Source: Mesorhizobium japonicum MAFF 303099 (GTDB taxonomy: Bacteria; Pseudomonadota; Alphaproteobacteria; Rhizobiales; Rhizobiaceae). From it: a stretch of DNA of 64,000 bases. Of the stretch, positions 1-64,000 are shown piece after piece. The stretch covers positions 1,240,001-1,304,000 of the forward strand of contig NC_002678.2 in NCBI RefSeq assembly GCF_000009625.1. The letters run 5' to 3'. The notes beneath the pieces are model-generated. The model had not been told where the DNA came from. It was given only the letters and a program-made list of their open reading frames with translations, and did not search any database. Positions within the stretch are counted from its first letter, which is position 1; every line of letters begins with the position of its first letter. The translations under genes were made by a program, and so were the position numbers.

Positions 1-689
1 CGCGCCCCTGGCGAAGCTTCGCCCGCGCCGATCCCCCGACGCGGCTGCTGTTGCTGGCCTTCGGCGCCTGCCTGGCGGTGATGAACTGCTCCTTCTACCT
101 GGCGCTCGACCGCTTGCCGATCTCGTTGGTGGCGGCAATCGAATTCGTCGGCACCATCGGCGTCGCGCTGATCGGCCTCAGGAGCGCCCGCAACCTCGTT
201 GCCCTTGCCGTGGCCGTCACCGGCACCTTGCTGTTGATCGACGTCAAATGGTCCAGCGATCCCGTCGGCCTGTTCTGGGCCTTCCTCAACGGCGCGCTCT
301 TCGTCGGCTACATCGTGCTCGGCCACCGTGTCGCCCGTTCGGGCGCCGGCGACGGCATTGCGGGCCTCGGTGCCGCCATGGCGGTGGCATTCATCGTCGT
401 GCTGCCTATCGGCTTCAGCGACGCGCTGCCGGCGTTCTTCTCGCCGCCACTGCTCATCGCCGCCATCGGCGTCGGCATCTGCTCCTCGGTCATTCCCTAT
501 ATCTGCGACCAGCTTGCCATGTCGCGATTGCCGCGCTCGAGTTTCGCGCTGATGCTGTCGCTGCTGCCGGTCACCGCGACGCTGATCGGCGTCATCGTGC
601 TGCACCAGATTCCAAGCCTCGGCGATTGCCTGGGGATCGCACTGGTCGTCGCCGGCGTTGCCTTCCACAAGCCGGCGAGCACCGATTAG
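1..689 (+). CDS. EamA/DMT-family permease, 3' part (5' end outside window)
   Basis: This is the C-terminal part of a drug/metabolite transporter of the EamA (RhtA-like) family, an inner-membrane permease that usually exports amino acids or other metabolites. The frame is open from the first bases of the window, and no start codon with a ribosome site is visible, so the true start lies upstream. About seven hydrophobic helices are visible, including the segment around GTIGVALIGL and the last helix around GIALVVAGVAF. The paired EamA repeat is incomplete at the left. It converges with the hydrolase gene downstream, leaving only a 9-bp gap. The substrate cannot be told from sequence. Confidence 0.85.
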   Translation, partial: RPWRSFARADPPTRLLLLAFGACLAVMNCSFYLALDRLPISLVAAIEFVGTIGVALIGLRSARNLVALAVAVTGTLLLIDVKWSSDPVGLFWAFLNGALFVGYIVLGHRVARSGAGDGIAGLGAAMAVAFIVVLPIGFSDALPAFFSPPLLIAAIGVGICSSVIPYICDQLAMSRLPRSSFALMLSLLPVTATLIGVIVLHQIPSLGDCLGIALVVAGVAFHKPASTD

Positions 690-698
690 GCAAACCGC

Positions 699-1592
699 CT
701 ACGCCAGCTTCTGCTTCAGGAAAGCGATCGTCCTGCCCCAGGCGAGATCGGCCGCCTTCTTGTCGTAGCGGGCCGCCGACGTATCATTGTTGAAGGCATG
801 GTTGGCGCCTTCATAGACATAGACCGTGTATTCGACATGCGCGGCATCGAGCGCTTTCTTGAAGGCATCGATGCCGGCATTAGTGCGATCGTCCAGCCCG
901 GCATAGTGCAGCAGCAGTGCCGCCTTGATCTTCGCCGCGTCGGCGGCATTCGGCTGCATGCCGTAATAGGCGACGCTGGCAGCGAGGTCGGGCGCGTTGA
1001 CAGCCAGCATGTTGGCGGTGCCGCCGCCCCAGCAGAAGCCGATGGCGCCGACCTTGCCGTTGCCGTCCTTGTCACCTTTCAGGAAAGCGACGGTCGCCAC
1101 GGCGTTGGCGACGGTCTGCGCCGGATCGAGTTTGGTGAACATGTCGCGCGCCTTGTCCTCGTCATCAGGCGTGCCGCCAAGCGGCGACAGGAAATCCGGC
1201 GCCAGCGCCACGAATCCCTCCAGCGCCACGCGCCGGGCGACGTCGCGTATATGCGGGTTGAGCCCCCGGTTTTCGTGGATGACGATGACGGTGCCGAGCT
1301 TGCCGGCCTGGTTCGCCGGCCTAACCAGATAGCCCTTCATCTCGCCGCCACTGCCGGGATAGCTGATGTCCTCGCCTTTCACGCGGGCATCGTTTTCGGC
1401 AACGATCGCCGCCTGGGCGGAATTCGCCGCCAGCATCGGCGCGATCGCGGCCGCCGCGGCACCCGATCCGGCAAGCCTGGTCAGCTGTTCCATGAATCGG
1501 CGGCGATCGAGCGTCAGATGCGTGTATTCGTCATAGGCATCGATCATCGCCTGCGTGATGACAGGTTTGTCAGCAATGGGGGATCTGGTCAC
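699..1592 (-). CDS. Dienelactone hydrolase family protein, Tat-exported
   Basis: An alpha/beta hydrolase of the dienelactone hydrolase family, 297 aa. The nucleophile motif GFCWGG places the catalytic Cys near residue 187, and the C-terminal NHAF supplies the His. The N-terminal region has a twin-arginine motif (RRRF, residues 30-33) followed by an Ala-rich hydrophobic stretch and ANSAQA, so export by the Tat pathway is likely. I chose the GTG at 1592 because GAGGAG lies 7 nt upstream. An upstream ATG at 1661 only adds a low-complexity extension. Family members open cyclic esters such as dienelactones, but the natural substrate here is unknown and no aromatic-degradation genes are adjacent. 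Confidence 0.88.
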   Translation of the reverse strand: MTRSPIADKPVITQAMIDAYDEYTHLTLDRRRFMEQLTRLAGSGAAAAAIAPMLAANSAQAAIVAENDARVKGEDISYPGSGGEMKGYLVRPANQAGKLGTVIVIHENRGLNPHIRDVARRVALEGFVALAPDFLSPLGGTPDDEDKARDMFTKLDPAQTVANAVATVAFLKGDKDGNGKVGAIGFCWGGGTANMLAVNAPDLAASVAYYGMQPNAADAAKIKAALLLHYAGLDDRTNAGIDAFKKALDAAHVEYTVYVYEGANHAFNNDTSAARYDKKAADLAWGRTIAFLKQKLA

Positions 1593-1827
1593 GGGGGCGC
1601 TCCTCGACTTTGGTGTCCTTGCGTTCGCAAGATAGGGGCTAGCCTCACATCGTCCAGTCACGGCTCAGTCACGCTCCCGTTCCCTGGCAAGCCGCGGCAA
1701 CCATCATCACAATTTTGTCATCGGCGACAAATCTTGATGGCGCTGCCACAATAGTGGGGGAAACTGACTATCCGGCCGGTCCATGACGCGGCCGCGGTCC
1801 TAAGGGCCTGACGTGAAAGGAAAACTG

Positions 1828-1983
1828 ATGACCATGACCTCGCCGATCCTGGCAACCGCCTTCATGGCTGCCACAGCCGCCATTCTGGCGATGCGCGCAA
1901 CCATTGTGGCGGCGAACCGGAAGTCCATGGTCAAGGTCCGCAGCCGCCAGCGTCATCCGGCAAACACGAAAACCCAGGGTTGA
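1828..1983 (+). CDS. Small single-helix peptide (51 aa), coupled to next gene
   Basis: A 51-codon open frame starts with ATG preceded by AAAGGA. Residues 6-30 form one hydrophobic Ala/Ile/Met-rich segment, and the tail (KSMVKVRSRQRH) is strongly basic. That is the layout of a small inner-membrane protein with a cytoplasmic positive tail. The stop codon at 1981 is the first base group of the GAGGTGAAG ribosome site of the following gene (ATG at 1993), which suggests translational coupling. I recognise no family. It could be a chance frame, but the start signal and spacing favour a real gene. Confidence 0.55.
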   Translation: MTMTSPILATAFMAATAAILAMRATIVAANRKSMVKVRSRQRHPANTKTQG

Positions 1984-1992
1984 GGTGAAGTC

Positions 1993-2430
1993 ATGGACGT
2001 ACAGGATATCGTGAACACCGTCTCGCAGAAGGCCGGCCTCGACCAGGCAACGACCGAAAAAGTCGTCGGCACCATTTTCTCGGTACTCGAGCACGAGGCG
2101 GAAGGCACCAGCGCCTCATCCTTCTTCGCCAGGATTCCCGGCGCCGATGCACTGGCGCAGAAATATGACGTCATGGCCGCCGCACCGGCCGGCGGCGGTG
2201 GCGGCTTCCTGTCGTCGCTGCAAGGCGCGCTTGGCGGCGTTCTCGGCGAAAAGGCGGGCGCGCTGGTCAACGGCCTCGCCGCCCTCAAGGCATCCGGCCT
2301 CGATCTGGCGCAGATCCAGAAGGCCGGCGAGACGTTGGTCCAGCAGGCCGAAGCCGCCGCCGGCCCCGATCTGACCAACCAGGTGCTGGGCTCGGTGCCC
2401 AGCCTGAAGAGCCATCTCGGGCTCGGCTAG
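1993..2430 (+). CDS. Small helical protein of unknown function (DUF2267/DUF2780-like)
   Basis: A 145-aa soluble protein. Its N-terminal half (QDIVNTVSQKAGLDQATTEK) resembles the helical start of DUF2267/DUF2780-type proteins. A Gly-rich hinge (AGGGGGF, about residue 66) is followed by a second helical half with LGGVLGEKAGALVNGL. There is no signal peptide or catalytic motif. The ribosome site GAGGTGAAG stands 4 nt before the ATG and overlaps the stop of the 51-aa peptide upstream, so the two are probably one transcription unit. The family assignment is by resemblance only. No function is proposed. Confidence 0.75.
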   Translation: MDVQDIVNTVSQKAGLDQATTEKVVGTIFSVLEHEAEGTSASSFFARIPGADALAQKYDVMAAAPAGGGGGFLSSLQGALGGVLGEKAGALVNGLAALKASGLDLAQIQKAGETLVQQAEAAAGPDLTNQVLGSVPSLKSHLGLG

Positions 2431-2480
2431 AGCAATTCCAGGAAAAGCGTGTGCGGTTTTCCCGGGAAAAGCGCGCAGCG
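2431..2480. repeat. Rhizobial intergenic repeat, AGCAATTCC type
   Basis: The unit starts AGCAATTCCAGGAAAAGCG, directly after the stop codon of the upstream gene, and continues into GGTTTTCCCGGGAAAAGCGC. It matches the left half of the element at 43355-43398. Here the right arm has diverged and no longer closes the palindrome. It sits between convergent genes. Confidence 0.6.
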
Positions 2481-2495
2481 CTTTCCCTTGGGACT

Positions 2496-2534
2496 AGAGC
2501 AGTTCGCCGTTTCCGTGAAACGGTGAACTGATCT
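2496..2534. repeat. Intergenic palindrome, CAGTTCGCCGTTTC type
   Basis: Two 18-nt arms (2496-2513 and 2517-2534) are inverted copies with two mismatches around a 3-nt loop CGT. The element lies between the convergent helical-protein gene and glucose dehydrogenase. It may act as a bidirectional 3' structure. It is of the mobile palindromic kind common in Rhizobiales intergenic DNA. Confidence 0.65.
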
Positions 2535-2568
2535 TGCGCCAGGACCGCTTCTGGCTAGCGCGACACGG

Positions 2569-4887
2569 CTATTTCGGCAGCGCGTAAGCCATCACATAAT
2601 CCCCCGGCTTGGTGCCGACCGAGCCGTGGCCGCCGGCGACGATGACCACGAACTGGCGCCCGTCGGCGACCGTATAGGTCATCGGCGTCGACTGGCCGCC
2701 GGCGGGCAGCCTGGCCTGCCAGAGTTGCCGGCCCGACGTCAGGTCATAGGCGCGCAGATAGTTGTCGACCGCGGCACCCAGGAAGGCGACGCCGCCGGCA
2801 GTGATGATCGGCCCGCCAATGCCCGGCACGCCGACCTTCAGCGGCAGCGGCAGCGGCGTCATATCGTAGACGGTACCGTTGCGATGCTTGTAGGCGATGG
2901 TGCCGGTCCGCAGATCCGCGCCCGCGACATAACCCCAGGGTGGCGCCTGGCAGGGAATGCCGAGAGGCGACAGGAACGGCCCCATCACCACTGCGTAGGG
3001 CGCGCCCTCGTTGCGGTTCAGCCCCTGCTCGCTGCCCTTGGTGTCATCGCCCGGCGGCGGTACGTCCGCGCGGGGCACGAGTCTCGACGTAAACGCCAGA
3101 TAGGTCGGCATGCCGAACATCACCTGCCGCACCGGATCGACTGCCACCCCGCCCCAGTTGAAGACTCCGAAATTGCCGGGGTAGATCAGCGATCCCTGCA
3201 CCGACGGCGGCGTGTAACGGCCTTCGTAGCGCAGCTTGTGGAAGGCAATCCTGCAGGCCATCTGGTCGAACATGGTGATGCCCCACATGTCGGCATCCGT
3301 CAGCGGCTTCGGGCTGAAGGAGAGATCCGACACCGGTTGCGTCGGCGACGTGTGATCGCCCTCGACGGCGCCGCCGGGCGCCGGCACTTCCTTGACTGCA
3401 ACAAGCGGTTCGCCGGTGCGCCGGTCAAGCACATAGAGGTCGCCCTGCTTGGTCGGCCCGACCAGCGCCGGCACCACTGTGCCGTCGGCCTTGGTGATGT
3501 CAATCAGGCTCGGCTGCGCCGGCACGTCCATGTCCCAGAGGTCATGGTGCACGGTCTGCCGCACCCAGCGCAACTGCCCGGTGTTGAGGTCGAGCGCGGC
3601 GATCGAGGAGGAGAATTTCTCGACATTGGCGCTACGCCCGGCGCCGAGCTGGTCCGGCGTCTGGTTGCCGAGTGGCACATAGAGCAGCCCAAGCTTCTCG
3701 TCGGCGCTCGGCGTCGACCACATGTTGGGCGAGTTGGCGGTATAGGTCTGGCCCGCCGCCAGCGGCGTCGTCTGGTCCGGGTTGCCGGAATCCCACTTCC
3801 ACACCAGGGCGCCGGTGCCGACATCATAGGCGCGGATGACCCCCGACGGCTCCTGCGTCGAATAGTTGTCGTTGACCGCGCCGCCGACGATGATCTTGCT
3901 GCCTGATATCAGCGGCGCCGAGGTCGAATAGTAGTAGCCCGATTTCGGATAGGGCATGTTGGTCAGAAGGTTCAGCGTGCCGCCCTCGGCGAAGGCCGGA
4001 CAGACCTGACCGCTGGCGGCGTCGAGCGCGATCAGCCGCGCATCCGAGGTCGGCAGGTAGATGCGGGTCGCGCAGGGCTGGCCGGCGGCGATGGCGGTAT
4101 CGGCATAGTAGGACACGCCGCGGCAGGTCTGGTGCTGGCGGTCCTTGTCGAGCTTGATCTTGGGATCGTAGCGCCATTTTTCCTTTCCGGTCGCGGCGTC
4201 CACCGCGATGGCGAAATTATGCGGCGTGCAGATGTAGAGCGTGTCGCCGATCTTCAGCGGCGTCACCTGATAGGTGGTCTCGCCGATGTCGTCGGGCCCC
4301 TTCACATCGCCGGTGCGATAGGTCCATGCCGGCTGCAGATTGGCGACATTGTCCGGCGTGATCTGGTCGAGCGGCGAATAGCGTTGGCCAAACTGCGTGC
4401 GTCCGTAATAGTGCCACTCGCCAGCCGGCACATCATTACCCAGATTGGCTTTGGGAATCACCTTGTCGGTGTCGAGCGCGCCGTCAATGCCTTTCGGGTC
4501 GGCGGTCATCGAATAGCCGGCCACCGCCAGCGATGCCAGCACGGCCAGGATCAGCGGCGCGCGCCCGTCAGGCCCGGCAAGGCCCCGCCTTGCCCACGGC
4601 GTCAGCAGCCACAGCCCGACCAGCACGATGATGCCGCCGCGCGGGCCGAGCTCCCACCAGTCGAAGCCGATTTCCCAGACCGCCCAGGCCAGCGTGCCGA
4701 GCACAATCGCCGCATAGAGCCAGAGCGCCGTGGAACGGCGCCGGTAGAGCAGCCAGGCGGCGATCAGGAAGGCGAGGCCGACGACGATGTAGTACCAACT
4801 GCCCCCCAGCGAAGCCAGCCAGATGCCACCGCCACCAAGCGCCAGACCGAGGAGAAAGAGAACGAAGGAGGTGATGGTGACAGCCAA
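2569..4887 (-). CDS. gcd: Membrane-bound PQQ-dependent glucose dehydrogenase family protein
   Basis: A quinoprotein dehydrogenase of the glucose/quinate/shikimate family, 772 aa. It oxidises aldoses in the periplasm and passes electrons to ubiquinone. The N-terminal 140 residues contain four to five hydrophobic helices. A PQQ beta-propeller follows, with YSPLDQITPDNVANL, the signature PLGNQTPDQLG and WDMDVPAQPSLID. I chose the TTG at 4887 because GAAGGAG stands 7 nt upstream and the protein then begins directly at the first helix. The ATG at 4926 has no nearby ribosome site. PQQ synthesis genes are not in the window. Whether the substrate is glucose or quinate cannot be decided from sequence alone. 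Confidence 0.92.
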   Translation of the reverse strand: MAVTITSFVLFLLGLALGGGGIWLASLGGSWYYIVVGLAFLIAAWLLYRRRSTALWLYAAIVLGTLAWAVWEIGFDWWELGPRGGIIVLVGLWLLTPWARRGLAGPDGRAPLILAVLASLAVAGYSMTADPKGIDGALDTDKVIPKANLGNDVPAGEWHYYGRTQFGQRYSPLDQITPDNVANLQPAWTYRTGDVKGPDDIGETTYQVTPLKIGDTLYICTPHNFAIAVDAATGKEKWRYDPKIKLDKDRQHQTCRGVSYYADTAIAAGQPCATRIYLPTSDARLIALDAASGQVCPAFAEGGTLNLLTNMPYPKSGYYYSTSAPLISGSKIIVGGAVNDNYSTQEPSGVIRAYDVGTGALVWKWDSGNPDQTTPLAAGQTYTANSPNMWSTPSADEKLGLLYVPLGNQTPDQLGAGRSANVEKFSSSIAALDLNTGQLRWVRQTVHHDLWDMDVPAQPSLIDITKADGTVVPALVGPTKQGDLYVLDRRTGEPLVAVKEVPAPGGAVEGDHTSPTQPVSDLSFSPKPLTDADMWGITMFDQMACRIAFHKLRYEGRYTPPSVQGSLIYPGNFGVFNWGGVAVDPVRQVMFGMPTYLAFTSRLVPRADVPPPGDDTKGSEQGLNRNEGAPYAVVMGPFLSPLGIPCQAPPWGYVAGADLRTGTIAYKHRNGTVYDMTPLPLPLKVGVPGIGGPIITAGGVAFLGAAVDNYLRAYDLTSGRQLWQARLPAGGQSTPMTYTVADGRQFVVIVAGGHGSVGTKPGDYVMAYALPK

Positions 4888-5080
4888 GATGATACTCCTT
4901 CGACTGTTGCGCGCTCGCGCGGCCATGGGCAACCCGGCGCATCGCTCCTGCCCTGCGCACAGCTTTCTCCCGCCTGCCCCGCCTGTCAAGCTGCCCACAC
5001 GCCAAGGTGGCAATCCATCTTGCTTGCGTCAGGGTTTTCCCGCAGTCTCCATGGATCATCTTTCCCGTGGAGCAAGCAAA

Positions 5081-5917
5081 ATGCCGTCATTCCTTCCGCC
5101 GCTGACGCGCATGGCGCTTGTGCTCTACTGCCTCGTCCCGCTCATTGCTGGCACGGTGGCCGCGCCGGCGCAGACAATCGGCGAGATCAATAACGCGAAC
5201 GGCTTTCACGAGATGCTGATGGGCATTGGCCCGGGTTTCACCGCGGCCGTCAAATCGGCGCCGGGAACGCCGCCGCAAAAGGTCCAGGATGCCCTTGCCG
5301 CCGCCATGGAAGGTGCCTTTGATCCGGAGAAGATGGAGGCGGCCATCGAAGCCCGGATGGCGGACAAGCTCAGCGCCAGGGACCTGTCCGAGCTGGCTTC
5401 GTTTTATGCTTCACCCCTGGGCAGACGGGTCACCGCTCTGGAGATCCAGGCTTCGTCACCGCAAGCAAGGGAGGCCAAGAAGATCGGGGGCGCCAAAATC
5501 CTCGACGAGCTTCCATCCAGGGATCCGGCCAGGCTCGCATTGTACAGGAAGATGATGGACGATATCAGCGCCGTCGACACCGGAGAAGCCGTCGGCTTGA
5601 ACATGGGCTATGCGATGCTTTCCGAAATGCTGGGCGCGGCCGGAAAGCCCCTGCCCGACGACCAGGTAATGGCCCTGCTGCGCAAGCAAACCGAAGGGCT
5701 TCGCCGTGACATCGCCAACGATGCCATGGAATCTGCAGCCTATATCTACCGGGATATGTCCATGGCCGACCTGAAGCTCTATGAGGCCTTCCTGGCCTCA
5801 CCCGCCGGCAGCCGCTATTACGACCAGATGCAGGTCGCCCTGGGCGCGGTGATGACGGACGAGGCGCGCTCGTTCGGCCATCGATTTTTCGTCGCCCTCG
5901 GCTACCGCAAGGCCTGA
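5081..5917 (+). CDS. Exported DUF2059 domain protein
   Basis: A 278-aa protein with a signal peptide (hydrophobic MALVLYCLVPLIAGTVAAPAQ, residues 11-31). It has two DUF2059-type repeats, recognisable by FYASPLGRR near residue 110 and FLASPAGSRYYDQM near residue 245. DUF2059 proteins are exported and have no established activity. I chose the ATG at 5081 because GGAG lies 8 nt before it and the signal peptide follows at once. An upstream ATG at 5051 in the same frame is possible. The gene is divergent from glucose dehydrogenase, with the promoters of both in about 190 bp. Confidence 0.85.
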   Translation: MPSFLPPLTRMALVLYCLVPLIAGTVAAPAQTIGEINNANGFHEMLMGIGPGFTAAVKSAPGTPPQKVQDALAAAMEGAFDPEKMEAAIEARMADKLSARDLSELASFYASPLGRRVTALEIQASSPQAREAKKIGGAKILDELPSRDPARLALYRKMMDDISAVDTGEAVGLNMGYAMLSEMLGAAGKPLPDDQVMALLRKQTEGLRRDIANDAMESAAYIYRDMSMADLKLYEAFLASPAGSRYYDQMQVALGAVMTDEARSFGHRFFVALGYRKA

Positions 5918-5947
5918 ACGACGGTATCCCGGGCGAGCGAGAGCTAA

Positions 5948-6193
5948 ATGGCTGGCGAAAATCGATACTCGCCCATCCTAGTGGGCATCTTCCTGTCACA
6001 GATGCTCATCGGCACGCTGGTCGTGGTCGTTTTCCTTTGGATGGGCAAAGCCATCATCCCGAGACATGGCGGCGGTCTGTATGTGCTTGATCGAGTGCAA
6101 GACCCTTATCTCTATTGGGGTCTGCTGGCCGGAATTTTGTTCAGCCTCGTGTTCTTGCCCATCAGGTATCTCTACCAAGGTCCCAAGGGTTAA
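5948..6193 (+). CDS. Small membrane protein, two helices
   Basis: An 81-aa protein with a long N-terminal hydrophobic helix (residues 10-35, VGIFLSQMLIGTLVVVVFLW) and a second one near residues 57-75 (YWGLLAGILFSLVFLPIRYL). It starts 30 bp after the DUF2059 gene, behind GAGCGAGAG, so the two are probably cotranscribed. I recognise no family. It is most likely an inner-membrane protein of unknown function. Confidence 0.7.
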   Translation: MAGENRYSPILVGIFLSQMLIGTLVVVVFLWMGKAIIPRHGGGLYVLDRVQDPYLYWGLLAGILFSLVFLPIRYLYQGPKG

Positions 6194-6313
6194 GCCCTGC
6201 CCGCATCGCGGAGCCGCATCCGAAGCCCATTCTTACCGCGCGGGCACTTTACCGGGAACAAAACGTAGACAGTTCTGGTCTTTCCCTGCCGAATCACTAC
6301 ATTCGGGGGGAAG

Positions 6314-8851
6314 ATGTCCGGCTTTTCCGAAGACATGCCCTTTTTCGACGAACCCAATGCGCGGCCGACGGCCCCGTCGGGCATTGCCGCGCGCGCCATG
6401 GCTGCCCGCGGCGGCCAGAACAGTCCGCCCGATTATCTGAAGGGGCTGAATCCGGAACAAAGGCTGGCGGTGGAGACCACCGAAGGCCCGGTTCTGGTGC
6501 TGGCCGGCGCCGGCACCGGCAAGACGCGGGTGCTCACCACCCGCATCGCCCACATCCTTGCCACCGGCAAGGCCTTCCCATCGCAGATCCTCGCCGTGAC
6601 CTTCACCAACAAGGCCGCGCGCGAGATGAAGCAGCGCATCGGCATCCTGATCGGCGAAGGCAATGTCGAGGGCATGCCCTGGCTCGGCACCTTCCATTCG
6701 ATCGGCGTGAAGCTTTTGCGCCGTCATGCCGAGCTTGCCGGCTTGCGTTCCGACTTCACCATCCTCGACACCGACGATGTCGTGCGGCTGATCAAGCAGT
6801 TGATCCAGGCCGAGGGCCTCGACGACAAGCGCTGGCCGGCCAAGCAGTTCGCGCAGATGATCGACGGCTGGAAGAACAAGGGCCAAGGCCCGGCCGATAT
6901 CGCCGAGGGCGACGCGCGCAGCTTCGCCAACGGCAAGGGCCGCGAGCTCTACAAGGCCTATCAGGAGCGGCTGCAGACGCTGAACGCCTGCGATTTCGGC
7001 GACCTGCTCTGCCACCCCATCCGCATCTTCCGCGCCAATCCGGACGTGCTGAAGGACTACCACCGGCGCTTCAAATACATCCTCGTCGACGAATACCAAG
7101 ACACCAACACCGCCCAGTACATGTGGCTGCGCCTGCTGGCACAGAGGGCAGAAGGCCGCGCCACCGTTAATATCTGCTGCGTCGGCGACGACGACCAGTC
7201 CATCTATGGCTGGCGCGGCGCCGAGGTCGACAACATCCTGCGCTTCGACAAGGATTTTCCCGGCGCCACCATCATAAGGCTGGAGCGCAACTACCGCTCG
7301 ACCGCGCACATCCTTGGCGCTGCCTCCCACCTCATCGCCCACAATGAGGGCCGTTTCGGCAAGACGCTGTTCACCGACCGCAACGACCCCGAGGATGGCA
7401 AGGTCAATGTCCACGCCGCCTGGGATTCCGAGGAGGAAGCCCGCGCCATCGGCGAGACCATCGAGGCCTATCAGCGCCAGAAGCATAATCTCAACGACAT
7501 GGCTATCCTGGTGCGCGCGTCCTTCCAGATGCGCGCCTTCGAGGACCGCTTCATCACGCTCGGCCTCAACTATCGCGTCATCGGCGGTCCGCGCTTCTAT
7601 GAGCGCATGGAAATCCGCGACGCGCTGGCCTTCTTCCGCGTCGTTGCCAACAGCGGCGACGACCTCGCCTTCGAGCGCATCGTCAACGTGCCGAAGCGCG
7701 GCCTGGGCGAAGCCACCATCCGCCAGATCCACGACACGGCGCGCGCCCTGCGCATCCCGATGCTGGAGGCCGCCGGCAACCTCGCCGAAAGCGACGAACT
7801 GAAGCCGAAGCCGCGCGCCGCATTGCGCGAAGTGGCCGCCAATTTCGAGCGCTGGCAGAAGGCGCTGGAAACCAAGCCGCACACCGAGCTCGCCGAGACC
7901 ATTCTCGAGGAGAGCGGCTACACCGACATGTGGAAGAACGACCGCTCGGCCGAGGCGCCGGGACGGCTGGAGAACCTCAAGGAACTGATCCGCTCGATGG
8001 AGGAGTACGAGTCGCTGCGCTCCTTCCTCGAACATGTCGCGCTGGTCATGGATGCCGAGCAGAATGCCGGGCAGGACGCCGTCTCGATCATGACGCTGCA
8101 TTCGGCCAAGGGCCTCGAATTCGAGACGGTTTTTCTCCCCGGCTGGGAGGAAGGCCTGTTTCCCCACCAGCGCGCGCTCGATGAAGGCGGCCGCTCCGGG
8201 CTGGAGGAAGAGCGCCGGCTCGCCTATGTCGGCCTCACCCGGGCCAAGAAGAACCTGCATATCTGGTTCGTCTCCAACCGCCTCATCCATGGGCTCTGGC
8301 AATCGACCATCCCGTCGCGCTTCCTCGAGGAACTGCCTGAATCCCATGTCGAGATCGCCGAAAGCGGCAATTCCTATGGCGGCTACGGCAACCCCTATGG
8401 CGGCGGCTCCTTCGCCTCCGGCCGTGGCGGCCGCCAGAATCCGTACGGCGCCTCGCGCTTCGACAATGTCGGCGCCAACACCGAAAAATCCGGCGCCTTC
8501 TCCAACACCTATTCGACACCCGGCTGGCAGCGCGCGCAGGCCAACCGCACGGAAGCGACCGACCGCAACTGGGGCACGCGCTCCGGCCATCAGGTCGAGC
8601 GCATCGGCTATGGTGAGACCGACTCGGGCTACGGCGCCGGCCGCACCAGCGTAAAGGGCCGCACCATCGACGGCGAACTGGTCGCCAAATCCGTCGCAGA
8701 CAAGCCCTCGCCCTTCAGCGTCGGCGACCGCGTCTTCCACCAGAAATTCGGCAACGGCAACATCTCGGCCATAGAAGGCAACAAGCTGACCATCGACTTC
8801 GACAAGGCCGGCCAGAAACGCGTGCTGGACGGGTTCGTCGCGGCGGTGTGA
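6314..8851 (+). CDS. uvrD: UvrD/PcrA-type superfamily 1 DNA helicase
   Basis: An ATP-dependent 3'-5' DNA helicase of the UvrD/PcrA/Rep class, 845 aa, for repair and removal of proteins from DNA. Walker A GAGTGKT is at residues 65-71, the DEYQDTN motif near 265, GDDDQSIYGWRGA near 298, and the motif V/VI region MTLHSAKGLEFETVF and VGLTRAKKNL near 595-650. The C-terminal 150 residues hold a Gly/Tyr/Asn-rich linker and then a Tudor-like end (FSVGDRVFHQKFGNGNISAI), as in PcrA and UvrD. The start ATG follows GGGGGGAAG. UvrD and PcrA cannot be separated firmly by sequence. Confidence 0.93.
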   Translation: MSGFSEDMPFFDEPNARPTAPSGIAARAMAARGGQNSPPDYLKGLNPEQRLAVETTEGPVLVLAGAGTGKTRVLTTRIAHILATGKAFPSQILAVTFTNKAAREMKQRIGILIGEGNVEGMPWLGTFHSIGVKLLRRHAELAGLRSDFTILDTDDVVRLIKQLIQAEGLDDKRWPAKQFAQMIDGWKNKGQGPADIAEGDARSFANGKGRELYKAYQERLQTLNACDFGDLLCHPIRIFRANPDVLKDYHRRFKYILVDEYQDTNTAQYMWLRLLAQRAEGRATVNICCVGDDDQSIYGWRGAEVDNILRFDKDFPGATIIRLERNYRSTAHILGAASHLIAHNEGRFGKTLFTDRNDPEDGKVNVHAAWDSEEEARAIGETIEAYQRQKHNLNDMAILVRASFQMRAFEDRFITLGLNYRVIGGPRFYERMEIRDALAFFRVVANSGDDLAFERIVNVPKRGLGEATIRQIHDTARALRIPMLEAAGNLAESDELKPKPRAALREVAANFERWQKALETKPHTELAETILEESGYTDMWKNDRSAEAPGRLENLKELIRSMEEYESLRSFLEHVALVMDAEQNAGQDAVSIMTLHSAKGLEFETVFLPGWEEGLFPHQRALDEGGRSGLEEERRLAYVGLTRAKKNLHIWFVSNRLIHGLWQSTIPSRFLEELPESHVEIAESGNSYGGYGNPYGGGSFASGRGGRQNPYGASRFDNVGANTEKSGAFSNTYSTPGWQRAQANRTEATDRNWGTRSGHQVERIGYGETDSGYGAGRTSVKGRTIDGELVAKSVADKPSPFSVGDRVFHQKFGNGNISAIEGNKLTIDFDKAGQKRVLDGFVAAV

Positions 8852-8873
8852 GCTGCCCGGTTCCGAGCAGCTC
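8850..8873. terminator. Short hairpin between convergent genes
   Basis: GAGCTGC at 8850-8856 and GCAGCTC at 8867-8873 form a 7-bp stem directly over the helicase stop codon. They face the end of the sugar operon at 8900. There is no T-run, so intrinsic termination is only possible. Confidence 0.3.
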
Positions 8874-8899
8874 TCAGCGCAGTTCCGGCAGTGCCTCCC

Positions 8900-9946
8900 T
8901 CACCGATACCTTGCCTGGTTCCACTTATGGCCCAGCAACGACAGGATGATGATCAGGCCGTTGAAGAACTGCACGTAGAAGCCGCTTAACCCTGCCGCCA
9001 CCACGCCGGTCTGGATGAAGGACACGGTGACCGCGCCGATCGCGCCACCGGCCACCGTGCCGATACCGCCCCAGGTTGGCGTGCCGCCGACGAACACCGA
9101 GGCCAGGACCGGCAGGAGATAGCCGTCGCCGGCTGTCGGCCACCAGGTGAAGTTGATCATCACCGAGAACGTGCCGGCGATCGCCGCCCCGATGCCGACG
9201 AAGACGAAGACCTTCACCCGCACGCGCTTGACGTCGATGCCCATCTGCTGGGCGCTGTCAGGATTGTCGCCGACCACCCTCACCTGCGCGCCGAAACGAT
9301 GCCTGTTGTAGAGCATCGCCGACAGTACGACGAAGGCGATGGCCCAGAATATCTGCACCGGAATGCCGTATATCTGGCTGGAGAAGATCTTGTAGGCCCA
9401 GCTGCCGCTGAGGCTGGTCAGCGCCATCGATTTGCCCTCGTTGATGATCTGGATCAGCCCACGCAGCAGGAAATTCATGCCGAGCGTGGCGATCAGCGAC
9501 GACAGCCCGCCATAGACGACCAGCGACCCGACGAGGAAGCCGAGCAGCATGCCTGTGACGAGTGCGGCGGCAATGCCAAGGAACGGATCGTAGCCGGCCT
9601 GCACCACCAGGGCGAAGACCCAGGAGGCAAACCCCATCGTCGCCGGAAACGACAGGTCGATCTCGCCGCAGGTGACGACGAAGACCAGCGGCACCACCAC
9701 GAACAGCGCCACGGGGAGCGTCGTCAGCACGGAACTGTAGAGATACCAGGTGGTGAACACGGTCGGGTTGGCGACCATGAACACCGCCATCATGACGATG
9801 AACACGGCGAGCGTGCCGAGCGATGCGCGGTTGTCGAGGACGAAGCCGCGCAGCCAATGGTCGGATGGATGTTTCCACTCCTGGCGGGCGGACCCGGCAT
9901 GAGCGCGCAGAGGGCTTTCGAGATCGGGTTCCATGGTCTTGCTCAT
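8900..9946 (-). CDS. Sugar ABC transporter permease (RbsC/FrcC-like)
   Basis: The inner-membrane permease of a carbohydrate ABC importer of the ribose/fructose class (BPD_transp_2 family), 348 aa. It has about nine to ten hydrophobic segments and the family signature near VGGTPTWGGIGTVAGGAIGA. The start ATG at 9946 overlaps the stop of the ATPase gene by 4 nt (ATGA), so translation is coupled. It is the last gene of the leftward sugar operon. With the single-module ATPase next door the arrangement resembles the rhizobial Frc system, but the substrate is not proven. Confidence 0.9.
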   Translation of the reverse strand: MSKTMEPDLESPLRAHAGSARQEWKHPSDHWLRGFVLDNRASLGTLAVFIVMMAVFMVANPTVFTTWYLYSSVLTTLPVALFVVVPLVFVVTCGEIDLSFPATMGFASWVFALVVQAGYDPFLGIAAALVTGMLLGFLVGSLVVYGGLSSLIATLGMNFLLRGLIQIINEGKSMALTSLSGSWAYKIFSSQIYGIPVQIFWAIAFVVLSAMLYNRHRFGAQVRVVGDNPDSAQQMGIDVKRVRVKVFVFVGIGAAIAGTFSVMINFTWWPTAGDGYLLPVLASVFVGGTPTWGGIGTVAGGAIGAVTVSFIQTGVVAAGLSGFYVQFFNGLIIILSLLGHKWNQARYR

Positions 9947-10740
9947 CGTGCTTGCTGCTCCGCTTCGCCGGCCTCGCGCAGTCCGGGCAACCCGCCGGGA
10001 TGCGCGACGTCCTCCATGAAATTGATCAAATCTTCCGCCGACTTGACCGCGCTGCGGTCGGCGGTCAGCGCCACCTTGCCGCGATCGAGCACCACGAAGC
10101 GGTCGGCGATGTCGAAGACGTGATGGATGTTGTGGCCGATGAACAGGATCGAGCGGCCGCTCGCCCGCACCTGGCGCACGAAGTGGAACACCTTGGCGGT
10201 CTCGGTCAGCGACAGCGCCGTGGTCGGCTCGTCGAGGATGATCAGCTCGGCCTGCTTGTAGATGGCGCGCGCAATCGCCACGCCCTGGCGTTCGCCGCCC
10301 GACAGCTGGCCGACGATCGAGTGCGGCGTGAACACTTTCGAGGTGAAGCCGATCTCGCGCATCAGCCGGCTTGCCTCCTCGATCTCCTTGTTGACCTTCA
10401 GCCAGCCCATGAAGCCAGTCAGTTCGCGGCCCATGAAGATGTTGCGCACGATGGTCTGCTGCACGGCCAGCGCCCGGTCCTGGAACACCGTCTCGATGCC
10501 GGCGTCGCGGGAGCGCGCCGCGCTCCAGCCGCTCACCGGCTTGTCGCGCACGAGGATGTCGCCGCTGGTCGGCCTGACCACGCCGGACAGGATCTTGATC
10601 AGCGTCGACTTGCCGGCGCCATTGTCGCCGATGAGGCCGACCACCTCGCCGCGGTCGACGCTGAGATTGACGCCGCCCAGCGCATAGACCTGACCATAAG
10701 ACTTCGTGATATCGCGCAGTTCGATGATGCGTTCGGCCAT
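9943..10740 (-). CDS. Sugar ABC transporter ATP-binding protein, single module
   Basis: The ATPase of the importer, 265 aa, with one nucleotide-binding domain only. RbsA-type partners of this permease class normally carry two fused domains (about 500 aa). Walker A is GDNGAGKST near residue 38, the signature LSGGERQGVAIARA near 145 and Walker B LIILDEPTT near 165. The single-module form is known from the fructose/mannose system FrcA of rhizobia. It lies between the binding protein gene (84-bp gap with a strong hairpin) and the permease (4-bp overlap). Confidence 0.92.
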   Translation of the reverse strand: MAERIIELRDITKSYGQVYALGGVNLSVDRGEVVGLIGDNGAGKSTLIKILSGVVRPTSGDILVRDKPVSGWSAARSRDAGIETVFQDRALAVQQTIVRNIFMGRELTGFMGWLKVNKEIEEASRLMREIGFTSKVFTPHSIVGQLSGGERQGVAIARAIYKQAELIILDEPTTALSLTETAKVFHFVRQVRASGRSILFIGHNIHHVFDIADRFVVLDRGKVALTADRSAVKSAEDLINFMEDVAHPGGLPGLREAGEAEQQAR

Positions 10741-10785
10741 CGGATCCTCGCTTTCATTGTCGCATGCCGGCCTTTGCCGGCGGTC

Positions 10786-10814
10786 CTGCCGGCCGGGTCC
10801 AACCCGGCCGGCAG
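10786..10814 (-). promoter_or_regulatory. GC-rich stem-loop between binding-protein and ATPase genes
   Basis: A perfect 13-bp inverted repeat (10786-10798 and 10802-10814) with a 3-nt loop lies 10 nt after the binding-protein stop codon. A smaller hairpin (10766-10770 with 10776-10781) follows it. No T-run is present. In binding-protein transport operons such intercistronic structures protect the upstream message or cause partial termination, giving excess binding protein. That role is inferred here. Confidence 0.6.
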
Positions 10815-10824
10815 CCTTGGGAGG

Positions 10825-11832
10825 TCAGCGCAGCGCCTGCTTGGCGAGCTCTGAGACGATCTCATAGTTCTGCGGCGTGACGAAGCCGGCACCGGTGTCG
10901 ACATTCATCGGGGCCAGACCCAGCACCACCTGCTGGCAAAGGCTGAGGATCGGCAGATAGCCCTGCATGAATGGCTGCTGGTCGGCTGTCAGCTGCACCC
11001 ATCCACCCTTGAAGCCCTCGACGATCTGCGGGCTGGTGTCGAAGCCGAAATTGAAGATATCGCCGGGCTTCCGGCCCGCGGCCTGCATGTAGGTCGGCAC
11101 ATTGCCGAGCATCTGCCCGCCGGGATAGCCGACCGCCTTGACACCCGGATTGTTGAGCAACGCCGCGGTGATCACCGGGATGGCGAGGTTGGGATCGGCC
11201 GCCCACTCGGTTACGGAATTGATCTGAACGACATCGACGCCCGCCTCTTTCAGTGCGGCGACCGTTCCACGCTCGCGTGCGCCCCGGCTCTCATTGTCGA
11301 AGGGGCCGATCATGATCGCCTTGTCGCCGGATTTCAGCCCGGCCAGCTTGAACGCCTCGGCGCCGAGCGCGCGGCCCTGCTGCTCCTGCTGGGCGCCGAC
11401 ATAGCCGCCGCCGAACGCCGCCACCACCTTCGGCACCGGCACGTTCTGGTACATCATCTTGATGCCGTCCTTATGCGCCTGCTCGGCCAGCGGCATGATC
11501 GCGTCTTCGCCTGGGTGGCCCATCATGGCGATGCCGTTGGGCTTGACCGCAACCGCCTCGCGCAATTGCTGCACCATCTTTTCGACGTCCCAGCCGGAGA
11601 AGATGTAGTCGACTTTCGGCCCGAGATCGGCCGCCGCCTGCTTGGCGCCATTATAGACGATGGTACCGAAAGCGTCGCCCTCGGCGCCGCCGACGAAGAA
11701 GCGGATATGGACATCCTTGCACCATTGGGCGTCGAGCGCCCGTGCAGGCAAGGTCGAGATGGCGGCGCAAAGCGCCGTGGCGGCGGCCACGACGGTCGTG
11801 CGCAGAAGTGTCGTTCTGATCGCGATGCTCAT
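10825..11832 (-). CDS. Periplasmic sugar-binding protein of ABC importer
   Basis: The solute-binding component, 335 aa, type I periplasmic-binding fold of the ribose-binding class (Peripla_BP_4). A Sec signal peptide covers residues 1-32 (TTVVAAATALCAAISTLPARALDA). The mature protein has IRFFVGGAEGDAFGTIVYNG, typical of sugar binders, and GTVAALKEAGVDVVQ. It is followed by a strong stem-loop and then by the ATPase and permease genes. Before it is a 109-bp gap with a small hairpin (11902-11917) after the isomerase gene. It determines what the system takes up, but the ligand cannot be read from sequence. Confidence 0.9.
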   Translation of the reverse strand: MSIAIRTTLLRTTVVAAATALCAAISTLPARALDAQWCKDVHIRFFVGGAEGDAFGTIVYNGAKQAAADLGPKVDYIFSGWDVEKMVQQLREAVAVKPNGIAMMGHPGEDAIMPLAEQAHKDGIKMMYQNVPVPKVVAAFGGGYVGAQQEQQGRALGAEAFKLAGLKSGDKAIMIGPFDNESRGARERGTVAALKEAGVDVVQINSVTEWAADPNLAIPVITAALLNNPGVKAVGYPGGQMLGNVPTYMQAAGRKPGDIFNFGFDTSPQIVEGFKGGWVQLTADQQPFMQGYLPILSLCQQVVLGLAPMNVDTGAGFVTPQNYEIVSELAKQALR

Positions 11833-11941
11833 GCACTTGTCCTCCCTTTGTTTCCCTCGTCAGCCGAGGGGGCTGTTGACGATTGCTTCGCCACTTACGA
11901 ACCGGCTCCTCCGCCGGCCAATTCTCTCATCAAATTTGTCC

Positions 11942-12850
11942 TCACGTCGGATTTTGCAGGTAGCTGGCGCCTCCCCGGCATTGTTTGAGATATTCCAACG
12001 CCCGCGCCTGCCCCGTGATTTCGAGATCGTCGCGATAGACCGGGTCATGCCAGCCCTCGATGTCGATGGCGCCCTTGTAGCCGGCCAGCCGCAATTCGCT
12101 GATCACCCGCGTCCAGTCGCTGTCGCCGAAGCCGGGCGTGCGCATCTGTACGAAAGGCAGGCGGCCAAACACGCCGTGCTCGCGGATGACGTCCCAGCGC
12201 ACGGTGGCGTCCTTGCCATGGACATGGAAGATGCGCGGCGCCCATTTGCGGATCTGCGGGATCGGGTCGATCAGATAGACGAGCTGATGGCAGGGCTCCC
12301 ATTCGAGACCCAGATTATCGTCAGGCAATTCGTTGAACATCAGCTCCCAGGCGTCCGGATTGTGGGCGATGTTCCAGTCGCCGACCGCCCAATTGCCGTC
12401 CATGGCGCAATTCTCGAAGGCGATGCGCACGCCCTTGTCGGCGGCGCGCTTGGCCAGCGGTCCCCACACCTCGCGAAAGCGCGGCAGGCTGTCGGTCAGT
12501 TTCTTGCCGCGCAAGCGCCCGGTGAAGCCACTGACCATGGAAGCGCCGAACAGATGCGCGTTATCGATGACCGTTTCCCAGGCCGCGAGCACGCCGCGAT
12601 CGACCTCGCCGCTCTCCAGCGGATTGCCGAACACACCGAGGGAAGACACGACGACATCGGCATCGCCGATCGCCTCGCGGATCTCGCCGGCAAGGCGCGG
12701 AAGGTCCTTGCCGCCCAGCGTCTGCCAGAAGAAGGGCTGGATGCTCTCGAAACCAAGCGGCAGGATCTGCCTGACATAGGCAGCGGGGTCTTCGAGATTG
12801 GCCCGCACCATGGTGCCGATCCGGATGTCGAGAAGCGGGTTTGGCATCAT
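11942..12850 (-). CDS. Sugar phosphate isomerase/epimerase (xylose isomerase-like TIM barrel)
   Basis: A 302-aa protein of the AP-endonuclease-2 / xylose-isomerase-like TIM-barrel family. It probably isomerises or epimerises the imported carbohydrate or its oxidised form using a divalent metal. Candidate metal ligands are in FENCA (near residue 150), HVHGKD (near 225) and IEGWHDP (near 270). Its ATG overlaps the stop of the upstream oxidoreductase by 4 nt (ATGA), so the two enzymes are made together. The exact reaction is unknown. Pairs of such an isomerase and a Gfo/Idh/MocA dehydrogenase are typical of inositol and rare-sugar catabolism. Confidence 0.85.
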   Translation of the reverse strand: MMPNPLLDIRIGTMVRANLEDPAAYVRQILPLGFESIQPFFWQTLGGKDLPRLAGEIREAIGDADVVVSSLGVFGNPLESGEVDRGVLAAWETVIDNAHLFGASMVSGFTGRLRGKKLTDSLPRFREVWGPLAKRAADKGVRIAFENCAMDGNWAVGDWNIAHNPDAWELMFNELPDDNLGLEWEPCHQLVYLIDPIPQIRKWAPRIFHVHGKDATVRWDVIREHGVFGRLPFVQMRTPGFGDSDWTRVISELRLAGYKGAIDIEGWHDPVYRDDLEITGQARALEYLKQCRGGASYLQNPT

Positions 12851-13878
12851 GGTCCTTCCCTTGCAATCGCCACGCGCCGGCCGGTCTCGGCGCTCTCGAT
12901 GGCGCCAAAAACCATGGCCAGGCTTTTGATGTTATCGGCGCCATGCGTCTCCGGCTCGGTGCCGGTCTCGATGGCGTGCATGAAATCCCTGATGATGCCG
13001 AGATGGCCGCCGACGCGGTCGGCTGGATCGAGCGGCGGCACGTCGATCGGCTGGGTCTTGGCGAACAGCCCATCGCGGCCCGTCGCCACCACCTCTGCCG
13101 TCAAGAGGTCATGGCCGTCCCAGATGAGGCTGCCGCGCTCGGCGACGATGCGCCAGCTGCCTTCCCAGCTGGTGCGGAAACCGTCGGCGCACCAGGAGCC
13201 GGCATAGGTGAAGACCTTGCCACCACCAAGATCGAAGACCGCGCTTGCCGACGATCCCTGCCGGTACCAGGAATTGGCCGGCTCCCATTCCTGGCAGTAG
13301 ACACCGGCCGGCTCACCGCCGGCCATATAGCGGGCGGCATCGAAAGTGTGGATGGCCATGTCGAGCAGCAGCACATGCGCCATCTCCTCGCGAAAGCCGC
13401 CGAAATGCGGCGCGACGAAGAAATCGGCATGGATGCTGGTCGGATTGCCGATGGCGCCGGAGTCGAGAAAGCGCCTGATGCGCCTGACATTGGCAACGTA
13501 GCGGCGGTTCTGCACGACGGCGTGGATGCGCCCGGCCTGGCGGGCCGCCTCGACGATGGCGCGGGCATTCTCCGGACTGTCGGCCAGCGGCTTTTCGGTC
13601 AAGAGGTGGCAATTATGGGCAAAGGCCGAAAGCGCGACCGCGCGGCGGGCGGCGGGAACCACGACATCGAACACCGCGTCGGGCCTCGTCTGGTCGAGCA
13701 CCGCGTCAAGGCTGGTGCCGATGATAATGCCGGCGAGGTCGTATTCGTGCGCCCTCGCCTTCGCCCGCTCGGCGTCGAGATCGACAAGGCCGACAATGGC
13801 AAGCCCGTCGATCTGCCTCGCGGCATCGAGCCATTGCCTGCTCATCGCACCGCAGCCGACGAGGACGACATTCATCAT
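12847..13878 (-). CDS. Gfo/Idh/MocA family NAD(P)-dependent oxidoreductase
   Basis: A 343-aa dehydrogenase of the glucose-fructose oxidoreductase / inositol dehydrogenase family. The N-terminal Rossmann fold begins with VVLVGCGAMSRQW, and EKPLADSPENA near residue 90 is the family's EKP motif. The C-terminal half is the substrate-binding beta-sheet domain. The start at 13878 is set by GGGAGGAG, 6 nt upstream. The longer frame to 14091 would run through the operator. It is the first gene of the leftward operon and lies just beside the palindromic operator, divergent from the LacI regulator. The substrate is probably a sugar or polyol. Confidence 0.88.
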   Translation of the reverse strand: MMNVVLVGCGAMSRQWLDAARQIDGLAIVGLVDLDAERAKARAHEYDLAGIIIGTSLDAVLDQTRPDAVFDVVVPAARRAVALSAFAHNCHLLTEKPLADSPENARAIVEAARQAGRIHAVVQNRRYVANVRRIRRFLDSGAIGNPTSIHADFFVAPHFGGFREEMAHVLLLDMAIHTFDAARYMAGGEPAGVYCQEWEPANSWYRQGSSASAVFDLGGGKVFTYAGSWCADGFRTSWEGSWRIVAERGSLIWDGHDLLTAEVVATGRDGLFAKTQPIDVPPLDPADRVGGHLGIIRDFMHAIETGTEPETHGADNIKSLAMVFGAIESAETGRRVAIAREGP

Positions 13879-13936
13879 CCGGCACTCCTCCCGTCCGGTC
13901 CCTCCAGACCGAATGTCACGGCATCCACGGCATCGC

Positions 13937-13963
13937 CGTAAACGTTTTCCGTAAACGTTTACG
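13937..13963. promoter_or_regulatory. Double LacI-type operator between divergent units
   Basis: A perfect 14-bp palindrome CGTAAACGTTTACG occupies 13950-13963. Directly beside it, 13937-13950 repeats the sequence as CCGTAAACGTTTTC, a degenerate second copy. The central CG step and flanking AAACGTTT are typical of LacI/GalR operators. It lies 60 bp upstream of the oxidoreductase start and 105 bp upstream of the regulator start, so it can control both. Binding by the adjacent regulator is inferred. Confidence 0.8.
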
Positions 13964-14067
13964 AGAACACACCCGATAGCGTAGAATGTCAATCGGCTGT
14001 TCGCGAAAATCGTCCCGAAGCCTTGGCCTAGGCGGCAGCCAATGATAGCCAAGGCAGAGGGGGAGAA

Positions 14068-15099
14068 TTGTCCTTGGCGTCCAGCATCCACGACCTAGCG
14101 CGTCACCTGAACATTTCGATCGGCACCGTGTCACGGGCGCTGAACGGCCGCGCCGACGTCAATGCCGACACGCGCCAACGCGTGCTGGACGCCGCCAAGA
14201 AGCTGAACTATTCACCCAATCAGTCCGGCCGCAGTCTCAGACAAGGCGCGACCCACTCGATCGCCTTCATGCTGCAGCCGCATCCTGGCGACCAGCAATA
14301 TGGCGAACCGTTCTTCATTCCCTTCCTGATCGGGCTGCAGGGCCGCCTTGCCGAAAGCGGGCTCGACCTGACCGTGGTGATGGGCGCGCCGGGCGACTAT
14401 CAGCAGGAGCGCCTGCGCCGCGTCGTCGAGACCCGCCGCGCCGACGCCGTGCTACTGGCCTGGACGCGGCGCGAGGACGAGCGCATCGATTATCTCACAC
14501 AGGTCGGCTTCCCCTTCGCCACGCTCGGCCGCAGCCGCAGCGGCGGCAAGGCCTACCCCTCGCTCGACCTCGATTTCGAGAAGGCCGGCAGCGATGCCGT
14601 CGACCGGCTGGTGGCGCGCGGCCATCGCCGCATCGCCGCCATCCGCCCTTCCCTCAATCTCAATTTTGGCTATCTGTTCCTCGACGGTTATCGCAAAGCC
14701 CTGAAGCGGCACGGCATCGACGTCGACCCCGCGCTGATCGCCGATGGCTTCATCAACGAAGCCGGCGGCTACCAGGTGACGCCGCGCGTGATGCTGGCAA
14801 AGGACCGGCCGACGGCTATCATCTTCAACAACGACGCCATGGCGCTCGGCGGCTGCAAGGCGCTCGCCGAGATGGGCATCCGCCCCGGCCACGACATCGC
14901 GGTGTGCGTCATCGTCGACACGCCGCTCTGCCGTTATTTTTCCCCGGCGCTGACCGCCTTCCGCCCGCCATTGGAGCCGATGGGAAGGCGGCTGGCCGAA
15001 ATGCTGCTGGCCTCGCTTCCCGCCTTCGCCGGCCCGGAAGGCCCGCGCATCACCCGCGAAGTCTGGCCGCTGGAACTGATCGCGCGCGACAGCGATTGA
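14068..15099 (+). CDS. LacI-family transcriptional regulator
   Basis: A 343-aa repressor of the LacI/GalR family. The N-terminal helix-turn-helix is IHDLARHLNISIGTVSRAL (residues 7-25), and the hinge helix region LNYSPNQSGRSLRQG ends near residue 65. A periplasmic-binding-protein-like effector domain follows, with RPTAIIFNNDAMALGG near residue 250. It starts at TTG 14068 with AGGGGGAG just before it. It is divergent from the sugar catabolic/transport operon, with a matching operator in between. Most likely it represses that operon until the imported sugar or a derivative binds. Confidence 0.92.
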   Translation: MSLASSIHDLARHLNISIGTVSRALNGRADVNADTRQRVLDAAKKLNYSPNQSGRSLRQGATHSIAFMLQPHPGDQQYGEPFFIPFLIGLQGRLAESGLDLTVVMGAPGDYQQERLRRVVETRRADAVLLAWTRREDERIDYLTQVGFPFATLGRSRSGGKAYPSLDLDFEKAGSDAVDRLVARGHRRIAAIRPSLNLNFGYLFLDGYRKALKRHGIDVDPALIADGFINEAGGYQVTPRVMLAKDRPTAIIFNNDAMALGGCKALAEMGIRPGHDIAVCVIVDTPLCRYFSPALTAFRPPLEPMGRRLAEMLLASLPAFAGPEGPRITREVWPLELIARDSD

Positions 15100-15111
15100 T
15101 GGCGCAGGCGA

Positions 15112-15426
15112 TCAATCCACCTTCTTCTCGCCCCGCTCGCCAGCCTTGACGATATCGCCCGTCGTGAACAGGATTTCCTTCAATTCCGCCCGCCAATCCT
15201 TCTTCTGGCGTAGCAGGAATTCCAGGTCCATGCCGAAATGCTTGAACTCCTCGCCTTGCGCGTTCTGCATGATGGCCCGCGCCTGCGGATCCTTCTCCAC
15301 CGAGATGCGCTGTTCGTACCAGCCGATCGCTTCCGCCTCCTCGATCAGCGACGTGATCATGCGCGCAAAGGTCCGCACCTTCTGCGACAGCTCTTCAGGC
15401 GGTTCGTGATACTGGTCGAAACCCAT
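15112..15426 (-). CDS. Encapsulin-associated ferritin-like protein (EncFtn family), orphan
   Basis: A 104-aa all-helical protein that closely resembles the encapsulated ferritin EncFtn of Rhodospirillum rubrum. It shares EEAEAIGWYEQR, DPQARAIMQNAQGEEFKH and the ending KEILFTTGDI. From memory of the EncFtn literature, the ferroxidase and entry-site residues E31, E32, E34, E62 and H65 align with E29, E30, E32, E60 and H63 here. EncFtn forms an annular decamer that oxidises iron inside an encapsulin shell. No encapsulin gene is in the window, and the charged tail (AGERGEKKVD) does not look like a cargo-loading peptide. The start at 15426 is set by GGGAGG 5 nt upstream. Confidence 0.8.
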   Translation of the reverse strand: MGFDQYHEPPEELSQKVRTFARMITSLIEEAEAIGWYEQRISVEKDPQARAIMQNAQGEEFKHFGMDLEFLLRQKKDWRAELKEILFTTGDIVKAGERGEKKVD

Positions 15427-15506
15427 GTCGTCCTCCCCTCGATGGCCGCTAAGGCGACAAAGCCCGGCCGTACCCATGAATGCCTGGAAGCGTCACCGGT
15501 TCCGCA

Positions 15507-16271
15507 TCACCGTTGCAATTCCGCCAGCGCACGCTCCAGCGGTGCCGGCGAAATCTGGATCGGTCCGGAGAACGGCACGTCCATGTCGAGGATCAGGTAG
15601 ATCGCCCCGGCGATGAGCGCGGCCGACACGACGTAGGTCGCAAGCGTGATCGCATTCTTCGGCGCCCTGAACCCGAAACTGGCGAAGATCAGCGCCAGCC
15701 ACGCAACCAGCATGGCAATCAGCGGCCAGGGGATCGCACCCTCCGACTGTTCGATCAGCACCCAGCGCATTTCCAGCACTTTCTGCAGGCGCTGACGCGC
15801 ATCCTGCAACAGCGGGCTATGCGTCGCATCGGACAGCGTCAGCGCGTTCAGCCGCGTGCCGATCTCCGTCAAAAGATGTTCGGACAGCTGGTTGGACACG
15901 ATAGGCGTTTCGCTGGCCTGCAGCGAGCCGGCCGCCACCCGCGGCACATAGGCGACCAGCGGCTGGCGCACCATGTCGGCATCCGCACCGTACTGGCGCA
16001 ATGTCCTGTCGAGCAGGATCATCTCCGTCGCATAGGCGTGCACATTGTGATCGATCGATTCGAAGGTGTTCTTGGCCGAGTTGATCATCAGGCCGAGCAC
16101 CAACGAGGTCATGACGCCGAACAAATTGGCGGCGAGCCGCACCACATTGTTCGTGTCGTCGTCGCGATGTCTGGCCGGCAGCCTCGGCCAGATCGCCATG
16201 CTGACCAGCGGCGCCGCCGCCAGGCACAGGAAAATCACCAAGGCGATCAGGGCTTCGCGCATGAAGCGCAT
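15507..16271 (-). CDS. DUF4239 (bestrophin-like) membrane protein
   Basis: A protein of about 254 aa in the DUF4239 / bestrophin-like domain family, with four hydrophobic segments: two at the N-terminus (residues 7-30 and about 48-66) and two near the C-terminus (LIAMLVAWLALIFASFGF and NAITLATYVVSAALIAGAIYLI). The NTFESIDHNVHAYATEMILLDRTL segment between them is characteristic. Function is unknown. Related proteins are proposed anion channels. The start is uncertain between ATG 16271 and ATG 16262, and neither has a strong ribosome site. It lies between the ferritin-like gene and the methyltransferase, all read leftward. Confidence 0.8.
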   Translation of the reverse strand: MRFMREALIALVIFLCLAAAPLVSMAIWPRLPARHRDDDTNNVVRLAANLFGVMTSLVLGLMINSAKNTFESIDHNVHAYATEMILLDRTLRQYGADADMVRQPLVAYVPRVAAGSLQASETPIVSNQLSEHLLTEIGTRLNALTLSDATHSPLLQDARQRLQKVLEMRWVLIEQSEGAIPWPLIAMLVAWLALIFASFGFRAPKNAITLATYVVSAALIAGAIYLILDMDVPFSGPIQISPAPLERALAELQR

Positions 16272-16366
16272 TTCTGCACGGCGTGCACCGCTTGCCAATG
16301 ACCCCGGCACCGATCACGCCGCGAAAGTCGCGGCAAGGCCAGGTGTCTCGCGCGAAAGCTCGCCGC

Positions 16367-17920
16367 TCACGACACCGGTGGCGCGCCGCCCTCTTCGGTG
16401 CGCCGCGCGATGAATTCGTCGAGCACTCCGGCGGTGGCGGCAGCCGAAGCTGGCGGCTCGAAATCGGCAAGGATGCGTTTCCAGATGCCGGTAGCGCGCT
16501 CGCTGGCGGTCTTTGATCCGCTTTGCGTCCAGTTGCCGAAATTCGACCAGTCGGCCACCAGTGGCTCATAGAATGCGGTGCGGTAGCGCGCCATCGTGTG
16601 GCTGGCCGAGAAGAAATGCCCGCCAGGCTGCACTTCGGCGATGGCCTCGAAACCGATCGCGTCTTCGTCGCCAGGCGTTGCCGCGCAAAGCTCGGCAATC
16701 GACTGCACCGCCTCGATGTCGGTGATCAGCTTCTCGAACGAGACGCTCAGGCCACCCTCCAGCCAGCCCGCGGCGTGGATGCACACGGTGGCGCCGGCAA
16801 GCACCGAGCCCCAAAGGGCGAACTGCGACTCATGGGCTGCCTGCGCATCGGAAATGTTAGCGGCACTGCCGGCGCCCGAACGCCAGGGAAGGCCGATGAA
16901 GCGAGCCAATTGGCCGGCTCCCAGTGTGGCCTTGACGTGTTCGGGCGTGCCGAACGCCGGAGCGCCCGACTTCATGTCGACATTGGAGGAGAAGGAGCCG
17001 TAAAGCACGGGTGCGCCCGGTCGCACGATCTGCGCCAATGCCAGACCGGCCAGCGCCTCGGCATGCTGCAGCGTCAGCGCGCCGGCGACCGTGATCGGCG
17101 CCATCGCGCCTGCCAGGCAGAACGGCGTGATGACCAGGACCTGCCCGGCGCGGGCGAAGTCGATGATGCCTTGCGCCATCGGAATGTCGAGCTGGCGCGG
17201 TGAGTTGGTGTTGATGATGGTGTAGCAATGGGCGCCGGCGCGGAATTCATCCTCTGACTGCCCGCGCGCCAGCCGGATCATCTCAAACCCATCCTCGACC
17301 TGCGGCGTGCCGCGCGCGAAGACAAAGGGGAACTTGTCGGACTGCGTCAGCTGCGCGCGGTTGACCGCATAGTGGCGAAAACGGTTGTCGACATCCTGCG
17401 GCTCGATGCAGGGGCAAAGCATGTGCAGTACGTCGAAATGCTGGATGAGCTTGGTCAATTCCTCGAAGGCGCCGAGCGTTCCCGGCCGGCGGCCGCGTTC
17501 GAGATCGGTGACGTTAGGCGCGCCTGCGCCGGCGAGGAACGTCATCGAGCCGAGTTCGAGCAAAAGATCGCGACTGCGGTCGCCCGCCAGCGCTGGAATT
17601 GATTTTGGCGCCGAGGCCAGTGCCGCGGCCACGATGTCGCGGCCGATGCGCACCATGTCAGTGTCCGGGTCCACAAGCGCACCGGCGCGAGCGAAGATCT
17701 CCCGCGCCTGCGGCAACAGCACCTTGATGCCGAGCTCCTCCAGCACGCGCAGCGCCGTGTCGTGGATGGAAGCCACCTGGTCATCCGAAAAGATCGGCTG
17801 CGGCAGGAACGGGTTCTTCAGCGACCGGTAGTTGGGCCGGCGGCTGCTTTCGCTGCCGGCTTCGCCCGTGCGTCCACGCCGGCGCTCGCGCCTCATGTCT
17901 CGTGCCGCGTCATCGATCAT
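16367..17920 (-). CDS. MttB-family (trimethylamine methyltransferase-like) protein, non-pyrrolysine
   Basis: A 517-aa member of the trimethylamine methyltransferase (MttB) superfamily. The frame is closed by a single stop and has no in-frame amber codon, so it is a non-pyrrolysine homologue like the glycine-betaine methyltransferases. It has LRVLEELGIKVLLPQAREIF near residue 50 and the barrel segments MTFLAGAGAPNVTDLERGRRPG and YGSFSSNVDMKSGAPAFGTPEH. I chose ATG 17920 with GAGGAGG upstream. The gene starts 13 bp after the stop of a FAD/GcvT oxidoreductase, so the two form one operon. The likely substrate class is quaternary amines. No corrinoid protein is encoded nearby, which leaves the methyl acceptor open. 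Confidence 0.87.
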   Translation of the reverse strand: MIDDAARDMRRERRRGRTGEAGSESSRRPNYRSLKNPFLPQPIFSDDQVASIHDTALRVLEELGIKVLLPQAREIFARAGALVDPDTDMVRIGRDIVAAALASAPKSIPALAGDRSRDLLLELGSMTFLAGAGAPNVTDLERGRRPGTLGAFEELTKLIQHFDVLHMLCPCIEPQDVDNRFRHYAVNRAQLTQSDKFPFVFARGTPQVEDGFEMIRLARGQSEDEFRAGAHCYTIINTNSPRQLDIPMAQGIIDFARAGQVLVITPFCLAGAMAPITVAGALTLQHAEALAGLALAQIVRPGAPVLYGSFSSNVDMKSGAPAFGTPEHVKATLGAGQLARFIGLPWRSGAGSAANISDAQAAHESQFALWGSVLAGATVCIHAAGWLEGGLSVSFEKLITDIEAVQSIAELCAATPGDEDAIGFEAIAEVQPGGHFFSASHTMARYRTAFYEPLVADWSNFGNWTQSGSKTASERATGIWKRILADFEPPASAAATAGVLDEFIARRTEEGGAPPVS

Positions 17921-17933
17921 CGCAAAATCCTCC

Positions 17934-20345
17934 TCATTGCCGCATCGCCTTGCCCGAGGGATCGTAGGGTGACGCCGCGATGACGCGAGCCGGCCGTTCG
18001 ACGCCGACAATGTGCACCGAAAGCGCCGTACCCTCCTCGGCAAAATCGCCGTCCACCAACGCCAGCGCGACGCTTCTGCCGATCGTGTAGCCAAAGCCGC
18101 CCGAAGTGACGAAGCCGACGCGGCGGCCGTCACGCCAGACCGGCTCGAAGCCGCTGGCGTCGGCATCGAGCGCATTGATCTCCAACGTCACGATCCGTTG
18201 CGCGGTGCCGGTATCGCGCTCCTTCAGCGCCGCCTCGCGGCCAACGAAATCGCCCTTGTCGAAGGCAATAAAGCGGTCGAGGCCGGTCTGGCGTGACGTG
18301 TAACCCTGCGTGAATTCGCGCGACCAGATGCCGAAGCTTTTCTCCAGCCTTAGCGAGTTGAGCGCGTAGTAGCCGATCTCGGCCAGCCCGAGATCCTCGC
18401 CGGCGGCGAGCAGCGTCTCACGCAGCGCGGCATGCATGGTCACGGGGCAGTTGATCTCGAAGCCCAGCTCGCCCGCGATGGACAGGCGGGCAAGCCGTGC
18501 CTGCACCATGCCGATGTCGAACGCGCCGCAGGCCATGAAGGGCAGCGCCGCACTGGAGACATCCTGATGCGTCGTACGTTCCAGGATTTTGCGCGCATTC
18601 GGCCCGGTCAGCAGGAAGCCGCCCGTCGCGTCCGAGATGTCGGTGACGGTGACGCCCTCTCCTGCCCGGGTCTCGAACCAGCGCATGTGGAATTCCCTGA
18701 GATAGTAGGAGCCCATCAGCCAATAGTCGCCGTCGCCCCAGTTGATCACGGTGAGGTCGCCCTTCAGCCGTCCATCCGGCCCGAGCATCGGCGCCAGCCG
18801 CGCCTGTCCCGCCTTAGGCAGCCTGCAGGCCAGCAGCCGGTCGAGCCATGCCCGCGCACTTGGCCCCGACACGGAATAGCGCGCATAGGCCGAGATATCG
18901 ACGAGACCGGCGGCGCGCCGGACCTGCAGCGCTTCATCGCCGACGATGTCGAAGGCGTTGGAGCGCTTGAGCGTGGTGTTCTCGCGAAAGCCCATCGGCG
19001 CGAAATAGGCCGGGATTTCCAGCCCCCACGACGCCGTCCATTCGCAGCCCGCCGCACTCATGCCGTCATAGGCGCCGGGGCGTTTCAAGGGCCGGCCCGC
19101 CGGCAGCCGCTCATTGGGGAAAGTCATGACGAAACGGCGCGCATAGAATTGCCGCGTCGTTTGTCTGAGATATTCGCGGTTGGCGGCGAAGGCGCCGTAG
19201 CGCGCAATGTCCATGCCGAAAATGTCCGCCTGCGGCTCGCCATGGATCATCCATTCGGCCAGCGATTTGCCGACGCCGCCGCCCTGACTGAAGCCGGCCA
19301 TGACGCCGCAGGCGACCCAGTAGTTTTTCAGGCCGCGCACCGGTCCCACGATCGGATTGCCGTCGGGGGTAAAGGTGAAGGCGCCGTTGACCCATTTGCG
19401 GATGCCGGCGCTCGCCAGGCAGGGAAAGCGCTCATGCGCCTTGGCGAGTTCCGGGCTGATGCGGTCTATGTCCTCCGGGATCAGCTCGATGCCGTAGTCC
19501 CATGGCGCGCCGTCCATGTTCCAATGCTTGGGGTTCTGCTCGTAGACGCCGAGCAGCACGCCTTTGCGCTCCTGGCGCAGGTAGGAAAAGCCGTCGAGAT
19601 CGACCGCAAGGCCGAGCTCCCGGTCGAGAGCGGCGATCTCCGGAATGTCCTCGGTGACGAAATAATGGTGCTCCATCGGCGTCACCGGCAGGTCGACGCC
19701 GGCCATGCGGCCGAGCTGCTTGGCCCACAGCCCGCCGGCGTTGACGACATGCTCGGCGATGATGGTGCCCTGCTCCGTGACGACGTCCCAATGGCCGTCC
19801 GCGCGAGACTTCAACTCGACGACACGGTTGCGCAGGATCACGTCGGCGCCGCGCTTCTTGGCGGCACCCGCATAGGCATGCGTCGTGCCATAGGGGTCGA
19901 GATGACCCTCATTGGCATCGTAGAGACCACCAAGCACGCCAGTGACGTCGACGATCGGACAGATTTCCTTGATCTCGTCAGGGGTCACCAGCCTGGCGGT
20001 TTCGATGCCGACCGACTGGAATACCGCCCAGGCCGATTTCAACCATTCCCAGCGCTGGGGATCGCTGGCCATGTTGACGCCACCGGTCATGTGCAGGCCG
20101 ATATTCCAGCCGGATTCGGCCTCGATCTCGCGGTAGAGCTTGATGGTGTAATCCTGCAGAGCCGCGACGTTGGGATCGGCGTTGAGCGCATGAAACCCGG
20201 CTGCCGCATGCCAGGTCGAACCGGCGGTCAGTTCGGCACGCTCGATCAGTGCCACGTCAGGCCAGCCGAACCGCGTCAGATGGTAGAGCACCGAGGCACC
20301 GACCACCCCGCCCCCGATGACGACTGCACGGTAGTGCGACTTCAA
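17934..20345 (-). CDS. Dimethylglycine/sarcosine dehydrogenase-like FAD oxidoreductase with GcvT domains
   Basis: An 803-aa enzyme with an N-terminal FAD-binding DAO domain and C-terminal aminomethyltransferase (GcvT) domains. VVIGGGVVGASVLYHL starts at residue 8, and STWHAAAGFH near 43 resembles the His-flavin region of the family. The GcvT part includes GGFLLTGPNARKILE near 580 and LRLEKSFGIWSREFTQGYT near 670. Family members oxidise N-methyl groups of dimethylglycine or sarcosine and hand the one-carbon unit to tetrahydrofolate. It is the first gene of the operon with the MttB homologue, and a 20-bp palindrome lies about 40 bp upstream. A joint role in methylamine/betaine demethylation is inferred. 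Confidence 0.9.
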   Translation of the reverse strand: MKSHYRAVVIGGGVVGASVLYHLTRFGWPDVALIERAELTAGSTWHAAAGFHALNADPNVAALQDYTIKLYREIEAESGWNIGLHMTGGVNMASDPQRWEWLKSAWAVFQSVGIETARLVTPDEIKEICPIVDVTGVLGGLYDANEGHLDPYGTTHAYAGAAKKRGADVILRNRVVELKSRADGHWDVVTEQGTIIAEHVVNAGGLWAKQLGRMAGVDLPVTPMEHHYFVTEDIPEIAALDRELGLAVDLDGFSYLRQERKGVLLGVYEQNPKHWNMDGAPWDYGIELIPEDIDRISPELAKAHERFPCLASAGIRKWVNGAFTFTPDGNPIVGPVRGLKNYWVACGVMAGFSQGGGVGKSLAEWMIHGEPQADIFGMDIARYGAFAANREYLRQTTRQFYARRFVMTFPNERLPAGRPLKRPGAYDGMSAAGCEWTASWGLEIPAYFAPMGFRENTTLKRSNAFDIVGDEALQVRRAAGLVDISAYARYSVSGPSARAWLDRLLACRLPKAGQARLAPMLGPDGRLKGDLTVINWGDGDYWLMGSYYLREFHMRWFETRAGEGVTVTDISDATGGFLLTGPNARKILERTTHQDVSSAALPFMACGAFDIGMVQARLARLSIAGELGFEINCPVTMHAALRETLLAAGEDLGLAEIGYYALNSLRLEKSFGIWSREFTQGYTSRQTGLDRFIAFDKGDFVGREAALKERDTGTAQRIVTLEINALDADASGFEPVWRDGRRVGFVTSGGFGYTIGRSVALALVDGDFAEEGTALSVHIVGVERPARVIAASPYDPSGKAMRQ

Positions 20346-20384
20346 GGCTTCCCTCCCGGTCTGTCAGAAGCGCACCATATACGC

Positions 20385-20404
20385 ACTAGACATAAGTGTC
20401 CAGT
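20385..20404. promoter_or_regulatory. 20-bp palindromic operator candidate
   Basis: ACTAGACATAAGTGTCCAGT is an 8-4-8 inverted repeat with one mismatch between arms. It stands 40-59 bp upstream of the FAD oxidoreductase start, where a promoter is expected. The spacing suits a dimeric helix-turn-helix repressor, for example of the GntR type. No regulator gene is adjacent, so the binding protein is unknown. Confidence 0.6.
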
Positions 20405-20641
20405 ACTGCGCTTGCAGGCTCGGACGGATGCGTGGGGATGATCCATTCTTCCGCCCCGCCGCGTGTTTTTTCCGGCTTGTGAACGCGCCAGCGGGCGGAC
20501 ATGCCGCACTGTCACGCAAGCATCATGTTCGCGCCGTAGATCGCTTTCGGGGGGCGGCGCGCGGCATCATCGATGTACCGCCTCTTTAAGCTTTTTCGCT
20601 CTTCGGCCGCTCCGGCACATCTGTCACAAAGAGGATCATCC

Positions 20642-22111
20642 ATGAAACACCTGCACCGAACCGCCTCGCTCGGCGTCGCGCTGGCCTTGTTCACTGCCTT
20701 GTCGCCAGCGCTCGCCGACAGCACCGCGACCGTCGGCGGCCTCGTCAACAAGGGCCTGGTCGGCGTCGGCCGCATCCCAGCCGCGCAGCGCGACAAATTC
20801 GGCGAGACGTTCGGCTCGGGTTCCGGCATGGCGATCGACACATCGGGCTGGACGCATGATGCGGGCACCTACAAGGGTTCGCTCTGGCTGCTGCCGGATC
20901 GTGGCTACAATGTCGCCGGCACCACCGACTACCGGCCGCGCCTCAACACCATCGGCATCGAATTTACCCCGGCCGCACCTGGCGCCGCTGGCCAGGAACA
21001 GACCGAAGTCAAGGCGACGCTTGCCGACACCATGCTTCTGACCGACGACAAGGGCGCCGACGCCACCGGCCTCGATCCGCTGTCGGATGTACGCGCCGCC
21101 GCCGGCGATATGCCGATGTTGCCCGCCGCCACCAATGGCAAGCTCGCCCTCGACAACGAGGCGATCGTGCGGCTGCCCGACGGCTCGATGTTCATCTCCG
21201 ACGAATATGGCCCCAACATCTACCGCTTCTCGGCGCAGGGCCGCCTGCTGTCGGCGACCCAGCCGCCGGCGGCGCTGGTGCCGATGCGCAAGGGCGCGCC
21301 GAACTTCTCCTCGGACAATCCTGGCCCCGGTGCCGCCGAGCCCGACCCGAAGGATCCCGAGACCGGCCGCCAAAACAACCAGGGCCTGGAAGGCATGGCG
21401 ATGACGCCGGACGGCAAGTTCCTGATTGCCGTGCTGCAGTCGGCGACCCGGCAGGATGGCGGAGATTCAGGCTCGACCCGGCAGAACACCAGGGCGCTGG
21501 TCTATGACGCCTCCGACCTCGCCCATCTCAAGCTGGCGCATGAATATGTCGTGCCGCTGCCGGTGTTCAAGGACGCCAAAGGCAAGACCAAGGTCGCCGC
21601 GCAAAGCGAGATCGTGGCGCTGTCGGACACGTCCTTCCTGATGCTGGCGCGCGACAGCGGCAACGGCCAGGGCGTCAAGGGCGACACCTCGCTTCTGCGC
21701 CAGATCTTCGTCGTCGACGTTTCGGCCGCGACCGACATCGCGGGCGGCCCTTTCGACGCCGCCGACAAGCCGGTCGCGCCCAAGGGCGTGCTTGATCCGT
21801 CGGTGACGCCGGCCAAGCTGACGCCGTTCATCGACATCAACGACAATACGCAGCTCAATCGCTTCGGCCTGCACAATGGCGCCCCGAACGACGACAACAA
21901 TCTCTCGGAGAAGTGGGAAGCGATGTCGCTGGCCAGCGTGCTCGATCCGAAGCTGCCCGACGACTATTTCTTGTTCGTCGCCAATGACAACGACTTCCTC
22001 GCCCAGGACGGTTTCCAGGTCGGCGCCCCCTACAAGGCCGATGACGGCGCCAATGTCGACACCATCTTACTGGTCTATCAGGTCACGCTTCCCGACCTCG
22101 CCAAGAAGTAA
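20642..22111 (+). CDS. Exported esterase-like phytase-family protein
   Basis: A 489-aa exported protein of the family annotated as esterase-like activity of phytase. The signal peptide is residues 1-24 (ASLGVALALFTALSPALA). The body has beta-propeller-type repeats with GSGMAIDTSGW, LDNEAIVRLPDGSMFISDEYGPNIYRF near residue 175 and NQGLEGMAMTPDGKFL near 245. LSEKWEAMSLASVL lies near 440. The true start is ATG 20642 after AAGAGGA. The natural substrate, phosphate ester or other, is not known. The gene ends in a hairpin shared with the convergent transpeptidase gene. Confidence 0.85.
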   Translation: MKHLHRTASLGVALALFTALSPALADSTATVGGLVNKGLVGVGRIPAAQRDKFGETFGSGSGMAIDTSGWTHDAGTYKGSLWLLPDRGYNVAGTTDYRPRLNTIGIEFTPAAPGAAGQEQTEVKATLADTMLLTDDKGADATGLDPLSDVRAAAGDMPMLPAATNGKLALDNEAIVRLPDGSMFISDEYGPNIYRFSAQGRLLSATQPPAALVPMRKGAPNFSSDNPGPGAAEPDPKDPETGRQNNQGLEGMAMTPDGKFLIAVLQSATRQDGGDSGSTRQNTRALVYDASDLAHLKLAHEYVVPLPVFKDAKGKTKVAAQSEIVALSDTSFLMLARDSGNGQGVKGDTSLLRQIFVVDVSAATDIAGGPFDAADKPVAPKGVLDPSVTPAKLTPFIDINDNTQLNRFGLHNGAPNDDNNLSEKWEAMSLASVLDPKLPDDYFLFVANDNDFLAQDGFQVGAPYKADDGANVDTILLVYQVTLPDLAKK

Positions 22112-22121
22112 GACCGTCATC

Positions 22122-22150
22122 CAGGCGGGCGCGCTTGGCGCGTCCGCCTG
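22122..22150. terminator. Bidirectional hairpin between convergent genes
   Basis: Two 13-nt arms (22122-22134 and 22138-22150) pair perfectly except for one G-T wobble around the loop TTG. The hairpin fills the gap between the phytase-like gene (stop 22111) and the convergent L,D-transpeptidase (stop 22164). T-runs are absent, so efficiency is uncertain. Confidence 0.6.
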
Positions 22151-22163
22151 AGATTCTGAAAGC

Positions 22164-22955
22164 CTACTTCAAGAACTCCGCGTCCTTCGGCACGCCGGCA
22201 TCGATCGGCTCGGCCGTCCTGCTCGACACGGCCATGATCTTGCCGGCGGCGGACAGGTTCGGCCGCACGAAGACCTGCGCGGGACCGTTGACGCGGCTGT
22301 AGAGGTCGATGATGTCCTGGTTCATGAAGCGCACACAGCCCGACGAGGCGTTCTTGCCGATGGAATCCCACTCCGGCGTGCCGTGCAGCCGGTACATCGT
22401 GTCCTTGCCGTCGCGGAACAGATAGAGCGCGCGGGCGCCGAGCGGGCTTTGCGGGCCTGGCGGCATGCCGTCCTTGAATTTCGCCAGTTCCGGCCGGCGT
22501 TGGATCATTTCCGGCGGCGGCGTCCACACCGGCCACTTCTTCCGCGCCTGGACCACGGCGCTGCCAGTCCAGCCGAAGCCGGCCTTGCCGAGGCTGACGC
22601 CGTAGCGGATGGCCTTGCCGCCATCGCGCACCAGATAGAGGAAATGCTCGGAGACATCGACGACGATGGTGCCGGGTTTCTCTCCGGTCGGGTCGGCCAC
22701 GATCTGGCGCACGAACTTCGGATCGAGCTTGGCCACCGGGATCGCCGGCAGTTGATAGCCCTCGTCGGTGCGCGCCGCGTACATGGTTGCGGTATCGCCG
22801 AACGCCGCATCGGGTGGCGCCGCGGCCACCGGTGGCGGCGTCACCACCTCCGTCGTGGTGCACGCCGAAAGAGCCATCGAGGCCGCGCCCAAAGCGGACG
22901 CACCGAGAAACGCGCGCCGGTTCAGGCGCTCGGAAAACAGCGGACTATCGGACAT
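22164..22955 (-). CDS. L,D-transpeptidase (ErfK/YbiS/YcfS/YnhG family), lipoprotein-like
   Basis: A 263-aa periplasmic L,D-transpeptidase that forms 3-3 crosslinks in peptidoglycan or links proteins to it. The active-site region HGTPEWDSIGKNASSGCVR near residues 198-216 carries the conserved His, Ser and catalytic Cys. The N-terminus has RRAFLGASALGAASMALSAC, which is both a Tat-type RR motif and a lipobox (LSAC), so it may be a Tat-exported lipoprotein. The start ATG 22955 follows GGGGGG. Polar growth in Rhizobiales depends heavily on such enzymes, so several paralogues are expected in the genome. Confidence 0.92.
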   Translation of the reverse strand: MSDSPLFSERLNRRAFLGASALGAASMALSACTTTEVVTPPPVAAAPPDAAFGDTATMYAARTDEGYQLPAIPVAKLDPKFVRQIVADPTGEKPGTIVVDVSEHFLYLVRDGGKAIRYGVSLGKAGFGWTGSAVVQARKKWPVWTPPPEMIQRRPELAKFKDGMPPGPQSPLGARALYLFRDGKDTMYRLHGTPEWDSIGKNASSGCVRFMNQDIIDLYSRVNGPAQVFVRPNLSAAGKIMAVSSRTAEPIDAGVPKDAEFLK

Positions 22956-23160
22956 GACCCCCCCGGCTATTCGCAAGATCTGATAGGAATGCGGGCCCCA
23001 CGCCCCCGCGATCAATAGCCCATTCCGGAAGCTTTGAGAACATGGTTAGACCGAGATGCGCCAGGAGACCTCCGGCCAAGCTTTTCCGACGCCGCATCGA
23101 CCTGCCTCGTTGAATCGGCAATGATGGTGGGGCCAGATCACCTTTGCCGAGTTGCCAGCC

Positions 23161-24633
23161 ATGGACGAAAAAATGCCCGCGCGCCGGCGCACCGGCGACC
23201 TGACCAGCGGCCCGATCCCGCGCACGCTGCTGCTGTTTGCCTTGCCGGTGCTGGGTTCCAACGTGCTGCAGTCGCTCAACGGGTCGATCAATGCCGTCTG
23301 GGTCGGCCGCTTTCTCGGTGAATCGGCGCTGACCGCGACCTCCAACGCCAACCTCGTCCTGTTCCTGATCCTGGGCACCGTGTTCGGCATCGGCATGGCG
23401 GCGACCATCCTGGTGGCGCAGTCGGTCGGCGCCCGCGACCTGCCCGAGGCGCGCCGCATCGTTGGCACCAGCGCTACCTTCTTCTTCTTCGTTTCGGTGG
23501 TCTTCGCCGTCTGCGGCTGGATCTGGGTCGATGCGATCCTCAACACGCTTGGCACGCCGGCGGACGCCTTGCCGCTGGCGCGTTCCTATCTGCGCATCAT
23601 CTTCGTCGCCGTGCCGATGATGAACCTTCTGTCCTTCGTCATGACCGTGCTGCGCGGTGCGGGCGATTCACGCACGCCCTTCATCTTCATGGCGCTGGCG
23701 GTCGTCCTCGACATCGTGCTCAACCCGCTGCTGATCCGCGGCATCGGCCCCTTCCCCGAACTTGGCATCGCCGGTTCCGCCACCGCGACGCTGATCGGCC
23801 AGACGGTGAGCGTGATTGCCATCCTTGTCGTGCTTTATTCGCGCAAGCATCCGCTGCGCCTTGCCGGTGCCAACCTCGCTCTGCTGCGGCCCGACCCTGC
23901 CTTGCTGCGCATCGTCGTCTTCAAGGGCGTGCCCATGGGCCTGCAGATGATCGTCATTTCGGCGGCAGCGCTGACAGTGATGGGCATCGTCAATTCCTAC
24001 GGTTCGCAGGTCGCCGCCGCCTACGGCATCGCCGCGCAGCTGTGGACCTACATCCAGATGCCGGCGCTGGCCATCGGCGCCGCGGTCTCCTCCATGGCGG
24101 CGCAGAATGTCGGCGCCGGCCGCTGGGATCGGATCGGCCGCGTCGCCGCCTCCGGCGTCGGCTTCAACCTCGTCCTGACCGGCGCCCTGGTCGCGCTGCT
24201 GTGGCTCTTCGACCGCCCGATCCTCGGCCTGTTCCTGAGCAGCGACAGCGCGGCGATCGACATCGCCGCGCACATCAACACGGCCGCATCCTGGTCGTTC
24301 ATCCTGTTCGGCATCACCATCGTGCTGTTCGCCACCGTGCGCGCCACCGGTGCGGTGATGCCGCCACTGATCATCCTGGTGATTTCGGTGCTCATCGTGC
24401 GCACCGGCTTTGCCTATTTCATGCGCGGCGTGATCGGCGAGGAAGCGCTGTGGTGGAGTTTCCCGGCCGGGTCGATCACCTCGCTGGTGCTGGCCGCCGC
24501 CTACTACCGTTTCGGCGGTTGGCGCACATTGCACATGATCGAGAACAGGCCGGCCGCCGGCGAGCCGCCGGACACTGGCCTTGGCGTGCCGCGCGGCCGC
24601 GCCAACATGGCGCCCGAGACGCCGAACGGCTGA
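23161..24633 (+). CDS. MATE-family efflux transporter
   Basis: A multidrug and toxin extrusion transporter of about 490 aa, with twelve hydrophobic helices in two MatE halves. The first half starts at RTLLLFALPVLGSNVLQSL and contains NAVWVGRFLG. The second half begins near PMGLQMIVISAAALTVMGIVN and QLWTYIQMPALAIGAAVSSMAAQNVGAG. It is driven by a Na+ or H+ gradient and exports cationic or organic compounds, but the specificity is unknown. ATG 23161 is preferred over the in-frame TTG 23152. It converges with the MFS gene downstream. Confidence 0.92.
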   Translation: MDEKMPARRRTGDLTSGPIPRTLLLFALPVLGSNVLQSLNGSINAVWVGRFLGESALTATSNANLVLFLILGTVFGIGMAATILVAQSVGARDLPEARRIVGTSATFFFFVSVVFAVCGWIWVDAILNTLGTPADALPLARSYLRIIFVAVPMMNLLSFVMTVLRGAGDSRTPFIFMALAVVLDIVLNPLLIRGIGPFPELGIAGSATATLIGQTVSVIAILVVLYSRKHPLRLAGANLALLRPDPALLRIVVFKGVPMGLQMIVISAAALTVMGIVNSYGSQVAAAYGIAAQLWTYIQMPALAIGAAVSSMAAQNVGAGRWDRIGRVAASGVGFNLVLTGALVALLWLFDRPILGLFLSSDSAAIDIAAHINTAASWSFILFGITIVLFATVRATGAVMPPLIILVISVLIVRTGFAYFMRGVIGEEALWWSFPAGSITSLVLAAAYYRFGGWRTLHMIENRPAAGEPPDTGLGVPRGRANMAPETPNG

Positions 24634-24675
24634 AAGCTGAGTTTACTGCCGTTGGCGACGCCGAGCCGTCAGCGA

Positions 24676-25914
24676 CTATCGCGCATGCTTCGCGCCAAAC
24701 GCGAGCGCCACCAAGGAAAAGATCGTGATCATGCCGGCAAAGGCCAGGCTTGCCGTCGTCGCGGTGGTCCAATTCGACAGAATGCCGATACCGATGACTG
24801 GCAGCGCATTGCCACAAAAGCAGCAGATGAAAAAGGCCGATACCACCTCGGCGCGCCTTTCGGCAGGCGCAATCTGGTTGACCACTTGCAAACCGCCACG
24901 ATAGCCGAGCGCCGACGCCACGCCGCAGCAAGCGGTGGCGATGATCATGATGGCCATCGAGCCGAAGAATTGTGCCGCCACCACCAATCCGACAGTGGGG
25001 ATGATCAAGACCAATGCCGTGAACATGGTGACACGGCTCGAGAGCCGCGTCGTCGCCAGAATGGTCAGGGCGGCCACGATCGTCAGTTCGAAAAACAGCG
25101 CGCCGGCTGCGGCATGGTTGGTCACCCGGAGTTGCTGCGCCAGGATGCTCGGCGCAAGTGCTGCGTAAAAGCCGACCAGTGCCATGGCGCCGAAGCCGGT
25201 CAGCGCAGGCGCCACGAAGCGGGCTCGGACGTTGCCAGGCACGGAAAGCTTGGGCCGCATCGAAATGTCCGCCAGTTTCCCTGGTCGTGAAACGGTCTCG
25301 CGCGTGCGCAGGATCAATATGGTGACCAGGACAAGCACAGCCAGATTGACAACGAAGGTCAGCCTGAGCGGCCATGGTGCATATTCGGCCAGCAGACCCG
25401 CTCCCAGCGCGCCAAGTCCGAGACCCAGGAAATTGGTGCTGGTGGCGATCGTAGCGGCACGCGACCTATCGCTGGTCGCGATCAGTTCGGTCAGCCATGC
25501 CGTGCCGGTCCCCGTACCGACGCCGATCGCCAGGCCCATCAGAATCCGCGCCGCGTCGAGCCACGCAACATTTTCGGCGAACAGGAAAAGCAACGTGCTG
25601 ACGACGGCCACACCCATCGCCGCCAAGGCAGCAGGCCGGCGGCCGATTACATCCGACAAGCCGCCGAAGATCAAAAGCGCCGCAAGATTGCCGATCACAT
25701 ACACGGCATAGATCAGGGTCAGCGTGATCTGGGAGAAACCGAACGCCTGCTTGTAGATGATGTAGAGCGGGGTCAATGCCGTGCTGCCGGCAAACAAGAC
25801 GGCGATCATGGCAGCAACGACCGCCCTTGCCGCAGCACCGCCAAATTCATTGTTACGTGTCAGGACGATGCTGTGAGCGGTCATTTCGACATCTTGGTTG
25901 TTGGGAAATCTCAT
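24676..25914 (-). CDS. MFS transporter
   Basis: A major facilitator superfamily permease of about 412 aa with twelve helices. The typical loop 2-3 motif appears as FGGLSDVIGRRPAALAAMG near residue 75. GIGVGTGTGTAW lies in helix 5, and RETVSRPG occurs in the central loop. Drug or metabolite export is likely, but the substrate is unknown. Start ATG 25914 has AAAGGCG 8 nt upstream. ATG 25884, ten codons in, is the alternative but has a poor ribosome site. It is divergent from the TMEM175-like gene. Confidence 0.87.
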   Translation of the reverse strand: MRFPNNQDVEMTAHSIVLTRNNEFGGAAARAVVAAMIAVLFAGSTALTPLYIIYKQAFGFSQITLTLIYAVYVIGNLAALLIFGGLSDVIGRRPAALAAMGVAVVSTLLFLFAENVAWLDAARILMGLAIGVGTGTGTAWLTELIATSDRSRAATIATSTNFLGLGLGALGAGLLAEYAPWPLRLTFVVNLAVLVLVTILILRTRETVSRPGKLADISMRPKLSVPGNVRARFVAPALTGFGAMALVGFYAALAPSILAQQLRVTNHAAAGALFFELTIVAALTILATTRLSSRVTMFTALVLIIPTVGLVVAAQFFGSMAIMIIATACCGVASALGYRGGLQVVNQIAPAERRAEVVSAFFICCFCGNALPVIGIGILSNWTTATTASLAFAGMITIFSLVALAFGAKHAR

Positions 25915-26037
25915 CACCAACGCCTTTGCAGGGCGTGCGTTCCTCGCCCTGAATTCACTCCTGACAAGTTTGAAGTTCGCCCATGGCGCTGGGCGAAATC
26001 CTCTCTTACCTTTGACCGGATTGGTAAGGGGGAATCC

Positions 26038-26613
26038 ATGGGCAAAGGCAGGGTCGAGGCATTCACCGACGGCGTGGTGGCCATCATCATCACCATCATG
26101 GTGCTCGAGCTGAAAGTGCCGCATGGCGAGGATGTTTCCGCCTTGTTACCGTTGTGGCCGGTCTTCTTCAGCTACGTGCTGTCCTTCATCAATGTCGGCA
26201 TCTACTGGAACAATCTGCACAACATGTTCCACACCGTGCAGCGCGTCGACGGCCGCGTGTTGTGGGCGAACCTCAATCTTCTGTTCTGGCTGTCGCTGAT
26301 GCCGGTCACGACGGCCTTCATGGGCGAGAACCATTTCGCGCCGGTGCCGGTCGCCGTCTATGGCGCCGATCTGGCTCTATGCGCGATCGCCTATAATATT
26401 CTGGCCGCTGCGCTGCATCGCCTGCACGGCAACGACACCGCCTTCGCCAAGGCGCTGGGCAACGACCGCAAGGGCAAGCTCTCGCTGGCTGTCTACATCG
26501 CAGCCGTCCTGCTGACCTTTGTCAATCAGTGGATCGGCGTCGCGCTTTATGTGCTGGTCGCGATGATCTGGCTCGTGCCGGATACGCGCTTCGCGCGGGT
26601 GATCGAAAAGTAG
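26038..26613 (+). CDS. TMEM175-family (DUF1211) membrane protein, putative K+ channel
   Basis: A 191-aa membrane protein with about six helices, of the TMEM175 / DUF1211 family. The diagnostic first-helix motif is RVEAFTDGVVAIIITIMVLEL (within residues 5-25), a variant of the usual RxxxFSDGVFAIAITLL with Thr in place of Ser. Bacterial members form K+-leak channels. The ribosome site AAGGGGGA stands 4 nt before the ATG at 26038. Whether it conducts K+ is inferred from the family only. Confidence 0.85.
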   Translation: MGKGRVEAFTDGVVAIIITIMVLELKVPHGEDVSALLPLWPVFFSYVLSFINVGIYWNNLHNMFHTVQRVDGRVLWANLNLLFWLSLMPVTTAFMGENHFAPVPVAVYGADLALCAIAYNILAAALHRLHGNDTAFAKALGNDRKGKLSLAVYIAAVLLTFVNQWIGVALYVLVAMIWLVPDTRFARVIEK

Positions 26614-26631
26614 CGCTTTTTGTCTGACGCT

Positions 26632-26913
26632 CTACTTGCGCATCGCCTTCAGCTTTTCGGCGACCGACGCCGCAAGATCGGCATAGCGCTCCTCCAGCCG
26701 TTCCGCTGCCTTGATGACCGAGAAGTCATGGCCGAATTTCTCCAGCGCCATGCGCAGCTTCTCGACGAACTCGGCCTGTTTTTCCAGCGCGGAAAACAGT
26801 GTCTTCACCTGGGCTTCGCTGATATCGGGGTTGGCCAGCATCTGCGGCACCTCGCGCCCCATCTGGTCACCGGTGGCGGTCTGCTCTTTCAGAATTGCGA
26901 TCCAGTCCGTCAA
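26632..26913 (-). CDS. Small helical protein of unknown function
   Basis: A 93-aa, highly charged, helix-rich protein without Cys or membrane segments. The second half (EKQAEFVEKLRMALEKFGHD and ERLEERYADLAASVAEKLKA) has heptad-like spacing and could form a coiled coil. It converges with the TMEM175 gene and is divergent from the SDR gene. I recognise no family. Confidence 0.65.
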   Translation of the reverse strand: MTDWIAILKEQTATGDQMGREVPQMLANPDISEAQVKTLFSALEKQAEFVEKLRMALEKFGHDFSVIKAAERLEERYADLAASVAEKLKAMRK

Positions 26914-27042
26914 TCAAAAATCTCCATTTGTGGGGCAGCATGCGCAGCCGCGGCCCTGCTGGTCAACCCGAAGACCTGCTGACGAAGGCTTGCGCAAGCC
27001 CGTTCCGGCGCTAAGTTCGGCGCCATCGAGAAAAGGACGCTG

Positions 27043-27915
27043 TTGCTCATGATCACCGACGCCGAAATCCAGACCGCCCTGCCCGCGCTTGGCCCGGGCA
27101 ACACCGCCGTCATCACCGGCGCCGCCAGCGGCATCGGTCTGGCAGCCGCCAGGCGGCTTGCACTGATGGGCATGAAGATCGTGCTTGCCGACATTGCCGG
27201 CGCGCGCCTTGATGATGCCTCTGGCGCCGTCTCGGCCATTGCAGGCGACGATGCCGTGCTTGCCGTCGCCGCCGATGTTTCGAAGGCCGATGAGGTCGAT
27301 CGTCTCGCCGACCGGGCATTCGGCGCCTTCGGCGAGGTCTCGCTGCTGATGAACAATGCCGGCGTCGGCGACAATCCGGGAAAACCCTGGGAAAACCGCG
27401 ATGGCTGGAAACGGCTGCTCGACATTAATTTCTGGGGTGTTGTGCATGGCGTCGAAGCCTTCGCGCCGCGCATGCTGGCGTCGGCCAAGCCGGGCCTGAT
27501 CATCAACACCGGTTCCAAGCAAGGCATCACCACGCCGCCCGGCAACCTCGCCTACAATGTCTCCAAGGCCGGCGTGAAGACATTCACCGAAGGCCTGGCG
27601 CACGCGCTGCGCAACGAACCGGGCGACCGAATGTCGGCGCATCTGCTGATCCCCGGCTTCACCTATACCGGCCTCACCGAGGGTGCGACGGAGAAGCCCG
27701 CCGGCGCCTGGACCGGCGAACAGGTCATTGATTTCATGCTGGAATCCCTGGTCAGGGGCGACTTCTACATCCTGTGCCCGGACAATGACGTGGCGCGGCC
27801 GCTGGACGAGAAACGCATGGCCTGGGCAATTGGCGACATCATCCAGAACCGCCCTGCTCTGTCGCGCTGGCACCCCGATCACAAGGATGCGTTCGCGGCC
27901 TTCATCAAAGGTTGA
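27043..27915 (+). CDS. Short-chain dehydrogenase/reductase (SDR)
   Basis: A NAD(P)-dependent classical SDR of 290 aa. The cofactor motif TGAASGIG is near residue 25, NNAGVG near 103 and the catalytic YNVSK near 170. A Ser precedes it in INTGSKQG. The TTG at 27043 has AAAAGGA at good spacing, whereas the ATG at 27049 lies far from any ribosome site, so TTG is preferred. The C-terminal 40 residues are longer than in minimal SDRs. The substrate cannot be told. It ends 11 bp before the convergent iron-permease-like gene. Confidence 0.88.
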   Translation: MLMITDAEIQTALPALGPGNTAVITGAASGIGLAAARRLALMGMKIVLADIAGARLDDASGAVSAIAGDDAVLAVAADVSKADEVDRLADRAFGAFGEVSLLMNNAGVGDNPGKPWENRDGWKRLLDINFWGVVHGVEAFAPRMLASAKPGLIINTGSKQGITTPPGNLAYNVSKAGVKTFTEGLAHALRNEPGDRMSAHLLIPGFTYTGLTEGATEKPAGAWTGEQVIDFMLESLVRGDFYILCPDNDVARPLDEKRMAWAIGDIIQNRPALSRWHPDHKDAFAAFIKG

Positions 27916-27926
27916 TCCGAAAGCCC

Positions 27927-28352
27927 TCAAGCCGCGTGCTTTTTCGGAGCTCGCTTTTGCGCCACGGCCTTCTTAGCGGCCATGGCGGCGATTTTTTCGT
28001 CATGCCGCCGTGCCGCCCGCTCACACTTGTCGCGGATTTCCTCGACTTCGGATTCCGTCAGGTGCTCGATGCCGATGAAATTGTTATGGCCCTCGCTGAC
28101 CCGGATCAGTTCATCGAGCTTGGCCTGGATCGCCGCGCCATCGCGGTTCTGGGTGTTCTGGATCAGGAACACCATCAGGAAAGTGATGATGGTCGTGCCG
28201 GTGTTGATCACCAATTGCCAGGTATCCGAGAAGCCGAAAAACGGCCCGCTCGTCGCCCAGACGACAACGATCAGGCAGCAGCCGGCGAATGTCAGCGGCA
28301 GGCCGGTTATGTGAGCGACCCAATTGGCGATCCTGGTGAAGAGCTTTTCCAT
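27927..28352 (-). CDS. Low-affinity iron permease family membrane protein
   Basis: A 141-aa protein of the low-affinity iron permease family (PF04120 type). It has two helices (TFAGCCLIVVVWATSGPFFGF and LVINTGTTIITFLMVFLIQN) followed by the family motif NTQNRDGAAIQAKLDELIR. A basic Ala/Lys-rich tail ends the protein. Bacterial members are small, and transport of iron has not been shown for most. Start ATG 28352 follows GAGGATC. The upstream gap contains the three-hairpin candidate RNA. Confidence 0.85.
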   Translation of the reverse strand: MEKLFTRIANWVAHITGLPLTFAGCCLIVVVWATSGPFFGFSDTWQLVINTGTTIITFLMVFLIQNTQNRDGAAIQAKLDELIRVSEGHNNFIGIEHLTESEVEEIRDKCERAARRHDEKIAAMAAKKAVAQKRAPKKHAA

Positions 28353-28664
28353 CTGTCGAGATCCTCAATGAACGCCGCGACAAGAAAACAACCGGCGACC
28401 GTCTCGGGTTCCCGCCGGCAACAAATACATCGGGTGCAATTGGGCACACGCAAAGCGCGAAAGCAGCGGAAAACACACCTTATCGGTTCAATGTCATAGT
28501 AGCTGTGCAGGCAAAAGTGCCTGTACGCTCCGCTTCACAGCGGTTTACCTCCAGCCCCTTCCGCCGCGCCACCCCCGCATGGCGGAAGGGGTTTCAGTTC
28601 AGAGAGCGCGGATGATGGCCTGCGCGGCGGTGACGGCCAGGGCCAAACCGTTGTCAGCGAAAGC
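28353..28664. other. 312-bp intergenic gap with hairpin array
   Basis: The gap lies between the leftward iron-permease-like gene and the leftward acetyltransferase gene. Its left half probably holds the iron-permease promoter, but I see no clear -35/-10. The right half holds three stem-loops (28506-28591, listed separately). No convincing ORF is present. Confidence 0.6.
28506..28600 (+). ncRNA. Candidate small RNA: three tandem hairpins
   Basis: Three stem-loops follow each other in intergenic DNA. The first, 28506-28525, is an 8-bp stem including one G-T pair, loop AAAG. The second, 28530-28543, is a 5-bp stem, loop TCAC. The third, 28555-28565 with 28581-28591, is a perfect 11-bp GC-rich stem with a 15-nt loop, followed by TTTCAGTT. 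The unpaired ACCTCC between hairpins 2 and 3 could pair with ribosome sites. The plus strand is preferred because the short T-run follows the last hairpin. No promoter was identified, and no known RNA family was recognised. Confidence 0.4.
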
Positions 28665-29306
28665 CTAAACGGCGTCGTTTTCCCAACGATCGAGGAAGGC
28701 CTCGATCGGCATGGACTGGATGTCGGGAACCGCCCTGGCGAGTTTCTCGACCGGCCAGTCCCACCAGGCGAGTGCTTCGATCCGCGCCGCTATGTCGGGA
28801 GCAAAGCGCGGCCGGAGCGGTTTTGCCGGCACGCCGGCGACGATCGTGTAAGACGGCACGTCCTGCGTCACCACCGCATTGGCGCCGATGACCGCGCCAT
28901 TGCCGATCGTGATGCCGGGCATGATCACCGCGCCGTGGCCGATCCAGACGTCATGGCCGATGGTCACGGCCTTCGCCTGCCGCCGCTCGCGGAACGCCGC
29001 ATCGACGCCCAGCCATCGAAAATACTCGTTCGGCCGATAGCTGACCTTGTGCTGGGTCAGCCGCTCGATCGGATGCTCCAGCGCATTGATGCGGCTGTTG
29101 GCGGCAATCGAGCAGAATTTGCCGATGGTTGTGTAGATGGCTTCCGAATGGCGCTCGAAATAGGAGAAGTCGCCGACGCTCACCTCGCGCAGCACCACCC
29201 GTTCACCGATCAAGGCGTAGCGGCCGAGCTTGCACGCCTTCAGCTCCGCGGTCGGATGGATGCGCGGCTCTGGGTCTTTCAGGACGAGGTTTTCGGTGCG
29301 GTCCAT
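28665..29306 (-). CDS. Hexapeptide-repeat acetyltransferase (phosphonate-cluster type)
   Basis: A 213-aa left-handed beta-helix acyltransferase related to chloramphenicol acetyltransferases and very close in layout to the hexapeptide transferases found in phosphonate (phn) clusters. It has [35 protein letters not shown], the hexapeptide core [20 protein letters not shown] near residue 118 and [18 protein letters not shown]. The end [12 protein letters not shown] is typical. The start is ATG 29306. The longer frame to 29417 would read through a perfect palindrome. No phn genes are in the window, so the acceptor is unknown. Confidence 0.85.
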
Positions 29307-29322
29307 GCGGCGCTTTACTTCA

Positions 29323-29357
29323 GGGCAATTGCTCCCGCAAGGCAGGAGCAATTGCCC
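29323..29357. promoter_or_regulatory. Perfect 13-bp inverted repeat between creA and acetyltransferase
   Basis: GGGCAATTGCTCC (29323-29335) and GGAGCAATTGCCC (29345-29357) form a perfect stem with a 9-nt loop. It lies 36 bp past the CreA stop and 17 bp before the acetyltransferase start on the same strand. No T-run follows, so it may be a 3' stabiliser or a leader hairpin rather than an intrinsic terminator. Confidence 0.55.
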
Positions 29358-29392
29358 GTGGGGCCGATCAGCACAAAAAGACGCCCACCGAC

Positions 29393-29911
29393 CTATTTCG
29401 GCTTGCCTTTGCTCCACACCACGTTCTGGCCGTAGAGCGGCACTGTGGTGACCGACATCTTGGCCGAGCCGTTCTGGACCTGGCGCGAATGCGAGAGATA
29501 GATCAGCGTCTCGTTGGTCTTGTCGTAGATGCGGTTCACCACCTGCTTCTTCCAGATAAGGCTGATGCCTTGCTTGAACACCTCCTCGCCGCCCTCGCTC
29601 ATGTCGATGTCGCCAATGGTGATCGGTCCGGTCTGGCGGCAGGAGATCGACGAATCGGAGGGATCCTCGAACCAGTTGCCCTTGTGCAGGCGGTCGATGA
29701 TGCTGCGGTCGAAATAGGACACATGGCAGGTCACGCCATCCACTTTCGGATCCTTGATCGCTTCGACGATGATGTCATTGCCGACCCAGTCGACGCCGAC
29801 CTTACCGACTTCCTCGGCGACGGCGCTGCCGGCGCCAAGCACGACGCACGCGGCCAAGGCGCCGCCGATCAGTTTTCGCCCAATCCGTTCGCGCCTAACC
29901 AGTTCGAGCAA
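29393..29911 (-). CDS. creA: CreA-family exported protein
   Basis: A 172-aa periplasmic protein of the CreA family, function unknown. The signal peptide is residues 10-32 ([25 protein letters not shown]). The mature part matches the family: [32 protein letters not shown], then [15 protein letters not shown] and [20 protein letters not shown]. The two Cys of the mature part (near residues 62 and 90) may form a disulphide. It starts at TTG 29911, where the site GGAGG stands 5 nt upstream, and no better start exists. Confidence 0.9.
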
Positions 29912-30268
29912 AGGAGCCTCCTGCGGTTCGAGTTGCCGGTATCAGGTGGGACACGTCGTGCGGCTTTGCAAGCGGATGCGTCAACACCACCGCGGTTGCG
30001 GCATCGCGGCACTTTGCCTGCGCAAGGCCAAACCGCTAAGAGACTGTTTCGAAATTCGCTCTGGCGAGTCATATGGTGGTGGTTTCGAGAACCGTAGCGC
30101 AGCGGACATATGGTCCGTGAGCTCAGTTCTACTGCACGCAGTAGAACGGGGAAGCGCAGAAAACGCCATCAGATGGCCGCCAGAGTAGAATTTCCAAACA
30201 GGCTCCAAGACTGTCGCACCGGCGCGGCATCGAGCCGGCGCGATGATTTCTGCAGGCGGACTTTTGTA
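29912..30268. other. 357-bp intergenic region between divergent creA and SCO genes
   Basis: It must contain the promoters of creA (leftward) and of the SCO gene (rightward). Its main visible content is the structured repeat at 30075-30170. I see no supported ORF. The frame running into the SCO gene from 30110 reads through the repeat and lacks a ribosome site. Confidence 0.6.
30075..30170 (+). repeat. Structured intergenic repeat, copy 1
   Basis: This is a 96-bp element. The outer arms 30075-30086 and 30159-30170 pair over 12 positions with two mismatches. Inside are hairpin CGGAC/GTCCG (30103-30107, 30113-30117) and a perfect 10-bp hairpin GTTCTACTGC/GCAGTAGAAC (30126-30147). About 75% of bases match copy 2 at 37357-37449 in the same orientation. 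It lies about 100 bp upstream of the SCO gene. Confidence 0.8.
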
Positions 30269-30847
30269 ATGATGCGTTCTATCCTGGTCGGCATTCTCGT
30301 CCTGATGGCAGCCGGCATCGGCTGGCTGACCTTCGACTGGTATCGCGGCCATTATGGCGGCGAACCGTTCGGCGCGCCCTTCACCCTCGTGGACCAGAAA
30401 GGCGCACCTATCACCGAAGCCGCCTTCCGGGGGCAGCCCAGCGTCGTCTTCTTCGGCTTCACCCACTGCCCCGAGGTTTGCCCAACCACCCTGTTCGAAC
30501 TGTCCGGCTGGCTGAAGACGCTCGGCGACGACGGCAAGACCTTGCATGCCTATTTCGTCTCGGTCGACCCGGAGCGTGACACGCCGGCGGTGATGAACGC
30601 CTATGTGAGCAATTTCTCCGACCGTATCACCGGCATCACCGGCGACCCGGACAAGGTCCATGCCATGGCCAAGTCGTTCGGCATCTACTGGAAGAAGGTC
30701 GACACGGGCGACGGCGACTACACGATGGACCACACGGCCTCGGTGCTGCTGCTCAACTCCAAGGGCGACTTTGCCGGCACGATCGCCTATGGCGAAAGCG
30801 CCAGCGCCGCCGTGGAGAAGCTGAAGCGCCTCGCGGCCAAGGGTTGA
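30269..30847 (+). CDS. SCO1/SenC-family copper chaperone
   Basis: A 192-aa thioredoxin-fold protein anchored by one N-terminal helix (residues 3-22). It delivers copper to the CuA centre of cytochrome c oxidase or acts as a thiol reductase. The copper ligands are visible: Cys67 and Cys71 in THCPEVCP and His155 in [22 protein letters not shown] near residue 100 is also characteristic. The start is a tandem ATG-ATG at 30269. It is followed after 11 bp by prmA. No oxidase genes are adjacent. Confidence 0.92.
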
Positions 30848-30858
30848 CAAGAATTCAT

Positions 30859-31731
30859 ATGACCCAGACGCGGCTGCATTTCACCACCGGCAAGATCGAG
30901 GCTGAGCGCATTTTCGCGGCGCTTGAGCTGGCCTTCGAGGATGAAGGCCTGCCGATCGCCGTGCTCGAGGTCGACGAAGACCAGGACATCCACGAGGTCT
31001 CGCTCTATGCCGATGGCGATGTCGATACGGTCGAGGCGCGGGTCAAGGACATTCTCGCCGGCCTTGCTTTGTCGAAGCCGGTCGAGCGCGAAGTGCTGCC
31101 TGACATCGACTGGGTGGCGCGTTCGCTGGAGGGCCTGAAGCCAGTGCGCGCCGGCCGTTTCTTCGTCCACGGCGCGCATGACCGAAGGAAGCGCCACAGC
31201 GGCGAACTCGCCATCGAGATCGAGGCCGGCCTTGCCTTCGGCACCGGCCATCACGGCACCACATCAGGCTGCCTGGAAATGCTGGAGAAAGTGGTGCGGC
31301 GCGAGCATCCGCGCAATGCGCTCGACCTCGGCACCGGCAGCGCCGTGCTGGCCATCGCCGTCGCCAAGCTGGCGCATATTCCGGTGCTCGCCACCGACAT
31401 CGACCCGGTGGCGGTGAAGGTCGCCGCCGCCAATGCGCGGCTCAATCACGTCAAGGCGCTCATCGAAACGGTTACCGCACCGGGCTTTCACCACCCGATC
31501 TTCGGCAGGCGTGCCCCCTTCGATCTGATCGTCGCCAACATATTGGCGCGGCCGCTGATGCGGCTGGCGCCGCAAATGGCCGGGCACATCGCACTTGGCG
31601 GCTCGATCGTCCTGTCAGGCATTCTCGAGCGCCAGCGCGACGCCGTCATCTCGGCCTATGTCGGCCAGAATTTCCGGCACGTGCGCACCTTGTACCGCGA
31701 AGGCTGGGTGACGATCCACCTCAAGCACTGA
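30859..31731 (+). CDS. prmA: Ribosomal protein L11 methyltransferase
   Basis: A 290-aa SAM-dependent methyltransferase that trimethylates ribosomal protein L11. The PrmA signature [19 protein letters not shown] is near residue 127, the SAM-binding motif [18 protein letters not shown] near 155 and [14 protein letters not shown] near 222. I chose ATG 30859. An in-frame TTG at 30844 overlaps the SCO stop and would add five residues. It converges with the autotransporter gene. Confidence 0.93.
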
Positions 31732-31771
31732 GACCGGCAAGGCAATTGCCGATCCCCGACAGTCCCAACAC

Positions 31772-34700
31772 CTAGAACTTGATGCCCAGATTGGCCTTGA
31801 ACCCATTGTCGAAGGCATTCCGCCCAAACTGTCCGGCATAGGATAGGCCAAGGGTGGCGTTGCGCGCCAGCTGCACGTCGAAGCCGGCCTCGACCAGCAT
31901 CGCATCCCTGGCGATCGGCACGCCGGCAATGGTGAAGCCGTCACCGCCGGCAAAGGCGACGGTCGACAGCGGCGTCAAATCGCCGAAGGCATGGCGCCAG
32001 CCGAACGTGCCGCGCGCGGTGGCCGCCACGCCGCCAAGGATGATGTCGGTGGAGGCCCTGACGCCGAGCGTAGTGAAGGTCGCATCCGACGTCGAGCTGC
32101 TGCTGGTCAGCGCCGCGGCGCCGCCGCTCTCCGCGAAGCCGTCCGTGTGCAGGTTCACATAAGCGAGATTGGCGAAGGGCTCGAAGGCAAACGGCTCGGC
32201 ATCGGTCTTGTAGACCAGCTCGCCGAAGGCCTGCGCGGTCGCGGCGTCGTAGTCGGCCAAAAGACTGTCGGCAAAACCCTGGAAGGCGACGGAGCGCGAT
32301 GTCGAGATCCGGTGCCAGGTGTAGGCGGTCCCGGTGCGGAAGGCGATGGCGCCCCAATTGGTCCCGCCATAGAGGCCGAGATGATAGTTGTCGCTGTCGC
32401 CGGAGGAATGCCTGTCGTCGGCATCGAAGCTGGTGCGGCTGTAGCCGCCGACCACGCCGATGCGCCAGTCGCCGGCCAGGCCGTCGGCGCCGACCAGTAG
32501 GCCACCCGTCGAACGGTCGAAGGCGGCCGCATTGCCGTCGCTGTCGGCACCGCCCCAGGAGCCAAAACCCTGCGACCAGATGGCGAAGCTATCCGTGTCG
32601 GCGACAACCGGCTGAACGCCGTCCTCGCCATAGGCCATGACCGGCAGCGAGGCGGTCTTGCCGCTGTCGCCGAAGGCTCCGCGCAGGCGCGCCGTCACCG
32701 CGTCCTGCAGCAAGTGGCTGTCCTGGAGAAGCATGCCCTTGGCCGAGGCATGGATTTCGCCCGAAAGCTGGTCGAAAGCAGCCTGCGCCGCCGCATCGCT
32801 CGGCAAGGCAAGCATCGCGCTGACCAAGGCACTGCTAGCCGCGCTGCCCAGCCCGTTACCGGTGGCGATCTGGTTCGGTGTCACGCCAGCGGAGCTGAAG
32901 GTCTTCGTCTGGGTGACGTCGACATAGGCATGCGTCGCATCCGACGTGGTGCTCAGCTTAACGAAGGCCGAGACCTGCGGATCGCCCACCAGGGTGAAGG
33001 TCCCGCCGACGCTGGCGGCTTCGAGCACCGTGTAGCGGGTTCCCGCCACCAGGTCGCTCGGCCCAATGTTGGTCACGGTCAAGCCGGCGCCGCTGACGAT
33101 AGTGGCCGCGCCGGACACGTGGATCAGATCAGAAAGACCAGCTGAATTGAGTTCCACCGCATAGGTTGAGCCGGCCTCGAACTTGGCGGTGTTGTTGACG
33201 GTCAGCGTGCCGATCGCGTTTTTGCCGGGCGCGACCGTGCCGGAGGCATCGAGCACGCCAACCGTGCCGCCGCCGCGGAGTGTGGCGCCGCTGTCGACTG
33301 TAACCCCCGCATTGCCAAGCGAGCCGGAGACCAGCAAAGTGCCGGCCTTTACCTCAACCCCGCCCGACAACGGGCTCGAACCCGACAGCTCGAAAGTTCC
33401 CGTCCCGTCCTTGATCAGCCCGTTGCCGCCGGTGATGACGCCCGAAAAGACCGTCGAGCCGTTGTTGCCTCCGGTCGTCAGTCTGCCTGCCCCGGCATTG
33501 ACCGCTCCCGCGCCGGCGAGCGAACCAATCGCCTGGTCGAAATTGTTGAAATCAAGCGTTGCGCCACTTTCGATCGTATAGGCGCTGTTTGCGCTGAAAA
33601 TGCTGGCGCTCAGGCCCGCCTTCAGCGTGCCCTGGGCGACGTCGGTGGCCGTGGCATAGGTGTTGTTGCCGGCAAAGCCGTCCACCGTCAGCGTTCCGGC
33701 TCCTGTCTTGGTGAACGTCCCGCTCGGCGTGCTGTCGTCTCCCATGCTGGCGCTCGTGGTGACGTCGAAGCCGTTCGTGTCGATGGTGCCGCCGGCGGCG
33801 CCGAACAGGATCGAAACATTGGCAAGGGTAAGGTTCGCGCCCGCCTGCAGCGTGCCCCCATCCAGCGTGATCGGACCCAAACCCAAAGCATGATCGGCCG
33901 TAACCTGGATTGTTCCCTGCTCGATCCGTGCGCCTAAGCCGAAACTGTTGCTGTTGTTGGTCAGCACGAGCGTGCCGGCGCCGGTCTTTACGATCGCAGA
34001 GCCCTCGTCATAGTCCGAAATCAGGCCGGTATAGGTGGCCGTTCCCGAACCGACGTGAATGGTCGGGCCGGCGTTGACGAGCAGATCGTTGGCGATCGAA
34101 ATACCGGACTGGATATCGATCACCGTTCCACCGAAGGCGGAGAGCGGACCGGTTCCAAGCGCGCTGTTGTTGCCGAGGCTGAGCGTGCCGCCATAGAGGT
34201 TGGTGCCGCCGGTGTAGGTGTTTGCTCCATTCAAGGTAAGCAAGCCATCACCGCTCTTGGTGAGGCCCGCGCCCGAGATCACTCCATCCGCCGTAAAATG
34301 AGCACCGCCATCAACCGTGAAAACGGTGTCGGAGGCCAGATTGAAACTGGCGCTTGCGTCCAGATCGGGAATGAAATTGTTCGTTTGCACATTGATCGCG
34401 GCCTGCCCGGAGGCAGCGAAATTCAGGCCGCCGTTTGTAAACCGGTAGCCGCCAGAGGTGCTCGTGGCATTCAAGTTCAGCGTGCCGACCGTGTAAGGTC
34501 CGCCCGACAGGTCAACGCCATAGCCGAGCCCCTGATCCGCAGCATCGTGGTTGAAGTTCGCGACCGCATCGACGCCGTTGGGAACAGTTGCGGGAGTCCA
34601 GTTCGCGGCCGTACCCCAATTGCCGCTGCCGTGAACGAAATCCTCGGCCGCGGCGGCACCAGACATGATCGGCGTCATGGCGCCCGCAACAAGACCGGCT

Positions 34701-34798
34701 ATCAGCAGAGCCGAAAGCGACGTGGACGACAAAAGCGAGCCCGCAAGCCGGACATACACCTCGCCTTTGGCACGCGCCGCGGAAACAGGTTGTCTCAT
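31772..34798 (-). CDS. Classical (type Va) autotransporter with beta-helix passenger
   Basis: A 1008-aa outer-membrane autotransporter. The N-terminus has an extended signal region (about 55 residues, hydrophobic LSALLIAGLVAGAMTPIMSG). The passenger, about residues 60-620, is Gly/Thr/Asn-rich with autotransporter-associated repeats such as LTKSGDGLLTLNGANTYTGG and FTKTGAGTLTVDGFAGNNTY. It is followed by a linker and a C-terminal beta-barrel of about 270 residues ending with the outer-membrane signature phenylalanine (ANLGIKF). ATG 34798 follows GGGGGG. No protease or lipase motif was seen, so adhesion or surface display is the likely role. Confidence 0.9.
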   Translation of the reverse strand: MRQPVSAARAKGEVYVRLAGSLLSSTSLSALLIAGLVAGAMTPIMSGAAAAEDFVHGSGNWGTAANWTPATVPNGVDAVANFNHDAADQGLGYGVDLSGGPYTVGTLNLNATSTSGGYRFTNGGLNFAASGQAAINVQTNNFIPDLDASASFNLASDTVFTVDGGAHFTADGVISGAGLTKSGDGLLTLNGANTYTGGTNLYGGTLSLGNNSALGTGPLSAFGGTVIDIQSGISIANDLLVNAGPTIHVGSGTATYTGLISDYDEGSAIVKTGAGTLVLTNNSNSFGLGARIEQGTIQVTADHALGLGPITLDGGTLQAGANLTLANVSILFGAAGGTIDTNGFDVTTSASMGDDSTPSGTFTKTGAGTLTVDGFAGNNTYATATDVAQGTLKAGLSASIFSANSAYTIESGATLDFNNFDQAIGSLAGAGAVNAGAGRLTTGGNNGSTVFSGVITGGNGLIKDGTGTFELSGSSPLSGGVEVKAGTLLVSGSLGNAGVTVDSGATLRGGGTVGVLDASGTVAPGKNAIGTLTVNNTAKFEAGSTYAVELNSAGLSDLIHVSGAATIVSGAGLTVTNIGPSDLVAGTRYTVLEAASVGGTFTLVGDPQVSAFVKLSTTSDATHAYVDVTQTKTFSSAGVTPNQIATGNGLGSAASSALVSAMLALPSDAAAQAAFDQLSGEIHASAKGMLLQDSHLLQDAVTARLRGAFGDSGKTASLPVMAYGEDGVQPVVADTDSFAIWSQGFGSWGGADSDGNAAAFDRSTGGLLVGADGLAGDWRIGVVGGYSRTSFDADDRHSSGDSDNYHLGLYGGTNWGAIAFRTGTAYTWHRISTSRSVAFQGFADSLLADYDAATAQAFGELVYKTDAEPFAFEPFANLAYVNLHTDGFAESGGAAALTSSSSTSDATFTTLGVRASTDIILGGVAATARGTFGWRHAFGDLTPLSTVAFAGGDGFTIAGVPIARDAMLVEAGFDVQLARNATLGLSYAGQFGRNAFDNGFKANLGIKF

Positions 34799-35431
34799 CC
34801 AAATCCCCCCGACCAACCATCTATTGGCTGAATCGACCCCTTGAAGCCCCTGGCGACGCCACGAAACACGCTGCCGAGATGTAAGCCGTAAAGATTACCG
34901 GAACCAAGCAACATAGAGCTCGGAAAGAAATCAGAATCCGTTGCGAATTTGCATCAATCAATAGTTGGCCACACCAGATGCCAGACTGCGAACAAGCACG
35001 GTTTTTGCCGGCTGACTGGCTCGGAATATAGTCCTCATTTTCAACATCGATCCTGCGACCGCCGCGTGGCCAGCATCGTGGTTTTCGACAACATGCCGGA
35101 ATCGGTCCATCAACACCAACCTTGACCGGTGGGCCCCCCTTACGACCAAGACAAGAAAACCCGAAACAGATAGCTTCCCGTGCGAAGTGACGCACGCCCA
35201 AAAAACAGCGGTTACTGACTTTTTCTGGTTACAATTGTCGGGCGCCGACAGACAGGGCAGCAATGCCGGGTCGTGTCCGGGAGGCAACGACTACCCAACC
35301 TTCGTGCCGCCGCTGGACCAGCCCCATTTGGTTGTCAGCCAGCCAGCGCTGTAGCAGGTTGCGCCAACCGGAAATCGATTCCGATTTCCGGACCCATAGG
35401 CTACGGTCGCGCAGACATCAGGAGGCCCATC
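34799..35431. other. 633-bp gene-free gap between autotransporter and pepP
   Basis: This is the longest non-coding stretch in the window, and visibly more AT-rich than its surroundings around 34860-35230. It must hold promoters for both divergent genes. A minus-strand frame (34821-35201) has no ribosome site and no recognisable protein. Palindromes occur at 35236-35250 and 35368-35391. Possible relics of a lost gene could not be identified. Confidence 0.6.
35368..35391. promoter_or_regulatory. Perfect 10-bp palindrome upstream of pepP
   Basis: CCGGAAATCG (35368-35377) and CGATTTCCGG (35382-35391) are perfect inverted copies around ATTC. They end 40 bp before the pepP start, in the expected 5' leader or promoter. 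This could be an operator or a leader hairpin. No cognate regulator is adjacent. Confidence 0.5.
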
Positions 35432-37276
35432 ATGTTCCAGACCTTCGATTCCGCGGGCGACCCTTCGGTTGGCAAGCCGCGCGTGGCGGCGCTGCGCCAA
35501 TGGCTGGCGGCCAATGGCCTCGACGGCTTTATCGTCCCGCGCGCCGACGAGCATCAGGGCGAATATGTCGCCGATCGTTCGGCGCGGCTGAAATGGCTGA
35601 CCGGTTTCAGCGGCTCGGCCGGTGTCGCCATCGTGCTGCGCGACCGCGCCTTCATCTTCGTCGACGGGCGCTACACGCTGCAGGTGCGCAGCGAGGTCGA
35701 TCTCGACATTTTTTCGGTCGAAAGCCTGGTCGACAACCCGCCCGCTGTCTGGCTCAAGGACAATATCGGCAAGGGCGCGCGGCTGGGCTTCGATCCATGG
35801 CTGCACACGATCGGCGAGGTCAAGGCGCTGCAGACCTCGGCCGACAAGACCGGCGCGGTGCTGGTGCCGCTCGAGAAAAACCCGATCGACATCATCTGGA
35901 AGGACCAGCCCGCCGCGCCGGTGACGCCGGTCGAGCTGCACCCGATCGGCTTTGCCGGCGAACTCGCCAAGGACAAGCTGGCGCGGCTGGCGACCGCGAT
36001 CGGCAAGGACGGCGCCACCCATGCGGTGCTGACCGACCCCTCCTCCATCGCCTGGACCTTCAACATCCGTGGCGGTGACGTGCCGCACACGCCGCTGGCG
36101 CTCGGCTTCGCCATCCTCGCAGCGGATGGGTCGCACCAGTTGTTCATGGACAGCCGCAAATTCTCGCGCCAGGTTGCGGCTTATCTCACCCAACTTGCCG
36201 ATCCGCACGAGCCTGGCGAATTCGAGGCGGCGATCGCAGCGCTTGCCAAGGGTGGCGCGAAAATCGCGCTCGACCCGGTGCTGGCGGCCGACCGGCTGCG
36301 CATGCTGGTCGAGGACAATGGCGGCACGGTGGTTGCTGCGCCCGATCCGGCCCGCATCCCGCGTGCCACCAAGAACCAGGCCGAAATCAACGGCTCGCGC
36401 GCCGCGCACCGTCGTGACGGCGCGGCGGTGGCCAAGCTTCTGTGCTGGCTAGAGCGGCAAAAACCCGGCTCGCTCGACGAGATCGCGGTCGTCACCAGGC
36501 TGGAGGAGAGCCGCCGGCAGACCGGCGAGGAAACGCAAATGCCGCTGCGCGACGTGTCCTTCGACACCATTTCCGGCGCCGGCCCGAACGGCGCCATCAT
36601 GCATTACCGCGTGTCGCGCGCCACCAGCCGAAAGCTGCAGGCGGGCGAGCTGTTCCTGCTCGATTCCGGCGCGCAGTATCAGGACGGCACCACCGACATC
36701 ACCCGCACCGTGCCGATCGGCCAGCCGACCGAGGAGATGCGCGAACGCTTCACGCTGGTGCTGAAGGGCATGATCGGCATTTCCACGCTGCGCTTTCCCG
36801 CCGGCACGCGCGGCTCGGAGATCGACGCCATCGCCCGCATGGCGCTGTGGAAGCATGGCTGCGACTTCGCCCACGGCACCGGCCATGGCGTCGGCTCTTA
36901 TCTCGCCGTGCATGAAGGTCCGCAGCGCATTGCCCGCACCGGCACCGAAAAGCTGCTCGAAGGCATGATGCTGTCCAACGAACCCGGCTATTACAAGGAA
37001 GGCGCCTACGGCATCCGCATCGAAAACCTCATCCTGGTGACGCCGGCCGAACAGATCGAGGGCGGCGATATCGCCATGCATGGCTTCGAGACGCTGACGC
37101 TGGCGCCGATCGACATCAGGCTGGTGCGTTCAGACCTCTTGACGCGCGAGGAGCTGCATTGGCTTGACACCTACCATGCCCGGGTGCTGGCCGAGATCGG
37201 GCCGATGCTCGACGGCGAGACCCTGGCCTGGCTGGAAAAAGCGACAGCGCCGCTGCCGCACGACGCCAAGATTTGA
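35432..37276 (+). CDS. pepP: Xaa-Pro aminopeptidase (M24B, long XPNPEP-like form)
   Basis: A 614-aa cytoplasmic metallopeptidase that removes N-terminal residues before proline. It has the three-domain layout of eukaryotic-type aminopeptidase P1. Two creatinase-like N-terminal domains (FIVPRADEHQGEYV near residue 33) precede the pita-bread catalytic domain. Metal ligands are in LFLLDSGAQYQDGTTDITRT (two Asp, near residue 412), CDFAHGTGHGVGSYLAVHEGPQ (His, near 485), MLSNEPGYYKEG and GIRIEN (two Glu). CAGGAGG lies 7 nt before ATG 35432. The structured repeat copy 2 follows 80 bp after its stop. Confidence 0.93.
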   Translation: MFQTFDSAGDPSVGKPRVAALRQWLAANGLDGFIVPRADEHQGEYVADRSARLKWLTGFSGSAGVAIVLRDRAFIFVDGRYTLQVRSEVDLDIFSVESLVDNPPAVWLKDNIGKGARLGFDPWLHTIGEVKALQTSADKTGAVLVPLEKNPIDIIWKDQPAAPVTPVELHPIGFAGELAKDKLARLATAIGKDGATHAVLTDPSSIAWTFNIRGGDVPHTPLALGFAILAADGSHQLFMDSRKFSRQVAAYLTQLADPHEPGEFEAAIAALAKGGAKIALDPVLAADRLRMLVEDNGGTVVAAPDPARIPRATKNQAEINGSRAAHRRDGAAVAKLLCWLERQKPGSLDEIAVVTRLEESRRQTGEETQMPLRDVSFDTISGAGPNGAIMHYRVSRATSRKLQAGELFLLDSGAQYQDGTTDITRTVPIGQPTEEMRERFTLVLKGMIGISTLRFPAGTRGSEIDAIARMALWKHGCDFAHGTGHGVGSYLAVHEGPQRIARTGTEKLLEGMMLSNEPGYYKEGAYGIRIENLILVTPAEQIEGGDIAMHGFETLTLAPIDIRLVRSDLLTREELHWLDTYHARVLAEIGPMLDGETLAWLEKATAPLPHDAKI

Positions 37277-37356
37277 TTTTCTGACGCACCGGGGGCGTAT
37301 CGAGATTCAGGGCAGGACGAGCCGGAGTCGAAGACGGGCGCAAGGCAACCAAACAA

Positions 37357-37449
37357 GGTGGTTTCCGAGAACCGGAGCGGAGCGTACGTTTTGTACGTGA
37401 GCTCAGTTCTACTGCGACGCAGTAGAACGAGGAAGCGCAGGAAGCCGCC
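37357..37449 (+). repeat. Structured intergenic repeat, copy 2
   Basis: This is a 93-bp element. The outer arms GGTGGTTTCC (37357-37366) and GGAAGCCGCC (37440-37449) pair fully, with two G-T pairs. Inside are hairpin CGTAC/GTACG (37383-37387, 37393-37397) and a perfect 10-bp hairpin (37406-37415 with 37419-37428). It lies in the gap between the convergent pepP and AzlD-like genes. Confidence 0.8.
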
Positions 37450-37485
37450 GTTTGCAGGCCGTCATCACCTGAATATCGACACGCC

Positions 37486-37782
37486 CTACCCCACGAACTG
37501 CCGCGCCAGGATCAACACCGCCGCGCCCGCCAAAAACATCGACATCAGCCCGCCGCGCAGCGAAACCGCGGCCGTGACGACCAATGCCGCCCATTCCGCC
37601 GGTCCGGCATTCAGCAGCTCCGGCGCCACCAGCGTCGTCAGCACCGCCGCTGGCACGGCGTTGAGGCCGGCCTCGACGCGCGGATGGATGTTCTCGAAGC
37701 GGGAGATGACCAGATGCCCGCCGATACGCGTGAGATAGGTGGCGATCGCGCCGGCGATGATGATCCAGAAAGTCGTGCTCAT
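37486..37782 (-). CDS. azlD: AzlD-family branched-chain amino acid exporter subunit
   Basis: A 98-aa membrane protein with three to four helices, of the AzlD family. It is the small partner of AzlC in export of branched-chain amino acids and analogues such as azaleucine. Typical features are IATYLTRIGGHLVISRF near residue 12 and AVPAAVLTTLVAPELL near 44. Its ATG overlaps the stop of the AzlC gene by 4 nt, so the two subunits are translated together. Confidence 0.88.
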   Translation of the reverse strand: MSTTFWIIIAGAIATYLTRIGGHLVISRFENIHPRVEAGLNAVPAAVLTTLVAPELLNAGPAEWAALVVTAAVSLRGGLMSMFLAGAAVLILARQFVG

Positions 37783-38507
37783 GGCCTCGTCTCCACGCCG
37801 CTATGGTGCGGTGGCAGGATGACGGCGAGCAGCACACCGGCAATGGCGCCGATCGAGACATGCCAGGGCGAGCCGACCGTCTTGTAGGCGATGATCGAGG
37901 CGCACGCACTGGCGACCACCACCGGCAGCCACAACGGCCGCTTGCGGAAGCCCATCACCAGGCCAAGGAAATAGATCGGCAGCAGGAAATCGATGCCCAG
38001 CGCATGCGTGTCGGGGATGAGCTTGCCGAACACAGCACCCAGCGCGCTTTCGACCACCCAGAACACATAGACCGGCAAGCCAAGCCCCAGATACCAGGCG
38101 AAGCCGACCGTCTGGCCGGACGCCGCCCTCGCCTCGGCCACGGCGAACTGCGGATCGGTGAGGATGAAATAGCCGATCACTTGCTGGAAGACAGGCCAGT
38201 GCGCGATGCGACGGCCGATGCCGGCGGAATAGAGCACATGGCGGAAGTTGACGGCGAAGATCGACAGCACGATCAGCCACGGCGCGACATGCTGGCCGAA
38301 CAGCTGGATGCCGACCATCTGGCTGGCGCCGCCATAGACCAGCGCGCTCATCAGAAAGGCTTCGAGGACCGAGAAACCATTGTCGACGGCAAGCGCCCCG
38401 AACAGCACCGCGAACGGCGCCGACGCCACGACGACAGGCATGGAAAGCCGCACGCCTTGCCAGAAGTCGCTTCTTGTGCCGCTCTCGGAAATCACGTCCG
38501 TCGCCAT
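37779..38507 (-). CDS. azlC: AzlC-family branched-chain amino acid exporter subunit
   Basis: A 242-aa inner-membrane protein with about seven to eight helices, of the AzlC family. It has FWQGVRLSMPVVVASAPFAVLFG at the N-terminus, MSALVYGGASQMVGIQL near residue 58 and FILTDPQFAVA near 125, all characteristic. With AzlD it exports branched-chain amino acids. ATG 38507 is set by GGAG 6 nt upstream. No Lrp- or AraC-type regulator lies next to the pair. Confidence 0.9.
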   Translation of the reverse strand: MATDVISESGTRSDFWQGVRLSMPVVVASAPFAVLFGALAVDNGFSVLEAFLMSALVYGGASQMVGIQLFGQHVAPWLIVLSIFAVNFRHVLYSAGIGRRIAHWPVFQQVIGYFILTDPQFAVAEARAASGQTVGFAWYLGLGLPVYVFWVVESALGAVFGKLIPDTHALGIDFLLPIYFLGLVMGFRKRPLWLPVVVASACASIIAYKTVGSPWHVSIGAIAGVLLAVILPPHHSGVETRP

Positions 38508-38621
38508 CGATCGCTCCAGGGTCGAAACCGTCGATGTAGGTAGTGCAGCCCGCCTTGTCACACGAATTCGCTTGAGCCAAACGATCAGCGGAAATGATCG
38601 TCGCCGGGTTCGAGATGGAAC

Positions 38622-39307
38622 TCAGTCCTTTGCGATTCTACCCTCGATCGCCCTGCCCCAGTCGAGCAGCGGCTTGGCGCGCATGGTGAAATCGACGAGT
38701 TCCTCGACCAGTTCCGGCCCGTGAATGCCGGCCGGATCAACGACATGGCGGACGGCAAAATGCCGGTTGCGGATCGCGGCGACAAGATCCTTGTCCGTGA
38801 CGTGCTCGAAGCCCCGCGGCGTGCGTTTCATGGCGTCTTCGGCGCTAAGCTCGAGGCCGTTCTTCTTCAGCGCCTTCACCATGGCGCGAAACCTGTCGGG
38901 CCACGTCTCGATGGCGCGCCGCATCGCCAGCAGCAGCGCTGCCTCCGGCTGCCACCAGGCGACGCCGGCAAAGCAGCCCTCAAGCCCGATATGGATGTAG
39001 AACACGCCCTGCACGGCCTTGCTGCCGTCGGGAGACAGGATCGCCGAGACATGCCGGTTGTACGGCCGCTTGTCCTTGGCGAAACGCACGTCGCGATTGA
39101 TGCGGAACAGCGACTTCTTGCGGTCACCGCGCAAACCGAGCCCTGCCTCTGCAAAGCGCTGTGTCAGCGTGTCGACGAGATCGCCAAGAGGATCGCGCAG
39201 TTCCTGTTCGAACAGGTCGCGATTCTCCAAAAACCACTCCCGGCTCTGGTGGAAATCCAGCGCCTTCAGGAACGGAATGGCCTTTGGGCCGAAGCCTTTG
39301 AACGCCA

Positions 39308-39308
<1 letters not shown>
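38622..39308 (-). CDS. DUF2461 family protein
   Basis: A 228-aa protein of the DUF2461 / TIGR02453 family of unknown function. It shows the family hallmarks FLKALDFHQSREWFLENRDLF, LFRINRDVRFAKDKRPYN and FYIHIGLEGCFAGVAWWQPE. It lies directly after ligA with a TGATG overlap, so it is probably translated from the ligA message. A GTG at 39311 would add one residue. The tight linkage to DNA ligase may mean a repair-related role, but that is only context. Confidence 0.87.
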
Positions 39309-41591
<2,283 letters not shown>

Positions 41592-41663
41592 TCCTGAACA
41601 GCAGGATGGAGCCATATCCTGACTCGCTGCCATATCCTGCCCCGTCAATGACGCTGGATGGCC

Positions 41664-43337
41664 TTACGCCGCGTTTGTGTTCTCGCGCAGCAGCCTTTCG
41701 GCGGCGGCGCGTGCCTCGTCGGTGATCGTGGCCCCGGCCAGCATGCGGGCGATCTCTTCCTGCCGCGCCGGCCTGTCCATCTCGGCAATGCCCGTCGCCA
41801 CACGGTCCGTGCTGCCCGATTTTGAGATCAGGAAATGCGTCGCCGCGCGCGCCGCAACTTGCGGCGCATGGGTGACCGACAGTACCTGCACGCGCTTCGA
41901 CAGACGCGCCAGCCTTTGGCCGATGGCATCCGCCACGGCGCCACCGACGCCGGTGTCGATTTCGTCGAAAACCAGCGTCGGCGCCGAGCCACGGTCGGCC
42001 AGCGCCACTTTCAGCGCCAAAAGGAAGCGCGACAGCTCGCCGCCCGACGCCACCTTCATCATCGGGCCTGGCCGCGTGCCGGGGTTGGTGCGCACCCAGA
42101 ACTCGATCTGGTCGATGCCCTCTTCCATGCGGGTCTCGGCTTCGCTCTTCATCTCGACGATGAAGGCGGCGCGTTCGAGTTTCAGCGCCGGCAACTCGGC
42201 CATGACAGCCTTGGTCAGGCCGACCGCCGCCGCGTGGCGAAGCGAGGAAAGCTGTGCCGCGGCGATGTCATAGGCCTCGCGTGCCGCGGCGGCCTGCTTT
42301 TCCAGCCCGTGCAGGCGTTCCTCGCCGGCGTCGAGATCGGCGAGATCGGCAACCATCGTGTCGCGCAATTGCGCCAGATCGTCGACGGCGACACTATGCT
42401 TGCGAGAGGCCGCGCGCAGCGAAAACAGCCGCTCTTCCGCCTTCTCCAGCCGCTGCGGGTCATACTCCGTGGCGCGAAGTGCCGCCTCGACGCCGGATTG
42501 CGCCGCGTCGAGCGACAGCATGGCTTCGTCCAGCGACTTGACCACATCCTCGAGCAGGCCGGGCGCCTCCGTCGCCTTGCGCTGCAGCCGTCTCAGCAGG
42601 CTGGCGAGCTGCGGCAAGGGCGAGGACGGGCCGGACAGCACATCCTGGGCGTCATGGATTTCGGAAGCGATCTTTTCGGCGCGCATCATATGGGCGCGCA
42701 ATTCGGCAAGTTCCGTCTCCTCGCCGGGCTGCGGATCGAGCTTGGTCAGTTCCGTCACCGCGGCACGCAGGTAATCTGCCTCGCGCGCCGCCGCCGCCAC
42801 CTTGGCGCGGTGGCGTGTAAGCTCCTGCTCGCCGGCGCGCCAATGGCGCCAGGCTTCGCCGGTCGAGCGAACCGCGCCGAGATGGCCGCCGAAAGCGTCG
42901 AGCACGTCGCGGTGGGCGCCGGGATCGACCAAGGCGCGCTCGTCGTGCTGGCCGTGGATCTCGACCAAAGCGCGCCCGACATCGCGCATCAGGGTCACGC
43001 TGGACGGCTGGTCGTTGACGAACACGCGGGTACGGCCGTCCGCCGTCTGCACACGGCGCAGGATGATGTCGCCATCGTCCTCGATGGCGTTTTCGACGAG
43101 CAGCGCCCGCACCGGATGGTTGCGCGGCACATCGAACACGGCAATGACCTGGCCCTGTGCAGCGCCATGGCGCACCAGAGAAGCGTCGCCGCGCGCGCCG
43201 AGCGCCAGCGACAGGGCATCGAGCAGGATGGATTTGCCGGCGCCGGTTTCACCCGTCAGCACGGAAAGGCCCGGCTGGAAGTCGATATCCAGCTTCTCGA
43301 TCAGGACGATATCGCGGATCGACAGTCTGGAAAGCAT
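41664..43337 (-). CDS. recN: DNA repair protein RecN
   Basis: A 557-aa SMC-like ATPase for double-strand-break repair. It begins MLSRLSIRDIVLIEKLDIDF, and Walker A GETGAGKS is near residue 33. A long coiled-coil middle (about residues 160-370) is followed by the ABC signature VASGGELSRFLLALK near 430 and Walker B LVFDEIDTGVGG near 458. The start at 43337 is preceded by GAGG at a rather long spacing. It lies downstream of bamD on the same strand, separated by a repeat-bearing gap. Confidence 0.95.
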   Translation of the reverse strand: MLSRLSIRDIVLIEKLDIDFQPGLSVLTGETGAGKSILLDALSLALGARGDASLVRHGAAQGQVIAVFDVPRNHPVRALLVENAIEDDGDIILRRVQTADGRTRVFVNDQPSSVTLMRDVGRALVEIHGQHDERALVDPGAHRDVLDAFGGHLGAVRSTGEAWRHWRAGEQELTRHRAKVAAAAREADYLRAAVTELTKLDPQPGEETELAELRAHMMRAEKIASEIHDAQDVLSGPSSPLPQLASLLRRLQRKATEAPGLLEDVVKSLDEAMLSLDAAQSGVEAALRATEYDPQRLEKAEERLFSLRAASRKHSVAVDDLAQLRDTMVADLADLDAGEERLHGLEKQAAAAREAYDIAAAQLSSLRHAAAVGLTKAVMAELPALKLERAAFIVEMKSEAETRMEEGIDQIEFWVRTNPGTRPGPMMKVASGGELSRFLLALKVALADRGSAPTLVFDEIDTGVGGAVADAIGQRLARLSKRVQVLSVTHAPQVAARAATHFLISKSGSTDRVATGIAEMDRPARQEEIARMLAGATITDEARAAAERLLRENTNAA

Positions 43338-43354
43338 CAGAACCCGGACCTCAG

Positions 43355-43398
43355 GCAATTCCAGGAAAAGGGCGTAGCGTTTTTCCCATGGGAATTGC
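43355..43398. repeat. Rhizobial intergenic palindrome, GCAATTCC type
   Basis: GCAATTCC (43355-43362) and GGAATTGC (43391-43398) are the outer arms, and GGAAAA (43364-43369) and TTTTCC (43381-43386) the inner arms, around GGGCGTAGCG. It lies in the bamD-recN gap, close to the recN start. It is related to the element after 2430. Confidence 0.75.
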
Positions 43399-43555
43399 GT
43401 AGAACAAAAAGTTAGGACGGCTCAGCGCTTCAATCAAACCACTGAACCGCCGTGGAGCGGCACGCGACCGATCGGAGTCGCAGCGCCGCACTATCTTTTT
43501 GTTTCAGCATCGGATCAATCCGAAAAGCGCGCTACGCACGCTTGCGCCTGACAGA

Positions 43556-44425
43556 TCAGGCGCCGGTGATCAGCTTGCCGGCCTTGGAAATCCACGATCC
43601 GGCATTCTCGCGCGGCGAAAGCCCATTGCTCTGCAGGAGCTTGTAGGAATCCTTGTACCACGGGCTGTCGGGATAGTTGGTGCCGAGCACCGCGGCGGCC
43701 GTCTGGGCCTCCGAGGTCAGCCCCATCGCGTAATAGCTTTCGGTGAGGCGAGCCAACGCTTCCTCGACGTGACGCGTGTTGGAATAGTTCTCCACCACGG
43801 TGCGGAAGCGTTTGACGGCGGCGATATATTCGCGGCGCTCCAGATAATAGCGACCGATCTGCATTTCCTTGCCGGCGAGCTGGTCGTTGGCGAAGCGGAT
43901 CTTCTCCTTGGCGTCGTCGACATATTCCGACGTCGGCCAGCGCGTGACCAGATCCTGCATCGTCTGCAGCGTCTGGCGCGCTTCCTTCTGGTCCTGCGTC
44001 ACGTCCTTGATCTGGCGATAATAGCTCAGGCCGATAATGTACTGCGCATAGGGCGCGTCATCGGTGGACGGATAAAGCGCCAGATAGCGCTTAGCCGACG
44101 AGATCGCTTCGTCGTAGCTGCCCTTTCGATAGTCGGCGAAAGCGCCCATCACCATCGACTTGCGGGCCCATTCCGAATAGGGGTGCTGGCGGTCGACGGC
44201 GTCGAACTTCTTGCTCGCCTCGTCCAGGCGTCCGGCATTCAAATTGGCGAGACCCTGGTTGTAGAGAACGTCGGCCGGCTCGGTCTGGTCGACATATTTC
44301 GACAGGTCGATGTCTTTCTCCGACGACATGCAGGCCGACAGAAAGAGCGATGGAACAACCAGCGAAAGCGCCAGGAGAACAGACCGCTGGGGCGCTTTCG
44401 ATTGACCGACTCGCTTGAAGAACAT
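43556..44425 (-). CDS. bamD: Outer membrane protein assembly factor BamD
   Basis: A 289-aa lipoprotein of the BAM complex, which inserts beta-barrel proteins into the outer membrane. The signal peptide ends in the lipobox LSAC near residue 32. TPR repeats follow: [23 protein letters not shown] near 50, [30 protein letters not shown] near 105 and [18 protein letters not shown] near 190. The start ATG 44425 is chosen because the signal peptide follows. The ribosome site is weak. It lies between lpxC and recN, as in other Rhizobiales. Confidence 0.94.
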
Positions 44426-44465
44426 GATTGGATTGCGCCCTTTCGGCGTTATTTCAGTGCCTCTT

Positions 44466-44510
44466 GCATGCTGTTGTCTCAAAACTGGTCCCCACTTTTG
44501 AGCGACATGC
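44466..44510. repeat. Rhizobial palindrome, GCATG / CTCAAAA type
   Basis: Outer arms GCATG (44466-44470) and CATGC (44506-44510) enclose inner arms CTCAAAA (44478-44484) and TTTTGAG (44496-44502). It lies in the lpxC-bamD gap, 40 bp before the bamD start. Variants of this palindrome are dispersed in Rhizobiales chromosomes. Confidence 0.7.
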
Positions 44511-44688
44511 ACTAATCGACGGCGCAGCCATAAACCATAACCGCCTTGCCCGGCAACGCTATCTCCGGGCAATCGCGCATTTTTGTGGCGGCGCGGCGAC
44601 GCTGGCGCATCGCTGTAATTTCGTCGAGCGCTGATGCATTCCTGCAACAGTTGGCATCCCGCTGCAGGGTGCGAAAACAGTGCGGAGT

Positions 44689-45639
44689 TCAGATCATCCA
44701 GGGCGCGTAGAGAGGCGCATTGACGGCGCTCATCTCTGCCGCGCGGCCACGCTCGCGGCGGGTCGTCTCGACGATCTCGAAGGCCGTGCGGTCCGACAGC
44801 AGACGCCGCAGCGCCGCCGCGTTCAGCCTGTGGCCACCGCGATAGGAACGGAAACAGCCGATGAAGCGGGCGCCGGCCAGAGCGAGGTCGCCCATGGCGT
44901 CAAGCGTCTTGTGGCGCACGAATTCGTTGGGATAACGCAGGCCGCCCATATTGATGACGCGGTTGTCGTCACCGATCACCAGGGAATTCTCGAGCGAAGA
45001 GCCAAGCGCATAGCCGGCCGCCCACAACCGCTCGACATCCTTCATGAAGCCGAAGGTGCGGGCGCGCGCAATATCGCGGCGAAAAATGTCGGCATTGATG
45101 TCCGACGCAAAGAGCTGACGGCCGATGGCCGGGCTTTCGAAATCGATCTCGACCTCGAAGCGGGTGCCGTCATAGGGCCTGAACTCCGCCCAGGAAGCAC
45201 CGTTCTCGATGCGAACCGGCTTGACGACCCTGATATAGCGCCGCTTGACCGGCAGCGTCTCGATGCCCGCCTGGTCGATGGCCTCCACGAAGGCCATTGC
45301 GCTGCCATCGAGGATGGGAACCTCGTGGCCGTCGATCTCGATGAGAACATTGTCGATGCCGAGCCCGAACAACGCGGCCATGATGTGCTCGACCGTGGCG
45401 ATATGCTCGCCCGAGGGATCGCCAAGCATGGTGCACAGATCGGTGGCGCCGATCTCGGAAAACAGCGCGCGGAACTCGCGGCCCTGCCCTTCGGCGCTGA
45501 CCAGCTGAAACACGATGCCGGTATCGGCATCCGCCGGCAGGAAACTGATGGAAACTTCTTTGCCGCTGTGAACGCCGGTGCCCGTAAGCGACGCGCGCGT
45601 CTTCACTGTCGTCTGGTAGTCGTGCAAGACAATCCCCAT
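44689..45639 (-). CDS. lpxC: UDP-3-O-acyl-N-acetylglucosamine deacetylase
   Basis: The zinc deacetylase of the committed step of lipid A synthesis, 316 aa. It begins [21 protein letters not shown] as in the family. The zinc ligand His85 is in TVEHIMAAL, and the second site is [15 protein letters not shown] near residue 237 (His and Asp). ATG 45639 is the expected start, and a longer frame to 45711 has no support. It follows ftsZ, from which it is separated by a strong terminator, so it probably has its own promoter in 45640-45850. Confidence 0.95.
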
Positions 45640-45852
45640 AAGCCCGATATGCCTAAGTCCGCTTCTCCAGCCCGAGGGCGCGGCTCTTGTTAAATCGGCA
45701 GGCAGGGCCACTTCCCCGAAATCCCGGCAGACCGACTATGGTAGGCAGCGAAGATAATGTCCCGCCAAGGAGACTCCAAATCACGGTTTTTTACCCTCTG
45801 TAACCGCGAACCAGAGTAAGCTCCACATCGTAACTATTTGATTCTACAGCAC
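45640..45852. other. ftsZ-lpxC intergenic region (promoter side of lpxC)
   Basis: About 210 bp between the ftsZ terminator and the lpxC start on the minus strand. It contains two GANTC sites (GACTC near 45772 and GATTC at 45840-45844). It must hold the lpxC promoter, but no clear consensus stands out. No ORF. Confidence 0.5.
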
Positions 45853-45895
45853 TTAAAACGTTAACAGGCAAGCAATTCCTTGCTTGCCTGTTAAC
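45851..45895 (-). terminator. Intrinsic terminator of ftsZ
   Basis: Two perfect 16-nt arms (45860-45875 and 45880-45895) enclose a 4-nt loop 24 bp after the ftsZ stop. On the minus strand the stem is followed by GTTTTAAGT, a short U-run. This is the strongest hairpin in the window. It should end the dcw transcript and separate lpxC. Confidence 0.85.
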
Positions 45896-45918
45896 AATTG
45901 TTACGGTCCGTTAACCGC

Positions 45919-47598
45919 TCAGTTGGCCTGGCGGCGCAGGAACGCCGGAATCTCCAGCTGATCGTCGTCCTGAGTCGCCCTGGTCTGCGGCGTCAGGCGG
46001 CCCTGGTCGTCCAGCTGGCCGCGGCGCGGCGCATAGAGCTGGGCGTCCTGGCTGGCGAGACGGCGCACTTCAGGCGCTGCCTGGCGCAGCTTCGGCTCGC
46101 GCGGTTGCGCCGGCTGCAGCCTTGCGGGTTCCTCCTCGCGGCGGGTCAGGCCGTTGGTCAGGCGCTTCAACAGACCCATCGGGCCGCTGTTGTTCTCGTG
46201 GTCCACCGGGCGGCTCTTGGCGTCGACCTCGGCCTTCACCACCGGCGGAAAGTCCTCGACGCGCGGCATGCGCTGCGGTGCCATCGCCACCGGCTGCTGG
46301 ACCTCGCGCAGCATTTCGCGCGGCTGCGGGGCCGGCTGCATCTGCTGGACAACCGGCTGCGGCATTGGCTGCTGCGGCGGCGCCTGGAAGATCTTGCTCT
46401 GCGGGCGGAAATCGTCCGCATGGGCGACAGGAGCCGGACGGGCCTGCGCCATGGCGGCGGCGTTTGCCTCGGCAAGCTGGATGGCCTCGGCGACCGGGTC
46501 CGCGGCGCGCGGCTCGTAGACAGGCTGCTGGACCGGCGCCGGGCGGCTCTCCACGGCGGCCACGGCCGGACGGACGGCCGGCTTCGGCGGAGCCGTGCGG
46601 ATCGAGATCGGCGCCGCGGCGATTTCAGCGGCCGACTTGTCGATGCCGGTGGCGACCACCGAGACGCGGATGACGCCTTCGAGTTCCTCGTCGAAAGTAG
46701 CGCCGAGGATGATGTTGGCATCCTGGTCGACTTCCTCGCGGATACGGGTCGCCGCTTCGTCGACTTCGAACAGGGTCAGGTCGCGGCCGCCGGTGATCGA
46801 GATCAGCAGGCCCTTGGCGCCCTTCATCGAGGTCTCGTCGAGCAGCGGGTTGGCGATCGCAGCCTCTGCGGCGGCCATCGCACGGCCCTCGCCCGAAGCT
46901 TCGCCGGTGCCCATCATCGCCTTGCCCATTTCGCGCATCACCGAACGCACGTCGGCGAAGTCGAGGTTGATCAGGCCTTCCTTGACCATCAGGTCGGTGA
47001 TGCAGGCGACGCCGGAATAGAGCACCTGATCGGCCATGGCGAAGGCGTCGGCGAAGGTCGTTTTGTCATTGGCCAGCCGGAACAGGTTCTGGTTGGGGAT
47101 GACGATGAGGGTGTCGACGCATTTCTGCAGTTCCTCGATGCCCAGATCGGCCGTCTTCATGCGGCGCTGGCCTTCGAAGTGGAACGGCTTGGTGACGACG
47201 CCGACGGTGAGGATACCCTTTTCGCGCGCGGCGCGGGCAACGACCGGAGCAGCACCCGTGCCGGTGCCGCCGCCCATGCCGGCGGTGACGAAGCACATGT
47301 GGGTGTTGGACAGATGATCGATGATCTCGTCGATGCACTCTTCAGCCGCCGCGCGGCCGACTTCCGGCTGTGAGCCGGCGCCGAGGCCTTCGGTGACATG
47401 CGCGCCGAGCTGGATCAGCCGGTCGGCCTTCGACATGGTCAGCGCCTGCGCGTCGGTGTTGGCCACGACGAACTCGACACCGCGCAAGCCCGCGGTGATC
47501 ATGTTGTTCACGGCATTGCCGCCGCCGCCGCCGACACCGAACACGGTGATGCGCGGCTTAAGCTCGGTGATGTCCGGCTTCTGCAGATTGATGGTCAT
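45919..47598 (-). CDS. ftsZ: Cell division protein FtsZ
   Basis: The tubulin-like GTPase that forms the Z-ring, 559 aa. It starts [33 protein letters not shown]. The GTP signature GGGTGTGA is near residue 108 and the T7 loop [11 protein letters not shown] near 207. The globular part ends near residue 320. A long Pro/Gln/Ala/Arg-rich linker of about 220 residues follows, typical of Rhizobiales FtsZ1, then the conserved tail peptide [12 protein letters not shown]. It follows ftsA after 66 bp and ends in a strong terminator. Confidence 0.97.
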
Positions 47599-47664
47599 TG
47601 TCTCCGTCCTTTGCCTTTCACGCCGCTTCGCCGCCGCGGCCGCCTATGGGGCTGTCCCCGTCAA

Positions 47665-48972
47665 TTAGAAACTGTCTCTCAACCACTGACTCATGCGATG
47701 CAGTTTTCCACCCGTTCCGGTCATCCTGAGACCGGAAATGCCTTTTGCAGGATGGCTCTCAAAACTCGCCATCTGCGGATAGATCAGAAGCCCGACGGCG
47801 GCCGAGAAGGCCGGTCCCTTCGCCGCTTCGGGCAGGCCCGCCACGCCGAGCGGGCGGCCGATGCGCACATTGCGCCCCAGGATGCGGCGCGCCGCTTCCG
47901 GCAGGCCGGCCAGCTGGCTGGCGCCGCCGGTCAGCACGACACGCTTGCCGACGGCATTGCCGTAGCCGGACTTGTTCAGCCGGTCGCGCAACAATTCGAG
48001 CGTCTCGTCGATGCGGGCGCGCACGATGCGCGTCATCACCGAACGCGGGATCTGCAGCGGCACGTCGCCATCGTCGCCGATCGGCTGGATCGAGACCAGG
48101 TCGCGGTCATCGGCACTGCCCGGCAGCGCCGAGCCATGCATGACCTTCAGCCTTTCGGCGGCGTCGAGCGAGGTCGAGAGCCCCTTGGCCATGTCGAGCG
48201 TGACGTGATTGCCGCCGATGGCGATGGCGTCGCCATGAACGAACTTGCCTTCCGAAAACACCGAGATCGTCGTCGTGCCGCCGCCCATGTCGATGCAGGC
48301 GGCACCCAGTTCCAACTCGTCGTCGACCAGAGCCGCCAGCCCGCTGGCATAGGGCGTCGCCACCATGCGCTCGACCGACAGATGCGAACGGTTGATGGAA
48401 AGCTCCAGATTGCGCATCGGCGCTGCGTCACCCGTCAGCACATGCATGTCGACGCCAAGCGCGTCGCCGACCATGCCGCGCGGATCGCGCACGCCGCGCT
48501 CGGCATCGAGCGAGAAGCCGACGGGCAGCGAATGGATCACCTCGCGCTCGGCCTTGAGCGCCTGCTTGGCGCCGGCGCCGAGCACACGCTTGATGTCGGC
48601 CTCGTCGGCCTCGTGGCCGCCAAGATTGATGGTCGCCGAGAAGGCTTCGCTCTTCAGCCGGCCGGCGGTCATGTTGACGATGAGCGAATCGACCGTCAGC
48701 CCCGCCATGCGCTCGGCGGCGTCGACGGACAGGCGGATGGCATGCTCGGCCCGGTCGAGATCGACGACCACGCCCGACTTCACGCCTTGCGACTTCTGAT
48801 GACCGATGCCGATCACCTGGATCCGGTGCGAACGGCCGCGCAACAGCTTGCCGTCATCGTTCGGCTTGAGCTTGGCCACCATACAGCAGACCTTGTTCGA
48901 GCCGACATCCAGCACCGTCAGAGTGCCGGACCGGCGCGACGAGGCATCGCCTGAACCGCCAAGCCAGCTCAT
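47665..48972 (-). CDS. ftsA: Cell division protein FtsA
   Basis: The actin-like protein that anchors FtsZ to the membrane, 435 aa. It has LTVLDVGSNKVCCMVAKL at residue 17, AACIDMGGGTTTISVFSEG near 226 and VVLTGGASQLAGLPEAARR near 343. The end GKLHRMSQWLRDSF is the amphipathic membrane-targeting helix. Its ATG overlaps the ftsQ stop (ATGA), so it is translationally coupled to ftsQ. The N-terminal 15 residues (GGSGDASSRR) are a small extension. Confidence 0.96.
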   Translation of the reverse strand: MSWLGGSGDASSRRSGTLTVLDVGSNKVCCMVAKLKPNDDGKLLRGRSHRIQVIGIGHQKSQGVKSGVVVDLDRAEHAIRLSVDAAERMAGLTVDSLIVNMTAGRLKSEAFSATINLGGHEADEADIKRVLGAGAKQALKAEREVIHSLPVGFSLDAERGVRDPRGMVGDALGVDMHVLTGDAAPMRNLELSINRSHLSVERMVATPYASGLAALVDDELELGAACIDMGGGTTTISVFSEGKFVHGDAIAIGGNHVTLDMAKGLSTSLDAAERLKVMHGSALPGSADDRDLVSIQPIGDDGDVPLQIPRSVMTRIVRARIDETLELLRDRLNKSGYGNAVGKRVVLTGGASQLAGLPEAARRILGRNVRIGRPLGVAGLPEAAKGPAFSAAVGLLIYPQMASFESHPAKGISGLRMTGTGGKLHRMSQWLRDSF

Positions 48973-49910
48973 ATCTTCGTCTCCGACTTGCGCTTGAGGG
49001 TCTTCGGCTTTTCGTTGAGCGCGGCCTCGCGCTGCGTCGCCGCTTCGGGCGTCAGCTCCACGACCAGCCGGTCTGTCAGGCGCATGTCGACAGCGGCGAT
49101 GTCGCGCGACAAAAGCCCCTTGTCCTTATCCATCTTGGCCAGTTGGGCGAGTGCCTGGTCTTCCTCGTCCTCGGGCAGCTTGACGGTGATGCCGTTGTCG
49201 AGCTTCAGGTCCCAGCGGCGATCGCCAACGCGGATATAGCCTTTTACGCGGGTCGCCAGGTCCGGGTACTTTTCGACCTTGGCCAGGAAGTCCGGCGCCT
49301 TGGCCGGCGCGCCCTCGCCGATCAGTAACGGCAGCAGCACCTGCTTGCCGCCGGAGAACGGCGCGATGACAGCGCCATCCTTCTCGATGACCGAGAGATC
49401 ATTGCCTTGCTGCCAGAGCGCGAAAGCCTCGCGCTCCTCGACGCGCACTTCCAGCGTGTGCGGATAGACCTTGCGCACCGCCGCCACTTCGATCCACGGC
49501 AGGCCGGAGATGCGCTCGCGCGCGGCCTCCGCGTCGAAGCCGATCAGCGAGGTCCAGCCATCGAGTTCGAGCCTGTCGAGAATGTCGATCTCGGAGGTCT
49601 GGCGGTTGCCGACCACCTTGACCTGATCGACGGCGAAGCCGGTGCGGGCGGTGATGCTCTGGATGATGCCGTCGGCATGACCGCCGAGATAGGCACCATA
49701 GGCGCCGCTCGAAGCGAGCAGCACCGCCGACATCATCGCGGCGGAGAAGCGCGGCGCCTCGAATTCACCATCACCCAGGCGCGCCAGGATACGCACCGGG
49801 CGGCGAAGCATGCGCGGCAGCACGAAATGGCCTGATGACAACGACAAGCCGAACAGCGACGGCCCGGCCGCGCCCTTCCCCTTGCCTTGTCCCCATTTCA
49901 ACGCAGACAC
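48969..49910 (-). CDS. ftsQ: Cell division protein FtsQ
   Basis: A bitopic divisome protein of 313 aa. A cytoplasmic N-terminus of about 60 residues is followed by one helix ([23 protein letters not shown]). Then come the POTRA domain ([51 protein letters not shown]) and the beta domain. I chose GTG 49910 because GGAGG stands 7 nt before it. The ATG at 49931 lacks a site. The start lies 13 nt inside the ddl gene, so the two overlap. Confidence 0.93.
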
Positions 49911-50824
49911 GAAGCGTCCTCCACCATCCAACTCAACAACTCACCAAACGAATGCCCGGCATGGGCCGCAATTTCAGGCACCAGAGACGTCGGCGTCATG
50001 CCCGGCTGAGTGTTGACCTCGAGCCATACAACTTCGCCATTTTCGGAGTGACGATCGTCATAACGGAAGTCCGACCGGGAAACGCCCCGACAGCCGACAG
50101 CTTGGTGAGCCTTGAGCGCCAGTGTCTGTATTTTTTGGTAAATATTCGGTGAAACTTTTGCGGGGCATTCGTGTTTTGATCCGCCCGCGACATATTTTGA
50201 ATCGTAATCGTAGAAGGAATGGCCGGTCGGAATGATCTCGCAGACGCCGAGCGCCACATCACCCATGACGGCGCAGGTCAGCTCGCGCCCGTGGATATAG
50301 CGCTCGACCATGACGGTATCGCCATATTTCCACTCGGACGAGCCTACGACCTGCGGCGGATGCGACTGCCCCTCCGACACGATGACGACGCCGAAGCTCG
50401 ACCCCTCATTGACCGGCTTGATCACATAGGGCGGCTTCATCGGATGCTTGTTCTGGATGGCGAAGCGATTGGCGACCTTCGATTCGGCGACAGGCACACC
50501 CACCGTTTTGACGATCTTCTTCGCCTGCTCCTTGTTCATGGCGAGCGCCGAGGCGAGCACGCCGGAATGGGTGTAGGGAATGCCGAGATATTCGAGGATG
50601 CCCTGGATGGTGCCGTCCTCGCCGAACGGGCCGTGCAACGCATTGAAGGCGACGTCAGGCTTGAGTTCGGCAAGCACCGAGCCGACATCGCGCCCGACAT
50701 CGACGCGGGTGACCTGGTAACCCTCATTCTCCAGCGCATCGGCACAGGCCTTTCCGGAAGACAGGGACACGGGCCGCTCGGACGAAAAACCTCCCAGCAG
50801 GACGGCCACATGCTTGCTTTTCAT
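49898..50824 (-). CDS. ddl: D-alanine--D-alanine ligase
   Basis: An ATP-grasp ligase of 308 aa that makes the D-Ala-D-Ala end of the peptidoglycan stem. It starts [39 protein letters not shown] is near residue 62, [18 protein letters not shown] near 133 and [14 protein letters not shown] with [12 protein letters not shown] near 248-280. The stretch coded by about 50128-50215 is unusually AT-rich and uses codons rare in the neighbours (AAA, ATA, AAT), although the protein sequence is conserved. It is the first gene after the 301-bp gap that splits the dcw cluster. Confidence 0.96.
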
Positions 50825-51125
50825 TCCCCGTCATCCCCTCTCACGGCGGACCAAAAACCAAGATTTCCGCAACATTGAGTCCGAGTCTCCCGGCAGGTTG
50901 CCCCCCAGACGGAAAACGCGGGTAACGCGTCGAACGACTCAAATCAGGAAACGCTTTCCAGCAGAGAATCAGAGAGTTGATTCACTGGCAAGTGCTTATG
51001 ATTCCGAGAGATTCACTTTCTGAGAAAATGGCTGCGAAAACCGTGCCGCTGAGTCCCTGGAGCAACGGTTTTGCGCGTTTTGGGAAGGTGCTGAAGTTCA
51101 TGCATCACATGAACTTCAGCACAGG
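50825..51125 (-). promoter_or_regulatory. murB-ddl gap: GANTC-rich promoter region
   Basis: This is the only gap longer than 70 bp inside the dcw cluster. It holds no supported ORF. It contains eight GANTC sites: 50877, 50883, 50936, 50966, 50979, 51000, 51010 and 51051 (first base). At its murB end is a perfect 15-bp hairpin. It most likely carries the promoter of ddl-ftsQ-ftsA-ftsZ. GANTC is the target of the cell-cycle methylase CcrM, so methylation-dependent control is a reasonable inference. Confidence 0.6.
51088..51122 (-). terminator. Perfect 15-bp hairpin after murB
   Basis: GTGCTGAAGTTCATG (51088-51102) and CATGAACTTCAGCAC (51108-51122) pair perfectly around CATCA, only 3 bp past the murB stop codon. 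On the minus strand no U-run follows. It may still terminate or stabilise the upstream mur transcript. Confidence 0.6.
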
Positions 51126-52091
51126 TCAGAGAAGCTGACCCAAAAACTCCTGAACGGCATGTCCGGGCCGGAAATTGCCGATGCGCTTGATCTCCCACTG
51201 CAGCCGGATGCCCGAATGTTCGAGCACGCGGGCGCGCACCGTCTCGCCGAGATATTCAAGGTCGTAGCCGGTCGCAGTGCCGGTGTTGATCATGAAATTG
51301 CAGTGCATCGGCGACATCTGCGCGCCGCCGATCATCAGGCCACGGCAGCCCGCCTTGTCGATCTCCTTCCAGGCCGACGTGCCTTCGGGATTCTTGAAGG
51401 TCGAGCCGCCGGTCTTTTCGCGGATCGGCTGCACGGTCTCGCGGTGATTCTGCACCGCATCCATCGCCGCCTTGATGGTGGCCTTGTCCTCGGCAAAGCC
51501 TTCGAACACGGCCGAGGTGAAGATCAGCCCGACAGGGGCCGCCGAATGGCGATAGGCATAGCCCATCTCGGCATTGCTCATCGTCTGGACATTGCCCTTG
51601 CGGTCGAGCGCACGCACCTCGACCACGCGCTCGCGCGTCTCCACGCCATTGGCGCCGGCATTCATCCTCAGCGCCCCACCGATGGCGCCCGGAATGCCGT
51701 GGTAGAAATGGAAGCCACCAATGCCGGCTTCCAGCGCCAAGGCCGCGACACGCTTGTCGGGCGTGGCGGCACCCGCCTTGATCCTGATCGGCGAAACGAT
51801 CTCGGCCTCACCAAAGCCCTTGGCCGAAAGCCGGATGACGAAGCCTGGAATGCCCCCGTCTCTGACCAAAAGGTTCGAACCGACGCCGACAATCGTCAGG
51901 GGGATTTCTTCAGGAACCGCGCGCAGGAACGCGGCAAGGTCTTCTTCATCGGCCGGCTGGAAAAACACCTCTGCCAGGCCGCCGGCGCGGAACCAGGTGA
52001 TCTTGTCCATCTCGGCATTTGGCGTGAGACGGCCGCGCAGGCCGGCAAGCCGGTCACCAAGTCTGTCGATCAGGGCCTGGCCGTGCATCAT
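51126..52091 (-). CDS. murB: UDP-N-acetylenolpyruvoylglucosamine reductase
   Basis: A FAD-dependent enzyme of 321 aa that completes UDP-MurNAc synthesis. [21 protein letters not shown] near residue 32 starts the FAD domain, and [20 protein letters not shown] is near 68. [18 protein letters not shown] near 125 and [10 protein letters not shown] near 230 contain active-site residues, including the proton-donating Ser. Its ATG overlaps the murC stop (ATGATG). It is the last gene of the upstream mur block. Confidence 0.95.
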
Positions 52092-53488
52092 GAGGCGGCA
52101 AGCTCCTTTGGCAGAGCATAGGCCCATTGGGTGATGTTGCCGGCGCCGAGGAAGACGACGAAGTCGCCGGGCTTGGCCAGGCCGCGAATGATCGGCGCGA
52201 TCGCTGTCGGCCCCTCGATATAGCGCGCGTCACGATGACCGCCGGCGCGGATGCGCGACACCAGTTCGTCCGAGCTGACGCCGTCGATCGGGTCTTCGCC
52301 GGCAGCATAGACCGGCGCGACAATCACCGTGTCGGCGTCGTTGAAGCAGGCGGAGAACTCGTTGAACAGATCGTGGAGCCGGGTGAAGCGGTGCGGTTGG
52401 GCAATGGCGATGACGCGGCCCTTGGTGGCGCTGCGCGCCGCCTTCAGCACCGCCGAGATCTCGACCGGATGGTGGCCGTAATCGTCGAACACATCGACGC
52501 CGTTCCAGGATCCGGTATGGGTGAAGCGGCGCTTGACGCCGGCGAAGGACGACAGGCCCTTCTTGATCGCCTCGCCGGACAGGCCGAGCTCATGCGCGAC
52601 GGCGATCGCGGCGGTGGCGTTGGAGACATTGTGGCGGCCGGGCATCGGCAGGCGCAGGCCTGAAATCGTGCTCTGGCTGCCGGTCTTGCGGTCGCGGATC
52701 ACCACGTCGAATTCGGAGGTGGCGCCCGCCATGCGGTGGTTGGTGAAGCGCACATCGGCTTGCGCGTTCTCGCCGTAGGTGATGACGCGGCGGTCCTCGA
52801 TGCGGCCGACCAGCGCCTGCACTTCAGGATGGTCGGTGCACATCACGCCAAAGCCGTAGAACGGCACGTTCTCGACGAACTGGCGGAACGCCTCGCGCAC
52901 CTTGTCGAAACTGCCATAGTGGTCGAGATGTTCGGGATCGATGTTGGTGACGACGGCGATGTCGGCCGGCAATTTGAGGAAGGTGCCGTCGCTCTCGTCG
53001 GCCTCGACCACCATCCACTCGCCGTCGCCCATGCGCGCATTGGTGCCATAGGCATTGATGATGCCGCCATTGATGACGGTCGGATCGAGCCCGCCGGCTT
53101 CGAGCAAGGTCGCGACCATCGAGGTCGTCGTCGTCTTGCCATGCGTGCCGCCGATCGCCACCGCCTGGCGAAAGCGCATCAGCTCGGCCAGCATTTCGGC
53201 GCGGCGCACGATCGGCAGCAGCTTTTCGCGCGCGGCCTTCAGTTCCGGATTGGTCTTCTTGATCGCCGTCGAGACGACCACCACCTCGGCATCGCCGAGA
53301 TTCTCGGCCTTGTGGCCGACGAAGCATTCGATGCCCTTGTCGCGCAGCCGCTGCACATTGGCGCTGTCGGCCTGGTCGGACCCTTGCACCTTGTAACCGA
53401 GATTGTGCAGCACCTCGGCGATGCCGCTCATGCCGATGCCGCCAATGCCGATGAAATGCACAAGGCCGATGGTCTGCGGCATCTTCAT
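52088..53488 (-). CDS. murC: UDP-N-acetylmuramate--L-alanine ligase
   Basis: A Mur ligase of 466 aa that adds L-Ala to UDP-MurNAc. The N-terminal domain has [23 protein letters not shown]. The ATP site is [14 protein letters not shown] near residue 112, [14 protein letters not shown] near 160 and [14 protein letters not shown] near 183 follow, and the third domain contains [10 protein letters not shown] near 335. It overlaps murG upstream and murB downstream by 4 nt each (ATGA type). Confidence 0.96.
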
Positions 53489-54612
53489 GCTTGCGTCCCT
53501 TTCTTGAAATCCGAAACGGTTTTTTGGGACGCAATAGCCTCTGTGAGATCGGCGAGCAACCGTGCCGCGTCCGGCCTGCCGACCGATTTCGCGCCCGCGG
53601 CCATCGCCGCCAGCCGCTCGGGATTGTCCATCAGCCCGCCAATCAGGGCCGCGATGCGCTCGGGCGACAGCGTCGATTGCGGGTGCACCTCGCCGCCGCC
53701 GGCGGCGGCAAGGGCCGCCGCGTTCGCCGCCTGGTCGTGGTCGAGCGCAAAGGGATAGGGCACCAGCAGCGCCGGCCGGCCGATGACGGCGATCTCCGAG
53801 ACGGTCGAAGCACCGGAGCGCGAGATCACCAGATGGGCAGCGGCCATGCGCGCCGCCATGTCGGTGAAGAAGGGCGAGACCTCGACGGCGACGCCAAGCG
53901 CGGCATAGGCCGTCTTCACCCGCGCCACGTCATCCGCGCGCGCCTGCTGGGTGATCACCAGCCGTTTGCGCTGTGCATCGGAAAGCAGCGCGATGGCGCC
54001 CGGCATGGCATCGGAAAAGAATTGCGCGCCCTGGCTGCCGCCGAACACCAGCAGGCGGAACGGCTCTTGCCCCGTCGATGCCGCATAAGGCGTCTTGGCC
54101 GCTTCCAGCACCGCCGGCCGAACCGGATTGCCCGTCGTCACCGTCTTTTCGCCGGCGGCACTCGTATCCTGCGGCAGGAAGCCGCCGGCTATGGCATCGA
54201 CACGGCCGGCCAGCGCCCTGTTGGCGCGCCCCATCACCGCGTTCTGCTCATGGATCAGCGTCGGCACCTTGCGCCGCGTCGCCGCATAGAGCGGCGGCAG
54301 GGTCGGATAGCCGCCAAAACCGACCACCGCGTCCGGCTTGATCCGTCCGATAATGGTCGAGGCCTGGCGCACGCCGCGCCAGATTTTCCAGAAGGCGCCG
54401 AGCACGGCGATCGGATTTTTCGAGCCCATCGTCGCCGACTGGATCGGATGGACTGCGGCAGCCGGGAAATGGCCGGCAAATCGCTCGGCGCGGTCGTCAG
54501 TCGCCAGATGCACCGTCCAGCCGCGCCCGTTCAGCTCATGCGCCAGCGCCTCGGCCGGAAACAGATGTCCGCCGGTTCCGCCCGCCGCGAGTAGGATGAC
54601 GCCTCTCGCCAT
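53485..54612 (-). CDS. murG: Lipid II synthase MurG (GlcNAc transferase)
   Basis: A peripheral membrane glycosyltransferase of 375 aa that converts lipid I to lipid II. The first Gly-rich loop is [17 protein letters not shown] at residue 7, [12 protein letters not shown] near 95, [12 protein letters not shown] near 122 and [19 protein letters not shown] near 190. [25 protein letters not shown] near 260 binds UDP-GlcNAc. ATG 54612 begins 1 nt after the ftsW stop. An upstream in-frame ATG at 54648 would lie inside ftsW. Confidence 0.96.
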
Positions 54613-54613
54613 G

Positions 54614-55765
54614 TCACTCCGCCGGCAAGGTGCGCTGTGGCAGCGCAAAACCCATCTGCTTGCGCTTCTCCGGCCGCTTGCGGGTCAGCGCCAGAACCAT
54701 GCCCATCGAAATGGCGATGGCGATCTGCGAGGAACCGCCATAGGAGATGAAGGGCAGCGTCATGCCCTTGGCCGGCACCAGCTGCAGGTTGACGCACATG
54801 TTGATGACGGCCTGCAGACCGAACACGGTGACGAGACCGCCGACCGCATAACGGGTGAAATCGTCATGTTCCTTGAGCGCCGTGTTGAGGCCGCGCAGCA
54901 CGATGAAGGCGAAGATCGACATGATGAAGAAGCACATGATCAGCCCGAACTCCTCGCCAGCGACCGAGAAGACGAAGTCGGCGTGGCTGTCGGGGATGAC
55001 CCGCTTGACCGTGCCCTCGCCTGGGCCGACGCCGAACCAGCCGCCATTGATCAGCGCGTCGCGTCCCATGTCGACCTGGAACGTATCGCCTTCGCCGGTG
55101 AGGAACTTGTCGATGCGCAAGGCAACGTGCGGAAACACCGTATAGGCAGCGAAGACGCCGCCGACGCCGGCAGCGCCCAGCACGATGATCCACAGCCAGG
55201 GCAGTCCCGCCATGAAGAACATGATGCCCCAGGTGCCTGTCGTCAGCATGGTCTGGCCGAGGTCCGGCTGCGCCACCAGCAGCGACACGACCAGCACCAG
55301 AAGCAGCATGGCGAACAGATTGCCCGGAATGTCGGGCTGGCGCTTGTGTTCGGCGAACAGCCAGGCGCACATGATGACGAAGGCCGGCTTCAGGAACTCG
55401 GACGGCTGGATCGACAGGCCGGCCAGCGAGACCCAGCGCCGCGCGCCCTTCACCTCGACGCCGATATAAAGCACCGCCACCATCAGCACCAGCATCAGGC
55501 ACAGCATGATCAGCGACATGCGCCGGATCTCCCTGGAATCGAGGAAGGAGACGGCCAGCATCACGCCGAGCGCCGGCACAGTGAAGATGATCTGCCTGGT
55601 GGCGAAGTGGAAACTGTCGAGGCCGATGCGTTCGGCGACCGCGGGACTGGCGGCGAAGGACAGGACGATGCCCAGCCCCATCAGCGACAGGAACGCCGCC
55701 AGGAACCAGCGATCGATCGTCCACCACCAGGTTGCGACAGGACTTTTATCGAGACGGCTCTGCAT
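54614..55765 (-). CDS. ftsW: Cell division protein FtsW (SEDS glycosyltransferase)
   Basis: A SEDS-family peptidoglycan polymerase of the divisome, 383 aa, about ten helices. Typical segments are [18 protein letters not shown] near residue 52, [23 protein letters not shown] near 110 and [20 protein letters not shown] near 165. The catalytic Asp region [15 protein letters not shown] and [19 protein letters not shown] lies near 255-285, and [14 protein letters not shown] near 340. The ATG overlaps the murD stop (TAATG). Confidence 0.96.
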
Positions 55766-57165
55766 TATCGTGCCCCTCCGATGGGTTTGACGCCATCTAT
55801 AGCGCTCGCAGCTTGCCTGAAGGCTTCGCCGCGAACTTCGAAATTCTTGAACTGGTCGAAACTGGCGCAGGCCGGCGACAACAGCACCACCACCTCGCCG
55901 CTGTCGTCCTTGGCCGCATCATGCGCTGCGTGCGCGACCGCCGCGGCCAGCGTGCCTGAGATCTCGTAGGGCACCGCCTCGCCCAGCGTCGCCGAAAAGG
56001 CAGGGGCGGCCTCGCCGATCAGATAGGCCTTGGCGATGCGCGGGAAGAAGCCGCGCAGCGGCTCGATGCCGCCTTCCTTGGGCAGGCCGCCGGCGATCCA
56101 GTAGATGCGCGGAAAGCTCGACAGCGCCGGCGCCGCCGCGTCGGCGTTGGTCGCCTTGGAATCGTTGACGAACAGGACATGGTCCTTGCGGCCGACCTGC
56201 TCCATGCGGTGCGCGAGGCCCGGAAAACTTTCGAGCCCCGACTGGATTTCGCCGAGGTCGAGCCCGACCTTGAGGCAAGCGGCGACCGCGGCAAGCGCGT
56301 TCTGCGCATTGTGCTGGCCGCGCAACGAACCGATGCCTTCGAGGAAGGCGACCTTGCTGTAGCGGCCGTGCACGGCCTCCATCAGATTGGTGCCGTCGGC
56401 GAAATAGCCGTCGGTCAGCGGCAGCCGCTTGGAAATGCGGATGACCTGCTGCCCTGCCCGTTCCAGCCGCTCTGCGATCTGCGCACACCAGGAATCGTCG
56501 ATGCCGATGATCGCCGTCTCGCTGCCCGCCACCAGCCGCTCCTTGATCGAGGCGTAGTGCTGCATGGTGCCGTGGCGGTCGAGATGGTCCGGCGTCAGAT
56601 TGAGCAGGATGCCCGCCGTCGGGTTGATCGAAGGCGCGAGGTCGATCTGGTAGGACGAGCACTCGACGACAAAGTGGCGATCGGGCTTCGGCGGATCGAG
56701 CGTCATCACCGCGCGGCCGATATTGCCGCCCATCTGGGTGTCGCGGCCTGCCGATTTGAGGATATGTGCCGTCAGCGCCGTCGTCGTCGACTTGCCGTTG
56801 GTGCCGGTGATGGCGATGAACGGCGCCGTCGGCGCCTGCAAAATCCGCTCGCGGCAGAACAATTCGATGTCGCCGATCACCTCGACACCGGCGCCCTTTG
56901 CCAATTCCACCGTCCAATGCGGCTTGGGATGCGTCAGCGGCACGCCCGGCGACAGCACGAAGGCCGAGAATTTCGCCCAGTCGGCGCCGCGCAGATCGGC
57001 GGTTGCGATGCCGGTCGCGGCGGCCTTGGCGACGCTGTCGGGATTGTCATCCCAGGCAAGCACCTGCGCCCCACCCTCGATCAATGCCCGCGCGGTCGCG
57101 ATCCCCGAGCCACCGAGGCCGAAGAGCGAAACCTGTTTGCCTGCGAAGGATGCGGCGGGGATCAA
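55765..57165 (-). CDS. murD: UDP-N-acetylmuramoylalanine--D-glutamate ligase
   Basis: A Mur ligase of 466 aa that adds D-Glu. It starts [20 protein letters not shown]. The ATP loop is [18 protein letters not shown] near residue 120, and [20 protein letters not shown] near 190. [20 protein letters not shown] near 325 and [20 protein letters not shown] near 425 belong to the C-terminal domain that binds D-Glu. It is 11 bp from mraY upstream and overlaps ftsW by 1 nt. Confidence 0.96.
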
Positions 57166-57176
57166 GGGAGGGCTTC

Positions 57177-58259
57177 CTATCTGAGCTTCAGGGTGGAGAG
57201 GCCGACCAGCGCCAGGATGACGGCGATGATCCAGAAACGGATCACCACCTGGCTCTCGGTCCAGCCGAGCTTTTCGAAATGATGGTGGATCGGCGCCATC
57301 AGGAACACGCGCTTGCCGGTCATCTTGAAGTAGCCGACCTGGATGATGACCGACAAAATCTCGACCACGAACAGGCCACCGACGATGACGAGTACGATCT
57401 CGTGCTTGGTGGCGACCGCGACCGTACCGATCAGGCCGCCCATGGCCAGCGAACCGGTGTCGCCCATGAAGATCGCCGCCGGCGGCGCGTTGAACCAGAG
57501 GAAGCCGAGGCCGGCGCCGATGACGGCGCCCAGCACGACCGCCAGCTCACCGGTGCCGGGAACGAAATGGATCTGCAGATATTCGGCGAACACCGCATTG
57601 CCGGAGAGATAGGCAATGACGCCGAAGGACGCCGCCGCGATCATGATCGGCACGATTGCCAGCCCGTCCAGGCCGTCGGTGAGGTTCACCGCGTTCCCGG
57701 CGCCGACGATGACGAAGCAGGAGAACGGGATGAAGAACCAGCCGAGGTTGATGATGAATTCCTTGGCGAAGGGAAATGTCAGCGACGAGGAGAACGGCGC
57801 CTGGCCATTGTGCATGATCACCCAGGCGGCGATGCCGGCGATGATGAATTCGAGCCCCAGCCGCGCCTTGCCGGAAAAGCCGAGATGCGACTGCTTGGTC
57901 ACCTTCAGATAGTCGTCATAAAAACCGATCGAGCCGAAGCCCAGCGTCACCAGCAGCACCACCCAGACATAGATGCTCGACAGGTTCGCCCATAGGAGTG
58001 ATGAGCCGATGATGCCGGACAGGATCATCAGCCCGCCCATGGTCGGCGTACCCGCCTTCTTGAAATGCGTCTGCGGCCCGTCGGCGCGGATCGGCTGGCC
58101 CTTGCCTTGCCTGAGCCGCAGCGAATTGATGATGGTCGGTCCGAAGATGAAGACGATCAGCGCAGAAGTGATCAGCGCTCCGCCGGTGCGGAACGTGATG
58201 TAGCGGAAGACATTGAAGACCGAGATCTTGTCCGCGAAATCGACCAGCAGTGTAAACAT
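57177..58259 (-). CDS. mraY: Phospho-MurNAc-pentapeptide translocase
   Basis: An integral membrane transferase of 360 aa with about ten helices. It links phospho-MurNAc-pentapeptide to undecaprenyl phosphate to form lipid I. Key motifs are [14 protein letters not shown] near residue 65, the Asp-Asp motif GFYDDYLKV near 113, [13 protein letters not shown] near 193 and [12 protein letters not shown] near 265. The histidine motif is [21 protein letters not shown] near 325. It starts 23 bp after the murF stop. Confidence 0.97.
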
Positions 58260-58282
58260 GCGCTTTCGTCCCCCGACTTGAC

Positions 58283-59716
58283 CTAGGTCAGTTTGCTGGT
58301 TGTCGTTTCAGCCGGGTACTTGCCCAGCAGCGCATCGACCAGTTTTGCAAAACCGATGCCCTTCGACGATTTGATCATCACCACGTCGCCAGGCTTCAGC
58401 GCGGCAAGCAGCACCGGCTTCAATTGCTCGACGCCGGCGCGGTATTCCATCTTGATGTCGCCCGGCAGCGCTTCCGCCAGCGCCCGCATTTCGGGGCCGC
58501 CGAGAAAGACCGTCTGCGTGCCGGTGCCGACGATGAGGTCGGCAAGGGCGGCATGCAGCTTGGCCGAGTGATCGCCGAGTTCCAGCATGTCGCCGAGCAC
58601 GGCGATGCGGCGCCCCTCACCCGTCACCGGCGTCGCGTTGAGCAGCGCCATGGCCGCCGCCATCGAGGCCGGATTGGCGTTGTAGCTCTCGTCGATCAGC
58701 GTGATCGGGCCACCGGGGTGGCGCAACACATGGCGCTTGCCGCGGCCGCGCTCCGCCGAGAGATCGGCCAGTGCCAGGGCCACCTTGTTGAGATCGGCGC
58801 CGACCAGCTGCGCCGCGCCCAGCACCGCCAGCACATTCTGCACCATGTGGCGGCCAGGCGCGCCGATGCGGGCGATCATGTCATGGCCGCCGATCCGCGC
58901 GGCGATGTCGGAATGGTCGGCATGCAATTCGCATTTGGTGAGCTTGAAGGTCGAGCGCGCATTCTCGCCGAAGCCGTAGACATGCTCGACGCCGGCGGCA
59001 TGCGCCATCTTGTCGAGCAGCTTGAAGCGGCCATCGTCGCGGTTGAGGACGGCGGCGCCTTCGGGCTCCAGCCCCTCGAAAATCTCGGCCTTGGCCTTGG
59101 CGATCTCGTCGAGATTGCGGAAGAAGCCGAGATGCGCCGCCGCGATCATGGTGACGATGGCGACATGCGGCCGCACCATCTTCACCAGCGGCCGGATCTC
59201 GTCGGGATGGTTCATGCCGATCTCGAACACGGCATAGTCGCAGTTATCGGGCATGCGCGCGAGCGTCAGCGGCACCCCCCAATGGTTGTTGAAGGACTGT
59301 GCCGAAGCATGCACCTTGCCGACCGCCGACAGCACATGGCGCAGCGCTTCCTTGGTGGTGGTCTTGCCGGCCGAACCGGTCACCGCGATAATCTTGGCTT
59401 GCGAGCGGGCACGCGCCGCCACACCGAGCTTTTCCAGCGCGACCAGCACGTCCTCAACGACGATGATCGGCGCCGTCAGCCGGCCGAGCGACGGCAGCTT
59501 GCCTTCCGCCACCACCAGCACGCCGGCGCCGGCCTTGATGGCCGCGGTGGCGAAGTCGTGGCCATCCATCGCCTCGCCCTTGATGGCGAAGAAGGCGTCA
59601 CCCGGCTGCAGGCTGCGGCTGTCGATCGAAATGCCCGATATGCCCTCGGGCATAGGCCCGAGCGGCCGCCCGTCCATGGCGGCAACCAGCGCGTCGGAGG
59701 TCCACAGCAAACTCAT
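58283..59716 (-). CDS. murF: UDP-MurNAc-tripeptide--D-alanyl-D-alanine ligase
   Basis: A Mur ligase of 477 aa that adds the D-Ala-D-Ala dipeptide made by Ddl. [21 protein letters not shown] near residue 27 is the N-terminal domain. The ATP loop is [14 protein letters not shown] near 112, [12 protein letters not shown] near 145 and [10 protein letters not shown] near 168 follow, and [15 protein letters not shown] lies near 343. Its ATG overlaps the murE stop by 4 nt. Confidence 0.96.
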
Positions 59717-61167
59717 GCGGCACGCTCCCGCAGCGCCGCGCGGACTTCCTCGTGGTCGGAGAAATGCAAGGTTTCGGAGCCGATCGTCTGGCCTTCCTCG
59801 TGCCCCTTGCCGGCGACGATCAGCGTGTCGCCGGCATGAAGCATGCCGACAGCCTCGTGGATCGCCTTGCGCCGGTCGCCGATTTCGATGGCGCCCGGGG
59901 CAGCAGCCAGAATGGCGGCGCGGATCGTCTCGGGCACTTCGGAGCGCGGATTGTCGTCGGTGACGATGACGACATCGGCAAGCCGGGTCGCGATCTCGCC
60001 CATGATCGGCCTTTTGCCCCGGTCGCGGTCGCCGCCGCAGCCGAACACGACCATGACGCGGCCGGTGGTGAACGGGCGCACCGAAGCCAGCACGTTTTCC
60101 AGCGCATCGGGCTTGTGGGCATAGTCGACATAGACCGGCGCACCACTGACCGTGGTGCCGACGAGATCGAGCCGGCCCGGCGCCCCCTTCAATTTTTCCA
60201 ATGCGGCCAATGCTTTGGCGACAGGCGTTCCAGTTGAAATGGCAAGCCCCGCCGAGACCAGCGCATTCGAAATCTGGAAATCGCCGGCCAGCGGCAGGTC
60301 GATTTCGTAAAGCACACCCTCGGCCTCGACCTCAGCGCGCTGGCGATGGCGTTCGTGCTCGACCCGCTTCAGCGTGAGGAAATCGCCATGGCGGCCAACC
60401 GTCAGCACATTGAGCCCGGCTGCCTGTGCCGCCTGGATGGTCGGCGCCGACCACGGATCGTCGGCGAAGATGACCGCCGGCGCGCCCTTCGGCAGCAGCG
60501 TGTCGAACAGGCGCAGCTTGGCGCGATGATAATCCTCGACCGTCGGATGGTAATCCATGTGGTCGCGGCCGAGATTGGTGAAGCCGCCGGCTGCGAGCTT
60601 CACGCCGTCGAGGCGGCGCTGGTCGAGCCCATGGCTGGAGGCTTCCATCGAAGCATAGGTGACGCCGGCATCGGCCAATTCCCGCAGCAATTGGTGCAGG
60701 GCGACCGGATCGGGCGTGGTCAACGAGCCATACTCGTTGCGGCCGGGCGCCACCACGCCGGTGGTGCCGATCGACGCCGCCGCATAACCCGCCTGCTCCC
60801 AGATCTGCCTGGTGAAGGCGGCGACCGAGGTCTTGCCGCTGGTGCCGGTCACAGCCACCATAGTCCGCGGCTGCTTCCCGAAATAGCGGGCAGCACTCAG
60901 CGCCAGCGCCAGGCGCGGATCGTCGACTGTCAGCACTGGAACCGGCAGTCCGGCAACGGAATTGCTTTTGCCTGCCACGACCGCCAGCGCGCCGCGCCTG
61001 GCTGCGTCGGCAGCGTAGGCCGCACCGTCCGCCTTGGTGCCGGCGAGCGCAAAAAAGACGACGCCCGGTTTTACCTGGCGGGAATCGGACGAAATCCCGG
61101 TAACCTCCAGATCGGCGGAAGCTGTTCCTTCGACTGGCAGGACACCGGCTAGATCTCTGAGCTTCAT
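59713..61167 (-). CDS. murE: UDP-MurNAc-dipeptide--meso-diaminopimelate ligase
   Basis: A Mur ligase of 484 aa that adds meso-diaminopimelate. [20 protein letters not shown] near residue 25 is the N-terminal domain. The ATP loop is [17 protein letters not shown] near 106, and [15 protein letters not shown] near 173. The specificity motif DNPRSEVP near residue 405 has the DNPR form that marks meso-DAP, not lysine, enzymes. It starts 54 bp after the ftsI stop. Confidence 0.96.
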
Positions 61168-61221
61168 CGAGTTCCGTTCACCGCAATAAAATAGCGCGCA
61201 GTCGCCGGCGCGCCCTAAGAA

Positions 61222-62931
61222 TCACTCATAGGAAACCAACGTTGCACCATTTTCATGGCTGAAATCTGGTTTCACGCCAAGCATGGCTGCCGACCGTCTG
61301 ATGATATTACCCGCCATGACCCCCGCATTCGCGGCCGCGACGTCGGTCATCCCGGGCTTTTCCGGGTGGGGAGCATCGGCGATCGTAAACACCAGATATT
61401 GTGGATCCTCTATCGGGAAGGCGGCGACGAAGGTGTTGAAATTCAATTCCTTAGAGTAGCGACCGTTAATGACCTTCTCAGCCGTTCCGGTCTTGCCGCC
61501 AACTCGGTAGCCGGGGACTCTGGCGTTCCTGGCCGAACCCTTCTCGGCGTTGAGCGAATAGAGGTAGCGCATGCCCTCGACCGTCTTTTCGCTGACGACT
61601 TTTTTGGCGATCGCCATTGCCTCCTGCTGGGTGCGCACCAGGAAGGTCGGATTCATCAAATAGCCGCCATTCATCAGCGCCGCGCAGCCAACAGCCGCCT
61701 GCAGCGGCGTCGTCGACACGCCATGACCGAAGGCGATGGTGAACGAATTAACCTGTTTCCAGACCTTCGGTTCGGTCGGACGGGCGACTTCCGGCAGTTC
61801 GGTCTGCATCCTTTCCAGAATGCCAAGACGATGCAGGAATTCCCGGTGGCCTTCGATGCCGACCAGTTCGGCCTCCCTGGCCGACCCGATGTTGGACGAA
61901 TAGAGGAACACCTCCGGCAGCGACAGCACACGGTTCTTGCCGTGGAAATCGTGAATGGCCTGATGGCCGACCCGGATCGGATGCGAAGCGTCGAAACGAC
62001 TGTTCATCGTCGCCTTGCCGGAATCGAGCGCCATGGCCGAGGTGAAGCTCTTGAAGGTCGAGCCCATCTCATAGAGGCCCGCCGACATACGGTTCAGCCG
62101 GTCCTTCTCCTGTGCATTGTAAGGGTTGTTCGGATCGAAATCCGGCACCGAGGCCATGGCGATCACTTCGCCGGTCTTGACGTTGAGCACGACGGCGCCG
62201 GCGCCGATTGCGCGATAGCGCTCCAGTCCGGCGGCGATTTCGTCGCGCACCACATGCTGGACGCGCAGATCGATCGACAGCTTCACCGGCTTGAGATCCT
62301 TGGCCACCGCCAGGCCCGACGCCTGCAGGTCGCTCAGGCCCTGCTCGTCGATATATTTCTCCATGCCGGAGATGCCCTGGTTGTCGATGTTGGTCAGGCC
62401 GACAATGTAGGACGAGGTTTCGCCGCTCGGATAGAAACGGCGCTTCTCCGTGCGGAAGCCGAAACCGGGAATGCCGAGCTGCATGATGTCGGCCTGCTGC
62501 TTGGGCGTCAGCTGCCGCTGCAGCCAGACGAAGCCGGCGCCGCTCTTGAGCTTGTGGTAGGTCTGCTCGTAATCGATCTCGGGCAGCACGGTCGACAGCT
62601 TCTCGATCGCCTCGTCGGCATCGACGATGCGGCGCGGCTCGGCGAAGAGCGACGCTGTCTTGATGTCGGTCGCAAGCACTTCGCCATTGCGGTCGACAAT
62701 ATCGGGCCGCGAGGCGGTGATCCGGCTCTGTGGGCCGCCCGACAGGTCAGGCGTCTGGAAGCCGAGATAGACCAGCCGCCCAGAAATGGTCGAGAAGATG
62801 CCGAAGAACACCGCCATCGTCATCACGATGCGCGCCTTGCCCTTGCCGCCGGTCGCCTTGCGGGCGCCCTCGACGACGATCGATCCATCTTCACCCGTCC
62901 TGGCGCGACGCTTCAGCAGTTTGCCGATCAT
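61222..62931 (-). CDS. ftsI: Division-specific penicillin-binding protein FtsI (PBP3)
   Basis: A class B transpeptidase of the septum, 569 aa. A basic cytoplasmic N-terminus of about 33 residues is followed by a helix (IVMTMAVFFGIFSTISG). The pedestal domain carries RITASRPDIVDRNGEVLATDI near residue 70. The active-site serine is Ser291 in STFK, the SxN motif is SSNIG near 345 and the KTGTA motif lies near 475. It partners with FtsW. Its ATG overlaps the ftsL stop by 4 nt. Confidence 0.96.
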   Translation of the reverse strand: MIGKLLKRRARTGEDGSIVVEGARKATGGKGKARIVMTMAVFFGIFSTISGRLVYLGFQTPDLSGGPQSRITASRPDIVDRNGEVLATDIKTASLFAEPRRIVDADEAIEKLSTVLPEIDYEQTYHKLKSGAGFVWLQRQLTPKQQADIMQLGIPGFGFRTEKRRFYPSGETSSYIVGLTNIDNQGISGMEKYIDEQGLSDLQASGLAVAKDLKPVKLSIDLRVQHVVRDEIAAGLERYRAIGAGAVVLNVKTGEVIAMASVPDFDPNNPYNAQEKDRLNRMSAGLYEMGSTFKSFTSAMALDSGKATMNSRFDASHPIRVGHQAIHDFHGKNRVLSLPEVFLYSSNIGSAREAELVGIEGHREFLHRLGILERMQTELPEVARPTEPKVWKQVNSFTIAFGHGVSTTPLQAAVGCAALMNGGYLMNPTFLVRTQQEAMAIAKKVVSEKTVEGMRYLYSLNAEKGSARNARVPGYRVGGKTGTAEKVINGRYSKELNFNTFVAAFPIEDPQYLVFTIADAPHPEKPGMTDVAAANAGVMAGNIIRRSAAMLGVKPDFSHENGATLVSYE

Positions 62932-63323
62932 TGGGCGATGCCTCCGGTCACGACGGGATCCTTGCCGTCCGCAGGCGCCTTGTCGGAATTGTCGGCCATG
63001 CCGCCCTGGCGTCCGTTCAGAATGTCCTGGATGTCCAGGGCCTTGGCCGGCAGATCGCTCAGGCCGACGATCTGGCGCGCGCTAACCGGCTCGAGTGCGA
63101 GCTGCGACTTGTAGAGTTCAGCGAGCTTCTGCAGCCGCGACGGCTGGGTGAGCAGGCTCCAGTCGGCCTTGAGCAGGTCGATCGTCTCCTCCTCATAGCG
63201 TATCTGGTTGTGGATCTTCTGCACCGCCGCCAACTGGTCCTCGGCCTCGCGCTTGGTCTTGTAGGTCAGGGCCGCCGCCGAAACCATGACGGCGATCAGG
63301 ACAATGTCGCTGGTACGGAACAC
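62928..63323 (-). CDS. ftsL: Cell division protein FtsL
   Basis: A small bitopic divisome protein of 131 aa. One helix (TSDIVLIAVMVSAAALTYKTK, within residues 4-24) is followed by a coiled coil (EAEDQLAAVQKIHNQIRYEE, then ETIDLLKADWSLLTQPSRLQ). This is the usual alphaproteobacterial FtsL layout. GTG 63323 is chosen because AGAGG stands 7 nt upstream and lies right after the rsmH stop. The longer frame to 63389 would run into rsmH. It is coupled to ftsI by an ATGA overlap. Confidence 0.9.
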   Translation of the reverse strand: MFRTSDIVLIAVMVSAAALTYKTKREAEDQLAAVQKIHNQIRYEEETIDLLKADWSLLTQPSRLQKLAELYKSQLALEPVSARQIVGLSDLPAKALDIQDILNGRQGGMADNSDKAPADGKDPVVTGGIAQ

Positions 63324-63327
63324 GTGC

Positions 63328-64000
63328 TTACCTCTCCCCCGGGCGATCGATGCCGGGAAGCTTTGGAAGGCCGAAAATCGAAAAATCACCGGCGCGCGCC
63401 GGCGCCTCGGTGCGGATCGCCGCGCGCAGCCTTGCCGAGCGGGCGCGCGGATTGGCAGCGACCTCGGCGTCGCCCGCCGTCACGCCGCCGCCGGCCTTGC
63501 GGAAGGTCGCCGTGCGCGCCTGCGCCTCGGGTAGATGACGTGAGCCGGTGGCGACGTCGGCGCGGTCGGCGATGAAGCGCTTGACGATGCGGTCTTCCAG
63601 CGAATGGAACGTCACCACCACCAGGCGTCCGCCGGGCTTCAATGCACGTTCGGCAGCGAACAACGCCTTGGCCAGTTCGCCGAGTTCGTCATTGACGTAG
63701 ATACGCAGCGCCTGGAAGACGCGGGTCGCCGGGTGGATCTTGTCCTTCGGCGCGCGGCCAATATGCGTCTCGATGGCGTCGGCCAGTTCCAACGTGCCCT
63801 CGAACGGCTTCTTTTCGCGGCGCGCTTCGATCATGCGGGCGATGCGGCCGGCGTGGCGCTCCTCGCCGAGGAAGCCGAAGATGCGGGCAAGATCGCCCGG
63901 CTTGAAACTGTTGACGACATCGGCAGCACTCAGGCCCGCCTGCGCCATGCGCATGTCGAGCGGCCCGTCGAAACGGAAGGAAAAGCCGCGCTCGGCCTGG
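63328..64000 (-). CDS. rsmH: 16S rRNA m4C1402 methyltransferase, C-terminal part (5' end outside window)
   Basis: RsmH (MraW) methylates N4 of C1402 in 16S rRNA and usually opens the dcw cluster. The frame is open to the window edge and reads [20 protein letters not shown] at the start, so the N-terminal SAM-binding part is missing. [38 protein letters not shown] and [17 protein letters not shown] are all diagnostic. It ends 4 bp before the ftsL start. mraZ, if present, lies outside the window. Confidence 0.95.

Follow-up and report, generated by a model that had tools for sequence, protein, structure and literature searches.

The 301-bp gap between murB and ddl in Mesorhizobium japonicum MAFF 303099 raises the question of whether the division genes that follow it are controlled through methylation of GANTC, the target of CcrM. 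The gap lies at positions 50825 to 51125 of the 64,000-nucleotide stretch that was analysed (the window), bordered by the ATG of ddl (50824) and the murB stop codon (51126), with both genes on the minus strand. It encloses eight GANTC sites, starting at 50877, 50883, 50936, 50966, 50979, 51000, 51010 and 51051; the eight coordinates given in a preliminary description of the window were confirmed to the base, as was their confinement to this gap, and its being the single large gap was checked over the genes from ftsZ to murB. The upstream gene, murB (51126 to 52127, minus strand), had a tblastn match in 65 of the 80 orthologous loci kept for ddl (49898 to 50824, minus strand), the first gene downstream. 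On the same strand follow ftsQ (48969 to 49931), whose overlap with ddl results from a mechanically assigned ORF start, ftsA (47665 to 48972), which overlaps ftsQ by 4 bp, and ftsZ (45919 to 47598), 66 bp after ftsA. Except for GcrA and the RAMA protein described below, gene names come from our own reading of the translations, without family searches, and for ftsQ, ftsA and ftsZ also from gene order. The array heads a tightly packed ddl-ftsQ-ftsA-ftsZ unit, predicted to be transcribed as one.

GANTC is strongly avoided in this genome. The chromosome contained 3,124 sites in 116 sampled 20-kb stretches (2.32 Mb; L107 was left out because it overlaps the window), that is, 1.35 per kb or one per 743 bp, and the 64-kb window held 79, where dinucleotide shuffles averaged 305. 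The expectation of one site per 250-300 bp in the preliminary description agrees with base composition (approximately the shuffle mean) but not with the genome's own rate; given this depletion it set the expected number too high, and the cluster is less common than had been claimed. No span with eight GANTC in 175 bp was found in the 2.32-Mb sample, where seven were reached in two spans. When 301-bp windows were slid by 10 bp, 8 of 228,520 contained at least eight sites, at least some of them at L166. GC-matched windows of 301 bp (n = 1,857) held a mean of 0.71 sites and a maximum of 7, and none of 5,000 dinucleotide shuffles of the gap reached eight (mean, 1.8). Thus, by the sample, by the GC-matched windows and by the shuffles, similar clusters are not common genome-wide, and this first of the findings that would have told against the preliminary description did not materialise.

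Since the cluster had been chosen for its density, the independent evidence is its conservation across species. Public genomes were scanned with Ddl, and the best 80 of 583 loci were kept. Within 320 bp upstream of ddl, at least four GANTC were present in 48 of these best 80 loci and none in 7. The 30 loci nearest by Ddl, which include Mesorhizobium, Aminobacter, Oryzicola, Corticibacterium, Aliihoeflea, Aquamicrobium, Pseudaminobacter and Aquibium, carried 4 to 9 sites each. In an enrichment set of 33 loci (L001-L030, L032, L034 and L036, window excluded), GANTC reached 21.3 per kb upstream of ddl against 1.30 per kb in the remainder of the same loci, a 16.3-fold enrichment; the second of the 16 XYNyx palindromes, TCNGA, was enriched 3.8-fold. 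Site retention and changes on the ddl tree were followed in 33 sequences, namely the window and 32 loci (L001-L030, L032 and L034, with L031 and L033 dropped). The fixed GA-TC columns of the eight sites showed 2.19 changes per column; 50 slid masks averaged 4.48 and never fell below 2.94, and the other gap columns gave 4.98. As the site columns changed less than under every slid mask, conservation is, judging by the aligned sequences, centred on the GANTC sites and not merely on the gap. Locus counts, density and tree alike indicate that the array is kept in orthologous murB-ddl gaps, a conservation on which the preliminary description had made its proposal depend.

The alignment A1 (the window plus 28 of the 80 loci) and the model R1 delimited a conserved 85-bp core (50935 to 51019; minus strand, as for all features below), in which five GANTC are spaced 10, 21, 13 and 30 bp. 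On the coding strand it reads AAAGTGAATC..GGAATC..ACTTGCCA..GAATC..TCTCTGATTC..GTTTCCTGATTTGAGTCG. The degree of retention in the 33 sequences varied from site to site. The outermost GANTC (51051 to 51055) was kept in 15, and the two sites 10 bp apart at 51000 and 51010 (51000 to 51014) in 26 and 25, respectively. Site 50979 (50979 to 50983) was kept in 32, with A at the N position in 28, T in two, G in one and C in one; with GA and TC fixed and N taking all four bases, it varies as would be expected of a methylase target. Site 50966, within the block TCTCTGATTCT (50963 to 50973), was present in all 33, with zero parsimony changes at its five columns; TCTGATTC was invariant in A1, and the block was the same or nearly the same in Rhizobium, Shinella and Sinorhizobium loci. 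The nearly invariant block GTTTCCTGATTTGAGTCG (50935 to 50952) contains site 50936, also kept in 33 of 33. For their part, the seventh and eighth sites (50877 to 50887), GAGTC at 50883-50887 and GAGTC at 50877-50881, located 63 and 57 bp upstream of the start of ddl, were kept in 19 and 28, and the stretch from site 50936 to ddl was rich in indels.

The blocks at 50966 and 50936 changed little or not at all in the 33 sequences, N included. They are therefore conserved beyond GANTC, which suggests that something reads more than GANTC there. A further conserved element, CTTGCCA (50986 to 50992; CTTGYC when conserved), starts 22 bp before site 50966, and its positions C28, T29, T30, G31 and C33 were invariant in A1; its CTTGCC hexamer could be a -35-like box of a putative promoter. 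Loci of Shinella and Rhizobium retained CTCTGATTC but often lacked the CTTG box and a counterpart of site 50979. Similarly, in many Rhizobium, Shinella and Sinorhizobium loci GATTC (mostly CTCTGATTC) and TGATTCG/T, 29-32 bp further on, persisted amid changed surroundings.

An extended motif, YGAKTCK/TGATTCG, has been proposed for GcrA-activated promoters of Caulobacter crescentus (PMC7987155; this and the other papers cited were available in part and are quoted for those parts). TGAGTCG at 50935-50941, read in transcription orientation, fits YGAKTCK. The counterpart of site 50936 fitted it on the same strand in all 50 of the 80 loci that passed a site-pair test. Because these loci are related they are not independent of one another, and the sequence was already known when the motif was consulted. 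The variants were TGAGTCG in 33 loci, TGATTCG in 13 and TGATTCT in 4, with variation only at the two K positions; the background fit, read on one strand, was 391 of 3,124 GANTC sites (12.5%). Thirty of the 80 loci failed the test, which depends on CT in the flank; two of them, L061 and L072, do carry two sites at a distance of 30 bp and are missed by it. In the available part of PMC7987155, the extended motif was not seen at the GcrA targets of Brevundimonas. Sites located between -10 and -35 are associated in Caulobacter with activation at 40-60 min (PMC4287350).

Model R1, built from sequence only, gave one confident match in its own genome (E 4.7e-24, the next being 0.35; 150 of 1,147 first-look candidates were scored), and a repeat family or mobile element was ruled out on this basis. 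In the family Rhizobiaceae, R1 matched 135 of the 297 genomes sampled at E <= 0.01, covering 55 of the 109 genera; about three of the 135 matches could be due to chance at this per-genome threshold, and ddl adjoined the core in the 30 best of the 135 loci. Of 297 genomes drawn evenly from the order, a search under strict filters matched 9; eight of these belong to the window's genus, its own genome among them. Since 13 of the 297 were listed as the window's family, these 9 matches say little about the family. A further survey found a match in 101 of 101 genomes, a few of them weak, and 30 loci were counted. In the 27 belonging to other families of the order, the ∼320 bp before ddl contained no GANTC in 17, one in 8, two in one and three in one, and in 11 of them the murB match ended at most 31 bp from ddl, leaving no room for an array. 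L237, from another genus of the window's family and among the 30 counted loci, had no GANTC upstream of ddl. Within what was sampled, the array is apparently confined to the family of the window.

Differences were also observed between named lineages. Mesorhizobium and Phyllobacterium loci keep the core, as do Aminobacter loci with three of its five sites, and the site pair persists in loci of Shinella, R. tropici, S. medicae and S. saheli. The array is missing from R. leguminosarum-type loci: those of R. johnstonii 3841, R. anhuiense and R. lentis showed zero GANTC within 320 bp of ddl, others of the group one or two, and the single named Agrobacterium locus (L064) three, without the site pair. 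A shift of the array upstream of inserted genes was not borne out: among six loci inspected for this, those of R. johnstonii, R. anhuiense and Rhizobium sp. L43 carried two to three GANTC near an aquaporin-like gene (our own ORF reading, L066), ∼950-1018 bp upstream of ddl, but lacked the element there. In L031, L033, L050, L055 and other Rhizobium or Sinorhizobium loci with fewer GANTC, TTAA/GTTAAC boxes that resemble CtrA sites were seen upstream of ddl, near the remaining sites.

Both proteins of the proposed control are encoded in the genome. GcrA was identified in a 176-aa frame (PF07750, E 1.5e-58), and a CcrM-like protein in a 386-aa frame with a RAMA match over the cut-off (E 4.9e-15) and a DPPYNL motif, which we take as support for its identity as an N6-adenine methylase.

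From the sequence we consider it reasonably probable that the gap is a CcrM/GcrA-responsive regulatory region, most likely a promoter, of ddl-ftsQ-ftsA-ftsZ, with methylation of the array, promoter activity, transcription of the four genes as a unit and GcrA binding all predicted. The methylation switch on a ddl-ftsQAZ promoter suggested in the preliminary description is favoured by the rare and conserved array, its place at the head of a tight unit, the CcrM and GcrA genes and the YGAKTCK fit, but not by a scan of 50700-51300 for consensus sigma-70 promoters, which gave no match (and no terminator either). In the mechanism we envisage, CcrM would methylate the GANTC array late in the cell cycle, and sigma-70 RNA polymerase and GcrA would be recruited to the core (CTTGYCA, TCTCTGATTC and TGAKTCG), the basal promoter being weak. 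Passage of the fork would then leave the array hemimethylated and shift GcrA occupancy, and the output of division proteins would thereby be tied to replication. Activation is thought to be a more likely effect than repression. Precedents exist in both directions: methylation activates ftsZ of Caulobacter (PMC3708114), where CcrM sites also drive mipZ (PMC3708114) and ftsN (PMC3885167), and represses the six-GANTC gcrA promoter of Agrobacterium tumefaciens (PMC11514494). GcrA of S. meliloti binds DNA in dependence on GANTC methylation (PMC3667746). According to the available parts of the respective papers, ftsZ changed less than 2-fold or not significantly upon CcrM depletion in A. tumefaciens (PMC11514494), and GANTC shows no enrichment in the cell-cycle promoters of E. 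meliloti (PMC8725594).

The same conservation beyond GANTC at 50966 and 50936, N included, could have another factor as its reason. The core might thus be the promoter or operator of a different regulator whose sites happen to contain GATTC or GAGTC, methylation being incidental or merely blocked; the persistence of CTCTGATTC where adjacent GANTC are lost also speaks for this reading, which we judge rather unlikely. However, it leaves unexplained the recurrence of further GANTC, the variable N at 50979, the 16-fold enrichment of GANTC alone among 16 palindromes and a downstream site that varies only at two K positions. Binding of MucR to the AT-richer gap (52.8% GC, compared with 63.0% in the 2.32-Mb sample) would have a different outcome, as it would keep CcrM off and leave a stably hypomethylated, MucR-repressed promoter. 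C. crescentus and S. meliloti both have promoter GANTC that MucR shields (PMC5172544), with several sites in one alphaproteobacterial promoter, as here, and MucR there keeps the sites unmethylated. Such shielding, however, predicts neither the fixed spacing nor the YGAKTCK fit, and the S. meliloti examples tested sit on the symbiotic megaplasmid pSymA (PMC5172544); nor is a MucR consensus motif known that could be tested, as far as the available part of PMC7987155 goes. In the parts of the literature at hand, no MucR-shielded ddl-ftsZ case was found (PMC5172544), and what was available of PMC9022086 is silent on the ddl promoter. We regard MucR shielding as improbable.

Two further explanations were rejected. 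The conserved segment could belong to an mRNA leader with a GAATCA/TGATTC hairpin controlling translation or termination, since an inverted repeat links sites 50979 and 50966, with 94.3% of the cells paired. Against this, double-sided changes occurred in none of the six stem pairs, the pair at the N position was broken in 3 of 29 sequences and the loop-closing pair in six, indels are abundant between site 50936 and ddl, and no Rfam match up to E 1 was obtained in 49000-53000. The missing Rfam match and compensatory changes make an RNA leader very unlikely. Chance, composition or a general GANTC excess of intergenic DNA is the least credible account, with a probability close to nil, even though the intergenic DNA of Alphaproteobacteria is enriched in GANTC (PMC3973325), two other seven-site spans occur in the sample and a few 301-bp windows (8 of the 228,520) reach at least eight sites. 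It is contradicted by the sample density, by the shuffles, by the GC-matched windows (mean 0.71, maximum 7 of 1,857) and by a conservation that is site-centred when compared with slid masks.

If the gap is indeed a CcrM/GcrA-responsive region, the role of so many sites has to be considered. Each GANTC becomes hemimethylated on copying. The hemimethylated interval should depend on fork passage and on the time of CcrM production, and a larger number of sites would not by itself prolong it. The preliminary description had likened the many hemimethylated sites to a replication timer; the idea that a high site number lengthens or improves such a timer is not supported. In published methylomes the methylated fraction follows ori-ter position (PMC8725594) and CcrM acts late (PMC11514494), and no link was found between the density of sites and the duration of hemimethylation. 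Many sites could instead sharpen the response, provided that GcrA contacts add up. Tentatively, and with odds well short of even, the array may act as an integrator of replication state for ddl-ftsQ-ftsA-ftsZ in Mesorhizobium and approximately half of the sampled genera of the family (55 of 109), several GcrA-RNA polymerase contacts reading the summed methylation and producing a sharper switch than that of the Caulobacter ftsZ promoter. If so, control of division by methylation would have evolved separately here, and it would partly explain how CcrM can be essential in Rhizobiales. Replication time of the ddl locus is not claimed, because GC skew was too noisy for locating ori and ter: its cumulative minimum fell at ∼4.28 Mb, compared with ∼3.57 Mb for a GANTC cluster flanked by hemE.

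The arrangement resembles that of the C. crescentus ftsZ and mipZ promoters (PMC3708114) in having CcrM sites upstream that are conserved in relatives, together with GcrA and CcrM in the genome. It differs in that C. crescentus has few GANTC directly before ftsZ or mipZ (two at mipZ; PMC3667746), whereas here eight precede ddl, three genes upstream of ftsZ. The gcrA promoter of A. tumefaciens, from a related rhizobial genus, likewise carries a dense array before a cell-cycle gene (six GANTC in 250 bp, methylation sensitive); however, its target is gcrA, and methylation lowers its activity (PMC11514494). At A. tumefaciens repABC/ori2, too, GANTC are more numerous than expected in a CcrM- and GcrA-linked control region, but these groups belong to a replication-partition operon with three sites per promoter and not to division genes (PMC11514494). 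As for ddl itself, no report of an array was found in the papers searched; PMC2877005 assesses CcrM sites before cell-cycle genes in its supplements.

In 2013, the promoters of ftsZ and mipZ in Rhizobiales were reported not to bear GANTC frequently, and CcrM was considered most probably not to be essential through ftsZ or mipZ (PMC3708114). If the division genes are driven three genes upstream, at the array, this argument need not hold for the lineages that keep it. The array suggests that division genes in Mesorhizobium and many relatives may be methylation switched, and the ftsZ route to the essentiality of CcrM in Rhizobiales is worth reopening for array-keeping lineages. The core is short, has one confident genomic copy and differs between named lineages, and the question is therefore directly testable.

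Other GANTC-dense spans were observed in the genome. Upstream of gcrA, four GANTC with starts spanning 142 bp are located no more than 180 bp from the gene (L161:16532-16678, the same as L081:2043-2189). This span is among the 28 of 3,124 starts with at least four GANTC in 175 bp, as retrieved by a density scan blind to function, and the A. tumefaciens gcrA promoter, with its six sites, is similar to it (PMC11514494). The four densest spans were L137:9344-9448 (∼3,089,344), where seven GANTC occupy 105 bp immediately ahead of a helicase-like ORF of 1172 aa; L166:1237-1412, with seven in 176 bp among broken, IS-like ORFs; L145:12612-12773 (∼3,572,612), with six between hemE and a PPSR-type regulatory-protein-like gene (all three by our own reading); and L171:5603-5713, where five occupy 111 bp immediately ahead of a repeat-rich ORF of 1748 aa. 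From what is familiar in Caulobacter and Rhizobiales, we take the hemE-flanked L145 region to be the likely oriC. Only L145 among the four is linked to the cell cycle; density alone is thus no pointer to cell-cycle control.

Finally, a perfect 15-bp inverted repeat was present at 51088 to 51122, directly after the murB stop codon and outside the 85-bp core. The terminator scan did not list it, and it is therefore perhaps an operator. Its strict form had no copies in the 2.32-Mb sample and its loose form one, and its GTTCA-N9-TGAAC core was found in 11 of the 30 nearest loci (L001-L030) when 1 kb before ddl was searched.
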